A DNA stretch of 64,000 bases, from positions 310,001-374,000 of the forward strand of contig NW_013171819.1 in assembly GCF_000151665.1 (NCBI RefSeq), given 5' to 3'. Below, one piece after another: positions 1-64,000 of this stretch. This DNA is from Blastocystis hominis. Its lineage: Eukaryota; Sar; Bigyra; Opalinata; Blastocystidae. Position numbers and translations under genes: made by a program. How positions within the stretch are numbered: position 1 is the stretch's first letter; each line of letters begins with the position of its first letter. The notes beneath the pieces are model-generated. The model searched no databases. It was not told where the DNA came from and saw only the letters and a program-made list of their open reading frames with translations.

Positions 1-388
1 TATCTAGAAAAATGTTATATGTCAAATTTTCTGTGTTGCGAGTTTTTATTAATCTCGAGTACTATCATTGTTTTATTTATAATGATTAACTTCCCAAATG
101 TAAAGAGAAGAACTGGTAACAGTTAAGGGAGTGTTTTTGTTTCCATCCCTCAAGTGGAACAATAAACACGAATAGAGCCGTTCTTGTCCTTTTAAAAGTC
201 GTTTTCTTTCTTCAAGGGAGTTGTACTATTCTGTCTCAGAAAAGAATGAGTAGTTTTCGTTTTGCGATAGCATACAGACAACGCGGGATGTATGTGAAAA
301 CTAGATTCGTGCCTCTTTAGACAAGCACACTCCCATCTATCCTTCACCCTCACAAATTCAAACGGCTGTATGACTACAAACAATCCAA
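1..388. other. left-edge stretch, no gene assigned
   Basis: AT-rich sequence downstream of the reverse-strand membrane-protein gene. A TGTTTGT-type 3' element on the reverse strand lies just after that gene's stop, around 376-385. Further left a reverse-strand ATG opens with MGVCLSK, which would suit an N-myristoylation signal, but I could not follow a convincing frame or introns from it. I see no RNA gene or repeat here. Confidence 0.4.
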
Positions 389-1193
389 TTACGGCAGCAA
401 CTTCTCAGCGGCTTCTTTTTCCTGTTTCTTCTTCTCACAACACTTTCTTCCCAACTTGCACAGCCAATACCAAATGAAGGCCACAATCAAAACACCTAAG
501 ATCATATCGAAGTAGGGGTTATAGAAAATGTTGAAGCTCGACCAGCGGAACGTGTCCTTGACCAAAGAGAAATCAATCTACCTAATAAAAGTGAAAGAAA
601 GAAAAGTACATAAGAGAAATCATTGTCCAAGGACGCCATCAGCGTATTGAAGCTACCATCATTAAAATAATCGGTGATCACATTAATGAGATCAGTTCGG
701 TTGTAGGAATCAACCAAATGGTGAATAAGCATGGTCGTAGAGTTGTCGTCTCCAGAAACATCAATGACAGTTACGTCAATAGGGTGGAGAACAAATAAAG
801 ATGACAATCTCGACAAGGCAACAGACATGAAGTAGTTGACCTTCGGAGAGTACTCTTCGCGGGGCATACCATCAGCCTATTCCTAATCAATCCTTCAGAA
901 AATTACCTTAACAGAATACTCCAGATAGTTAAGACCAAAGTTGGGGTGAATAAGCTTCTTTTTAGGAGTACAAATATCTTCCATAGGTATCCAAGTCGGA
1001 TTAATGGAATTCGAGCAAAGGCTGACTTTGTAACCCCATTCTCCCTCACCACAAAAAGCGTAGGCAAGATGGCCAGGCTCAGTTTCTTCAAATCCATCAG
1101 TTGCCACACAATTCTCGGCAGCAACAACTACACCTTACCAAACTCTCACACAACAATACGCGAAAGAAGTGCAATCACAGCAAAGAATTTCAT
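389..1193 (-). CDS. type I membrane protein, secretory pathway, function unknown
   Basis: Four exons encode about 236 residues. Introns are 1128-1159 (32 nt), 877-906 (30 nt) and 578-609 (32 nt). The start at 1193 gives MKFFAVIALLSLVAAE, a clear signal peptide that only appears once the first intron is removed. A lumenal domain of about 170 residues with a few cysteines and N-glycosylation-type sites (NST, NRT) follows. Then comes one membrane segment (ILGVLIVAFIWYWL), a basic stop-transfer (KLGRKCCEKKK) and a short cytosolic tail ending at an encoded TAA. I do not recognise the family. The topology fits an ER or Golgi resident protein or receptor, but no retrieval motif is obvious. A TGTTTGT element follows the stop. 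Confidence 0.75.
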
Positions 1194-1658
1194 ACTTGTA
1201 GGAATTAATACTGATGGAAAAGGTATATGGGAGTTTCTTTCGAAAGAACAAAATTAAGATTTTTGAGAATACAAATAATTCTATGGATAAGACATAAGAA
1301 AACAATAAAAATGATCGTTAACATACAAGCACCACAGTACATTTTCGCAATGATGTAGCTTATGTTTTACAGTCAAAAAAGCAGATATAGGAGATGATAA
1401 TAAGCCAAATAAAGACGAAGGAAAACAATCTGTACACTCAGTTTCTACAAACTCTATGAGTGTGTTGCTGACTGCTTTTGATTTCCTATTTCTTGATCAC
1501 CCCTAGCTTTGTGAAGAAATGACAAATACGTACATGTTCGCACATATATTCCGGAATAAAAAGGTAAATTTCCCTCACTATTGGGACCGTAGATTGTCAA
1601 TCACCGAACTTTAAGATTGACTTCTTTCAGCATATTTTTTAAGGTAGAAGAACGAATA
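1194..1658. other. intergenic, divergent 5' regions
   Basis: About 465 bp between the starts of two divergent genes, the membrane protein leftward and the proteasome subunit rightward. It is AT-rich with no frame I can support. It presumably holds both promoters, but I see no recognisable element. Confidence 0.4.
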
Positions 1659-2421
1659 ATGAATCATTTCGAGGGAAATGAGAATGAAGTTTCTACAGGA
1701 GTTTGACTTTTCTTAAAAGGTTCATACTTAGACTACAATCATTGCTATTGCTCTGGGAGACTGTGTAATCATGGGCGCAGACTCTCGCAGTTCAGCAGGT
1801 GTGATATAGAGATATTAATGAATGTGTTAGGCTCTTATGTTGCAAATCGCATAACGAACAAAATCGAGCAAATTGACGACCGGATCTTCATGTGCCGTTC
1901 AGGCTCCGCTGCAGATACGCAGAAGATTGGCAATATTATTCGACAGAACCTTGATTTCTTCAAGTATATCTGTTTTTATCTTTTGATAGCTAGAACCACA
2001 TATGGAATGAACCCTATTGTGCGAAACGCGGCAACGTTGGGTCATAAAATCATTTACAAATACAAGGATCAGCTTCAGGCTGGAATCATTATTGCAGGAA
2101 TTGATGATGTGGATGGAGCGTCGATTTATGAAATCACATTGGGAGGCAGTATGTTACGAGTAAATGTCGCTCTTGGAGGATCTGGCTCGACCTATATCTA
2201 CGGATTTGTGGATAGTAACTATAATCCAAACATGTCGGTCGAAGAAGGAGTGGAGTTTGTACGACGAGGTGGGTGGTTGGCTTTGTTGTATTGACTGTAG
2301 CTGTCCAGCTGGCCATATCGCGAGACGGCCATTCGGGAGGTGTCGTGAGAACGGTTGTAATACGAAGAGACGGAGCAGAACGGAGTGTGATAACGGAGAG
2401 AGAGTTCGTTTTTGGCAATTA
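1659..2421 (+). CDS. 20S proteasome subunit beta-1 (PSMB6-like)
   Basis: Five exons (introns 1701-1731, 1799-1830, 1964-1993, 2269-2300) encode about 212 residues of a catalytic beta subunit of the 20S core. A short propeptide ending STG precedes the mature N-terminus TTIIAIALGD, so the catalytic Thr1 is present. Family hallmarks follow: GADSR, YVANRITNKI, CRSGSAADTQ, AGIIIAG, GGSGSTYIYG and SRDGHSGGVVR. The match is best to the caspase-like beta-1 subunit. No stop codon is encoded at the natural end. The frame reaches ...VFGN-TA, then 4 nt, then TGTTTGTT at 2426-2433, so polyadenylation after 2421 would complete TAA. Without that event the frame would read on to a downstream TAA. Confidence 0.93.
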
Positions 2422-2433
2422 TTGGTGTTTGTT
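2422..2433 (+). terminator. poly(A) element creating the PSMB6 stop
   Basis: The order is TA (2420-2421), a 4-nt spacer (2422-2425) and TGTTTGTT (2426-2433). Cleavage after 2421 plus the tail would give TAA. Confidence 0.8.
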
Positions 2434-2669
2434 TAATAAGTTTTAAGAGATTTGAATGGAGAGTAACGTGCACAAACGAAAGGAAGCGTTGTTTTTAAAG
2501 GCTCTTTCTTAAAGGCAGAGTTGAGAAGCATTGGCTCCAACCATCTTTTCTGTATCAGAATCATATTTTCAGTACTGCATATAGCCTAAAGGCAAATTGT
2601 TTGTTCTCGGCTTTATCGAATAGTCCATTTCGGCAATCAGGGATGAATATGTTCAATCAGAATTGAAAA

Positions 2670-4249
2670 ATGAGTCGAGCAATGTCTGCTCCTCTTATGT
2701 ATAGAGAAACCGCATATTCCTATACTGAAAATGTCAATTTGTGGTTTGGAACGTGGAATGTGAATGGGGAATGCAACGAAAAGGAGATAGAGCTGTTTTT
2801 GAAGACATCCTTTTCGCTTCCTCCGGACATCTTCGTTCTAGGTCTTGAAGAAATGGTTCCTTTAAATATCTCTACCGTGCTACTGAATGTAGAGGTCGAA
2901 AAGAGGAAGAATACTTGGATCAACCTTGTGCAGTCCATTCTCAATGCGCGTTATCAGACCGTTTCCTCAATTCTTGGTTGTTATGAGTAGTCCTACATGT
3001 GCATTGCCTCTGAAACACTTGTGGGCATCTCCATTTTTGTGTTTGTTTCCTCATTGAGTCCCCATCACTTCTCCCATGTCCAAAGTATGTCTCGTTGTTC
3101 CGTTTTCAATAGCAACAACGGTTCCCACAGGCTTTTGGGGATTTCTTGGGAACAAGGGAGGTGTAGCGATCCACCTTCATATCGATGAAACTCCCGTTTT
3201 GTTTGTTTGCTCCCATTTAGCAGCACATAAGCAGTATGAACATACCAGAAACCTCGAGTTCCACAAGTAGCCATTATTCAACAACAGTCTATCCGTAGGA
3301 TTACTCAGGAAATCGATCTTCCTCCATCGGACATTACAATTTGGGTACTTACTCTTTTTCGAGATAAAATAAAAGATGGGAGATCTCAACTATCGTTTGG
3401 ACTGCAATTTGCCGTTGCAAGAGCTCCTCAAACAACTTGATGATCATCCCGAGCTAATTCAGCAGTATGATCAGCTTTCTCGATCGATCTCGAGTCACAA
3501 AGCATTTCAAGGGTATTCTGAGGAAAAATTAGAATTCCCTCCAACCTACAAGTATGTAAAAGGAGGGAATGCATACAATCTTTCCAAGGAGCCTGCGTGG
3601 TGTGACCGAATTCTTATTCGAGGTAATTGCACTGTAAAGAATTACTCGAGCGTTCTCGAAACGACATGCAGTGATCACAAGCCCGTGGTTGCCGATATCT
3701 GCATTCCTTGCAAGAAGTATAAATCTGTGGAGATGAATCGCATTGCAAATCAGATCCGAAGCAGGCTGATTGTTGATGATCTCGACTCTGTCGAACTAGA
3801 CATTCCAGAGTGCGTCTCTTTTAATGCAGTTCGCATAAACGAAGTCCAAAAGCGCGAACTTGTCCTTACGAACCGCGGAAGCGGCAATGCGTATTTTCAA
3901 TTTGTTTCTCGTTGCAATACTGTGTGCAAGAAGTGGTATCGAATTGAGCCGCTTTGCGGTGTGATAAGGCCGCACTCTTCTTGTGTTGTATCAGTGCAGA
4001 TTCTTCTAGATCCTCGCAGTTATAGAGTAGAAGCAGATTGAATGTGACATGTAGTGGATTCAGCAAGGATGGGACTCGATAGAAGATGTGATTCTTTTGC
4101 GTGTGGAAAATGACCGGAATTATGAAATCGAAGTGAGATCATCGTTGGCTGAGGATTCACTTACACGCTGTTCTTTTTCAAATTATTCGGCAGTAGTCTG
4201 CGGATGCCTGCTTGTAGCTTTGCTATTTGATATTCTTCAGCATTATTAG
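2670..4249 (+). CDS. OCRL-type inositol polyphosphate 5-phosphatase with ASH domain
   Basis: Six exons (introns 2961-2990, 3085-3112, 3267-3298, 3345-3375, 4027-4054) give 476 residues. It should remove the 5-phosphate of PI(4,5)P2 and related lipids on endosomal or Golgi membranes. The catalytic fold is complete: TWNVNG, LGLEEMV, LVGISIF, GFLGNKGGVAI, CSHLAAH, MGDLNYRL, PAWCDRIL and SDHKPV. After residue 300 comes an immunoglobulin-like ASH domain (ELVLTNRGSGNAYFQFV) as in OCRL and INPP5B. The animal OCRL RhoGAP domain is missing and replaced by a short hydrophobic tail (VVCGCLLVALLF) that could anchor the protein. An encoded TAG at 4247-4249 is followed within 3 nt by TGTTTGTT. Confidence 0.9.
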
Positions 4250-4329
4250 TCTGTTTGTTTTCATATGTACAGTGATCCTTGATTATCAATCTCCAGACAA
4301 TAGACCTTAGAATTGGTTTCGCTGTAAGA

Positions 4330-4875
4330 ATGCCTAAAGCTACGGGTACTGGATAGTTGTAAAATATAATTTTTTAGGAAAAGGTGGTAAAACTCGTAAG
4401 AGGGGAAAGAATGATAATGAGGATTACAAGAGAGAGCTCGAGTTTAAGGAAGATGGTCAGGGTAAGAATTTTGTGTGTCTGCTGATAATTAATTTAGAAT
4501 ATGGACGAGTGAACAAGATGCTTGGAAATGGTCGCGTGGAATGTTACTGCTTCGATGGAAAAACTAGACTTTGCAATATCCGTGGAAAAATGCGAAAGAA
4601 GGTAGGGAATACAACCTGGACATTATTCGAAGGTGTGGATCGGCGTTGGAGATATCGTATTGATTGGACTCCGTGATTTCCAAGACGACAAAGCAGATAT
4701 TATCATGAAGTACACTCCTGATGAAGCCCGACAGCTCAAGGCATACGGAGAAATTCCTGAAAATGGTATGGACAGTTGGGTTAATTTGATATTTAGAAAC
4801 TATTGATAATAATGAAACAAATGACGGAGGTGAAGAAGAGGCCTGTGTATTCCAATTTGAAATCGATTCGATCTA
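4330..4875 (+). CDS. translation initiation factor eIF1A
   Basis: Five exons with introns 4346-4377, 4462-4497, 4602-4632 and 4766-4796. The protein is an OB-fold factor that binds the 40S A site and promotes scanning. It starts [17 protein letters not shown], the usual basic tail. The OB core includes [58 protein letters not shown] and KAYGEIPE. An acidic C-terminus ends FQFEIDSI. No stop is encoded there: TA at 4874-4875 is followed by 4 nt and TGTTTGTT at 4880-4887. The predicted end agrees with the conserved short acidic C-terminus of eIF1A, which is good independent support for a stop made by polyadenylation. Reading through would add FCLLKMM before a TGA. Confidence 0.93.
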
Positions 4876-4887
4876 TTTTTGTTTGTT
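4876..4887 (+). terminator. poly(A) element creating the eIF1A stop
   Basis: TA (4874-4875), spacer 4876-4879 and TGTTTGTT at 4880-4887. The spacing is identical to that in the other readthrough genes. Confidence 0.85.
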
Positions 4888-6186
4888 GAAAATGATGTGA
4901 AGAAGGAGATTGTAGGTTGTGTAGAATTGGGAGTAAGGAGTGAATGATTTCGGGGTGTGTAGAGTTGTTTTTATCTATAAGAATGGAATGAGAAAGAGTC
5001 GAGGGGAGACAGGGATATTATGGTGAATTGGTATTGTATAAAAATGATTGTGAAGGGTACTGAATTGATATGACGTTGTAAGGTGAATTAGGGAAGGTTT
5101 TGAAAGGAGTCCGTATAAAGAGATTTGACACAGAAAGAATAGGGACCTATGGGAAGTAGTATGCACGCTATACAAAGAAAGTGTTGGGATGATGTAGTTT
5201 TTGCCTAATATTGATTAATGGCTAATTTTTCTTGCTATACTTAACAGCAATAAGTACAGTAGAGACACTTTACTTTCACACTTGAAATAATAATAATGCA
5301 AGATTTTAAGGAAAGTCGAACGACCGCACAAAATAACTATTTTACACATTTTATTTACATGTACTCATATATAATTTAGGAAGTGTAATTCATCTAACAG
5401 CTTTTGAGGGTAATAGCATTGATAAACAATTGCACCAAAATAGATTTCGTACAAAGAGGTTAGTTGTTGTACCAATAGTAGGATTGATATAAAAAGCAAG
5501 ACATCATTTGCAAAAAGTGAAGAATTGCTGTGTCATATCTAGAAAACTACAAAGATACCACAAAATAACTCGTAGAAACTATTTAATCAGTATTTCTTAA
5601 ATAATCATGTTATTTATTAAAGAATCTATGTAGGAGAATAGAATACAAATATATAAAATGTATAAACACTTCATACTATTCTTGACACATGACTTAATAG
5701 ATGGAGTCATGTGGAGATTAATTCTCATTTGAGTACTAATAAGCAATATATTGGTTGAAATCTATATTCTGTGTAATGGTTATTTCATCTGATAAGGTTT
5801 TCAGGTACCTACAAAAACGTGTTAAAAGAATCAATAATTAATGAGGCCAGATAATAGTTACAATGCACATTTTCGAAATAATACAAAAAAGGCATTAACT
5901 TTTGAAATAATGTATAATACTCAAACTAGCGAAAATCTCTTGTATGATAAAGTGAATATTGTATATCTAATACAATATCATCATTTCATTCGAATAGCTA
6001 GTTCGTATCTTTTTTTACAGAGAAACTACAGATTATAAGAATATTACATTAATAGTCATTCCTAGCGGTAAAACAATAATAGATATGAAATAAATCATAA
6101 ATCCTCTGAAATTGTACACGTCACGTGCTTGTATCCATTTCAAATCGATTGACTTCTCCCGATATTATACATTATTTTTTATTTCA
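4888..6186. other. AT-rich stretch with no supported gene
   Basis: About 1.3 kb of strongly AT-rich sequence between eIF1A and the LRR gene. Frames longer than about 60 codons lack homology and splice context. A forward frame from 6112 runs in phase into the LRR gene, so its first exon may start up to 75 nt earlier than I annotate. I see no tandem repeat, RNA gene or mobile element. Confidence 0.4.
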
Positions 6187-9100
6187 ATGCAAGCGATGAT
6201 GGATCTTGTTAATTCTTCTCTTGGGAACTTCTTCATTGATAGTTCTATTATTCAAGATGTACAGGGGCAGGTGAACGTTGAGTGGAAACCAAATGGCTGG
6301 CTTTCATATATACAGAGTAATAGAGAATGTGTAGTATTGCAGTTCAATAATGGAGTGTTTATGAATCAAGGATTTGTCCTCAATGAGCAGAAAGTGTTGA
6401 AAGTGTTTGGAAATCACCAAATTGGTGACATTCCATATAATGAAAAATGTTTGGTAGAAGGAATCGTGGATTTGGATCATGGAAGTCGATTTGAAGGCTT
6501 GATATTAGCAGAAGGCAAGTTTGGAATTCCATTTGGATATGGTGAAATGTATGATGATGATGGATTCTTGGTGTACAAGGGTATAATGATCAATTGGAAG
6601 CGATTTGGATATGGAACGAGTTATCATGATAATGGAGCGATTGAATATGAAGGATATTGGTGTGATGATAATCGATTTGGAAGAGGAAAAGTGTATGATC
6701 GATCAGGCAAGTTTGTAAAAGAATGTTTCTGGTATAATGGAATTGAAAGTGATATTGAAGAAACCTATGAAGGTGATGGTAGTCAGACAACAAATATTGG
6801 AATCAAGCATTTGAAACTGACTAACAATTGTGTATTGGTTGATTGGGATGTTTCATGGTTCTTGAATTTGGAATCAATCGAAATCGGTAATGATTGTTTT
6901 GGATTAGTGAGAATATTCCAAATCGATGGATTGAATCGATTGAAATCTATCAAAATCGGCAAGAAATCATTTACTCATAAAAAGAATGATATTGGTATAT
7001 ACAAATCGAAATCATTTCACATATTGAATTGTGAATCATTGGAATCCATTCAAATTGGTGAATATAGTTTCACTTATTATGGAGGCAAATTTGAATTGAA
7101 GAATCTACCAAAATTACAATCTATTCAAATTGGTTCAATTGGAAATGATTCATACAATTTTGTTTTTAGTTCATTTGTAATTGAAGGTATTGAATTGATA
7201 TTGCATATTTGTAATGCATAGATCTTCCAAATCTACAATCCATTACATTAGGTAAACTTGTATTCCATAGATCATTGTCTACAGTAATTGAAAGTATTGA
7301 ATAAATTGGAATATAATGATTGATGTAGATCTTCCATCATTACAATCCATTACACTTGGTCAACATTCACTTTGTGGAAATAATGATGATTCTTCATGTT
7401 CATTGATAATGCGAAGTATGAATGAAATGATTCAAAATGATTCAATGTAGATCTTCCAAATTTAACATCCATCAAATCTGTTGGAGGAAGTTTCTATAAT
7501 ACTCGTTCATTGACATTAGAAAGTATTTATCAATATTGAATATTGATTATATGTAGATATTCCAAATCTTCGAGATGTCAAACTGAATGATTCATTTAAA
7601 AATGTGATACATCCAGTTATACAAAGTATTTTTGTAACTATATTATGAATTTAGATGTTTCTCAATTACTATTTCCAAAGGTCTATTATTATGAATACGT
7701 TCAATCAATTGATTCAACAATCACGTCGATAATACTTCCGAATTGGACTTGTAATGATATTAATTATACAATATTTGATTTCTCTCGATTTATTCAAGTT
7801 GAATCAATTGAAATCGGTGATAATAGTTTTAGTTCGGTTCAAACATTCAAAATCGATGGATTGAATCGATTGAAAAGTCTGAAAATCGGCAAGAAATCAT
7901 TTACTTGCAGTAAAGTAGCCAAAATGGATAAGACATTGAATAAATCCGTAATTACAGATTGCATTATTTCGAAATCATTTCACATATTGAATTGTGAATC
8001 ATTAGAATCCATTCAAATTGATGAATATAGTTTCAGTGATTTTGGAGGCGAATTTGAATTGAAGAATCTACCTCAATTACAATCTATTCAAATCGGGACA
8101 ATTGGAAATGAATCTTATAATTTCTATTCACTATTATATCATATAAAAGGTATTGATACAAAATTGTATATTTGTAATGTATAGATCTTCCAAATCTACA
8201 ATCCATTACATTAGGTGATAAAACGTTTAATAATACTAAAATATTGAATTTATCATCATTAGACAATTTGGAATCAATTGAAATTGGTAATGATTGTTTT
8301 AGTTCGGTTCAAACATTCCAAATCGATGGATTGAATCGATTGAAATCTATCAAAATCGGCAAGAATTCATTTACACAAAACAATCAATCAGAGAGAATAT
8401 ACTACTATTCTTCTTCAATTTCAGTAAATAGTGATGTTAATAAATCATTCCACATATTGAATTGTGAATCATTAAAATCCATTCAAATTGGTGAATATAG
8501 TTTCAGTGATTTTGGAGGCGAATTTGAATTGAAGAATCTACCAAAATTACAATCTATTCAAATCGGGACAATTGGAAGTGATTCATGCAATTTTCCTAAT
8601 AGTTCATTTGTGATTGAAGGTATTGATATGATAATGTAAAATTTTAATATATAGATCTTCCAAATCTACAATCCATTACATTAGGTGATAAAACGTTTAA
8701 TAATACTAAAATATTGAATTTATCATCATTAGACAATTTGGAATCAATTGAAATTGGTGATGATAGTTTTAGTTCGGTTCAAACATTCAAAATTGATGGA
8801 TTGAATCGATTGAAATCTATCAAAATCGGTGCTAAATCATTTACTCAAAACAGTCAATCAAAGAGAATTTTTTACTATTCTTCTTTAATTTCAGTAAATA
8901 GTGATATCAACAAATCATTCCACATATTGAATTGTGAATCATTAGAATCAATTCAAATTGGTGAATATAGTTTCAGTGATTTTGGAGGCGAATTTGAATT
9001 GAAGAATCTACCACAATTACAATCTATTCAAATTGGTGAATTTAAAACCACATCATGCAATTTCTCTAATAGTTCATTTGTAAATGAAGGTAGTGACATA

Positions 9101-12100
9101 GTATTGAATAATATAATGACTAGATTTAGACAATTCACGAATTATAACATACTTTCATAGAGTATTTAATCATACTAAAATTGCATCAGTGCCGAATTCA
9201 CGTTTAATAGAATCAGTAAAAATTGGAAATTACTGTTTTGAATCAGTTCAAACATTCCAAATCGATGGATTGAATCGATTGAAATCTATCAAAATCGGAA
9301 GCAATTCATTTACTCATAATAAGAATGATTATGGAAATGACAAATCGAAATCATTCCACATATTGAATTGTGAATCATTAAAATCTATTCAAATTGGTGA
9401 ATATAGTTTCAGTGATTTTGGAGGCGAATTTGAATTGAAGAATCTACCAAAATTACAATCTATTCAAATCGGGACAATTGGAAGTAGATCATACAATTTT
9501 CCTAATAGTTCATTTGTAATTGAAGGTATTGAATTGATATTGCATATTTGTAATGTATAGATCTTCCAAATCTACAATCCATTACATTAGGTGATAAAAC
9601 GTTTAATAATACTAAAATATTGAATTTATCATCATTAGACAATTTGGAATCAATTGAAATCGGTGATGAATGTTTTGAATCAGTTCAAACATTCAAAATT
9701 GATGGATTGAATCGATTGAAATCTATCAAAATCGGAAGCAATTCATTTACTCATAATAAGAATGATTATGGTAATGACAAATCGAAATCATTTCACATAT
9801 TGAATTGTGAATCATTAGAATCCATTCAAATTGGTGAATATAGTTTCAGTGATTTTGGAGGCGACTTTAAATTGAAGAATCTACCAAAATTACAATCCAT
9901 TACATTAGGCTATGATACATTCCGCTATTCCCTATCCACATCATTTGAAAGTATTAAACATGATCGAATAAAATGATTAAATGTAGATCTTCCAAATTTA
10001 ACATCCATCAAATCTGTTGGAGGAAGTTTCTATAATACTCGTTCATTGACATTAGAAAGTATTTATCAATATTGAATATTGATTATATTTAGATATTCCA
10101 AATCTTCGAGATGTCAAACTGAATGATTCATTTAAAAATGTGATACATCCAGTTATACAAAGTATTTTTGTAACTATATTATGAATTTAGATGTTTCTCA
10201 ATTACTATTTCCAAAGGTCTATTATTATGAATACGTTCAATCAATTGATTCAACAATCACTTCGATAATACTTCCGAATTGGACTTGTAATGATATTAAT
10301 TATACAATATTTGATTTCTCTCGATTTATTCAAGTTGAATCAATTGAAATCGGTGATGATAGTTTTAGTTCGGTTCAAACATTCAAAATCGATGGATTGA
10401 ATCGATTGAAAAGTCTGAAAATCGGCAAGAAATCATTTACTTGCAGTAAAGTAGCCAAAATGGATAAGACATTGAATAAATCCGTAATTACAGATTGCAT
10501 TATTTCAAAATCATTTCACATATTGAATTGTGAATCATTAAAATCTATTCAAATTGGTGAATATAGTTTCAGTGATTTTGGAGGCGAATTTGAATTGAAG
10601 AATCTACCAAAATTACAATCTATTCAAATCGGGACAATTGGAAGTGATTCATACAATTTTCCTAATAGTTCATTTGTGATTGAAGGTATTGATATGATAT
10701 TGTATATTTGTAATGTATAGATCTTCCAAATCTACAATCCATTACATTAGGTGATAAAACGTTTAATAATACTAAAATATTGAATTTATCATCATTAGAC
10801 AATTTGGAATCAATTGAAATTGGTAATGATTGTTTTAGTTCGGTTCAAACATTCCAAATCGATGGATTGAATCGATTGAAATCTATCAAAATCGGCAAGA
10901 ATTCATTTACACAAAACAATCAATCAGAGAGAATATACTACTATTCTTCTTCAATTTCAGTAAATAGTGATGTTAATAAATCATTCCACATATTGAATTG
11001 TGAATCATTAAAATCCATTCAAATTGGTGAATGTAGTTTCAGTGATTTTGGAGGCGAATTTGAATTGAAGAATCTACCAAAATTACAATCTATTCAAATC
11101 GGGACAATTGGAAGTGATTCATGCAATTTCTCTAATAGTTCATTTGTGATTGAAGGTATTGATATGATAATGTAAAATTTTAATATATAGATCTTCCAAA
11201 TCTACAATCCATTACATTAGGTGATAAAACGTTTAATAATACTAAAATATTGAATTTATCATCATTAGACAATTTGGAATCAATTGAAATTGGTAATGAT
11301 TGTTTTAGTTCGGTTCAAACATTCCAAATCGATGGATTGAATCGATTGAAATCTATCAAAATCGGCAAGAATTCATTTACACAAAACAATCAATCAGAGA
11401 GAATATACTACTATTCTTCTTCAATTTCAGTAAATAGTGATGTTAATAAATCATTCCACATATTGAATTGTGAATCATTAAAATCCATTCAAATCGGAAA
11501 GTTTAGTTTCAGTGATTTTGGAGGCGAATTTGAATTGAAGAATCTACCAAAATTACAATTCATTCAAATCGGGACAATTGGAAGTAGATCATATAATTTC
11601 TCTAATAGTTCATTTGTGATTGAAGGTATTGATATAGTACTGTATATTTGTAATGTATAGATCTTCCAAATCTACAATCCATTACATTAGGTGATAAAAC
11701 GTTTAATAATACTAAAATATTGAATTTATCATCATTAGACAATTTGGAATCAATCGAAATCGGTAGTGAATGTTTTGAATCAGTTCAAACATTCCAAATC
11801 GATGGATTGAATCGATTGAAATCTATCAACATCGGTGCTAATTCATTTTCAGGATTAAAGAAAAGAGAGGGAGATCGTTTATACTACACTTCAATACTAG
11901 TAAATAGTGATATCAGCAAATCATTCCACATATTGAATTGTGAATCATTAGAATCCATTCAAATTGGTGAATATAGTTTCAGTGATTTTGGAGGCGAATT
12001 TGAATTGAAGAATCTACCACAATTACAATCTATTCAAATTGGTTCAATTGCAACGAAATCATTTAACTTTTGTTCTAGTTCATTTGAGATTCGAGGTATT

Positions 12101-12596
12101 GATATGATATTGCATATTTGTAATGCATAGATCTTCCAAATCTACAATCCATTACATTAGGTCACTCTTCTTTTTCTGGATCGGTAATGACAATAATAGA
12201 GAGTTTATGGAAGTTATCTAATATGATCTTATAGACTTACCTTCATTAAAAAGTATTACACTTGGAAAGTTTGCACTTAGTGGAAAACCATACGATGAAT
12301 CATGCTCGTTGATAATGCGAAGTATCTCAATCGATAATCAACTTGATAACATTTAGATCTGCCGATTCTGAATAAGGTGTATAATTATAATTCTAATAAT
12401 TTTAATAACTGTTATTCAATAATATTAGAAAGTATTACATTATCTTGCAATTCTACCTAGACATCCCTAATTTAGACAGTATTTATGTGTGTGGATCATT
12501 TAACTCTGTACGATCTAAATCAATCTCAAGTAGGTTTATGTTATTTATAATTAATAAACAGATGTTTCTGATATTCTGGCAAAGAAATTCGTCTAA
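6187..12596 (+). CDS. giant MORN / leucine-rich-repeat protein, 21 exons
   Basis: I read this as one gene of about 1,911 codons, not many short ones. Each apparent stop lies inside a 29-36 nt intron, and the exons rejoin in frame to an encoded TAA at 12594-12596. The 20 introns start at 7187, 7294, 7416, 7523, 7626, 8150, 8620, 9090, 9526, 9951, 10059, 10162, 10686, 11156, 11626, 12096, 12203, 12322, 12432 and 12530. All are phase 1. The N-terminus carries three or so MORN-like repeats (YEGYWCDDNRFGRGKVYD). The rest is a BspA-like LRR array with units such as LESIEIGNDCF, QTFQIDGLNRLKSIKIG, FHILNCESLESIQIG and LPKLQSIQIG. No signal peptide or membrane segment is evident. Such repeats usually bind proteins; the partner is unknown. 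Confidence 0.85.
7451..8654 (+). repeat. internal LRR duplication, copy 1
   Basis: This block recurs nearly letter for letter 2,536 bp downstream (9987-11190), introns included. For example, the 29-nt intron at 7626-7654 recurs at 10162-10190, and the exon starting DVSQLLFPKVYYYEY recurs with one or two changes. The introns match as closely as the exons, which points to recent duplication or gene conversion. Confidence 0.85.
9987..11190 (+). repeat. internal LRR duplication, copy 2
   Basis: Partner of 7451-8654 at an offset of 2,536 bp. It is followed by two more 470-bp units, so exons beginning near 10721, 11191 and 11661 repeat with a 470-bp period, as do those near 8185 and 8655 in the first block. 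Confidence 0.85.
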
Positions 12597-12820
12597 GAAA
12601 GAATGAGTCGATTAATGTTATAAGTGTGATGTCTTCATATGTGGCTTTCCTTATTTGTTTCGCCCAACTCACATTATGTTTTATTATGATTAATCGAAGA
12701 GATCTATACACTTTTTCACTACGCTTATTTCACTTTATCAATTCTTACACAAACAATAACCTCCCTTTGGTATCTACGATCTCTGTCATTATTGTTTAAC
12801 AAACAATCACCTCTTTTGCC
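12597..12820. other. convergent 3' region
   Basis: A short AT-rich spacer between the LRR gene end and the CDCA7-like gene end. It contains the reverse-strand TGTTTGTT serving the latter, around 12795-12802, inside a small inverted repeat (TTGTTTAACAAACAA). Confidence 0.5.
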
Positions 12821-14131
12821 TCATCGATCACTATGAATAATTTTCTGAATTAACATTCGATTTGTTTTAAAGAATCTCGAGTTGCGTTTTTTCTGAAGTG
12901 AAATCGGAATATCTCGAGGATCTGCATATCGCTTTCGCACACATGCAGCACATGAACAGGCATCACGACAGCCTGGACAGAGCCACTTCTTCCCCTTTCG
13001 CTTGATCTCTGCATAGTCCTCGTTATAGTGTTTCTTCAAACATTTCGCACAATAAGCACGAAAACAACTGCATGTGACAATCTAATTCCAAATACAAACA
13101 CTTGATTATTTGCACCTCGGGTCTTTCCTTCTCCACAACATTGGATTACATCGCGTTTTTTCGCCTTACATTGATGGCACCACTTGGGTTTTATGGCTGA
13201 CTTCCTTTCTTCGTGATACCCCAAGGACTTTCTCTATGCTCTCACACATTATACGCATGTAAATCTCACTGGTCTTCCTCGTTTTCGTTTTTCTGGCTCT
13301 TCATTATCTTCATCTCCCTGATATTCTTCATCTTCCTCTCGTTTCTACTTCATCATCCAATTCCTGTTTGACCACCATCCGCTTTCGCGAAGGTTTCCCT
13401 CTCTTTCTTCTCCCTTTCTCCTCTTCTTTACTGTCGTCATCAATTTGAAAAGTCTCAAAATCCGGAGGTTTCGCAGCTACTGCGAAAGGAGAATTGGGAC
13501 TTCCCATCTCCTTTTCTTTTGTCGAGGAGATCGAAACGGGAATTGGGTAAGAAATGCGTGGAATCGCTATATCCGGAAAACGCTGAGTGGGTGACAAATT
13601 ATCCCAAGGGTCGCTTGGATATGTGAAATCTGTGGAGTCGTACATATTTAAAGCGTCTATTTGTGACTCTGGAAGAAAAGGAAAGATAGAGGGCGAGTTA
13701 TCTGTCATGTTGAGTTCATTCGAATTATCCACTGAAGAGATTGTTGGGGATTCTGGTGAATAGAAGGGCTGGTTGGATATTTTCAGTATTTCTGATACGA
13801 GCTAAAATATGAGTTTATATTTCAGGGTAGATACTTCGTTTTCCGGTAAGGTATATGCGTTAGAAGGAAGGGAGTGAGAATTGCAGAACAGGGAGTAGAT
13901 GTCACGCAGGACTGATATTATTTCGTTCTTACATTGCTGCAGAATGTTGTTGATTGTAGATAGTTCAGCTTGTAAGGGAATTCGTTGCGTAATGAATGCC
14001 GATGACGACAATATTGCTCCACATCGCTGTGTTCGCTCTAGAGATAGCAAAATCTTGTCATAATTAGCGCACCTAGAAAAGAGCAAAGAATGGTGGATCT
14101 TACAACGCTCGGATGATTCGATTGTTTTCAT
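12821..14131 (-). CDS. CDCA7-like 4CXXC_R1 zinc-finger protein with AT-hook
   Basis: Five exons (introns 13802-13834, 13318-13348, 13234-13269, 13068-13099) give 392 residues. The C-terminal cysteine-rich domain matches the zf-4CXXC_R1 family: WCHQCKAKKRD, YCAKCLKKHYNEDY, WLCPGCRDACSCAACVRKR. Just before it a classical AT-hook, KRGRPRK, is assembled across the 36-nt intron, and a second basic stretch (KRGKPSRKR) lies about 30 residues earlier. The rest is acidic or Ser-Pro-rich and probably disordered. In animals and plants such proteins recruit the remodeller HELLS/DDM1 to hemimethylated DNA; here the role is inferred only from the domain. The start ATG shares bases with the TGA that would close the longest HSBP1 frame upstream. 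Confidence 0.8.
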
Positions 14132-14219
14132 TGTATTGATTCATTTTCGAAAGTGTTGTGATTATAACGATCGGTTCCGAACATCGTGTTATCGTTTTCG
14201 TGTCTCAAAAAAACACGCA

Positions 14220-14641
14220 AATTTGAATTCTTTTTCTCCTCTTCCTTCACCCGCTTCTCTAACTCGTCGACATCCTTTTTCTAGTCCATTAACGCTCAAA
14301 AACACAAGTACTTGAACTACAAGACGGTCGACTTCCTTCTCGAGTTCATCGATTCGTGAAGACATCTCGCTAAGTGAATTGTCAAGAAACTCGTCTCTTC
14401 ATAACCAAAATAGGATATTTTTTCCAAGGATCGTCTGAGACATGTCCTCGAAACGACTTTGCTACAAATTAGTCATCACTCAACACAGAGTGAACCATCT
14501 GCGTAAGGAGACTCGTAGTCTATTCGTAAATCAAATTCCGCGAGAATGCATACCAGCTGCATGATTTCATCAATCTCAGCGTTCCCTGGAGTTTGCGGCT
14601 TGTCGCTCTAGCCATAGGTCGCAAGCACCCTCCCCTACCAT
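14220..14641 (-). CDS. heat shock factor binding protein 1 (HSBP1-like)
   Basis: A small coiled-coil protein that binds and dampens HSF trimers. The core reads TTSLLTQMVHS, SRFEDMSQTILGK, EMSSRIDELEKEVDRL, matching the HSBP1 family closely. The first exon is only the ATG codon: a 31-nt intron follows immediately and the frame resumes SDKPQTPGNAEIDEIMQL. There are four further introns (25-40 nt). The longest frame would run to a TGA at 14128 overlapping the next gene's ATG. However T at 14220, a 4-nt spacer and TGTTTTTT (a weak form of the 3' element) would create TAA after ...EEEKKNSN, giving about 88 residues, near the usual length. I prefer this shorter end. Confidence 0.85.
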
Positions 14642-14684
14642 TTTCTCAACAAACAGCACACAGTTAACAATACACTAACACAAA

Positions 14685-17600
14685 TCAAAGCGTCTTCAGC
14701 TCTTCCTCGAAGGCTATTTTCTCGTTCTCCATCTGGGTAATCCTGTCCATAATTTCCTGTTTCTTTTTATCCATCTCCTCCTCGAGTCGCTTTTCCTTCT
14801 GCGAGCTCATCTTCTTCAAGAAGTACAAATAGGACTGTTCTCTCGCCTCCGGGGCCGGCTTGCCCTTGCAGATCAGCATATCCACCGCCTTGTTCAGCTT
14901 CGCCTGTCCCTGCGGCGTGGTCACATAGTTGTCCAGCTGCGTGCGCGTCTCCTCCATGATTTGATTCGACTTCGCCTGCTTCTCCTGATCCACCGCCGCC
15001 AGTTCATCGCGCAGCGTCTTCAGCGCCGCTTCGCGCTCTCTACGCCTCATTCTCCCTCTCTGCATCGCACTGCACCGCCTGCTCCAACTCCGCGCGGCGC
15101 TGCGCCGCGGCCACGCTGCCCGTCTGCATCGCGTCCATCGTGTTGCTCGCCGACGCACCGACCGTCGCCTGCGCGGCCTGCGCCGCCTGCGCGGCCTGCA
15201 CGGGCTGAGCAGACTGCACGGGCTGCGCGGGCGCGTCGGCAGGAAGGTCCTCGACGGCGTGGAGCGACTGGGAAGGGTCGAGGACCTCGACGGGGAGCGC
15301 GGTCGACGTGGGGGCGGCGAGGTCGGCGGGCTGCGCGGAGGCGTAGTACTCGGGCGCGAGCGGCTGCGCCATGTCGAGCGGAGCGTTCTTGGGAGGAAGG
15401 TCCTGCGCGAAGGGCTGGGGCTGAGGAGAGTAGTCGGCGGGGTAGTCGTAGTGGTCTAGAGGGAAGGCGAGGAAAGAGACGGACCTTCGGTGTCGTACAT
15501 GGAGGTCTGGGGGATGGGCTCCTCCTCCATGCCTTCGGCGAGCGTGGCGCAGTCCAGAATGGTCTCGACGTCGCCGTTGATCATCTTGAGGTCGCCGAAG
15601 CAGTCGAGCTTGTACTGATCGGCGAAGGTGGCCATCGACTTGGCCATGAGCGCGAAATCGGCGCGGTTGGCGGCCTGGCGGATCGCCGTGGCGAGGAGAG
15701 TGAGGCAGGAGAAGAGATCGTTGCTGAGAAGGAAGGGATCCGCGCCCTGGTTGAGCAGATACGACGCACAGGCGGAAGAGCCGTTCTGGCAGCAGATCAT
15801 GTAGGGAGTGAGACCGTTGCGCGTTCGGAGATTGACGTGGGAGATGGAGCAGAGGAGCGTGAGGATGGACACGTTCTTCTTCTGCACGGCGATGTGGATC
15901 GGACAGAGTCCCTCCGCGTTCCAGAAGCAGAGATAGGAGCCGCGATCGACGAGGATTTTCACCTAGCAATGAGAGAGCAGGGCCAAAGAGACGATATCGT
16001 AGTTCTGCGACTCCACGGCGATGTGCAGCGGCGTGTTGCGGTCCGCGTTCATCACGTTCAGATCGCTCTGCACGTCGCACAAGGCGCAGACGAGCTTGTA
16101 GTTCTGGTTGATCACTGCGAGCAGAAGCGGCGTGTTGCCTCGACTGTCGCGCAGCTTCGCCAATTCCGGACGGTACTGCAGACACAGCAGCGCCAGATTC
16201 TGCGTCGCGGCGCCTCCTCGAATCGCGATATGCAGACAGGTTTCTTTTCCTCCTTCCGCTGTGGGCTCCGAGAGGATCTCGAGATCGGGACTGAGGCTCA
16301 GCATGGTCTGCATGAGCGCGATGATCTGCTCGGGAGACATGTGCTCCTTCGCGATGGACTGATAGTCGTTCTTCGCGACCATCATCAAGATATGGCACGG
16401 CGTGAGGCCTTCGCGATTGACGATGCTCACGCCGGCGCCGTTTTGTAAGAGAGCCATGGAGTGGTTGTAATAGCCGAGTTTGAGCGCGAGGTGGAGCGGG
16501 GTGTCGAGGTCACGCTCATTGCGCTCGTTGATGTAGAGCGACTTGCTCTCGTGGTTGATCAGATAGTTCACCACCTTGTCCAGCTTGCGGTTCAGCGCGA
16601 TGTGCAGAGGAAGATCGCCGTTGGTGTCCTTCGTCAGCATCCCGCCAGCATGCGCGCAGATCTCGCAGCTGAGATCCTGCATGTCGCGTTTCAAACATTG
16701 GTGGAGCACGTGATCATTGTTGGACTGCGACATGTTCCAGTCCAGGCATCGATTCGACACATCCGCGTTCATCTTCACGATCTCGCACGCCAGCTCCTCC
16801 TCGCCCTTTTTAATCGCCAGCGTCAATACAGTATCGTTCATGTTGTCTCCCTGATCGATGCTGCCGAAGTTCACGTAGCGCAGAATGTACCGCGCCACGG
16901 TGATCAGACCCGCTTTGATCGCGAGGTGCAAAATGGTGTTGTGGTATCGGTCCGATCGCACGTTGTTCGAGTGCGACAGCATGCGGAACAGCAGGCCCAC
17001 GCGGCCCATCAGGATCACCAACTGCACGGGGTTTTGGTTGTTGTTGTTGCTGATCGCCAGGTTGCTCGTTCCGTACAGCAGCGTCGCCAGCTGCACCTTG
17101 CGCTCCTCGTCCACCAACGGCGTCAGCAGCGCGATCGTCAGCGCGATATCGTTCGTCTCCGTCGTGTTGTACGCCAGCTCCTGGAACTCGCCGTAGGTGC
17201 TCAGGCGGCGCACTTCCTCCACTTCGCCGAAGTAGCACAGATAGTGCAGAATGTAGAACTTGAACCCGTCGTCGCTCTTCGTCGAGAGCTTGATGTTCGC
17301 CGTCTCCATGAGCTGCAGCAGCTCCTTCGCGGTCATCAGTCGCTCCTGCACCATGAACTCCCAGCGCAGCAAGCAGTTGGCCTTGGCTCCTCGCGAGAGA
17401 AGCCAGATCGCTTCGTTGACGTGATGATGGCGAAGAAGATAGTAGAGAACGGGCTTGGGGTCCGTTCGACCGTAGCTGCTGTTCACGTTGGCGCCGATGG
17501 CGACCAGGCTAGGTGATGAGGAGAAATAAGAAGAGAAGAAACGCTTGGAGACGCTCTGCGGAGAAGCTGAGATCGGAAGTGACCATGCGGAGAAGGCAGA

Positions 17601-18636
17601 AGGAGGCGATGGAGCGAACCCATTCATCCCGACTGTTCTCATCCAGACAATAGAACGTGGAGTTCTTCTCGTCGAGCTCCAGCGTGAAGCAGAAGCCGTT
17701 CTTGTCTTCTTTCTGCGAGTGAGAAAAAGAGAAAGAGAGGGGAAACGTCCTTGGTGATGGCGAGAATGTCTTCCAGAGGAATGCTTTTCGTGAGGTTGTC
17801 GCGCGTCGTTTTGTCGTACATCGAGAACGATTGCTAGAGAGGGAGAACGGGGAGAGAAGAGGGTACACTATCCACCACGCAGTAGCGAGTGTGAGTTGAA
17901 AAACCCAAAAGACTTTTATACTAAATGTCACATGACTTGCACATGACTACTGATTTGCGGAGAATTCCACTCCTTTCCTGAACGAAATCAATGTCGTCGT
18001 AGCGTATGGAAGAGACATCTGGAGAACGGAATGGAGCGACTGTGGGTGAAGGCAATGATAAAAACGAACTCCGTGTTTGCTCCTCGGGGAAAATGGTGCT
18101 GGGGGTGATTCGCACGTCGGGAATCTGCACACTAAGAATTAAAGCAAAGAAGCGAAAAAACGAAGAAAAGATCACATTCCGAATAGTATCCAAGTTAACG
18201 GTGCTGTTTCCGTTTTGGAAAAAAAGGTTTAGAGTATCCTCAGTAGGTCTTACCCCATTGTGTAAACGCTAAGCAAATCACGCCTTTGCTGCAACTCCAT
18301 ACCTCTAGTAACACACGGACTCCTTCTCTGTCGAGTTCGGTGCATCCTCGCTTTTTCATGACCGTTTCAGTTTCGGTAGCGATAAACTCTAGCATATTTC
18401 GCTCCTTCTTAAAATATCTGATTTCTACTCATCATAGACTATGACAGAAAGGACCGTTCATCTTCAAAAGAATTAAATTGTATATTGTAGTACTCGGGAG
18501 TTTCACCTGGATGATCCCATGCCGCTATCCAAGGGTGATATTCATTGTTTTCCAAACATATTTCGTACGAGAAACTAAAATGTGTTAGAAAACACAATAA
18601 CGAAATCGACTCTGTACCATTCTCCTCATTCGATTT
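14685..18636 (-). CDS. PH-domain and ankyrin-repeat scaffold protein
   Basis: At least ten introns of about 28-50 nt give roughly 1,200 residues. From the N-terminus: a helical region (FKKERNMLEFIATETETV), a PH domain beginning GILRKS and RYCV and ending DEWVRSIASF, then ten or more ankyrin repeats (DTPLHLALKLGYYNHSMALL, RNTPLHIAVESQNYDIVKIL). A Pro/Ala-rich linker and a C-terminal coiled coil (EEEMDKKKQEIMDRITQMEN) follow. The layout recalls ACAP/ASAP proteins but no ArfGAP zinc finger is visible, so a membrane-phosphoinositide scaffold is the safest reading. The true start upstream of 18636 is unresolved; an ATG at 18762 is possible but I could not join it in frame. Its 3' TGTTTGTT lies only about 6 bp from the HSBP1 start codon. 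Confidence 0.75.
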
Positions 18637-18826
18637 CTGTATTTCTCATTCCATCTTATACGTAGTGGTATTCTGTAAAGTGTTAGGAGTTGCACACAAA
18701 CGCGATTCAAACTACTATTTGCTTACTCCTCGGAATTGCTGGATATTGACAATTTTAATCATTCTTGCAATTTGTTTTTCACTTTTTCAAAGCGATCAAA
18801 GTTCAAAGTTCTTGTAACTGTAGAGA

Positions 18827-19708
18827 ATGAGTGCTGGTGCCACGGTGAATGCATCGGTATCTCTTTCCGTCCCAACTGTAGTGGTTTTCCCAATCTCGCT
18901 TAGTTCCTAGAATTCATCAAAAGTAAAACTATTGTTGCGAAAAAATATACTTACTCAAAAGTCTGCTTCCGTTTCATCAAAAGGTTCATCTCCTCCCCTA
19001 GCAAAGCCAGCTTCTACTTCTCAGGATGGTGAAAACACTGCAAAATCGCCTGGAGAGCATGGTAGTTACAAGATTCGAAGGAAACGAGTTCGGAGAATCG
19101 AGCTAGCTTCTGGATCTCCCTTGAAGCAAGTCAAACAGTCGGCATATAACGAGGAAAGCTCAGAGACGGACGAATCGGAGGACATCATTTGGGGAAGTCC
19201 CTCAAAGAAGCATATTCTGAGTGATGACCAAGCGTACATTGAATTGTTGGGTCTGAAACCTAGTGAATACAATGTGAAAGAGGAGATGCACTCTGTGTTG
19301 ATGGTAAATCGAAATCGGCAAATGGAAAACAATTCTTCGGGTCTGCATGACGCTTACGCGTCCATTCCAAACACGGATACGGATCTTTCCCTCACGCAGC
19401 AAATGCAGTCTATTCAAGATCCAAGTCTTTCGATCCTGGACATTTCGCTTCCTCCCTTAATCGAGACTCCAAAGCGTGTTCGTCGAACTGCCTATCTCTT
19501 CACTCCATTATCATCGACCTTGCAAAATCCTTCTACAGACGTCTCAACAATTCAAGAGCCAACAGAATGCACGCTTCCATCTTCGCTTATGTCGAATTCC
19601 CCGTCACTCGTGAGAAGAGGATCGGACGCAGCCTTCGATTCTCTGTTGGACGACTCGATTTTAGAGGAAGCAGATCGGATAGAGAAGGAAGTGCTGAGTT
19701 CGCGGTAA
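18827..19708 (+). CDS. hypothetical basic, Ser/Pro-rich nuclear-type protein
   Basis: Three exons with phase-0 introns 18881-18910 (30 nt) and 18923-18961 (39 nt), about 270 residues. The protein starts MSAGATVNASVSLSVPTV. It is low-complexity Ser/Pro/Lys with a basic patch (KIRRKRVRRIEL) that could be a nuclear localisation signal, an acidic patch (ESSETDESEDIIWG) and a second motif TPKRVRRTAYLFTPL. SP and TP sites suggest a phosphorylated, disordered protein. I do not recognise the family. An encoded TAA at 19706-19708 is followed about 30 nt later by TGTTTGTT. Alternatively GTAAGT at the end is a donor of a 46-nt intron, which would extend the protein. Confidence 0.6.
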
Positions 19709-20045
19709 GTTTAGTTGAATTTTCCTGTGGTTTGTGTGTGTTTGTTGAAGGAACGTGTGGAGAAAGGGAGGAATCGGAAGGGGAAAGTCTTTGGGATTGA
19801 TGGGGAATCGAATGGTGAAGAATCATAGGTCATTAAGTGTTATGAAGAACAGTGATTCATTGAATGCGTATTCACGAATGATTGAGTGCAGCAATAAAAA
19901 ACTCACATTAGTTTAATCTGCGACTCCACGAGTATCGATTGTATTTATCCTTATTTCTTTCTCAAATTCAATCCTTCTACTCCCCAAATGTATACACACA
20001 ACAACTACTACTACTACAAAGGTACTCATTTCCAACAAACACTCC
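19709..20045. other. convergent 3' region
   Basis: Sequence between the hypothetical protein and the end of the GalNAc-transferase. It holds the forward TGTTTGTT near 19738 and, on the reverse strand, the element at 20034-20041. No further gene is supported unless the alternative extension of the upstream gene is real. Confidence 0.4.
20034..20045 (-). terminator. poly(A) element creating the GalNAc-T stop
   Basis: On the reverse strand: T at 20046, spacer GGAG (20042-20045) and TGTTTGTT (20034-20041). Cleavage after the T would complete TAA following ...NIKE. Confidence 0.8.
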
Positions 20046-21385
20046 ACTCCTTAATATTAAAAATCTCCTGCACACTCGCTTTGATATCCTTCGGCTTCAC
20101 CGAATACACCGTTCCACAATTCGTTCCTACGCCTCACCTTCCTCCCTTTCTCTCACCCTTCGAACACCACACGCGTCCCTTAAACTGCTCCAAATACTCC
20201 TCGAACGGCTTACACTTCAGCTTCTTCTTCAACGCCAATCGCTGCGAAATGTCTCCCACTTCCTCCCGTAGCTTCGCCTCCTCATACGGAATCTCATACT
20301 CCTTGTAAAACTCGCGTCGACGCGGTTCGTCCAGCCACACCTGCGCGATCCGCTTGTAATTCTGTACCACCACCATCGGATTGTACTATTTCTGAGTCCT
20401 TCGCTCTCTACACTACTTTATACGTCGGTTTGGTTCGGAAATAATGAGCCACGTACGCGTCGCGCGCTACCATAATGCGGCCTCCGCAGAGCCACGTGCG
20501 GAACGAAATCTCGACGTTTTCGCCACCCCAGACGTCCAGAGCTGGGTCCATTTGTCCCTGCTGCCACCAGGATTTGGTGATTGCGAACATTCCCATGGTG
20601 ATCGGCGTGTAGTCGTCCGTCTCGGAGCCGCCGCCCCAGAATTGACGAAGATTCTTGTAGATAGTCGCGGAACTAGGGAAGAAAAGAATAGAGAAGATAC
20701 CTGCCAATTCCAGCAAGGGCTGGCTTGACATTGAAGTTTTCATCAAGAATGAAATCGACAAAGTTCACAATGGTTCGAGAATTCTGACTTGGAGAGGGTG
20801 ATAAATGCATACTTCAACGAGAAGATTGTAGGGAGTTTCCAACCAGCGAGGACTGACTCGACAGTGAGCATCCAGGAAAACGATAAAATCACCGGTAGCT
20901 GCATTTCCACCCATAATTCGAGCACGAATAAGTCCAAGTCGTTCATCTAGAGTTGGTAAGGGCGATTAGAGTGAATACCGGAACGAACAATCCGAACACG
21001 CTTTGGATCTGGATTCCAAGTAATCGGCGGATCGTTTGCGTCATCGAGAAGAACGATTTCCTTTAGACGTTTTACAGGAGTATTCTCCAAGACATTTAGT
21101 ACATTAGATTGTCAAGAACATCATCGGTTTATCGATAGGATATGTTTTTTCCATCATAGGCTCATTGAACGTTACAATCACAATAGAAAAGCGCTGATAC
21201 TGGTTGAAATATTCATCTTCACTCATGATAACATCTCTCTTAATAGCAGAGCGGAGATATGTGCTGTGCTTGCTATTTAGTTCATTTTGAGTCTTTCCTA
21301 GCGAGAAAGACATTGATATTACACAAGCTATGATCACGAAGTTTAGAAGAATTAACCACAAAGTACAACGCGTTGTCCAAAACAT
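20046..21385 (-). CDS. polypeptide N-acetylgalactosaminyltransferase (GT27)
   Basis: A Golgi type II enzyme of roughly 380 residues that would start O-glycosylation by moving GalNAc from UDP-GalNAc to Ser/Thr. It starts with a short cytosolic tail and a membrane anchor (LWLILLNFVIIACVISM), then a stem. Catalytic landmarks are RFSIVIVTFNE, LLDDAND, FLDAHCRV (the DxH metal site), WGGENVEISFRTWLCGG, and near the end GDISQRLALKKKLKCKPFEEYL. Several introns of about 30 nt interrupt it. The usual C-terminal ricin-type lectin domain is absent; only about 40 residues follow the catalytic domain. The terminal stop depends on polyadenylation. Confidence 0.88.
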
Positions 21386-21573
21386 TTTAATGAGATTCTG
21401 TCAACATTCAAAAGGAGAAATTCGTTGAAACGTTGAGTTACACATATTATATATTATATTTCCGATGAAAATCGATATTGATATTGATAAAGACGAATAG
21501 ACAAGTTCTGCACGGGAATACAAATATCGTGTTCCAACAAACAATATCCCTCTTTAGCAAAAGCACAGAAATA

Positions 21574-22501
21574 ATGAACTATCCGTACCAATCTGTTTCT
21601 AATATTTATGATGTGCCGCCTTACAACTCGATGACCGAAAGCATGACTTCTTGCGACCAAACTGTGGTTACTACCGAGGAATCAAGCTATTATACAACCC
21701 AGCAAACTCAACGTCCTCCTGTGGTCGTTGTGTCAGTTCCTCCTTCTTTCTCTGAAATATCTGCTCCTCCTCCTCAACCTGCTCCTGTTTCCCAAATCCC
21801 TCCCATTCCTCAGACGCAACCAGTACCTCCCATCCCACCAAAACCGCAACTACCTCCTATGCCCCCTCCTCCTCCTCCTCAACCAATTTCTCATGGAGTT
21901 CCCGCAATTCCAGTAATTCCTGTTCACCCACCTCCCACATTTCCTACCATTCCCAATGAGCTAGCTACAATGAACACAAGTTACAGTGCCGATTCCCAAT
22001 TCATTCAACAGTATTCTGTTTTCCCTCCCATCGAGCAGCCACGAGGACCTCTGATTTCTGTATATGTGGAGGACAATTCGCATCATCAGAAACGAAATCG
22101 ACAGCTTGGAGGTGCTGGAGTTACTGCAGCAGCAGTCGCTCTCACGGGTGGCCTGGTTCTGATTCCCGTCATTGCAGGCGTTGCAGTCAATCAAATCGTT
22201 AAGAAGTCAAAAGAAAAATGTATATTCGCATATGGAAACACATATATCTATGAGATTCGGGCAGCACTGGCCAATGGCTTCAATGTGCCTCCTGAACTCC
22301 TCCAACTGAAAAGGAGAGGTGTGATGCTCGAAGACACAGTGAAACTGAGCCAATACGTTGCATTCCCAGGGAAGAATCGCATCCACATCACGATGCATGT
22401 GAAAGATGCACCAGTCGTAGGGAGTGTGTGTTCGTATGTTGGCCAGTACACCTATCCGGCTGTTGTATATGTAGACAGTTCCTCGTTTCAATTTATTCAA
22501 T
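21574..22501 (+). CDS. proline-rich protein with a glycine-zipper hydrophobic segment
   Basis: A single exon of 309 residues. After a Tyr/Ser/Thr-rich start (MNYPYQSVSNIYDVPPYNS) comes a long proline-rich region (IPPKPQLPPMPPPPPPQP) suited to SH3/WW/EVH1-type binding. Next is a small-residue hydrophobic stretch (GGAGVTAAAVALTGGLVLIP) flanked by basic residues that could span a membrane. The C-terminal domain of about 90 residues (YIYEIRAALANGFNVPPELL) is unknown to me. The ATG at 21574 is the first methionine codon of the frame. The frame stays open beyond 22501, but T 22501, spacer 22502-22505 and TGTTTGTT 22506-22513 predict a TAA made by polyadenylation. Confidence 0.7.
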
Positions 22502-22513
22502 CGCGTGTTTGTT
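22502..22513 (+). terminator. poly(A) element creating the proline-rich protein stop
   Basis: T (22501), spacer CGCG and TGTTTGTT. The T is the first base of a TCG codon, so the tail would convert it to TAA. Confidence 0.8.
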
Positions 22514-22661
22514 GGAAAGAGAAACTCTGCCATGGTACCACTCCAATCTGGAAACGTTGTGAAAATCAAAATTTATAATGAACCAATAAGAACAAACAAA
22601 GATATAACCCACCTCAGTCTCTACTTTACAACGTGCATACTATTGACTCGCTTTTCTTCCT

Positions 22662-23050
22662 TTACGTTGTCCCTTCTTCAAATACGTAATACTTCCCTGT
22701 AGATAAGCCATTTCCAACACAAAATACTCGCAACACACCATTGATAGCTCTACTAAACGATGGAACATCCTTCGCAGCAACCTATACATTAAGATGAATC
22801 GAAAAGGGCTTACGATTGTGGTAATTTTCTTACGAGGAGAAACAGCACGCACAAGACAACGATTCTTTTTCATATCTGGTTCTGCTTTCTTCTTTGAAGG
22901 GAAGCAATTTACATCTGCATTATCTACGAATGAAGAAGGAAAACAGCACAAACAGCGCTTAAACGTAATTGATATCGCTCCTGTGTAATTAACAGAGTTG
23001 CTCATTCTCCCCAACTCCGTAATGAACTTTTTATTTGTCAGAGGAGGCAT
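22662..23050 (-). CDS. signal recognition particle 14 kDa protein (SRP14)
   Basis: Three exons (introns of 30 and 32 nt) give 108 residues. SRP14 pairs with SRP9 on the Alu domain of SRP RNA and slows elongation during targeting to the ER. The alignment is recognisable throughout: KKFITELGRM at the start, GAISITFKRYN, KNRCLVRAVSPRKKITTIV (the basic RNA-binding loop) and AAKDVPSFSRAINGVLR. It lacks the alanine-rich tail of primate SRP14, as is normal outside primates. An encoded TAA closes it. Confidence 0.88.
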
Positions 23051-23484
23051 TCCTATTCGAATTAATTGATTTTGAGTTGTGGATGAAATAGTGCCGATTT
23101 TTGTAATTGTGATCTGAAAGAGATTGCGTTGTACTTAACATAGATTATTGAGTGATTTAGTAAATAATATCCCTAGATACAAAAAAAACCTATATGTGTG
23201 TAAAACTCGGTGATTACGCTACCCTTTGTTTTACCTATTCAATATTCCACTTCTCTATGCATAGAACTTTCAGAATCCGTTAGAAAAGCACAAAATCGTT
23301 TGCCCCATTCCACATCTCTTTCCCCCATAGTGTCCTCTACACATACACTATTCCTAGTACACAGGATACAAAAATAAAATAAACTGTAGTACAATACTTG
23401 TATGGGCCCCTATTAATATAATAAAGGGACTCAAGTTGGGCCCTGATCAATTTATTCTCCGTTCTATTATAAAGACACATAGCT
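23051..23484. other. divergent upstream region
   Basis: About 430 bp between SRP14 and gamma-CA, which point away from each other. AT-rich apart from two GGGCCC-containing patches near 23405 and 23435 that can pair with each other over about six bases. No RNA gene recognised. Confidence 0.35.
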
Positions 23485-24298
23485 ATGTTCAGAAAGTTAG
23501 CATTTGAGGTATGATGGACCCATCTATAAAGATAATTGCTAGACAGGAAAAGCAGTATCCGAAACAGGCCAAGCTCTGGAAAGAGCGGGAATGAGAATGG
23601 AAGGCGTCCAGGATTTTTTGAAATTATGTAGCTGTAGCTTTTGGTGGGCTTATCACTTAGTCTCTCGCCACCGTCCGATTATGGGACTTTATGATAAGCG
23701 TCCCGCTGTAAATACCGATGCTTTTGTTGCTCCCAATGCTTCCGTAATTGGAGACGTGAAAATGGCTGCTGGTTCTTCTGTGTGGTACAATGCGGTCGTT
23801 CGAGGTTTATATTCATTTAGAAGGTGCTCATTGCATAGGTGATATAAACACTGTCACGATCGGAGAGAACACGAACGTTCAGGATCGTGCCGTGCTGGCC
23901 TCTGCCAAGAAGAGCCACTGCAGCGACGGAACCCTGAAGATCGGAAACAACGTCACGATCGGCCACGCCGCGATTCTCAACGCCTGCCAGGTGGATGATT
24001 ACTCGCTCATCGGCATGGGCGCCATACTGGAGGAGGGTTGCCATGTGGGCTCGTATTCCATGGTGGGAGCTGGCTCCGTGGTGGAGAAGCAGCAGGAGAT
24101 TCCTTCGGGAGAGGTAGGAAAGGGATGATGTGTGAGATGATGTAGCTGTGGACCGGTAACCCTGCGCGGTTTGTACGCAAACTGACGGAGGAGAAGAAGA
24201 AGAGTTTGGAGCACAGCGCTGCGGAGTATGTGGAGCTGGGACGGAAGAGTGCTGCGGAGATTCAGCAAAAGTATGGAGAGGCGTTCCGTTGCGACTAA
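23485..24298 (+). CDS. mitochondrial gamma-type carbonic anhydrase
   Basis: Five exons (introns of 34, 33, 34 and 32 nt) give 226 residues of a left-handed beta-helix trimer. In plants and protists this family is a subunit of mitochondrial complex I, and Blastocystis organelles retain complex I. It starts with a targeting-like MFRKLAFE and GQALERAGMRMEG, then HRPIMGLYDKRPAV, APNASVIGDVKM, VWYNAVVRGDINTVTIGE, NNVTIGHAAILNAC, SLIGMGAILEEG and GNPARFVRKLTEEEKKS. Of the three zinc histidines I see the one in IGHAAIL; the expected first one appears changed (DRAVLASAKK), so catalysis is doubtful and a structural role more likely. An encoded TAA is followed by TGTTTGTT at about 24333. Confidence 0.9.
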
Positions 24299-24455
24299 GT
24301 CAATCGTAATTGGATAGTGTTGTTTGCTTTGTTTGTTTTCAACAGGGAATTGGGGGGTAAAGAGTGAGATGTGACACCTACTACTACGATTACTACAATT
24401 CTGTTGTTAGTATTGTGGAATTGTGACTTTTTAAGGAAGAGGTAATTTGTAGACT

Positions 24456-25965
24456 ATGAGCACCTATTTCAATATTCAGCAACAGCAAGGAAACGCGCAA
24501 GGCATGTCTGGAGTTCAGATGAAGGCGAACGCCTATGCGTATAACCCTGAGGAGATTGAAGAAAAGTTAGTAAAGGGAGCGAACGCGCAGGGCTCAAACA
24601 TGCCTGAGAACACAAACTTGTTAGATGAGGACACAAGCCTGTATGTGACCTCGGAAAACCAACTTCTAGCAGCAACTTCCTTCGAGCAGATGAGTCTTGA
24701 CCCTCGCTTTATCGATGCCTTGTATTCCTCTTCGGTTTTTATCTAATTCTTTAGATATAAAGTGCTGGGGTTTAATCGTCCCTCTTTAATTCAAGCTCAG
24801 GCGATTCCCTATATTCTCAGCCAGTACGAACGATTTCCCACATTTCCTCTAGGCCCCGTCATCATATTATCGTTCAGGCTCAGAACGGCAGTGGAAAGAC
24901 GATCTGTTTCCTCCTTGGCTCCGTTTCCTATATCGATGAGAACGTAAAGCTCCCCCAAGTTCTCATTCTGGTCCACGCGCGCGAGCTCGCCTTGCAGATC
25001 GCTGAGGTGTGTCGCAAGCTCGTCAGCCAGACCTCTATCGAGTGCACCTGCTCGCTCAAAGGCATTCCCTTCAATTCCTCCGCGCAAGTCGTAATCGGCA
25101 GCACGGACTCCGTAAAGAACGCAGTGCAATCCATGCGATACAACTGGAGCCATCTGAAGTGTTTGGTCATCGATGAAGCAGATCATGTCCTCGAGGATCG
25201 TCACTTCGCTCCGGACATTCGCTCCATGGTTTCTCTCTTCACCGCGATGCAGCTGCCTCTCCAGATCCTCCTCTTCTCCGCCACATTCAACGAAAAGGTC
25301 ATGCGATTCGCTCGCAGCATCGCGCCGCAAGCCATCGAAATCCGCAAAACCGCAGCGGATTTGAGGCTCCGAACCGTACACATGGTACCAACCCAGTGAA
25401 TGAGTGAAACGCAGTACTCGGTGATGGCGGGCGGGTTCGAGGCGAAGTGCGAAGCGTTGGAGAAGGTGTACCGCGTGCTGGACGTGGGACAAACGTGCAT
25501 TTTTGTGAACCAACGCGCGGTCGCGGACCGGTTGGGCGAGTGGATGCGAGGAAAGGGACACGTCGTGGAGGTGCTGCGTGGCGGCGATATGGATTTGAAG
25601 AAGCGGGAGGAGACGCTGAAGGCGTTCCGGGAGGGGAAGACGAAGGTTTTGATCTCGACGGATGTGTTGGCGCGCGGAATCGACGTGATGGACGTGACGC
25701 TGGTGGTGAATTTTGATCTGCCGATGGAGGGGAAGAAGTTTGTAGGAGAGGGAGAGAGAGAGTGAGGAGTAGGACTCGGAGACGCTGCTGCATCGATCGG
25801 GAAGAACGGGACGAATGGGGAAGAAGGGCGTGTCGATCACGCTGGTGGAGAACGAGAAGGAAGCGGAGCTGATTCAGGGAATGAGCGAGTTCGGAATGAA
25901 AGTGGAGCCGATTTCGCTGGATGACATGGAGACGGTGGAGAAGAAGATGAATGAGGATTTAAAGT
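24456..25965 (+). CDS. DEAD-box RNA helicase, Dbp5/DDX19-like
   Basis: Five exons (introns of 33, 29, 30 and 31 nt) give 462 residues. All core motifs are present: Q motif (LGFNRPSLIQAQAIP), I (AQNGSGKT), Ia (ARELALQ), II (DEAD), III (SAT), IV (CIFVNQ), V (TDVLARGIDV) and VI (HRSGRTGRMG). The N-terminal extension and the sequence of motif I resemble DDX19/Dbp5, the mRNA export helicase that acts at the nuclear pore, but the subfamily is my inference. The frame does not stop at the natural end: T 25965, spacer 25966-25969 and TGTTTGTT 25970-25977 would make TAA after ...NEDLK. It converges with the next gene, whose stop lies only 22 bp away. Confidence 0.9.
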
Positions 25966-25977
25966 GGATTGTTTGTT
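25966..25977 (+). terminator. poly(A) element creating the helicase stop
   Basis: T (25965, first base of TGG), spacer GGAT and TGTTTGTT. The same geometry as the other cases. Confidence 0.8.
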
Positions 25978-25986
25978 GCAGTGAAT

Positions 25987-27350
25987 TCAAGAAACAGAAG
26001 AATAGGATGGAAAGGAGCTGTGACTACGACTTGTATTCGCACTGCTTTGAAGGAGTTCGCGGAGAAATGGAAGCGTGTCCGTTGTTAAACCTGGGAATGA
26101 AACAATGCAACGAAATCGACTCGAGAGATTGAGTATTCCGTCGATGGGAAGACCCGCCGATTCGTTCAGGCTTTGCAGTTTCTTTCGAGAGAAGGGAAGC
26201 AAGGCAAACGGACCTTCCTGCCGAGTCAGAAACGCCAATGAATCCTTGTTCCCTTCACAAAGCTGCGCTCGGATCGAAGCAAATCGCTTGACTTGCTCCC
26301 CACATTCGCTTTCCCTACAGTCCATCAAATCAACCGAACTCACCACTCCTCGACCTTCTTTTCATCGCTAAAAAACGACGAGCAAAGTTTCATTCCGTAC
26401 AGCGAAGCGCCGTCAACCACTCTTCCCATTCCGGAGAGAAAATCGCTCTCGTTGTCGTCTCCGCTCACAACCGCCAACGCCGAAGCTCCCAATCCTGGGA
26501 GCATCAGCGAGCTCTCCAAATCGAGCGAGAGAATGCAGTCGATGTGGAGCTTGATGCATTCGCGGATGGGGGAGAAGTCAACGAAGCCGTTTCCGCTTCG
26601 TAGTCCCAAATGGGAAGCGTTAAACCACAGAATGTGATGGTTCTCAACACAGCATTTGAAGAGTTCGTTCCATTCGGTTTCGTTCAAACACAATCCGGTG
26701 GGGAAACAACCGGGAACATTCACGACGAAACAAGACTCATTCGGACACAAGTAGAAGTCTTCTAGCATTTGGGCGAAGTTGAGGAAGCCTGTTCGATAGT
26801 TCACGAAGCGGTAGTCGTTCGATTTGATTCGGTTGATTCGAAGCGTTCGCTGGAATTGGGGAGAGGACGGATAAGGAATGAACACGCGAGAACAAAGACC
26901 ATTTGTTGCCAGAAAGATGCTGGCTGCATGGTTGTTTGTTTTGACGCCCGCGGTGGGGAGGAATAGAAGTCGATTGGTGAGAGACTTGTAAAGTCCTTCT
27001 CCCAAAAAGTATTGCAGTATTGATTGTTTGAATTGCTGAGAAAGATCGTCGCTGGGTGGATTTTCATATTTCATATCGCAAATGGAAGTCGAAACCGATG
27101 GATATCGTAATTCCTATAGAAGAGTGACGAAAATAGAAAATTTACCTCTTCGTTATCATCATAGACAATTGAAGAACCGATCAATGGAAACAAATTGGAT
27201 TTGCTCGAGTTCGATGGATTCTCTACTTCAAATACACTTTTAATCTATTGTTGTATTCAATGATCTAACGTTTACTCGAGAAAGAGTCGAAAACGAACGC
27301 TGAACGAGTTTTGCTTGTTTACTACTCTGATGGAGTAAATAAGCAATCAT
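25987..27350 (-). CDS. aspartate-aminotransferase-like protein lacking catalytic residues
   Basis: Four exons (introns of 25, 32 and 29 nt) give 425 residues. The N-terminus (MIAYLLHQSSKQAKLVQRSF) looks like an organellar targeting peptide. The fold-I aminotransferase pattern is recognisable: YLGEGLYKSLTNRLLFLPTA, RVFIPYPSSPQFQRTL and a conserved PTG turn. Key positions are changed. The pyridoxal-binding Asn before PTG is Phe (CFPTG). The FDSAYQG segment is FNASHLG, so the Asp and Tyr are lost. In the SKN..ERVG segment, the Schiff-base Lys falls on Ser and the phosphate-binding Arg on Gly (DLESSLMLPGLGAS). It is probably not a transaminase. A pseudoenzyme is the likely reading, since the frame is intact. 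Confidence 0.75.
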
Positions 27351-27610
27351 AGAATCGACAGAATGTGCTCTGAAGCGAAAGAAAGCGATTCCCAAAACTC
27401 TTGTGTTTTCAGTGGAAAGTGATTCGTACTCAATCGTGCAATTTGTAAATAGGAATGGGTTCCTTTGAAAACTTCCCAATTCCACTCCCTCATACAAACC
27501 ATTATCGTTCTGAATACAGTGATTCACGCCCTTTTAGAATCACCTTTTTTTCTTTCGCGATATCGAACCTTCCAGAACTTTTGCCCAAACTAGCATATTC
27601 TTTGAAAAAC

Positions 27611-29162
27611 ATGAGTGAACAAACTGTATCCCTATTTGTTGCAATCTAAAAACTAGGTAGAAATTGATAAAAGGAAGATATATGGTGAAGAGAAGAAGTT
27701 CTTTGTCGAATGGATCAAAACGATATGTGGTAAGAATCTGAGGATGACCAATTATCCTATAGAAAAATCCTGTGAGGAAGTAAAGCAACTAGGAGAAACT
27801 CTAGTTCGTGAAGGGAAGGTGTCGAGTTTACTGTCTTTAATGAGAGAGCTGAGTGATGGAGAAGGGCATAAAGCGATCCATTTCGCAGTCAGTCGAAATC
27901 ATCTCGACACTGTCAAATGGATCTTAGAAATCGACCCGGAATCTGTTTGCACTCCCCTTCTAGTTTTTTAAATTCTAGATCAATGTTCAAGATGACAACG
28001 GCTATTCTCCCCTCGTCCATGCTTGCATTGGCGATTTCAAAGACATGGCTGCATTTTTAATCGCTTCCGGAGCCGAACTCAACCCATCAACCGGAGTTCC
28101 TGCTCTCCACAAAGCTGTCGACCAGAGCTCGCTTCCGATCCTAACTCTCCTCCTCGAAAAGGGCGCCAATGTAAACTTAATCACTCCGCAATCGCACGGA
28201 ACGCCTCTCCATCACGCCTGCGCCTCCTCTCGCAACCCCGTTTTACCGCTTCTCCTCCAATGCCACGCCGATGTGAACCTCAAAGACGAGCAAAACCTCA
28301 CTCCTCTCATCTACGCAGCCATCAACACAAACGCAGCAGCGATTTCGCTGCTTCTAAACAGCGGAGCCGATCCGCTGATCACACTCCCAGACGGCGAAAC
28401 GGCTCTCCATGTCGTGAGCGATGCAGGCCATTTGCCGTCCGTGAAAGCGTTTACAGAGCACGCGTCCATTCAACAGACCGCCAATTTCGGCGATTCGAAG
28501 AATGAAACGCCCATTGTGTATGCGGCGAGAGCGAAGCACGCGGAGATCGTGGAGCTGCTGCTTCCATTCACGACGTCGATGGCAGGAAAAACCGTTTCGG
28601 AGCTGATGGAGGAGTTTAAAGCGCCCGAACCTGTAAAAGAAGCAGACACAGAGAAAGAAAAAGAAAAAACGAATCCAGAAGTGGATTTGACTGCTGAGCA
28701 AGCGGTGCAACTTCACCAGATGAAGGTGGAGGGAGTAAAGCGATTCAATGCGAGTCAGTGGAGTTCTGCGAAGGATTTGTTCATCCAAGCGCTGGAATTG
28801 AATCCGGGCGATGTCGTGTAGAGGAAAAGGAAGGAGGTGACGCGTAGGTTGCATAGCAATTTGAGTTCTTGCTATTTGAAGATGGGAGAATTGGATAAAG
28901 CCATGGAAGAAGCGGAGACATGCATTCGATTGCAGCCGAAGTGGTGTAGAGGGTATTACCGAAAGGGAATGGTGTTTTTTGAGCGGAAGGAATACGTAGA
29001 CGCCGCTACTTCCTTCTATCAAGGATGCGAAATAGATCCAAGCGATAAGAAGCTGTCGCAAATGGTAGAAATTGTACGGTGTGAATCATGTGTAGTTTAA
29101 CGAGGCAATCAATGCAGGAAAGGCGGAGTATAGAGAAAAGTCAAAAAAAGAACAGAGTAGTT
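27611..29162 (+). CDS. ankyrin-repeat plus TPR co-chaperone-like protein
   Basis: Six exons (introns 27626-27656, 27730-27762, and three more of 30-34 nt) give 464 residues. Six or seven ankyrin repeats (KAIHFAVSRNHLDTVKWIL, GYSPLVHACIGDFKDMAAFL, GTPLHHACASSRNPVLPLLL) are followed by an acidic linker. A C-terminal TPR domain comes next (FNASQWSSAKDLFIQALELN, SNLSSCYLKMGELDKAMEEA, CRGYYRKGMVFFERKEYVDA). Such TPRs often clamp the C-termini of Hsp70/Hsp90; I cannot verify the clamp residues. The start MSEQTVEID is split by the first intron. The frame stays open into ...EQSS-T, and T 29162, spacer GTGT and TGTTTGTT 29167-29174 would create TAA. Confidence 0.85.
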
Positions 29163-29174
29163 GTGTTGTTTGTT
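29163..29174 (+). terminator. poly(A) element creating the ankyrin-TPR stop
   Basis: T (29162), spacer GTGT (29163-29166) and TGTTTGTT. It ends 6 bp before the first ATG of the next gene. Confidence 0.8.
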
Positions 29175-29180
29175 CAATAA

Positions 29181-29985
29181 ATGCAAAAAAGTGTTGTTTG
29201 TGGGATGTCGATTTCTATTGGCAATAGCAATATCAACCTGAACAATCTTCTTCCCAACTTAGCCTCTTACAGTCCGTTCTGCGACTCCAGAATCTATGTT
29301 GGTGCTGGTAATACTATTTTGTCCTTTGGGTTGTTTGGCTTTGTTCCCACAGTGGTTGGGTATGTGGGTCTCCGGTATTTGGAAGAGAATGAAGACACTC
29401 AGAACCTCATTCCTTTTTCGAACTTCCTTACACTTCCAATTGCTGCGTTTGTGGTGAATAAGATTTCGAGCATATCTGTTTATACTCTGCTGATCGGGGG
29501 AGCTGTGTTCGCGGGTGTTCAGTACCTGTTGGATAAAGACCACGTTGCTAGGACGATGACATACGTTTCGAAGTAACGTTTATTCGTTTGTTTGATCTCG
29601 TAGTGCGATCACTGAGTTTTTGCCTTTTTTCAACTCTCTTCTCCAGAGGTGTAAGTATTCTATCTGCAACAAGGACGCTTTGAAGGTGTACACTATCTAT
29701 CTCCCTCAAAAGTGCACCAAAGAGATGATCCGCATCTGCTGGCTTGATGGTGATTCGAGTACTGGTGGAAGTGGATTTGTAGTTTATCTTGCTGATTCCA
29801 ATGTACAGTTGTTCTCCTTGTTTTTTACCTCTAGAACGTATTGAGAGAATATGTTTCTTGTGATATTGGGTTTTACGCCAATCCGAAAAAAGTGACCGTT
29901 TCGTTTTCAAATGATGAAGTTGGTCCTATTCTTACAGTGAATGTTCTTAACCCTAAACGTCAGGGAGTCATTCTGAACATTTATT
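29181..29985 (+). CDS. multi-pass membrane protein, function unknown
   Basis: Three exons (introns of 31 and 32 nt) give 247 residues from the ATG at 29181; an internal ATG at 29205 (MSISIGNSN) is an equally good start. At least three hydrophobic segments are visible: ILSFGLFGFVPTVVGYVGL, TLPIAAFVVNKISSISVY and LLIGGAVFAGVQYLL. A soluble C-terminal half follows (IYLPQKCTKEMIRICWLDGD). I do not know the family. The first ATG is 18 bp after the cleavage site of the preceding gene, showing how tightly genes are packed. No stop is encoded at the end: T 29985, spacer TTCC and TGTTTGTT 29990-29997 would make TAA. Confidence 0.7.
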
Positions 29986-29997
29986 TTCCTGTTTGTT
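29986..29997 (+). terminator. poly(A) element creating the membrane protein stop
   Basis: T (29985), spacer 29986-29989 and TGTTTGTT 29990-29997. Confidence 0.8.
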
Positions 29998-30083
29998 GCA
30001 AGAATCGACTCATTTGATCACTTCCACAAGGAAAATAGATCCTATTTTTGGAGTTCCATTGACTTGGAGCATCATTTTATTAA

Positions 30084-30649
30084 ATGTACCGCTTTGTTTC
30101 CTCTACTAGACTTGTGACTCCGATTTTTAGCCGCTCTTTTACGAAGGTTATCAATTCCGGAGTCAAGGCGCCTAAAAGAGAATTGAAAGGGAAAGAACCT
30201 GCCGTTACACTGGTTAGTCTTCCCATATTGGATTAGTCCTAGACTACAGCTGCGGAAAATCGCGTTCGCGAGTTATTATCAAAGAAGCCTGCTGGTACGG
30301 GCCTTCTATTGAGTACCACCACGAGTAGTGTTGGTTCATCGTATTGATTCGTAGAGGGTTGTAATGGAAACAAATATGTTATGAAATACTGCGAACCTGG
30401 AAAGGAAGGTCCCTTCGATGAGATTGTGGAGCAAAATGGTTTGTTTCTGTGTGTGCGTTCATTTTAGGCATTAAGGTGGTTGTGGATGCCGATTCTCTAA
30501 TGTACCTTCTGGGCACAAAAATCGATTTCAAAGAAGACGATATTTCGGCCGAGTTTGTTTTTGATAATCCTTTAGTTTGTTCTTGTATGCCCTGTCATTT
30601 ATAGGCAACGTCTACGTGCGGTTGTGGTGAAAGCTTTTCTGTAAAGTGA
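30084..30649 (+). CDS. organellar Fe-S assembly protein, IscA/ISCA1 type
   Basis: Five exons (introns of 30, 27, 29 and 30 nt) give 149 residues. A-type carriers help deliver clusters, especially [4Fe-4S], in mitochondria. The N-terminus MYRFVSSTRLVTPIFSRSF is an arginine- and serine-rich presequence. The domain has all three conserved cysteines: SKGCNGNKYVMKY, then the C-terminal STCGCGESF. In between are VVVDADSLMYLLGTKIDF and ISAEFVFDNPLAT. This fits a Blastocystis-like organelle that keeps the ISC pathway. An encoded TGA (30647-30649) is followed 2 bp later by a palindromic poly(A) element shared with the convergent J-protein gene. Confidence 0.92.
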
Positions 30650-30651
30650 TC

Positions 30652-30666
30652 TGTTTGTGACAAACA
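30652..30666. terminator. palindromic bidirectional poly(A) element
   Basis: TGTTTGT-G-ACAAACA is a perfect 15-bp palindrome between two convergent stops, 30649 on the forward strand and 30669 on the reverse. It reads as TGTTTGT on both strands, so one site can serve both genes. Confidence 0.7.
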
Positions 30667-30668
30667 CT

Positions 30669-31460
30669 CTAATTCAGGCCTAAAAGAACATCACGAGCTT
30701 GGTTAATCTTGCTTGCCATCTCTGTAGTGCCTCCATGATCCGGATGATACTTCATGAGCATCTTTTTGTGAGCGAGTTTAATCTCCTGCTTCGTTGCATT
30801 CGGCCTATGTCCTTAGTACAAAGAACGTCTACTTTAATCCTAGAACCTTGTAAGCTTCTTGCCGAGTCATTCCAGATTTCCCTCCATTGAAGAAATCTTC
30901 ATAACTCCACCCTTGTTGTTGTTGTTGTTGTTGTTGTCCCTGTCTGTGCTGATTATAATACTGTTCGTATGAGTTTTTGAAGAAGTCTTCAAAGTTTTGG
31001 TAGAACTCTTGGTAGTTGTGTGAGTTTGAACTACGCTATGAAACCGGTTGGTTGCATTTTACTAGTTCCTTCCCTCCTCCGGGCCGAAATTCACTTCGGT
31101 ATAACGCCAGCCGAAGCCAGGAACATAAGTCCACACCATGCGTTTTCCATATCCCTGATTTGAGCTATTTGAGCTATACTGAGCTCCATCTTGGTAGTTT
31201 TGGTGATTTTGACGGTCTTGGTAGTTCTGATAGTTCTGGTAGTTCTGATAGTTCTGATAGTTCTGGTAATCCTGTTCCTGCTCTCCCCCAAATGGATTCC
31301 AGTACTGAGACTGAGAATTCTTAGAAAACCTTTCTCGCAGTCTCATTAACATCATAGGCAAAGAGAAGGGAAGAGTCATTAGGAATATAAAAGCCTTACC
31401 AACGACTACAAGAAAGGGTTCCGGAGGAGGAGGCACCATACCACGTTGATAATAACTCAT
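30669..31460 (-). CDS. membrane-anchored C-terminal J-domain protein (Tim14/Pam18-like)
   Basis: Three exons (introns of 32 and 28 nt) give 243 residues. A proline patch precedes a hydrophobic segment (FLVVVGKAFIFLMTLPFSLP). Then comes a striking Gln-Asn-Tyr region with five or more QNY repeats and a run of about eight glutamines. The C-terminal J domain reads MTRQEAYKVLGLKPNATKQE and MLMKYHPDHGG, with the HPD motif intact, ending KINQARDVLLGLN. A J domain at the extreme C-terminus preceded by a membrane anchor is the layout of Pam18/Tim14, which stimulates mtHsp70 at the import motor. The long QNY insert is not typical, so the assignment is tentative. An encoded TAG closes it. Confidence 0.75.
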
Positions 31461-31574
31461 CTAAAGATCACTTCCATATCCAACGTTGACTCTCTTAAAA
31501 TAGTTGTACGTCCACGCACACCCACCGACGAGTATAAGAGCTCCAAAAAGCCCTTGCCTGGGAGGAGTCGTCAT
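31461..31574 (-). CDS. 37-residue single-pass membrane micro-protein (candidate)
   Basis: A complete 38-codon frame, ATG at 31574 and TAG at 31461-31463, abutting the J-protein ATG with no gap. It encodes MTTPPRQGLFGALILVGG and one membrane helix followed by a basic turn (YNYFKRVNVGYG). This looks like small organellar complex subunits. It could be a gene of its own, a translated upstream ORF controlling the J protein, or chance. I saw no intron joining the two frames. Confidence 0.4.
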   Translation of the reverse strand: MTTPPRQGLFGALILVGGCAWTYNYFKRVNVGYGSDL

Positions 31575-31876
31575 AAAATTCCTCTTCTGGCGTTCTGGAA
31601 CGAGGTGATAACAGCGGTATACCTAGATTTACAACCAGTCCGTTAACATTACATCACTTCCGTGGGTGATCAACCGACTAACGCAAACGATTTGTCTACT
31701 AGGGATCTTAACTCTGGATAGAGTCGAGAGCATAATAAACAACAATCTTCTGTATGAGAATACAGAATTGGAATTCCAAATATCGAGTTTCTGGTTTGGT
31801 TCAGCCAATGAACGACTTTCGGAATGATATCGACATGAATTGAATTATTGCAAATTTTGGATTACTGATTGTTTCA
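31575..31876. other. divergent upstream region
   Basis: About 300 bp between the leftward micro-ORF/J-protein unit and the rightward kinase. No coding or structural signal that I can support. Confidence 0.35.
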
Positions 31877-33571
31877 ATGCTCCGTTTGAAGGAAGGAATT
31901 TTAGGAAACAAGGACCAGAAGCCCGCAAGAAGAGCTTACGTGAGTAAACCCGCTCCGGCCACCGAGAATAAGCAAACTGCTCAGCCCCAGATTTTGGGAA
32001 GATTAAAGATGGGTCACCGTGTGATTCAGTTGAAAAAGAAGTTGGGACAGGGAGGTTACGCTATTGTGTACCAGGCGATGGACGAGGACACGTACAAGGA
32101 GTACGTGCTCAAGAGAATGGATTGCAAGGTAAGAGGAGCGTATTGGGTGTGATGGTAGACCCCCGAGATGGAGAAGCTGTTGGATAAGGAGTTCAAGGTG
32201 CTGCGTATTGTGCGCGACCACCCGAACATTGCGAAGATCTACGCTCTGCAGAAGCGCAAGGCTCCCGGCGGCTGGGAGGCTCGTGAGCTGATGGAGCTGT
32301 GTCCGATCGGTCTGTTCGACTACCTGAAGGTGCTGGAGAAGGACAAGAAGTACCTTCCCGAGCAGGACATTTGGGAGATGATGTACGATCTGGTGAACGC
32401 GATCGGCTTCATGCACAAGCAGAACCCTCCTCTGGTGCACCGCGATCTGAAGCTGGAGAACGTGATGCAGGGGAAGGACGGTCGTTGGAAGCTGATCGAT
32501 TTCGGGTCGGTGGTGTTCGGCACGGTGAAGCTGGCGACGAAGGACGACGTGGACCGCGAGGAAGAGCAGATCGAGAAGTACACGACGCAGATGTACCGCG
32601 CGCCCGAGATGGTGGACTTCTTCGGAGTGAGCGAGATCACGCCGAAGACGGACATCTGGGCGCTGGGCTGCATTCTGTACACGCTGATGTTCCTCAAGCA
32701 GCCGTTCCTCAACGCGAGCAAGCTGGCCATTCTGGGCGCCAAGTACACGATCCCGCCGCGCCATCGCTACTCCGCCGAGCTGGTGGATCTGCTGAAGCGA
32801 ATGCTGACGCCGGAGCCGGAGAAGCGCGCGTCGGCGGTGGAGCTGTTCAAAATAATCAAGGCGAAGGTGGGGAAGCGCGTGCCGCGGCGCGTGCAGATGG
32901 TGGCGAGCAACTTCCACGACGACGCGGTGTCGGAGGAGGAGGAAGAGTCGGAGTCGGAGTTCGACGATGAAGTGATCACGGAGGTGGGAGTAGGGAGAGA
33001 AGGAAGCACGGGTGAGGCGTAGAGACCGAAGCGGAGAGGCGTGATGGGCAATCGGTCGCAGCCCGATCGGATGCGATTCCGCGAGAGCAGCGATGACGAT
33101 GATTACAGACCGAGAAAGAAGAAGGCGTCGCGCTATGACGATGACGACGACGACGACGATTACAGACCGAGAAAGAAGAAGGCTTCACGCTATGATGACG
33201 AGGACGACGAGGATGATTACAAGCCCAGAAAGAAGAAGGCGTCGCGCTATGATGACGACGAGGACGAGGAGGAAGAGGAGCGTCCGCGTCCCAAGAAGAA
33301 GCCCGCGAAGAAGGCGTCGCGCTATGACGAGGACGAGGACGAGGAAGAGGAAGAAGAGCGACCCAAGAAGAAGAAGCCCGTGAAGAAGGCGGCTCGCAAG
33401 GTGGTGGAAGAAGAGGAAGAGGAGGAAGAAGAGCGTCCGAAGAAGAAGGCGGCGAAGAAGCCCGCCAAGAAGGCCGTGCAGGAAGAAGAAGAAGAAGAAG
33501 AAGACTTCGGAGAAGAGGCCGAGGAACTCCAGGCCGGAACCCCCATCGAGGAGGACTTCCTCAGCTGGTAA
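31877..33571 (+). CDS. NAK-family (AAK1/GAK-like) protein kinase with repetitive tail
   Basis: Three exons (introns of 30 and 39 nt) give 541 residues. Catalytic motifs are complete: glycine loop LGQGGYAIVYQA, VLKRM (VAIK lysine), VHRDLKLENV, LIDFGSVVFG, MYRAPEMVD and DIWALGCILYTLMF. The DFGS motif and YRAPEMVD are typical of the NAK family, whose animal members phosphorylate AP adaptor mu chains during clathrin traffic; an AP mu gene lies in this window at 49021-50535. The tail after about residue 365 is four units of acidic-Tyr-PRKKKASRY followed by Glu- and Lys-rich blocks (KKPAKKA). It ends with an encoded TAA, and TGTTTGTTTG follows about 60 bp on. Confidence 0.88.
33100..33490 (+). repeat. 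tandem coding repeat in the kinase tail
   Basis: Repeats of roughly 60 bp encode an acidic run, then Y-[RK]-P-R-KKKASRY, passing into GAG/AAG-rich sequence that encodes Glu and Lys blocks. Confidence 0.7.
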
Positions 33572-33656
33572 ACCTAGCCCTGCCGCTGCTGCTGCTGCTG
33601 GTTGCTGTTGTTATGTGAGAGCGTGTTTGTTTGATGCAATCTATTTTTGTCCCTCG

Positions 33657-36600
33657 ATGAAAAAGACGCTCGTCTGCTCCCTCGAGGCGAAGCTGTTCAT
33701 TCAGAAGGATCAGGCGGCGCTCTCGCCTGTTTTTGACCTTGATTCGTATGTAGAGTCCGAAAGCAATCGTCCTAACAATCTCTTCACGCAGAAAGACTCG
33801 GAGAAGGCGAAGGAGATCTGCATTCTGCGAAAGGACTGGAATCAAATCGATGCGTGTTTCTATCTCGTGAATGGCGAATGGATGCGTCGCTGGATCGATT
33901 ACATCTTCGTACCGCCTTCGCTTCGTGGATTACCCGTAGGAGGATCAATTTCACCCAGGACCGATCGACAACTCGTCTCTCCTCGTCCGTTCGACCGGAT
34001 TCCGATCATTCCTAGTGGTCCCAGTCCTGCGAAGACTTGACCTCCATCTGTGTGTTGCAGCCCGGTCTGCTCCAGGGTCTCGACTTCTACATCGTCAATC
34101 CCACCGTCTGGCATTATCTTGCGCGCCGCTACGACTATTCCTACGCCCTCCTCGTCCGTGATGGCTCCAGCCGCGCTCCGCGCCTCCGTTCTCCCTGCCA
34201 CTCCTCCACACAAAGCGACGAGGAGCTCTTCAACAAGTACTCCCTCCCCTCCCGCAGCCCATCGCGCATCTCCGTCCTCATGCCTCCCTCCGACGCGCCC
34301 TCGCCTCCCTCCGTCCCCGACCAATTCCTCCACGCGCCGCGCTGCTCTCTGCGCGCTCGGATCCCCTGCGTGGTCTGCGGCGAGGACGCTCTGCTGCGCT
34401 GCCGCCGCTGCCAGCGCGTTTTTTACTGCAGCTTCGCATGTCGGAGCGCGCATTTCCCCTTCCACCGCTACGCCTGCAGCGCGCCCACCGACGCCGACAC
34501 GCAGCCCATGCTCCCCGCGGAGTGCGCCGTCAGCGACCTCCCCGCGGGGACGGAGCAGGTCCGCCAGGGCATCGCGAACGCGGGGAACACGTGCTATTTA
34601 TCCGCGGGACTGCAGTGCCTGTTCTCGGTGGCGCCGCTGCGGCGCCTGCTGCTCAGCCGGCAGTTCGAGCGGTATCTGCGGTCGGAGGTGGATTCCCGCG
34701 GGGAGGGTGATGGGTAGAGGCGCGGTCTGAGCGACGCGCTGAGCCAGCTGTTCGCGGATATGCGGTTCGGGCACAGCCCCGCGTCGGCGGTTGGGTTGGC
34801 GGGGAGAAATGAGGAGTAGTGGCTGGTGCGGTCGGCGCTGCTGCGCAGGCATCCCGAGCTCTCGCTGTGGAGCCAGGAGGACGCGCACGAGGCCGTGGAG
34901 AAGATCCTGGACGCGCTGCAGGACGAGTGGACCGTCGTCGCTCCGCGGCGAGCCAGGGAGCCAGGCAGTGGGGAAACCACGAATGGGGAAACCACGAATG
35001 GAGAGAGAAGGGAACCACGGGGGCAAAAGGCCGGTTTGAATGAAATGAATGCGTTGGCCATGGATTTGAAAAGTTCGAAAGCAATCGATGATTCAATCGA
35101 TGGTTCAATCGATGATTCAATCGATAATTTCCACGATGGTTCAAGCAATAAATCAATTAATAATTCAATTAATGATTCAATTAATAATTCTATCGATGGT
35201 TCGCCCACTGATTTCAATGCTTCCTCCAATTCCAGACCCTCCTCCCCGCGGGGAGACCGCGTGTTCCCCACGTCGGAGCGCGGCGCCTGGGCTTCGCTCT
35301 GCCACGAGGCCTTGTCTCCGATCACCGCGGTTTTTTCGTGTTTGCTGCGCAGCGTGAGCACGTGCGGCTCCTGCGGTGCCTCCGTTTCCACCACCCAACA
35401 AGCCACCTCGCTCTCTCTCCCGATCCCCGCGGGACACCGGCTGCAAGTCACCGTGATTCTGTACCATCCGATCTACATCGACGACTCCCTCCTAATCGCG
35501 CCAAAACCGCGGCAACTCGCCTTGCTGGTGCACCAAAACTGTTCGCTGCACCAATTGCAGGCGCTGCTCTCCCAGGCGGATTTGATGCACGGCCCGGAAG
35601 AGTGCTACGCGCTCCACGCCGCGTCTGGACAGTGGAAACCGTGGAAACTGTTGAGGCGTAGAGTGGCGACAGCTGATTGGGTGAACGGACGCATGACGGA
35701 GGGACGCAATCTGGTGTGCCGCGTGCTCCCCAACGCGAAGATTTCCGCGGGGATGGAGCACGTGCGGTGGATCGGATTGGAAGTTCTGCAAGAAGGCCGG
35801 CTGAAGAAACTCCCGCGGTCGGTGCTGCTGGGGATGGGCGGGTTAACCGCGGGGAGACTGTGGGCGCAGCTGGAGCTGCTGTGTAGAAACGGAGAAGCGG
35901 GTGAACGGTAGACGAATCGATCGAGAGCGTGTGGTTCCGGTGTGGAAACGGGGAAACCGTGGAACTGCCGAAGGAGGAGAAGAGAATGCTGGAGACGGTG
36001 ATTCCTGCAGATGCGATGACGCTGGTGATTACCATTCAGCCCACGGTGCGGCATGTGCTGCAAAACACGCAGCTGGCGACCACGGCGACGACAGCGACGA
36101 CAGCGGCGACTAATGGACAGATACGACATGCATTTATCACGACCTTGTCCGCACTGGCAATGACGTCGGCATCGCCCTCTCTGTTCATTGATCCGTCGAT
36201 TTCCGGGGAGAGGGAGCGAGACGAGGGGACATTGCGATTAGAGACGTGTCTACAGAATTACTTCCGGAGGGAGATTTTGGACTTCAATGCGGATTATACG
36301 TGCGAAAAGTGCAAGAAAGTGGTCGAGCTGGTGCGCGATTTGCAGATGGTACATCCGCCGCTGATTTTAATTTTGCATTTGATGCGATTTGCGTTCGACG
36401 CGAACGGAGCGGTGAAGATTTACGAAAATGTGAAGTATCCGCTGCATGTAGGAGATGGCGGGAAAATGAATGGCAGGGATTGGACGTGTCGAAATACTTT
36501 GGAATGGAGGAAGGAAGCGTGGTGTAGGATTGGGGAAAGGGAGTGAGGATGAGATATGACTTGATCGGAGTGATTGACCATCTGGGAACGACGAGCGGAG

Positions 36601-36767
36601 GTCACTACATTGCGTTTATCAACATGGCGACGAATCCAGAAAATGAGAGGGAACTCGATTGGTTCTGTTTCAATGATACGCAGAGGACTCCACTGATGCA
36701 GCAACAAGTGGAGGATAATCCCAATGCGTATGTGCTGTTTTATCAGTTGCGAACGAAGAAAGTTTGA
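33657..36767 (+). CDS. ubiquitin-specific protease with DUSP and MYND domains
   Basis: Eight exons (introns of 24-31 nt) give 968 residues. The N-terminus is a DUSP domain (CFYLVNGEWMRRW, HPGPIDNSSLL, YIVNPTVWHYLARRY). A MYND zinc finger follows (CVVCGEDALLRCRRCQRVFYC then CRSAHFPFHRYAC). The catalytic Cys box is IANAGNTCYLSAGLQCL, then SQEDAHEAV. A low-complexity insert (GETTNGETTNGE, then DSIDGSIDDSIDN) sits inside the fold. The zinc ribbon is CGSC and CEKC, and the His box is GTTSGGHYIAF. All catalytic residues appear present. This is the USP15/USP19-type domain grouping. The substrate is unknown. An encoded TGA closes it. Confidence 0.88.
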
Positions 36768-37131
36768 TGGTTGCGATTGTTGATTTTGTTGTTTTCTTAT
36801 TGTTCTTAGTGTTCTTAGTGCTCATGGAATGTTTATTGAATCAAAGAATTTGAATTGGGTGTATTCATAGAGCAACCACACAAGTAGGGTAGTGTGCGAT
36901 GTTACGTAAACCAGTTGATATGAAAATGTACGATTTACCCACGATGCCATGTATTCTGCCCATTGAATCGCTCTACCCTCCAATTTCAATCATACCAAGA
37001 AAAGGTTATTTGCAACCAACCATTTATCCATCGTACATCCCGCTTTGATTATCGATAGAATGGATCTCGATCCCGATCCCGATCCCCGCACCTTCTCTCC
37101 TATTCTCAAACAAACACTCCAACTAACCAAA
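36768..37131. other. convergent 3' region
   Basis: About 360 bp between the ends of USP and PP1. It includes a short GATCCC-type tandem repeat near 37068-37085 and the PP1 TGTTTGTT element near 37110. No gene seen. Confidence 0.4.
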
Positions 37132-38229
37132 CTAGCTCGAATACTTTTCCTTATCATAATGCTTCTTCGACTTCACTCCTCCCATTTCATCCAGCGAATC
37201 GGACGTCAAATCTTGATTGTTTTGCATCCGCTGCTTCGACGAGACTGCCTTCAAAATCTACGCGTAACGCGCATTCTCCCTCGAAATTCCCACTTGGAAC
37301 GAGCACATCAGCGTCTCATCCACACTCATCATGGCTCCCGCGTTATCGAACTCTCCGCAATAATTCGGTGCAGAAAACACGGTAACCAAGTGTCTGTCCG
37401 CGAAAAACTCATAACCGTCCTCCACCACTTGATGTGCCCGACATACCAAATCCAAGTCTTGTTCCTCCAAAAACGCGTGAACCACGTCTTCTGCGAATAT
37501 ATAGCTCACGCCTCGATCGTTTAGGCCCCATCCAGAAGCAAGCTCGTACTCCGGATCGGACCACAGCAGATCGCAGAGGAGTCCGTGATCTGGTACGATG
37601 CAAGGACGCTGGATGGATTCGATCTGCGATAGCGATGTTAAATCGGGAGAGAGACCACCGTGCATGCAGATGATGCGGTCATCGACGAGGGCGCATACGG
37701 GGAGGTATTTGAAGCATTCGGAGAAGGCCTTCCAGAGCCGAATGCTGTAGCGACGCTTGCATTCGTCGTAGAAGCCGTAGATTTTGTTGATGTTGTCTGT
37801 TTCGTGGTTTCCGCGCAGAAGGAAGAAGTTGTTGGGATATTTTACTTTATAGGCGAAGAGAAGGCAAATGCACTCAATACTCTGCTTGCCTCGGTCCACG
37901 TAATCTCTACATCGCAAGCAAGGCAAGGGACGAACCCGAGAAACAGATAATTTGCTTTTGGAGGGTAGTCTCCGTATTCAAACAAACGAAGAAGATCGTA
38001 ATACTGACCGTGAATGTCGCCTAGCCTGTAAGCACTCCAAAAATGCTGCAGTACCGCATATCTGAATCGGAGCCTTCAGCCGCAGAAGCATCGGCTGGGA
38101 TTTGAAGATCTCTTGCGCTTTTCCACAGAGAGTGCGGATCCACTCTTCCGGCAAGTTCACCTGCACTCCCGGCCTTTCCTTCTTAACGCTAAAGAGCGTG
38201 GTAATAATTGTGTCGATGTCAAAGTCCAT
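37132..38229 (-). CDS. protein phosphatase PP1 catalytic subunit
   Basis: Four exons (introns of 34, 29 and 36 nt) give 332 residues. Metal and catalytic motifs are complete: [58 protein letters not shown] and [20 protein letters not shown]. Sequence choices ([16 protein letters not shown]) place it in PP1 rather than PP2A. The start [14 protein letters not shown] fits. After [14 protein letters not shown] a longer than usual basic tail ([13 protein letters not shown]) ends at an encoded TAG, followed by TGTTTGTT. Confidence 0.93.
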
Positions 38230-38298
38230 GAGTCTAGAAACGGATAGAACGCTGTCCAGAGCTAGGAGCCACTACGAAATCCCAAATCGCACGTATAC

Positions 38299-38310
38299 AA
38301 CAAACACACC
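38299..38310 (-). terminator. poly(A) element creating the HisRS stop
   Basis: Reverse strand: T (38311), spacer GGTG (38307-38310) and TGTTTGTT (38299-38306). The T is the first base of a TGG codon. Confidence 0.8.
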
Positions 38311-41229
38311 AAAGAGTGTTTTGATGAACTCCCTGCTTCTTCAACTCGTCCACGACGCTCTCGACGGGAATGGTAACCTCCTCTCTCGTCTGCAGATTCT
38401 TCAAGTTCACCTTTCCCTGCTTCATCTCCTCCTCTCCCACGACCACGATCCATTTCACTCCGCTCTCCAGCGCGTACGTCAGCTGTTTCTGCAGCTTCGG
38501 GTTGGCCTGATACCCAAACTCGGCCTTGATTCCGTTCCTCCACAGCATCCCCGCGATGCGCATGCGCTGCGCGGCGAGCTCCTTCCCCGCGGAAGCGACG
38601 AACACATCGCACGGCGCGCAGCGCAGCGTTCCCTCGTCGGCGGCCTTCTTCTCGAGGATGGTGAACACGCGCTCCACGCCGATGGAGATGCCCACACAGG
38701 GGATTTGCTTGCCGCTGGCGCTGAACATGCCCACGAGCTTGTCGTACCGCCCGCCCGCGCCGATGGACCCCACGCCGTAGGGGTTGTCCAGCAGCACCAC
38801 CTCGTAGATCACGCCCGTGTAGTAGTCCAGCCCGCGGGCCAGCGACATGTCGAACGACAGTTTCGCCAGATGGCCCATCGCTTCTAAATACCCGAACAGA
38901 CGCCGCATCGACGCCAGCGCCGCCCACGCCGCGCCGTGCGACCGCATGCACGGCATCGCCTCCAGCCGCTCCAGCACCTCCCACGGCGTCCCGCGGATCT
39001 CCACGAACTCGCGGATGCGGTCGGCGACTTCCGCGGGGAGCCCCTTCTTCTCGGTCATCTCGAAACGCACGGCCTCCCAGGGCTCTTTATCGAGCTTGTC
39101 GATCGCCGAGCCGATGGCGCGGACCTTCCCCGCGGGGACGCCGCAGATCTCCATCATGCCGTCGAGCAGCGCGCGGTGGTTGATCTTGACGGCGATGTTG
39201 CCGACGCCCACCTCCTCGTAGACCTCGATTCCCGCGGCAATGACGTCGGCGTCGGCGGTCATGTCGTCGTAGGCGCCGGCGACGTCGAGATCGCACTGCG
39301 TGAACTCGCGGAAGCGTCCCTTGGAGGTGGCGGGGTTGTCGCGGCGATAGACCTTGGCGATGTGGAACCGCTTCAGCTGGCTCACGCCGTGCACGGCCAG
39401 GTACCGCGCGAACGGCACCGTGAGGTCGTACCGCAGCGCGAGCAGTTCGCCGCCCTGGTCCGCGAGGTCGTAGATGAGCTTGGAGTCCTCGCCGTACTTC
39501 CCGGTCAGCGTCTCCTTCTCCTCGAACACCGGCGTGTCCAGCTCCACGCCGCCGTGCCGCTCGAACACCGCGCGGATCTGCGAGAACAGCCGGTGTCGGA
39601 TCGCCATCTGCTCCGGCGTGAAGTCGCGCGTGCCCTACCGACAACCGCGGGGAAAGGAAGTACCTTCGGGAGCTTCGGCTTGCGGTGCACGCCGCCCGAC
39701 TTCAGCGCGTCCAGCAGCGCCGCGAGGTGGCTCGGGAGCACGCGCAGCAGAATTTCTCGAGGTTCCGTCGTGGCGAGAGCGAGGTTCTGCTGCGCGACGA
39801 CGGCGAGAAGCTGCGTGATGCCGTTCCCGAAGTTCACGCGCTTCGCCGCCTTCTGCGCAGCCTTCGCGGCCTTCTTCGCCTCCTTCGCGGCTCGCTTCTC
39901 GCGGATCTTCGCTAGCGTCGCTTCGTCCAGACCCGCTTCTTCCTTCGCGCGCTCCGCCGCCAGACGCGCCTCGATGGAGGGGTCCAGCGTCTTCGCGGGG
40001 CCCGACGCCGCCGACGCTTGCTGGGACAGCGCTTCCAGCTTCTAGACGGAACGGGGAAACGGGGAAACCCACTTGGAGAGAATGCGAGTAGATGATGCTG
40101 AGGAGGGTCTCCAGCGCGTCGATCCGCTCGAGGAGCGTGAGAGGAACGCGAAGGCTGCGCTCGGAGGTGGCCAGCGCGGCGATCTGATTGGCTGTTCGCT
40201 CGGAAAGCGCCGACCAATCAGATTCGATCTTCGCTTCCTGCGCCATGCGAAGCATGTCTACGTCGAAGTGGGGCGAAAATCGCACGGCTCGCGATGTCTT
40301 CGATCTGCTCGTCGATGCTTCGCGCGAAGGAAAACAAGGTCGCCGATCCGCGGGATGTCGGCGGAGCGTTGAGTTCTGCCTGCAGACTCAGTTTAAACTG
40401 CTTGCAATAGTCGTAGAGCGGGCCGAGCAGCTCGGGGAGCGGCTGGACGAGCGAAGTGCAATCCGATTGGAGATTCGATGCGCCGAAAAGAGCGACGCGG
40501 AGCATCTGCGCGACGTACGCAGCGTTTCGGTGCAGATGGTCAACCTGGATGAAAGGGGAAACCGGGAAACCACTTCGTAAACGGACTCGGAGAGAGAGTC
40601 GAGTTTGGCGCCCAGAAGGGAGAGGAGGAGGGCGGAGCCCATAAGGAGGAGATTGTTGAGACGCTCGACACGCTTGAAAATCAGGTAGCAGAGAGCGGTG
40701 GTGCGAGGAGAGAGCTGGGAGATGAGGCATGGAGTGGGGGCGGTACAGCGCTGAGGATCTCGCGCTCGTGCTCCGTAAGGGGCATTTTCTCCTCTTTGAA
40801 GGGCTCGATTTCGTCGGGGAGGGAAAGAATGTTCAGAGGCAGGTCCTTGTTCTCATTGAGCACAGCAATGAGGCCTCGTGTGAGCTGCTCGCTAATTCCG
40901 TCACTCTACTGCTTGTTTGTTTGAGACGTCCCTACCTTCAACAAAGCGAGGAGCGAAAATACGAGAGATGCTCTCGCCACGTCCTCCAGCACAGGGACGT
41001 CTACCTTTTCCACGCTACAATAAAGACGAGCCAAAAATCACAACTTTACCGTAGTGAGCTTTGCACCCTTCTTCTTTCCAGGCGTTTGGATCTAGAAGGT
41101 ATCCACCAGTCTCAAATCCCGAACCTTGGCCAAATACGCAGGATCGACCTGAATCACGCTTCTGTCGAAAATCACTGCGTCCAGATCCTCGAGAGTCACT
41201 TGTTTGTCACCAAGCTGAATTCCAGCCAT
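38311..41229 (-). CDS. histidyl-tRNA synthetase with long N-terminal extension
   Basis: About 890 residues in nine or so exons. The C-terminal half is a class II HisRS: KGTRDFTPEQMAIRHRLFSQ (motif 1 region), YRRDNPATSKGRFREFTQCD (motif 2), LARGLDYYTG and GSIGAGGRYDKLVGMF (motif 3 and histidine A), plus the anticodon-binding domain (KAEFGYQANPKLQKQ). The first 400 or so residues (MAGIQLGDKQVTLEDLDAVI onward) are helical, with a Lys/Ala-rich stretch (KEAKKAAKAAQKAAKR) before the synthetase core. Long N-terminal extensions are known in some plant and protist HisRS; I do not know their function. The frame runs past the natural end, and the stop is predicted to be made by polyadenylation after ...QNTL. 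Confidence 0.88.
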
Positions 41230-41286
41230 TGCAAAAAATACTTCTGCTGTCCCCCGTCCAAAGTGATTTCCAACAAACACGCCAAA

Positions 41287-42540
41287 CTACTCGCTTTTCT
41301 TATGCTTCTTTCCACTGCTCTGGCTCTTCTTCTTCTTCTTCTTCTTCTTCTCCTCATCCTCATCCTCATCCTCCTCATTCTCTGACTCTGTATCCGAGGC
41401 TCCCTCATAGCCCTCCTTCGTGACCTGTCGAATATTCTCCCTCTCCCTACCCTTCATGGCTCCCGCCTTGCCTACGTCACGAAGGCTCTCAGTCCGATGC
41501 GTAGCAAGAGAATGAACCAGTACCAATGCAGGATATAAAGGACGATGAGACATGCGATCTGCGCGAAGAAGATCCACTCGGCTTTGAGCATTTCGATGCG
41601 CGGCACGTTGCTGTAGAGCTTCCAGCACACCGCGAGGCCCTTCTGGAGGAACAAATAGGGCAGCAGGTAGAGGCGCTCGTAGGACCAGACCGCGCAGGTG
41701 AGGACGTATTCGGTCTCCAGGATGAAATAGTCCTCGCTGCCGCTGATCTTGCAGAGATTGAGCAGCTTCAGAGTGTCGATGAGGATGTCGCTGAAATCAT
41801 GGAGCTGTGGGTGAGGGGTGCGAGGAAGAGAGGACGAAGAGAATGAGAAGGCCGAGGTGGTAGTAGCGATCGTAAGCGACGTCTGCGCGTGAAAAGCGAT
41901 GCGGGAAGACCTACAGCACAGACTGAGGGTCGCGATGTGGTGGACGAACAGCTCGTAGTAATCCTTCTTGCGCTGGTTGACGAACACGTGGCGGTACGCT
42001 TGGAACAACCAGAGAGCCTGGACATGAGGGGAGATGGAAGAGGAGCACGATCTGAGAAATGAACAGGTATTTGATGCTGTCCGGAGTGATCTCTTCCTCG
42101 GACACAGAGAAAAAGAGGCGTTCGCCTTCAAACCAATTATATTTCCGGAGGAGCAAGTATTCCCAGAACGAAAAAATAGAATGATACACGAGCTGCCAGC
42201 CTTGATCTACAAACTTCTTCAAGGCTAAGTTGTGAGAAAGAGGATCTCCTAAGCATGAAGCGCGGCCAGCTTCCATACCATGGTGTTCATCACTGAGCCA
42301 CGTGCGAGAAAGCCATCTTCCAAAGATTCGCAAACAATACTCAACACTTAAAACTAGAACGGTAACGATGATCGTCATGGCGACAAGCGTCCAGAAGTAC
42401 CGACCCTCGATATAGAGGTTCCGACTTAAACGTAAATCCACGAGATCTACATCCTACATAACAAATGCAGCTAGCGAGGTAAATAGGATGGGTAGCAAAA
42501 TGTCGAGTAAAGGATTAGGTTTATAAACCTTCTTAGCCAT
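41287..42540 (-). CDS. ceramide synthase (LAG1/CerS, TLC domain)
   Basis: An ER multi-pass acyl-CoA:sphingoid-base N-acyltransferase. The start MAKKVYKPNPLLDILLPILF is joined by a 33-nt intron to RNLYIEGRYFWTLVAMTIIV. Lag1 landmarks are KFVDQGWQLVYHSIF, the sequence QRKKDYYELFVHHIATLSL with the paired histidines, and HDFSDILIDTLKLLN with the aspartates. Several hydrophobic segments follow. The tail is acidic then poly-Lys (DEDEDEEKKKKKKKKSQ), which may be an ER-retention signal. No homeodomain-like insert is seen. An encoded TAG at 41287-41289 is followed by TGTTTGTT, which lies within the 57 bp before the HisRS start. Confidence 0.87.
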
Positions 42541-42593
42541 TTTCTCAGAGAAAAAGTTTGGCGCAATTGGAGTTTCATTTGTATACAAAATTA

Positions 42594-43394
42594 ATGAATT
42601 CATTTCAGAGTATCACATTTAGATCATACTCAAAATCTTCTGGATGGAGTGACTGGGTCAAGGTGGGAACCATATCCGGAAAGCCTGATTCGAATGATGC
42701 TCTTACGAGTCTGCAGTTTAAGTACACCGGCGTGGGTAAGCTCGACATTCAAACATACTTGGAGAGCAAAGAATGGGTCCAAGCTTCTTCGGACGGTTCG
42801 ATTTGTGGAGATACCCAATGTGAAAAGATTATACATGCCCTACGAATGAGCTTAAAGAATGCTGTTGGTTATCATGTTTTTTACCGCGTGTGTTTCGAAG
42901 ATGGAAACTGGACCCACTGGAAGCGTGATGGAGATATGGTTGGAGATACAGCGTGCCAGCACTATATTGTCGCTTTAGATGTACGTTTTGCTATGGATGA
43001 ACCTCATCTTCAATATCGCCTTTATATTTTTAACGTTGGATGGACAAATTTCGTAGGAGACAATCAGGTCGCCGGACTCGAAGGCAAGGGACAGCGGGCC
43101 GAAGCGCTTTATATTCATTACACGGGTCCTGGGCGTATTATGCTGCGTTGTCATGTGCAGAACTATGGCTGGATGTCTGACGTGCAAAACGACATGGTTG
43201 GAGGCACGCAAGGGAAGGGTCTTCGTCTGGAAGCCATTCAGCTGCGCTTGGTGGAAGCGGAGGGTTATCACATTTACTACAGCGTTTGTGTGAAGGGAAT
43301 GGGCTGGCAGCCGTGGGTGAAGGACGGAGAGACAGCCGGAACCGAGGGCAAATCGACTCCCCTTGAAGCCCTGCGAATTCGAATTGCATTGTAA
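42594..43394 (+). CDS. six-repeat ChW (clostridial hydrophobic W) domain protein
   Basis: A single exon of about 266 residues made entirely of six units. Each has a Trp-x-x-[WFV] start, a glycine pair about eight residues on, and an LEA/HAL-type strand, for example MGWQPWVKDGETAGTEG followed by LEALRIRI. This is the ChW repeat, known mainly from secreted or surface proteins of Clostridia and other Firmicutes. No signal peptide, membrane helix or enzyme domain is visible. The gene is intronless in a region where neighbours have several introns, which supports acquisition from a gut bacterium. It has a local-type 3' end (TAA then TGTTTGTTTG near 43420), so it appears domesticated. The frame is open upstream to 42558, without an ATG. 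Confidence 0.75.
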   Translation: MNSFQSITFRSYSKSSGWSDWVKVGTISGKPDSNDALTSLQFKYTGVGKLDIQTYLESKEWVQASSDGSICGDTQCEKIIHALRMSLKNAVGYHVFYRVCFEDGNWTHWKRDGDMVGDTACQHYIVALDVRFAMDEPHLQYRLYIFNVGWTNFVGDNQVAGLEGKGQRAEALYIHYTGPGRIMLRCHVQNYGWMSDVQNDMVGGTQGKGLRLEAIQLRLVEAEGYHIYYSVCVKGMGWQPWVKDGETAGTEGKSTPLEALRIRIAL

Positions 43395-43561
43395 AGTTTT
43401 TTGTGTTGTATTGTTGTTGTTGTTTGTTTGAATGAATGAATGAATGAGTGAGTGATTTAAACGAGCCAGCAAGCAATGGATGAATGTTTTTTTATTAGTT
43501 CGTTCAAATCATCAAATGATTGTTCTATGTTTGTTTTATAAAAAAACACCTCAAAGCGATA

Positions 43562-46217
43562 TTAAACATAGCAATGCAACGCTCCCGTAGCTCCACCGAC
43601 CACCAAATTCCCGTTATTGCTACTAACAGCAAACCGAAGCGCGCTTTCATTAAACACGGCCGCGTCAATATTCTACGCCTCATCCGCCTCGCTCTCCCCC
43701 ACAGCATACTGCCGAACCAGCGACCGCTCCCGATCGCACCAGACGCGCAGCACGCCATCATACCCCGTGGAAAGCAGCGTGCTGAACCACGGATGGAACG
43801 CGACCTGCGCCACGGAGTCGGAGTGCGCGCGGATGGACACGCAGCACGCGGGATCGCGCACGTCGAAGAGATGAATGAAGCCGTAGCGCGTTCCCACGGC
43901 GAGCAGTGGCTGGGCAGGGTGCAGAGCGATCGAGTGCACGGGGTCGCGACTCCACTCCGTCTGGGAAGGATAGCACGGCAGAATGCTGCGCAGAGGGTCG
44001 AACGTCCGCACGGTTTTGAGGGTCTGCAGGTCGAGGAGGCTCGCATTGCCGAGTTTGTGTCCGCAGAACAGGGAGTCGGCGAAGGCGCCGTTGCTCGTGA
44101 GACTCACAATCGCGTTGGGCTCGCCGTTCACGCGCTCCACCTCCACCAGCTCGTTCTGTTCTACCCCTCAGCCCTCGCTCCTTCGCCCTGCCTCGCTCCA
44201 GATCGCTGCACAGCAGCGTGCCCGACGCCGACGCGGAGAACAGAAGCCGCCCCGCCTTCCCGGTGGCCGTTTCATTGTTGAACAATGCCCAGACCGCATC
44301 GGAATGCTGCGTGAGCTCGAGGAATCTACGACTCATCGCGCTCATCAAGGCCCACGCCGCCTTGGGCGCCGCATCGAAGGGTCCGTTCCAGCTCGCTCTC
44401 GAGTACCCGCCCGCCTCGCCGACCGGCTGGATGGCGCCGTTGGCGAACGTGGCGGAGGGGCAGGACGGCGCCACGCGGAAAAGCTGGACGACGCCCTCGC
44501 CGTTGGCCGTCGCGACCGCGTCCAGCTGGGAAATCCAGGTGGCTGCGAGCGTGGGGGAGAGATAGTCGCCCGTGTACAGAACCTGCGAGGGCGTTTCGTT
44601 GATGCACAGTCTAGAGGGGACGGAACACAAAGGAGGGCACTGCATCGACGGCGTGTCCCAGATACACGCGATGCCGCGGGAATCCACGCTGAGCAGCGAG
44701 CCGTGGTTCACCTCGCTGAACTGCAGACAGCGGATGGGGTCGCGATGGCTGGGGTTCACCGCGGGGAAAAGCAATACAAGCGATTGATCTGGTTCGCGGA
44801 GAACGCGGGCACCTTCTCCGCCTTCTCCAGCGAATCGTCGAACGAAAACACGCGCGACGACGCCGTTACCGCGGGGGGAGGCGAGTCCCCGCGGGGATCG
44901 GCCTGCTGCGTCTCGACCGCCTTGGATTCGCGGTCGATGGATTCGGTGCGCTTCTCGGATCGACTTTCCATGGCCGGAGGCTCACTGGAGGGTTGCGAAG
45001 CAGGCTCACCAGAGGGCTCACCAGAGGGCTCACCGGAGGGTTGAGACGAGAGCTCACCGGAGGGTTTGGGAACGGGCTCACCGGAGGGCTGCGATGGGGG
45101 CGGAGGAGGCGATTGCGTGGGTTGCGGAGGGATTGGAGGGGAGGTCGAAGGCGAGGAGGGCGAGGAGGGCTGGGCAGCAGGCTCACCGGAGGGTTGGGTC
45201 GGCGCTGGGAAGGAGGAATCGACGCGGGCGGTCGGATCGGCCGTGGAGGACGCGAGCGTGTGGCGCCGCTGTCCGCTGCGAGCGCGCAGATTCTTCCTGG
45301 CCCCGCTCCCTTGCGCCACAGCGACGCTTTCCTCCCCCTTGCCTCCCTCCAGACCTAACGAACCCGTCGAAGCGCCCGCCGAAGCGCCCGCCGCCATCTC
45401 CTGCGTCAACTCTTGCCGACGCTGCTGCTGCTGCTGCCGTTGCTGCATCTCCAGCAGGGCGGAGAACTCCACATCGCCCATGTCTTCGAGTCCGCTGTCG
45501 CCCAGCCCCGGCGTGGACGTGACGGGCGTGGGGTCCTCGTGGGCTTTGCCCAGTCCGTCGTGATCGCTGGTGAGGGAGTGGTGCGAGGGGAGCTCGCGCG
45601 CAGAGTTCAGCGAGAGGTAGAAGCTAGGACGCGAGGACTCGTGGTGGAGACGCCCAGAGCTTAGAGAACGGGCCGAGTGGAGCGAGCCGGTGAGAAAATC
45701 GGCGTGGGTGAAGGTGCTCGAGGGACGATGGCTGACCATCACGTCATGGGTGGGGGTGGAGAGATCTTCGCCTCCCTGACGAGGAGTCGAGTTCCCTTCC
45801 AAGTCGTGCTTGTTTAAAAAGCGCTGCAGAACCTTGCGCGTGGCTGTCATGCGACTCACACTGCGGCAGCGATGTCCCGTACTCTGCAAAGAGTGGAATC
45901 CGCTGCTCGATCCTTCCTGAATATCATATACACGAAAAGAGAAAAACGTTGGAAGATTGTGCGGTCTGATTCACGATTTCATTGAGTTGTTGCTCCAAAT
46001 ACTATAAGATTAGCGTAGATACCGAAGGAAAACAGCTTTATCACTCTCTAGTTCACAAATCTTGCGATTCAGTTCTTCTCTTTCTTGTTCCCATTTAATC
46101 CGTTCCATGTCAAACCTAAACATCAGAAAATATAGCAGCCAAAAACTCATGAAACTTGTTTGCAATAAACTGCAGAACTCCTTGTAGTGAATAATTCTTC
46201 AGTTCTGAATTTTCCAT
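43562..46217 (-). CDS. striatin homologue (STRIPAK scaffold)
   Basis: Roughly 800 residues in eight or so exons. The N-terminus MENSELKNYSLQGVLQFIAN joined to KFDMERIKWEQEREELNRKI is the characteristic striatin caveolin-binding and coiled-coil module. A long disordered middle follows, with poly-Gln and PSGEPSGEPSGEP repeats. The C-terminal WD40 propeller includes HRDPIRCLQFSEVNHG, GIACIWDTP, LAVGTRYGFIHLFDVRDP and VAQVAFHPWFSTLLSTGYDG. Striatins are PP2A B-type subunits that recruit GCKIII kinases. One intron, 44161-44191, seems to begin GC rather than GT, since only that choice restores the frame (LEREQNELVEVE). An encoded TAA closes it. Confidence 0.85.
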
Positions 46218-46633
46218 TGTCCTATATGATCTTTGGCTACAGATATAATATACACCTCTACTCGAGAAACATGCTTTATCGATCCTACCTTATTTATTCC
46301 TTCTCAGCAAGCGAGGTAACAGAACTGAATATGTAGATACAGAGATCTATACCTTTTATAAGAAAAACGGCCTGTACAAAAATATAGACTATTTCAGCAA
46401 AACAGCATGTGTCGCTTTCTCCTTCCAGAAAAACGCGTAACCGTCAAGGTGTTCGATCAAAATACCAGGTAAATTCATATATTGGCATTTTCCTGCTATT
46501 GATTCCTTTTTGAGTCGAAATGCAGTAAAGACATGAGGACTGAGTATAAATAACAAATCTATCCACACAAATTGTTTTTTCGCCTCATCCATTTCCAAAT
46601 TTCCTTTTAGTACCATTCTATAGAACACCAGAC
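46218..46633 (-). CDS. possible small reverse-strand gene, unresolved
   Basis: A reverse-strand frame begins MVLKGNLEMDEAKKQF near 46616 and meets a plausible 29-nt GT-AG intron. After the intron one reading gives SSCLYCISTQKGINSRKM. I could not close it convincingly or name a family. It lies between the start of striatin and the start of NOP2, so it may equally be promoter sequence. Confidence 0.2.
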
Positions 46634-48770
46634 ATGCACTCCGAAGACGCAGACCTCTTAAACAGTGATGTTGAGGAGCATAATGAGTCAGACGTGCCTT
46701 ATCGTGAGAGTTCTGTAACTGTCATCGTAAGTGATGACACTGAAGAGGAAGGCGGAAAGGAAGTGGCCACCTCAAAGCCAAAGTCGTTTTCCGATAAGGA
46801 CAACAAATGGCTCAAGTTAAAGGAAGAAGGAGACAGTGACATGATGGAGGAGGAAGAGCTGAGCGATGAGGAGGAGCAGGTAACTTGAATAGGAGAATAT
46901 TGAGCGTGTAGAACGATTTCGAGAAAAAGGCCCTGGAAGAGGAGCAGAACGAAGAGTTAGTTAAAAAAGAAGCTAAAGAAAACCTCGAAGAGGATTTAAA
47001 TAGAGAAGAGCATATGGCCGTCGATATGAAGACCGACGAGGCATTCCACGACTTAGATGAGATGAAAGAGCGTATCCAGGACATTGTAACGATCCTTGCC
47101 GACTTCCGTCGTCGTCGCGACCCCAATGTGAGTCGTGAGGAGTATATGGACCGTCTGCGTAGCTACTGCGCTCGTTTCTACGGGTATTTCGAGTTCGGGA
47201 AAGAGTGATTCCTAGCTACAACCCGAATCTAGTGGAGTACTTCTTCTACATGTTCAGTCCCCAAGAGTGCGTGGAATGGTTCGACGCCAACGAGAGCGAT
47301 CGTCCGCTCGTCATCCGTACCAACACGCTCAAAACGCGCCGTCGCGACCTGGCGCAAGTCCTCATCAATCGTGGCATCAATCTGGATCCTCTGGGCGAGT
47401 GGAGCCGCCTGGGTCTGAAGATCTACGACACGCCGGTGCCAATCGGAGCCACTCCCGAATATCTCGCTGGCCACTACATGCTGCAGAGCGCGTCCTCCAT
47501 GCTCCCCGTCATGGCGCTGAATCCCCAGCCCAACGAGCGAATTTTGGACATGTGTGCGGCGCCTGGCGGCAAGACGACGCACATCGCACAGCTGATGAAG
47601 AACACGGGCGTGCTGGTGGCGAACGACCTGAAGAAGGAGCGATTGATCGCGACGGTGGCCAACCTGCATCGTCTCGGCGTCACCAACACGATCGTGACCA
47701 ACTACCACGGCTGCAAGTTCCCCAAGGTGATGGGCGGGTTCGACCGCGTGCTGCTGGATGCGCCGTGCACCGGTCTGGGTGTGATTAGTCGCGATCCCTC
47801 GGTCAAGATGAGCCGTACCGTGAAGGACATGGTGCAGAACGCCTTCGTGCAGAAGCTGCTGATCCTCGCGGCCATTGACTCCATCGATGCCAACTCCAAA
47901 TCGGGCGGCGTGCTGGTCTATTCGACGTGTTCCGTCTCCGTGTACGAGAACGAAGCGGTCGTGAACTACGCGTTGCGCAAACGTCATGTGAAGCTCGTGG
48001 ACACCGGATTGACCTTCGGAACGCCCGGATTCACCAGCTTCCGACAGTTCAAATACCACCCATCGATGTCGATGACGCGTCGGTACTATCCGCACGTGCA
48101 CAACATGGATGGCTTCTTTGTGGCGAAGCTGGTGAAGCTGAGCAACGAAATCCCGAAGACCGAGGACGAGACGGAGGAGGATCGGCAGTTGGAGCTGGCT
48201 CTCCGAGAGAACCGAGAGAAGAAGGTCGAGGGAGAGGGAGAATTCGGAGAAACAGGGGAAACCGGAGAGACTGGAGAGACGGGAGAGACGGGAGAGACTG
48301 GAGAGTCGGGAGAAGGGGAAGAAAAGGAAGTGAAGAAGGCAAAGAAAGCGCAGCCGAGGAAGAAAGCGCAGCCGAAGAAGAAACAACCGAAGAAGGCCGC
48401 GGAGAAGCCAAAGAAGTTTGTAAAGAAGGCCACGGAGAAGCCGAAGAAGGAGGAGGAGGAGAAAGAAGAGAGCAAGCCACAGAAGAAGGAGGAGAGCAAG
48501 CCACAGAAGAAGGAGGAGAGCAAGCCACAGAAGAAGGAGGAGAGCAAGCCACAGAAGAAGAAGGAGAGCGTGGCGAAGAAAGTGAGACCTGAGAAGAAGG
48601 GAAAGCAGCAGGGAAAGCCGAGAATGTTTGCAGCAGATAAAAAGAAGGGCGAGGGAAAGGAAGGAGCGAAATCGGCGGAGGAAGCGCAGGAAAGAAAGAG
48701 ACAGAGGAAGGAGCTGCGCAATCAGAAAGACGGGAAGAAGAAGATTTACATGAAGAATCAGAAGAAGTAG
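46634..48770 (+). CDS. NOP2/NSUN1 rRNA cytosine-C5 methyltransferase
   Basis: Three exons (two 32-nt introns) give 690 residues. A nucleolar enzyme that methylates 25S/28S rRNA and assists 60S assembly. An acidic N-terminus is followed by the family core: LVIRTNTLKTRRRDLAQ, INRGINLDPLGEWS, VPIGATPEYLAGHYMLQ, LDMCAAPGGKTTHIAQLMKN (SAM site), LDAPCTGLGVI (PC motif), VYSTCSVSVYENE (TC catalytic motif) and MDGFFVAK. The tail is low complexity: six GET units and four KEESKPQK units, then Lys-rich sequence. The second intron rejoins YGYNPNLVEYFF. An encoded TAG ends it. Confidence 0.93.
48220..48580 (+). repeat. tandem coding repeats in the NOP2 tail
   Basis: A 9-bp unit encoding GET is repeated about six times near 48245-48305, and a 24-bp unit encoding KEESKPQK about four times near 48465-48560. 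Unequal exchange probably changes copy number. Confidence 0.75.
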
Positions 48771-48949
48771 TAGAAATGAATGTTCTCCACTGTGTTTGGT
48801 TCGAGATAGCGAATTGAATAGTGAGGGAATGGACGAAGGAAATGAGTCACGGGTGGATGAAGAGAACAAGGAAATCTGCTTTCTTTATTCTCTTCTATCC
48901 CCAATAATCATCGCCCTCCCTTCATTCACTCCCACTTACAACAACTCAA

Positions 48950-48980
48950 TCCCATTCATTCATTCATTCATTCATTCCTC
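48950..48980. repeat. CATT microsatellite
   Basis: About six CATT units lie between the NOP2 and AP mu genes, which converge here. The rest of the 250-bp spacer contains the AP mu TGTTTGTT on the reverse strand near 49003-49010. Confidence 0.7.
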
Positions 48981-49020
48981 CTCACCACCACCACCAGTTT
49001 GCAACAAACAACCCAATTCA

Positions 49021-50535
49021 CTACTTCATTCTCAGCTGATAGTCACCATTTCGAGTGATGTAGCGCACCCACGGCAGCGCTTCGTATCCACTCTTCTCCA
49101 CAATCTTCAGATATCGCACCTGCAATCCAGAGGCCGTGTAATACGGGATTTCAAAGTTCACTGCGATGGGACGCATCTGGTAATCGTCCTGCTGCTACAC
49201 CAATCACCCTCTCCCTTCGCACCCACGCCATCATCGCGCTGCACCGACGGCAGACCGAAGTGGGCTCGCATATGGTACTCGCGCATTCCGTAGAGCTGCT
49301 TGATCTTCCACAACAGACAGTCCTTATCGGGCACGTAGCTCACCGTTCCCAGGGACGTCTAGTTCGCACCGCTCTGCCTGAATTCTACATTGAACTGCGG
49401 CGTGTCCACATCGGCGGGCAGCGGCACGAAGATTTCCACGTCGGTGGCGGTGGAATGCGCCTTGAAGTTGGACTTGGCCTTCACGAAATAGTCGATGGAA
49501 GTGGTCTTGCGTGTGGTGGAGACCTCGACCCAGATGAGCGGACGAACCTGTGTGTGCAGACGGTACGACATGAGCGTGAACTGCCCGTCGGGAGGGATGA
49601 AGCTGATCGTTTTATCGTTGTCGAACGTCGCCAAACGGACGCACTGGTGGAAATGGACGTCTTCCAAATCGATGTTGTTGCTGCTGCCGCCCTTCGACGC
49701 CTCCAGTTTGCGATCGCCCATGTCGAATCGCACCTTGTCGTTCAGACCTAGCGCTCACAACGCAGCTTCATCCGCCTACCCAGCTTCAGCTCGGGCATGC
49801 CAGACAAGCACACCTTCATTTCGATCGTTCCCACGATCTCGCTATCCAGCACCGTGCCATCGCGGGCCACCAACAGATTGACCTTTTCGATCACGTCCAG
49901 GAACACATCGTTCTTCTTGTATTTGATGCCTTCCTGGCGCCAGCTCACGACGTTCGTGAGATTGGAGGGCACCACCGTGGTCTTCTCCAAACGCTGGGAC
50001 TCCTGCGTGATGTATTCTTTCATGACCTGCGTGTCTGTGATCTGCGTGTGAGGGTTCGAAACAACAAGCACTTGAGGGAAGCCGAAGTCCATCATCTCGT
50101 CAAAGAGCTCGTACATAATCACAAAATTGTCGCTAGAGTCAATCAGACAGAAGGGGCATTACCGAATTCGCTCCTCATCAAACACACCAAAGTAATCTTG
50201 GAACACACGCACCAAATGGTTCAAAAACTCCATCACCATCGTTACGTTGACGTTACGCTTTGAGAGTGCCAACAAATACAAGTTCCCGCTCTTCCGTTTA
50301 GCTCCGCTCTTCAAAATGTACCTTCACGTAGATATAGGTCGTATCTCCCTCGGTAAACACAGGCTTCAATTCCGTGTCCTCCTTTTCACGAAGCATTACA
50401 GCAAATCTAAAAGGCTGACAGAAAAACAGCAACGAAGCACCTATCCACGTCTGCATCGGTCACATCACCTCGGTAGTCACGCGAAATGATGACCTTTCCA
50501 GTCGGTCCCATTATATAAATAGCTGATACAGTCAT
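49021..50535 (-). CDS. AP-1 type clathrin adaptor medium (mu) chain
   Basis: About 430 residues in seven or so exons. It starts MTVSAIYIMGPTGKVIISRD and YRGDVTDADVDRF, the N-terminal longin-like domain. The linker and mu-homology domain read YELFDEMMDFGFPQ, YITQESQRLEKT, SWRQEGIKYKKNDVFLDVIE, GRRMKLRCE, HQCVRLATFDNDKTISFIPP, LMSYRLHTQVRPLIWVE, EYHMRAHFGLPSV and the terminal LPWVRYITRNGDYQLR-type end. The pattern is closest to AP-1 mu. The kinase family that phosphorylates mu chains is also encoded in this window. The encoded TAG at 49021-49023 is followed by TGTTTGTT. Confidence 0.9.
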
Positions 50536-50754
50536 CTGCGGTTATTGCTAAAACAAGGGTGAGGCACTCCGGAACGACTTGCAAAAGCACTTACAACTCA
50601 AAGTAGAGAGAATAATCAATCAGTAAGCAGCGTATTTGACTTTTGTACGATTTATCATTTTTAAAACCGCGGTGATAACAGGATTCAACAAGTTTAACAA
50701 TTTCCAAATCAAATTAGTATGATTTTGAATAGTAGATATAAAAGCAAACACGGT

Positions 50755-52931
50755 AAAGGAAAAGATCTATACCATTGTACAAATATCGATGCAACTTCTT
50801 TTTAAAACGATCTATTTCATCATAAGACTCTTCTACCGGGTCCTTTTCAAGCATATGATAAAATAAATGACCCACTGCCTACAAATGACAAGCTCGCTCC
50901 ATTCGCACCATATTCGACAGCAAATGCTCCTTATTCAGAGAACTCTTCACGATTTCTTCCATTTCCACCGAACGGCCCTTCCTTTCGTCGGCTTGGAGGA
51001 AACTACCCTTCATCATCCCTTTTTTCTCATGTACTTTAAAACGAATTGCATGCACCCGTCCACGACAGACGCGTTGTCCGACATGGACAAAATACGAACG
51101 ACCTCCTCGGAGGGGATGAACACATGCTGTCGAATGGACTCGTTATAGAACTGCACGACCCAATAGCTCACCACGACGGACCCCACGACGTTCGCCGAGC
51201 CATTCTCTGCGGCCATCAGCACGCAGCTCTCCAGCAATCGCTCGAACAAATCCAGTTTTTGCCTCTGTTCCCGTTTGTCGCTTCGACCAATCAAACTGCG
51301 CAGCATCGCGCAGCAGCCAATCACGTGGCTCGCCATCTCCGCCTGCGTGCATTGCGGGGCTCCTTGGAACTCCATTTTGAACCGCGGCAAAACGGAGCGA
51401 AGCGTGGCGATCGGTAGGAACACCGCGAGGAACACCGCCTCTTTCTCGCCGAACCCGCAGGTTTCCACGAAAGTTTCCACGACGGCCTGCACGGCGGGGT
51501 CGAGTTCCCCGCGGAACATCCCGATCTGGATGAGAAAGGCGAGGAGATGGGCGCGCTGGGCTCGCGGCAAGCGGTCCTGGAGCAGCAGGGAGCGCAGCGC
51601 GGCGGGCAAAACCCAGTCCAGCCGCGCGGTGGGCATTGCCCAGTGGAGAAAGAAGAGCGCGAGGCGGGAGACGGCGGGGGAGAGGAGGGAGAGGGCCTGG
51701 TCCGGGAGGAGAAGACGCACACGGCGGCGCTGCAGCGCGGCGAGGAGCTCCGCGATGGAATTGATCTGCTCCAAAGTCACCCATTCCGATCCCTGCGACG
51801 ACCGCCAGGACCGAGACGACCGCGGAGAACGCGGCGATCCGGGGAGGGACTGCCACTGCGAGGTCGTGTGCGGCCACTACGGGTGAAACGCCCGCGAGGG
51901 GGTACGGTGAAATAGTGTTTCGATCGGGAGAGAAGGAGGTGGGACTGCAGGGAGAGCTGCGAGCTCATGCGAAACGAGTTCGACGGGGTTTCGTGGAACC
52001 CGTCTTCCGAGTTCTCCGGTTTCTCCGTTTCTCCGGTTTCGAGGGCGTGGCGATGGAGCGTGGCGAGCGTTTCGGTCCAGCCCTCATCGACCTGTCGGAA
52101 CTGTCCGTAGCCGAGACTGCTCTTGGGGGGTCGCGGGAGAAGAATCGACGGATCGTACTGCGAGTAGAGCTGAAGCAGAGCGAACAGCGGACGAACCATC
52201 TGCCCCGTGTGGAGAGAACGCTGGTACAGCTCCAGGAGGCGGCGAGAGCGGTACGGAGTGATGCAGCGACGCGTTGTGACAAGATAGAGGAGATGGCAGA
52301 CGTAGGGGAGCGAGTCTTCGTCATCGAGCTGGAAAAAGAGGACTGAGTAGAGCTTTGTGTAGTAGAACTAGAGAGGTGAATATGGATGTGAGAAGATGGG
52401 TACTCGAGCCATGTCTGTGGTGTAGGGATACGTAACGCACAACCACTTGAAAATCAGCTTTCGATTTTCTGGAGACGCGTTGGAAAGATGGCTGAGGAAC
52501 AGGATAACCGTAGCCGAGTCCACTTTCTACGATGGTTCAGAGAAGTGGCAGAATACATGCCGAGGATTTAAAATTTCAATCAGCCTTCTCTCAATACTCG
52601 GATCCACATAGGGGAATGTGATAACTTCCGCTAGCTAGAATAGAATGCCGGAAACATATTCATACTTCAGCAATCTGCTTTTCGCTAAATCCGTAATGCA
52701 TTCCATGATCCTCGAGTTGTTTGATGGACTCTTTCTATACATCGCGCTCAAAACTCAGCACAAACGCATTCATCAGGTCTCAAGACGATTCTTCTTCTCT
52801 TTTCCGTATCCCCCGCCTTCCTTATTTCAATGACTTGTTCTCGTAAGTCTATTTTATAACATAGAGCGAATCTGGAATCTACAGTCTTTGAGAACGCCAA
52901 TTTTCTCCCTAATGTTTTCGTCCGTCAACAT
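50755..52931 (-). CDS. CENP-I/Mis6-like inner kinetochore protein
   Basis: Roughly 620 residues with several 30-nt introns. Similarity to CENP-I is spread along the length. An N-terminal helical part includes ERRLIEILNP and ENRKLIFKWLCVTYPYTTD. The best-kept segment reads SLPYVCHLLYLVTTRRCITP and YRSRRLLELYQRS, then ALLQLYSQYDPS. A HEAT-like middle (LAFLIQIGMFRGELDPAVQA) and a C-terminal IPSEEVVRILSMSDNASVVD come later. CENP-I belongs to the CCAN that bridges centromeric chromatin and the outer kinetochore. The assignment rests on remembered family patterns and should be tested by profile search. The end has T 50755, a 4-nt spacer and TGTTTGCT, another probable stop made by polyadenylation. 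Confidence 0.65.
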
Positions 52932-53075
52932 ATAGAGAAAATAAGCCAAGTTCCAAAAATCGAGGGTATTTTACAAACACAACTAAATGTCTTTTTCCTT
53001 CTTCATTCTTAAGTAATGCATATACTTAGGCTCTGAATTCGCTTCGATATTAATAGGCTTCGTCGGTAACTCAGG

Positions 53076-56000
53076 CTACTCCTCATTCCCGCTCCACAAC
53101 CCTACATAGGCAGAGAGATCGAGCTTCTTGCTTCTAAACCAGGCCACGTAGTGCACCACGCAAAGCGTTTTGGGTCCCCAAGGCCCCTTCATAAACCCGC
53201 TGGAGCGGCGTGCTCCGCAATACCTGCACCAATCGCCCTTGTACTGTTCGATGGGCACGACGTACTGAATCGGCTCATACACCTGCTTCTGCGAAGACGC
53301 GCGGGAGGGCCGACGATGGTACGTGTCGTCACGACGTCGATCGGACCCGAAGGACGCGTCGTCGGCATTGGCTTGCTTCTTTTTGGCATCCCAGGAGGAA
53401 AGGCCCTTCGGAACGGAGTGGGAGTTACAGACATAATAGAGCTTGGAGATGCGGAAGCCGTTCTCCAGAGTCAAACAACTTACATGGATGGCTTTGTAGC
53501 ACATAACGCACTGCACGAGGTGCTTGGTGTTGCCGGTCTCGTGGCACTCGCAGCAGAAGTGCGCGGGGCAGCGGAAGTGCGTGAGGTCGCTGAAGTGCTC
53601 CTTACTGCCATACTCCATGTTTTGGATGCAATTCACGTGATAGAAACGACCGCACGACTTCACCAGACACTTGAAAACCACGTTCGGGTTGTAGACGAGA
53701 GGGTTCTGCTTCTTCTTCCCGCGGGAGGAGAAGTGGGAGCCGTAGGCATCATAGTCGTCGTCACCGGCCTTATGCTTCGCCTTGCGACGCTTCGCACGGA
53801 TCTTCTGCATCTGCACGTCGGAGCCTTCCTCGATCTGGCCTTCATCGACGAGTTTCTGGTAGTAGTTCGCGTCGTATCCCTCCTTCTGGCACAGACAGCA
53901 GGTGTAGCGATGGTTCAGACAGTCCGAGCACTGCCACGTCTCTCGCTTTTTGCGAAGCGGAGGATCTAGGCGCTCACTCCACGCGAGACCAACCCTACTT
54001 TCCGTACACTCCGGATGGAAACAGCGGCGACAAGGGCCGGTGCAGCGGATCAGACAATAGTCGCGGTAGCACTTGCAGCACACCTCGTCGTCCAGATCCG
54101 ATTTGCCGTTCGTGTTGTAGTCGGGATCGTTCATCGAGTACGAATCGTCGGGAACCACGGCCTGGGGGACATGCTTCCGTTTGCGGCTGGGTCGCTCGAC
54201 TTCCTGAAGCATATGCTGCGCCTTCGCGCGGTCTTGCTGGCTGAACTGCTCGGTCATGATGGTCACTTGCTTCAGGGCGGAGTGGAGGACTTGGTACCAC
54301 TCCGGAACATTCTCGCCGGAGAGCTTCTGCTGGATCGTCTCCTCGCCCATCGTCATGAGCTCCTGGATATACGCAGCCTTCGTCTCCTCGTCCTTCGTGG
54401 CGCGACCATCTTCCAATCTTTCCAGAACCGTTTCGCGCGTGTCCTCTCCGTAAATCTTCTTCCAGAACAGGGGATCGTTGATATCCAGCTTGGAGTCCGA
54501 CTGCGTCGACACGAAGCTTGCCTTGTTAAACAGCGACGTCACAGAGCTCTTATCGTACGTGATCACACGCGACTGCTTCTCTAAGAGTTCGTTAATGTTA
54601 CTTTCACAAAAAACGCGTGAGCGTTCCTCGCCCTCCTTATCCTCCAGAAAGGCGGAGTACGCTCCTTCTTTCAGCAGTGTCTCCACCACATCTGCAGAAA
54701 TGTTCTTCCTGCCTATTCGTTACTTCACACAACCACAGCCACGTACTGCTGTTGGCCATCACCGCCTGCTCCAGACCCAGTTTCAAACTAGCGCGTTGGA
54801 ACATCGCTGCTTCGTACGTGCCTCGCGTGATGAGGCGATACACACGCACCGCCTTCGTCTGGCCAATCCGATGGCAACGAGCCTGCGCCTGCACATCGTT
54901 CTGGGGATTCCAATCGGAGTCGAAGATGATTACTGTATCGGCCGTGGTGAGAGTGATTCCCACACCTCCAGCGCGCGTACTCAGCAAAAAGCAGAACATG
55001 TTGCTGTTCTCGTCGTTGAACGTCCGGATCGCTTCTTCGCGAGCATTCCCTCGGACCGAGCCGTCGATTCGAGTATAGGAGAGTCCTGCGAGACGCAGAT
55101 ACCGCTCCAGAATGTCCAGCATCGTAGTAAATTGACTGAAGATGAGAACGCGGTGCCCTTCAGCTTTCAGCTTGCCCAGCAGTTTATGGAGCAGCACCAT
55201 CTTTCCGCTCGATTGCACAAGAGGGTGCTTCGTTAGATCCTTGAACTCCATTTCCTCCGCCTTTTTCAGCTCCTCGCTCTCCATTTCCTCCACTCCCTCC
55301 AACATGTACGGATGGTTGCAGCACTTTCGGAACTGCATCTCCATGCTCACCAAGCGAGGACCGCGACTGTTCCCCGACACTCTGGACACGCCGTTCCCCG
55401 ACCGGATGTAGCCGTGGATAAAGAAATCTCGGTTGTGGTCGTAGATCGCGCGGTAGAACGTCTTTTGCTTCGTGGTGAGCTCGATGTCGATGATCGTTTC
55501 CTCTTTGGGCGGAATGGAGTCTTCCACATCTTCCTTCAATCGACGCAGCACATACGTAACGAGCAAACGCTGGAGCGAAGCCACCTGACTCTGGTTGTGC
55601 AGATCGCCGTACTGCTGCAGGAACTCGGTCGACGAAGGGAAGGTTTGAGGAGCCACGAAGTTCAGCAGCGTCCAAAGCTCGAGCATGTTGTTTTGCAGCG
55701 GCGTGCCTGTGAGCAGCACACACTGTTGCCAGTGAATCTGGTGCAAGGTCTGCTGCAGCTTGCCCGACTTGTTCTTCATCCTCTGTGCCTCGTCGACGAC
55801 GACCAGACTCCACCGAATCTATTCGTCATCATTTCGCTGAGCGGAACGAACATTCCTAAGCTCGTCGACATCGGTATTGGCGATCTCGTATGTCGTGAGA
55901 AGAATATCGAACTTGTAAACTGGGAACGGAGGAGGCACGGGCAATTGCTTGCGCGTGTAGTAGAATTCGTATCGCTCGATTAGGTGGCGAATATCCTTTC

Positions 56001-58195
56001 CGCCTTCGTTGTCATGATACATCACCACATTCAAGGTCGTCCAAGACTCGATTTCTCGTCGCCAGAATCCCAGCGTGCTCAGCGGAGCAATAACCAGAAT
56101 CGGTTGCTGCGTTTCCATACTACGAATAAGGTCCACATCGATAGTGCAACTTGTGGATAATGTGCTCCATCAAGCTGATGACTTGGATCGTCTTTCCCAA
56201 ACCCATCTCATCAGCAAGGATTGAGTTCTTTCCTTGATTGTAGTTGTCCTTCAGCCAGCGGAAACCTTCCCACTGATAAGGACGCAGCGTCTAGAAGTGA
56301 TTTTCTGCATCTGCCCTCACTTTATTATCTTTAAAATGCAGAATCGATTTCTCTCCCTGCGCCACTCGCTCTGCTTTCGTTTTCAGAGGCTGCAGCTTTC
56401 TTGGTGCGATCACTTGCCGCGCTTCATAGTCCTTGATCATCTCGTCACTGATGGTCTCTGGACTCTCCCACGTGCAATCTTTGTAGGACAGATCCGACCA
56501 CTTCACGAGATATCTACCATTCACACGCATGACTATTTGTTACTTCACTTCTTCGCCCTCGATCTTCATGGCTAGCTGGATATTGTTAAACTCGGCCTGG
56601 CGTTCTTCAAACGCGGCACGCTTCTGATGATAGACTTCTTCCAGTTTCTCGCACATCATCAAGATAATCGAAGAGGGATCGCGGTTGTAGAGATGGCAGT
56701 TTTGGAACATCAATTCCAAGTCCGCAAACATTTCCTCGGCTGAAGAATAGGGAGTCAGAGCATTGGGTCGTTCGGAAGGATTGTCGCCGTTTGGAGCTGG
56801 CTCTGTCGAGGAAAGACGTTTCATGATCCAGCTTAGGCACATCGGATGTTTCACAATCGCGTAATAATTCGGAGCCCCGTCTCGCTCTTCATTCACGGGC
56901 AACATAAAGGGATCAGAATACACATAGCCTCCCTGATTCACTTCACATAGAGCACTTAAAATCTCGCTGCATCCCTGCTGCCAATAAAAACGCGTATCAT
57001 TATCCCAATCGAGGCTGCATGCTACAACCCGCTCCACTTCACAGAAATTGGGATTATAGTATTGATCCTCAGGTGTATTGGGAGGGTATTCAATGATAAA
57101 ACCATCCTCATCACGTGGCAGCATTTTTACAAACCGATAAAGTCGGCTTTTTCCATGGGGCGGGTTATCATGTACTAGCGTATCGAAACTCAGCCAGCTA
57201 AGATGCATGTACGACTTATTTCGCCACTTCACTAAGTATTCAAACGCTGAATTGTCAAAATTCCGCTTTTCGTGTTCTTTTTCGTCCTTCACATGAATTC
57301 CCTACAGTAAAACGCGAGTAAACTACTCTACAATTGCTAAGCGAGACCGATGCATCAATTCCTCTGCTTCGGGCGTTCCGGGAAGCACTCGACGGCCCAA
57401 AATACGCTCGATCTGACTACCGGAATCCGTTCCAGAGAAAATTGTGCTGTGGGTACGAGTAGAAGAAACGTCGTCATCGTCATCATCATCGTCATCCAGG
57501 TTTATTTCCTCCACAAAACCTTGGTTGACGTGCGTGCTCCGACGACTAAAGTCAAAGGTTGGAGAAAAAAATACATGCGAGTCGAACGACGTGTTCGCTC
57601 ACCTTCTGTCTCTTCTTTAAACGAAGGCGAAACATGGCCCTTGCTTGCACGAGACGGTTTATCCTCGTCAGAGCTATCACTCCAAGGATGACCTTTGAAT
57701 GAATGGGAGTGGTGGCTTATTTTTGCCGAAGTACTAGGCGTATCACTATCAGACCCAGAATCGATATTGTACTCCTCTCTATAAATCACACACAAACTGG
57801 AAGCCAACTCGGAAGGCATATCTTCCATATCATCCTCACTAAATTCAAATTCCTCATCACTATCTTGTTTCTTCATTTTCTGTCGTTTTGGGGGATTCTA
57901 CAGAAAACGCATTGCCTGAGCATCATACTGAAATATAACTGTTTATTGCACAATGGGGACAGAGATAGCTAAATGGTAAGTTGATCCCATTCGTGTTTCT
58001 TACTAATTGGATGAGAGAGCTCTTTTCACCTCATCATCACTCATATTAAAGCACTGAGGGTGGATGCGGTTATTGTAAGGGCAAGTGGGGTTTTTGCAAG
58101 TAAGGACGATTCCCCCTCGGTTTGTCTTACAAATACATATATTAGAAACACCTGCATCCATGTATCCAGTCTGGTTTCCACCAAGTGGGATACTC
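53076..58195 (-). CDS. CHD-type chromatin remodelling ATPase with PHD fingers
   Basis: About 1,600 residues with many short introns. In order: an N-terminal PHD-like finger ([21 protein letters not shown]), an acidic region with nine Asp in a row, chromodomain 1 ([20 protein letters not shown]), an insert resembling a bromodomain ([30 protein letters not shown]) and chromodomain 2 ([20 protein letters not shown]). The Snf2 ATPase follows ([66 protein letters not shown]). The C-terminus has two or more PHD/extended PHD fingers and a GATA-like finger ([12 protein letters not shown]...LCVVHYVAW). Motif II reads DEAQ where CHD proteins normally have DEAH. An encoded TAG ends it. Confidence 0.88.
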
Positions 58196-59261
58196 ATTCC
58201 CTTCTAAGATTATTTTGAAACAGCCCCTGTACAATTTGAAGAATTTGAACTTTTCTTTTCTTTGCTTGGTAGTTTTTGTTCAATTCACTACGTGGAATTT
58301 GATATTTAGAGGACAATGGAAAACAGATTGATTAGGAAACGGTTTTATTTATTTCATGTAGCAATAATATGTGGGTAACAAGAAAACGACAACCAAGTAA
58401 CGATTTGACACATTTGTATAAAATGAGTGTACGAAACTTGGGGAAGTTGTTTGTTATAGAAATGAAATGTTATAACTATTCAATAGGGTAATTTAAAATG
58501 GCCAAAACTCACTCTTGACGTGCTTTCAAACAATAGGAGTACATAGCATGCTAACCAACACTATTCTGATTATTGGCTCAATTTTATTATTTGAGATTAA
58601 ACACTGAGTCATGAGCAATTTGTATATATACAAAGTGAAAACCGAATTCTGAAGATTGTGAGTGAAGTCCAAGGCCGTAAGGTACGGACGTAACAGGCGG
58701 TCAACGGCCCGCTCAAGATCCCCTGCAGGTCGATAACTTGTTTGTTTGTTTTTTAGTTACGATTTTGAGTGATGTAGATTGAAGTGATGATTCTACAAAA
58801 AATCATCCTCAAGATTTGTGAAAGTAAATAAAAACTGCCTTTTTAGGTTGCAAAAATCATGGTTTGCTCAACACAGCCGTAGACACTGTCATTCTCATTA
58901 TGTGCTTATCATTAGCAATAGGTTAGAAAATTAGATAATACTAATATTCACAACACTCTTCATTGATATTTGGCAGGTTCGTAGCACGTTATGTTAGAAT
59001 TCACGCTTTTCCTATTTATATGGTATACTCAAATTTGGAATGATAATGGAGATGGGCGCACAAAATGGTTGACTAAATAATCAGGGTTTTATTTTTTTCA
59101 GGAATGCATCAAGAGTTTTACTGAAACACTACAAATAATTATTTATTGTAAAGTGCTATCATTCTGAAAAGAGTGAAGAAATATAAGGTCTGAAATAACA
59201 AATAACATTCAATGGTACTGACTAATTACTGAAAGAAACACATCAAATCCATGATATTGAT
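58196..59261. other. AT-rich spacer with a short GC-rich island
   Basis: About 1.1 kb of low-GC sequence with no supported frame, at the junction between the housekeeping block and the LRR/virus-like end. The exception is a GC-rich patch at 58661-58735, listed separately. Confidence 0.4.
58661..58735. other. GC-rich island of unknown identity
   Basis: Seventy-five bases much richer in GC than the flanks. It contains a 5-bp hairpin (CCGTA-AGG-TACGG) and ends in GATCCCCTGCAGGTCGA, which resembles a cloning polylinker or linker. It could be a small structured RNA, an insertion or an artefact. I could not fold it as a tRNA or match it to a known RNA. Confidence 0.3.
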
Positions 59262-60512
59262 TTACTGTAGGATTTTGATAAGATTCGCGAGAATCGAAGA
59301 AACATCTATGCAGGAAATCAAATCAGTCTAACAATACTCGAAACTGATTTTGATTGAACTCTCATAAATGGAGGATCCAGGAGACCACAAGGTAGATTTA
59401 CATGTTGCGGATTTGGAATATCTTAATATCATCAATATCCCTGATTATATATACTTTCTAGAGTAACCGAACATACATTACTAAAACTATATCTTTTAGA
59501 ATCAATGAATGTTAGATTTGGAAGATCTATAAAGCAAATCATTTACAATCATTTCATTCATACTTCGCATTGTCAAAGAACATGATTCATCATCGCTTCC
59601 ATAGAGTGATTCAAGTCCGAGTGTAATAGATTGTAGTGATGGTAGATCTATTGAAATCATTTCATTTAAAATCATTTCATACTTTCAATCACTGTTGATA
59701 AGGAATCACGAAATGCATTATCACCTAATGCGATAGATTGCAATAATGGTAGATCTAATCATTCAAATATTCAATATCATATCAATACCTCGAATCACAA
59801 ATGAAACATGACAAAAATTACAAGAAATACTTCCAATTATACCAATTTCTATAGATTGTAATTTTGGTAGATTCTTCAATTCAAAGTCGCCTCCAAAATC
59901 ACTGAAACTAAATTGGCCGATTTGAATGGATTCCAATGATTCACAATTCAATATATGGAATGATTTTGATTCATCGTTTCCTTCACTATTCTTTGTCTGA
60001 GTGAATGAATTGTTTCTAATTTCGATAGTTTTCAATCGATTCAATCCATCGATTTTGAATGTTTGCACTGACGCAAAACATTCATTACCGATTTCGATTG
60101 ATTCAACTTGAGTAAATCGAGAGAAATCGAATGTCGTGAAATCAGTATTACTGCAAGTCCAATTAGGTATAATAATGGAAGTTGTGCAAGAATCAAGTGA
60201 TTGAATATAGTCAATGTTATGTATTTCATAAGGAAATAGTAATTGAGAAACATCTAAAGTCAAATGGAATATATTATTAATAATTACTGTTTATTACAGA
60301 ATATGTCATATACTCGAATGAACGAGGTAGATTTACATATTGTGGATTTGGAATATCTTAATATCATCAATATTCAGTATCTTAATTTACTTTCTAATAT
60401 CACTGAACGAGGATAACGGAAGCTAGATCCTTGAGAATCGAGGGATGTTAGATTTGGAAGATCTATAAAGCAAATCATTTACAATCATTTCATTCATACT
60501 TCGAAGTGTCAA
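59262..60512 (-). pseudogene. LRR-family gene truncated at its 5' side
   Basis: A reverse-strand paralogue of the 6.2-12.6 kb LRR gene. It keeps the same exon-unit logic and phase-1 introns of 32-37 nt (60463-60499, 60358-60391, 60254-60287, 59755-59788, 59648-59682, 59527-59563, 59422-59454, 59306-59337). The 3' end is complete: the last exon DVSSILANLIKILQ and a TAA at 59262-59264 match the DVSDILAKKFV ending of the first gene. The open exon starts DVSQLLFPYEIHNIDYIQSL. The homology stops abruptly near 60512, inside the exon preceding the intron at 60463-60499, where the virus-like sequence begins. So the N-terminal MORN part and most of the array are missing here. Confidence 0.8.
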
Positions 60513-60794
60513 AGAGTAGTAGGGAAAAGGCGGAAAACACGCGAAAATCCATTTTCTACCAAATAACCGCGGAAATCATTTTTCGGCCATTTTCTGCCAT
60601 TGTCTACCTGCTCACCTCGATGTCCATAACAAGAAACGCGCGGAAACCCATGGCTGCCAATTTCGGCCAATTTCGGCCAATGTTAACCTGACTTCCATTG
60701 TAGGCCATGGTATGCATGGATGTGATGGGGACAACGAGGGACGACTTCGATTCCTCCCCATTGTCTTGTTGACTAAGGTAAAGAGAGAAAGACC
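60513..60794 (+). repeat. left-edge repeats of the virus-like element
   Basis: The sequence starts AGTAGTAGGGAAAAGG right at the break in the LRR homology. It contains three imperfect, roughly 60-bp units with the shared words CGCGGAAA, CCAT, TTTCGGCCA and TACCTG, including the direct repeat TTTCGGCCAATTTCGGCCAA. Polinton/Maverick elements end in long terminal inverted repeats that begin AG; this edge would fit one end. The other end is outside the window. Confidence 0.45.
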
Positions 60795-62288
60795 ATGCAC
60801 TACTCCATGCTTATTCAAGGCTCACCTACCAACGGCTCATTTACATGGGTTAATCCGTACAAGTACAAGAATCCCTATATCACTTCCATGACTGTCCTGT
60901 TTCATCCTAATGGTTCGATGTTTAATAACGTAGACACGACGAATGTGATTACTAACAGCAATGATGAGACTGTGACAATCCCTGCTGGTTATTACACGAT
61001 CAGTGAGATCATTGCCTTGCTCAATACCATGACCGATACTACATTCTCCATATCGACGAATGCCTCGTCGTTCGGTTGTATTTGGATTCAGTCTCCACAC
61101 ACCATTGACTTCACAGATGCACCTGACATTTGTGAGATCCTCGGCTTCGATGGACGAACGGTCATTCTACCTGCTTCGTTCAGTGGATCGAACGTGATTG
61201 ATATCACGCGAAATCGACAAGTGATCCAGGTCTACTCGACGATCGTGCGATCATCGGACTTGAAGATTGCCAACCAGAACAACAACCTGCTCACCACGAT
61301 GATCATTGACAATCCAACGGCTGACTACGTGCGAACTGTGGAAGACGTGTGTATTCCAATGATCACTCGGTTTGATCAATTGATGTTCGTATTCCGCGAT
61401 ATGGATGGCAAGATGATGCGATTGAACGGCGAATTCGAACTCCAGTTGACGATTGAGGACGTGATGGAGGAAGTGCCTTCATCGATGGGGGAAGCTTCGC
61501 TTCCCCCGGGGGTGACGATGTCACCCCCAACGATTGTCTCTGCAAACCAGTTCAGTATGATGGAAGTGTTCGGTAATACCACCAAGAAGGAAGTGAAGCT
61601 GGGCAATCCTCTCTCGTTCGACCAGTGCTACATCTCGTCTGTGTCGTTGTATACGGACTTCGTGTTGCACAACGTGCCGACTGATCAAATGGTGCTAATC
61701 AATGCTGGCGCTACGATTCAAGAGATCACGATACCACGCGGTGCATACGACATCGAAACGATCATTGCAAAGCTGAATGCAAGTGATGCCCTGTTCGAAT
61801 TGGTGTATAGCGGTGAGAATGCGTTCCACATCACGGTAGATCACTTCTACATGATTGATTTCACGAATGCACCAGAGATCAGGTCAATCCTTGGTTTCGA
61901 ATCGGACATCTTGGTGAAAGGAGTGGATAACCCGAAGCGCTACTACCTGTCTTCCTCGTGTAATCACGTGGTTGTTACTGATGGCACTGTCTCGCACATG
62001 TTGACATTGCCTGTCGGTTACTACACGTTCTCCGAGTTCATCGAGGCTGTCGGTGCTGAGATGGTGAAAGTGCTTCCTCTCATATCCATGACGATCGAGA
62101 ATGATCATGTTCGCTTCAATGTCCAAGCAGACGGATGGTATTTCGATCGATCCAGTGTTGACACGACGATCGATGGTTTTGGTTGGACTCCATCGGGTTC
62201 AAATTGGCATCAACGGTACGCAATCTGTGCATCGAACGACCAGTGGAAGCTTCGTTCAACCCTGAAAGCGATTCCCCTCCTGATATGA
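60795..62288 (+). CDS. virus-like structural protein 1 (Polinton/PLV-type, tentative)
   Basis: An intronless frame of 497 codons. It contains at least two copies of a module: a strand with G-x-Y (IPAGYYTISEIIALLN; IPRGAYDIETIIAKLN; and a partial LPVGYYTFSEFIEAVG), then IDFTDAPDICEILGF or IDFTNAPEIRSILGF. The first copy ends in a FRDMDGKMMRLNGEFELQL strand. This order (Y-rich helix, DFT...LGF, then a [FL]-x-D-x-[DN]-G segment) is what I recall in proteins of Polinton/Maverick and related viruses thought to be minor virion components. No capsid, ATPase, protease or polymerase gene is in view. The stop TGA overlaps the next ATG (ATGA). Two GC-rich hairpins lie in frame at 61487-61528. Confidence 0.55.
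   Translation: MHYSMLIQGSPTNGSFTWVNPYKYKNPYITSMTVLFHPNGSMFNNVDTTNVITNSNDETVTIPAGYYTISEIIALLNTMTDTTFSISTNASSFGCIWIQSPHTIDFTDAPDICEILGFDGRTVILPASFSGSNVIDITRNRQVIQVYSTIVRSSDLKIANQNNNLLTTMIIDNPTADYVRTVEDVCIPMITRFDQLMFVFRDMDGKMMRLNGEFELQLTIEDVMEEVPSSMGEASLPPGVTMSPPTIVSANQFSMMEVFGNTTKKEVKLGNPLSFDQCYISSVSLYTDFVLHNVPTDQMVLINAGATIQEITIPRGAYDIETIIAKLNASDALFELVYSGENAFHITVDHFYMIDFTNAPEIRSILGFESDILVKGVDNPKRYYLSSSCNHVVVTDGTVSHMLTLPVGYYTFSEFIEAVGAEMVKVLPLISMTIENDHVRFNVQADGWYFDRSSVDTTIDGFGWTPSGSNWHQRYAICASNDQWKLRSTLKAIPLLI
61487..61528 (+). repeat. abutting double hairpin inside ORF 1
   Basis: Two perfect 9-bp stems directly abut: GGGGGAAGC/GCTTCCCCC with loop TTC, and GGGGGTGAC/GTCACCCCC with loop GAT. The 42 nt stay in frame (14 codons). 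Confidence 0.9.
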
Positions 62289-63958
62289 CGAATGATCAAG
62301 GTATTGGTGGTCATGCATACATAGGATCAAACACCTTCATTGCGTATGACTGGAAAATGCGTACGAATGATAATCGGTTCCTGCTAAAGCCTCTCGCGAC
62401 ATACACGATGCGCCTAGCTGATGGCTCAGTACTCGATAGTGGTGAATTCTACATAACGGACGATACGTCTACCCCGATCAAGATGAATACTCTTACAACC
62501 ACATGTATTAATGAACTCAATGCTCGATATGCGAGTGCTATGGAACTACCTCCATCTCACCAGAATGCGATTGCGTGGACGGTGAATGACAATAGAGAAA
62601 GCATGTCATGGACTGCGAAGGACTATGCACCAGAATTGGAATTGCATATCACATCGGATAATACAGGTGACTTGGTGTCATCGAATGGTTCTTCGATCGG
62701 ACCTTGGTATTCCAAGGATAGTATATATCACACGAAAGTGTTTATCGATACGACGAATTTTATACTTGGAATACGTGGATATGGCGAAAGACCTCTCACA
62801 ATCCAACGAGGTCATTATAGCGCTATTGATATCGTGAATATGATCGCTAATGTGATCAATAAGATATATGTAGATGCATCTCTCGGAGGGTACTTGGTAT
62901 ATGTCATTGCAGATAATGGTGGTCGAGTACGAATGGGATGTCGAAATGGTACAGAACCACGATTCATATTGTTTTGTGATAATCCATGTTTCAAGATTAT
63001 ACCCGGACCATACGCTGAACCAGGTGGTGTGTATTTGTCTTGTTATTTCGAGTTTTATCGCAATTACTACATCAGGATGCCCGAGTTGACATCACCTTAC
63101 GAGTTTGCGATGGCAAACATCGATGGACTGAATGTGACGAATATGATCAAAGGTAGTACGTATTCCGATCGTGCTGTGTCGATCGAATTCATACAACCGA
63201 CACGTGTTACGTATGTGGGGAAGCAAAGCTTCCCCGGGGCAGCTTCGCTGCCCCACTATGTGAGGAATGATGAACTTGTTGTTCCATCATTGGCTACCTT
63301 CGTTGACTGGGAACAATCTGAGTCGTACACGGCTAACACGACGATTCGCTTCCCGTACGGAATGATGACACTGGACGAAGAGGGAAGCAGTGCTTCCCCC
63401 GAGACTGATATCACGTACACAGATGACGTTCAGACATTCACGTGGACCATACCATCACGGTTGACACAGGCTGACATGATATGGCACATGAACCAGTGTT
63501 TTGACTCGGCTACACTGAACATACGATGGAAAGCTGAGACAGATGGGTACTACATTCACGCAGACTACGTGTTCTCGTTGAGTGGTAACCTGGGAACCAT
63601 CGTTCCCGCTTCAGGATCGCAATCGCATACATGGCGTATCCCTTTCGACGATGGTGTGTACTATGCCAACTATGGTCCGATGGTTGCCGAGTATCCTGTC
63701 GATATCACGAACGGTCTATCGAACATACAGCTGTATTGCAACATCGTGAAAAGCAAGACGATACCACTGCTTGCGAATGTCCCGATGGACAGCTTGTACA
63801 AGAATTACTTCTACAAGAATCGCATGTTGGTACCATGTTCTGAATTGCTTGATCGCATCGTGTACGAACTGAAGGACGAAAATGGTGACCCGCTATCGTT
63901 CATTGGGAACGTGTACCTGCTAATCGGATTCACCGTTTCAGGAGGAAATAATAAATGA
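62285..63958 (+). CDS. virus-like structural protein 2 (paralogous modules)
   Basis: An intronless frame of about 557 codons from the ATG overlapping the previous stop. The frame is open upstream to 62183, but the overlapping start is preferred. It begins MTNDQGIGGHAYIGSNTFIA. It has further, more diverged copies of the module (IQRGHYSAIDIVNMIANVIN and a later strand-helix LTQADMIWHMNQCFDS), so it probably arose by duplication of ORF 1-type units. No transmembrane segment or enzyme motif is seen. It contains three GC-rich hairpins. Its TGA overlaps the start of a third frame (ATGA). The function is unknown; a virion surface or vertex protein is my inference. Confidence 0.5.
   Translation: MTNDQGIGGHAYIGSNTFIAYDWKMRTNDNRFLLKPLATYTMRLADGSVLDSGEFYITDDTSTPIKMNTLTTTCINELNARYASAMELPPSHQNAIAWTVNDNRESMSWTAKDYAPELELHITSDNTGDLVSSNGSSIGPWYSKDSIYHTKVFIDTTNFILGIRGYGERPLTIQRGHYSAIDIVNMIANVINKIYVDASLGGYLVYVIADNGGRVRMGCRNGTEPRFILFCDNPCFKIIPGPYAEPGGVYLSCYFEFYRNYYIRMPELTSPYEFAMANIDGLNVTNMIKGSTYSDRAVSIEFIQPTRVTYVGKQSFPGAASLPHYVRNDELVVPSLATFVDWEQSESYTANTTIRFPYGMMTLDEEGSSASPETDITYTDDVQTFTWTIPSRLTQADMIWHMNQCFDSATLNIRWKAETDGYYIHADYVFSLSGNLGTIVPASGSQSHTWRIPFDDGVYYANYGPMVAEYPVDITNGLSNIQLYCNIVKSKTIPLLANVPMDSLYKNYFYKNRMLVPCSELLDRIVYELKDENGDPLSFIGNVYLLIGFTVSGGNNK
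63217..63254 (+). repeat. abutting double hairpin inside ORF 2
   Basis: Two perfect 8-bp stems: GGGGAAGC/GCTTCCCC with loop AAA, then GGGGCAGC/GCTGCCCC with loop TTC. They share arms with the ORF 1 pair. Confidence 0.9.
63382..63398 (+). repeat. single hairpin inside ORF 2
   Basis: GGGAAGC/GCTTCCC with loop AGT, a 7-bp stem of the same sequence family as the two double hairpins. Confidence 0.85.
63940..63945 (+). promoter_or_regulatory. Shine-Dalgarno-like AGGAGG before ORF 3
   Basis: AGGAGG sits 9 nt before the ATG at 63955. It could be chance, or a sign that this block is translated by bacterial-type initiation. Confidence 0.35.
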
Positions 63959-64000
63959 ATCTAGTGTTCAACATTGCTCGAACGTACGAACATGAATTTA
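63955..64000 (+). CDS. start of virus-like ORF 3, cut by the window edge
   Basis: An ATG overlapping the previous TGA opens MNLVFNIARTYEHEF and runs off the window. It is too short to classify, but the chained ATGA arrangement repeats that between ORFs 1 and 2. Confidence 0.4.
   Translation, partial: MNLVFNIARTYEHEF

Follow-up and report, generated by a model that had tools for sequence, protein, structure and literature searches.

The window analysed here is a stretch of 64,000 nucleotides of a Blastocystis genome (18,707,701 bases in 40 contigs, probably of subtype ST7) and corresponds to C5:310001-374000, a C5 coordinate being the window coordinate plus 310000. The assignment to Blastocystis rests on primer sites: the barcode primer BhRDr has three exact matches, all within SSU rRNA genes, in whose loci its partner RD5 has none, and the ST7 marker pair SB155 (primers and subtype after PMC10988960), correctly oriented, delimits an amplicon of 650 bases. 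An element of about 22.3 kb begins at the right end of the window, with only the first 3.5 kb inside it. The left terminal inverted repeat (window 60515..60723, forward strand; tip AGTAGTAGG) is 82% identical to its partner, which ends at C5:392808, outside the window, and its tip lies 2 bases from position 60513, where the original prediction had placed the start of a virus-like element.

The proposed vertex-protein gene at the right end of the window

Inside the repeat, a penton-like gene on the forward strand (C5 370795-373958) is carried by two overlapping frames. The first part, residues 1-466, occupies window 60795..62193, and the listed first ORF (60795-62288, 497 aa) continues out of frame beyond 62193 to 62288; the second part lies in another frame at 62162..63958, where 62162-63955 comprises 598 codons from stop to stop, or 591 aa counted from 62183. 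The two long ORFs previously reported are therefore both present, but as one gene with a frame break and not as two genes, because the matching frame stays open for at least 1000 aa at 42 of the 86 places where the gene is found in the same genome (3 of these 42 have marked stops inside the match); the break lies near 62.19 kb, and the window copy probably does not encode the penton-like protein whole. The third start noted earlier is that of a 110-aa gene, also on the forward strand, which begins at window 63955 (63955..64000 inside the window), ends at 64287, past the window, and corresponds to the ORF at L015:383-715.

No significant match to the window ORFs was obtained in Pfam (best 0.031) or PHROGs (best 0.025); the penton profile matched no sequence of a solved structure. 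For a metagenomic relative that shares 94% identity with an intact copy, the predicted fold gives penton-type structural matches, with the mavirus penton among the best. On structure, the gene product is best read as a penton (vertex) protein built of repeated modules, which refines the minor structural protein originally proposed. The repeated modules themselves could be recovered in part of the gene. In the intact copy L017, residues 1-250 resemble residues 250-480 (z 17) and a 231-aa ORF of the element (z 8), and residues 760-end resemble the same ORF (z 16), 0 of 500 shuffles reaching any of these scores, while residues 1-250 against 760-end gave z 4 (1 of 500 shuffles); these four of the ten segment pairs are above chance, but the remaining six, including all those with residues 480-760, are not clearly so (z 0.6-1.7). 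Profile comparison gave E-values of 1e-11 for segments A/B, 9e-11 for A/D, 1e-8 for both A and D against the 231-aa ORF and 1e-5 for B/C, the other five of ten pairs giving 4e-4 to 8e-3 with low probability; the control, a capsid-protein profile, gave 0.16 or worse in 5 of 5 comparisons.

Five penton-gene matches stop at residue 326 or 327 (L083, i.e. C14:277501-281500; C13:847417; C24:732272; C34:290913; C24:3944). They represent a recurrent small derivative; in L083, the one of the five places that was read, an open frame of 401 aa results from in-frame fusion of the start of the penton gene with the end of the 231-aa gene.

Genes, ends and flanks of the whole element

Rightward extension of the contig, advised by the original prediction, brings further genes, several of them of viral type, into view inside the terminal inverted repeats and between host-like flanks. 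On the forward strand, the penton-like gene is followed by ORFs of 110 aa (C5 373955), 231 aa (374284), 778 aa, coiled-coil-like by eye (375022), and 344 aa (377444), a protease candidate of 129 aa (378502) and a KilA-N protein of 330 aa (378989). An ATPase candidate of 447 aa assigned from its motifs (380018-381361), a 177-aa ORF (381500) and a capsid protein of 431 aa assigned from its predicted fold (382122-383417) lie on the reverse strand; then come a 433-aa protein (383456, forward), perhaps a fibre, as a guess, an integrase of 327 aa (385485, forward), reverse-strand ORFs of 206 aa (386419) and 170 aa (387047), and, again forward, a 142-aa ORF (387610) and a PolB of 1476 aa (388137-392567). 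Every listed gene except the penton-like one is a single open frame in the window copy.

Among the genes that had been sought, the integrase (Pfam rve, 9.9e-13) and PolB (Pfam DNA_pol_B_2, 1.5e-14) score above the cut-off, and the PolB catalytic motifs, of the organellar/viral type of family B, are found in 17 of 17 copies. The predicted fold of the capsid protein fits a double jelly-roll, and its best structural matches include the capsid proteins of Sputnik and mavirus; the capsid profile matched no sequence of a solved structure. The 447-aa protein is a P-loop ATPase candidate by its Walker A- and B-like motifs, with a weak terminase match (4e-4), but matches no FtsK or A32 family in Pfam; similarly, the protease is an adenain-like candidate by motif (H-D-Q-C invariant in 19 of 19), but neither the protein nor 10 relatives have a significant family match. 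Apart from the weak terminase match, no function-naming domain was found in the ATPase, the protease or the 177-, 206-, 170- and 142-aa ORFs, in searches that covered part of the ORF and library combinations. In 12 of 32 long PolB matches (contigs C3, C4, C7, C12, C13, C14, C21, C22, C24, with two, C25 and C39) the first ~60 residues sit in a separate piece ~105 bases upstream, which may be either an intron or a frame change common to one PolB subfamily.

The window copy is flanked by AT-rich, host-like sequence at C5:369.3-370.5 kb and C5:395.0-395.9 kb, the two sides matching at 75-79%. In 20 fetched copies, the left tip was found in 17 and the right tip in all 20, both being present in 17; 7 of these 17, the window copy not among them, have an exact 6-bp target duplication, which is the rule for Polinton/Maverick elements. 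The best aligned blocks of the repeats are 99.7, 99.7, 99.1, 96.8, 96.4, 95.9 and 90.1% identical in the seven copies with a duplication, the 95.9% value (C10b) coming from a shifted block where the end-anchored block gives 85.1%. Duplication and repeat identity do not separate the copies cleanly, because the repeats of the 10 copies without a duplication are 80.5 to 97% identical, or broken. Two 6-mers recur in separate copies, ATCCAT at C15 left and C38 right and GATTTG at C21 left and C36 right, against ~0.3 such matches expected, and may reflect either exchange between copies or assembly misjoins. The left 290 bases of the window copy are identical to those of a copy at C33:9995-10284, the penton protein of which is only 92% identical; judged from these alignments, from the missing duplication and from the 82% identity of the repeats, the window copy is probably a mosaic of two elements, arisen either when copies exchanged sequence or through an assembly misjoin.

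An AT-rich gene family surrounds the insertion site and also occurs in other parts of the window (window 6094-7218 and 59763-60263; also L011:9245-10000), with LRR-like motifs (a weak Pfam match of 0.008 at 59763-60263) and, by eye, MORN-like ones. Rfam gave nothing at gathering score in the window and in loci L010 and L011, and TGTTTGTTTGTT, the Blastocystis polyadenylation motif, occurs just once in the host part of the window, fewer times than expected.

Copy number, selection and relatives

The penton gene was found at 86 places (87 matches) on 30 contigs and the capsid gene at 76 places (83 matches); PolB has at least 32 long matches (scoring covered the best 32 of 296 candidates), and the integrase has 124 matching stretches, some of them halves of one place. 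Penton and capsid genes are paired in the right order at 54 places, joined by PolB at 23, where the distance from the penton start to the PolB end is 20.0-22.4 kb. With 54 x 12.6 kb as a rough lower and 86 x 22.3 kb as a rough upper bound, the family is estimated at 0.7-1.9 Mb, or 4-10% of the genome. Of 71 penton places, 21 lie less than 30 kb from a contig end, where ~9% of the length lies, an excess attributable either to subterminal insertion or to breaking of the assembly at repeats. Integrase matches outnumber penton places, many being ~80-91% identical, and L082 and L084, the two loci that were read, carry large internal deletions; the surplus probably stems from an earlier generation of the family that has since decayed.

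Stop-free copies of the PolB and capsid genes have diverged at silent sites with little change in the protein. Across 136 pairs among 17 long open PolB copies (dS 0.10-0.68) the median dN/dS is 0.106 (0.051-0.154), and none of the 32 long matches has a stop; in the capsid gene (12 copies, 66 pairs, dS 0.05-0.46) the median is 0.163, and internal stops are found in 6 of 67 genes of near full length and in none of the other 61. The value for the penton gene is 0.328 (5 copies, 10 pairs). This combination indicates that the lineages diverged while functional, and therefore that capsid function is selected now or was until recently; this favours a virus over a capsid-less transposon, although it does not prove virions.

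Relatives in public assemblies are 34-94% identical, several of them on contigs of 22-24 kb. Pattern and tblastn searches of IMG/VR gave no capsid or penton relatives, and GTDB contigs no capsid-protein relative, both being collections from which records near this genome may be absent. Among the literature matches listed, no title or displayed abstract describes a Blastocystis Polinton, and the two names occur together only where Blastocystis stands in a reference title. The available part of Gentekaki et al. 2017 (PMC5608401) contains none of "transpos-", "virus" and "integrase"; what is accessible of the main text of the ST7 genome paper (PMC3129679), which gives 18.8 Mb, introns sharply of ~32 bases and 25% repeats, has "transpos-" once and "virus" nowhere; and the portion available of PMC12835684 mentions neither "Polinton" nor "endogenous". 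Starrett et al. 2021 is cited there as a source on Blastocystis-associated RNA viruses, which does not fit the title of that paper. The description of the element as undescribed thus holds for the main texts, titles and abstracts searched, to which the possibly relevant Starrett et al. 2021 does not belong.

Interpretation and comparison with known systems

The gene set, the inverted repeats and the host-like flanks support the original proposal of an endogenous Polinton-type virus in Blastocystis, and the right end of the window is best explained, with a probability of about 0.88 for the whole account including the cycle, as the left terminus of an integrated DNA virus of Polinton/Maverick type, of which the genome holds dozens of related copies. 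A linear double-stranded DNA bearing inverted repeats would be inserted by the retrovirus-type integrase, 6 bp of target being duplicated, a step for which repeats, duplications and integrase gene are observed. The element would then be copied by its own PolB, from whose observed gene and catalytic motifs we infer that protein priming from the repeat tips is probable. After cleavage by the adenain-like protease, the P-loop ATPase would package the DNA into a capsid of the double-jelly-roll major capsid protein with penton-type vertices, the genes and folds being predicted and the assembly deduced from them; the window ORFs would be the vertex protein, frame-broken in this copy.

Mavirus also pairs an rve-type integrase with a protein-primed PolB, and an integrated satellite of this kind, forming virions only upon giant-virus infection of Blastocystis, would agree with the high structural ranking of the Sputnik and mavirus capsid proteins and of the mavirus penton, and with the placement of Blastocystis and the mavirus host Cafeteria in the NCBI clade Opalozoa. 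These matches do not discriminate between virophage and Polinton, because no Polinton capsid structure is among the 50 matches listed for either capsid or penton. A search of the genome for the giant-virus capsid PF04451 gave no match, as in the control genomes. The gene order argues against a virophage and makes this reading unlikely: in all virophages the penton gene lies directly upstream of that for the capsid protein (PMC4028283), whereas eight genes, ~8 kb, separate them here, on different strands. An improbable reading, too, is that of a self-synthesising transposon that has ceased to form virions and carries its capsid genes as passengers; many copies in one genome, three deletion derivatives that were read and the lack of particle evidence here would suit it, but the capsid dN/dS and the 61 of 67 stop-free capsid genes speak against it, as do relatives on public contigs of about element length.

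Two duplications matching across different copies, which misjoins through 22-kb repeats could produce, and the 10 of 17 copies without a matching duplication might be expected of an assembly artefact, or of a contig from a contaminating virus or phage fused to host DNA. Nevertheless, 86 places on 30 contigs, exact target duplications in 7 copies, decayed and deleted copies, and similar host-like flanks left and right of the window copy render this extremely unlikely. Host flanks, target duplications in other copies and a high copy number in a eukaryote likewise led us to reject a phage.

Returning to the Polinton-type virus, we tentatively suggest, as a possibility that may well fail, a distinct Blastocystis lineage of such integrating viruses, still moving and probably still making particles, with a vertex formed by an unusually large penton with repeated jelly-roll modules and a single-module 231-aa paralogue, perhaps a turret; relatives would circulate in metagenomes, and the family would be a sizeable part of the ST7 repeat fraction. 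According to the available part of PMC12835684, reports of virus-like particles in Blastocystis go back decades and have mostly been neglected, the sizes given being 30 nm, with a dsRNA fraction, and up to 200 nm; no link to them is claimed, because these sizes do not obviously fit a 22-kb double-jelly-roll virus. Blastocystis is a very common gut protist of people, and a multi-copy, virion-coding family offers a concrete virus candidate testable in culture, which could also serve to mark strains, cause genome rearrangement or add a layer to the interplay of viruses and protists in the human gut.

Adintoviruses are midsize linear DNA viruses with integrase and PolB, and the element resembles them in this gene pair. 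It differs from them in host, as they are animal-tropic according to the title of Starrett et al. 2021. With the Polinton-like viruses and endogenous protist viruses of Bellas et al. 2023 (PMC10120064), the main text of which, in its available part and apart from the supplement, does not name Blastocystis, it shares integration, capsid coding and multiple copies in protist genomes. Likeness to mavirus and the virophages lies in the integrase with PolB (mavirus), the predicted capsid and penton folds and the host clade of Cafeteria, and unlikeness in the gene order and in the lack of a known helper virus. With Polinton/Maverick elements it has in common the rve integrase, PolB, the predicted double-jelly-roll capsid protein, candidates for the P-loop ATPase, the protease and the penton-type protein, a length of ~22 kb, inverted repeats and the 6-bp target duplication; in contrast to them, its penton-like gene has ~1000 codons, is module-repeated and stands at the far left end, eight genes from the capsid gene on the other strand, whereas the Polinton PX gene typically lies directly upstream of the capsid gene or one gene away (PMC4028283), an adjacency that is typical of Polintons but not strictly defining. 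The Polinton/Maverick-type endogenous virus is thus of a known kind; in Blastocystis it is apparently new, and its vertex gene and gene order are unusual.
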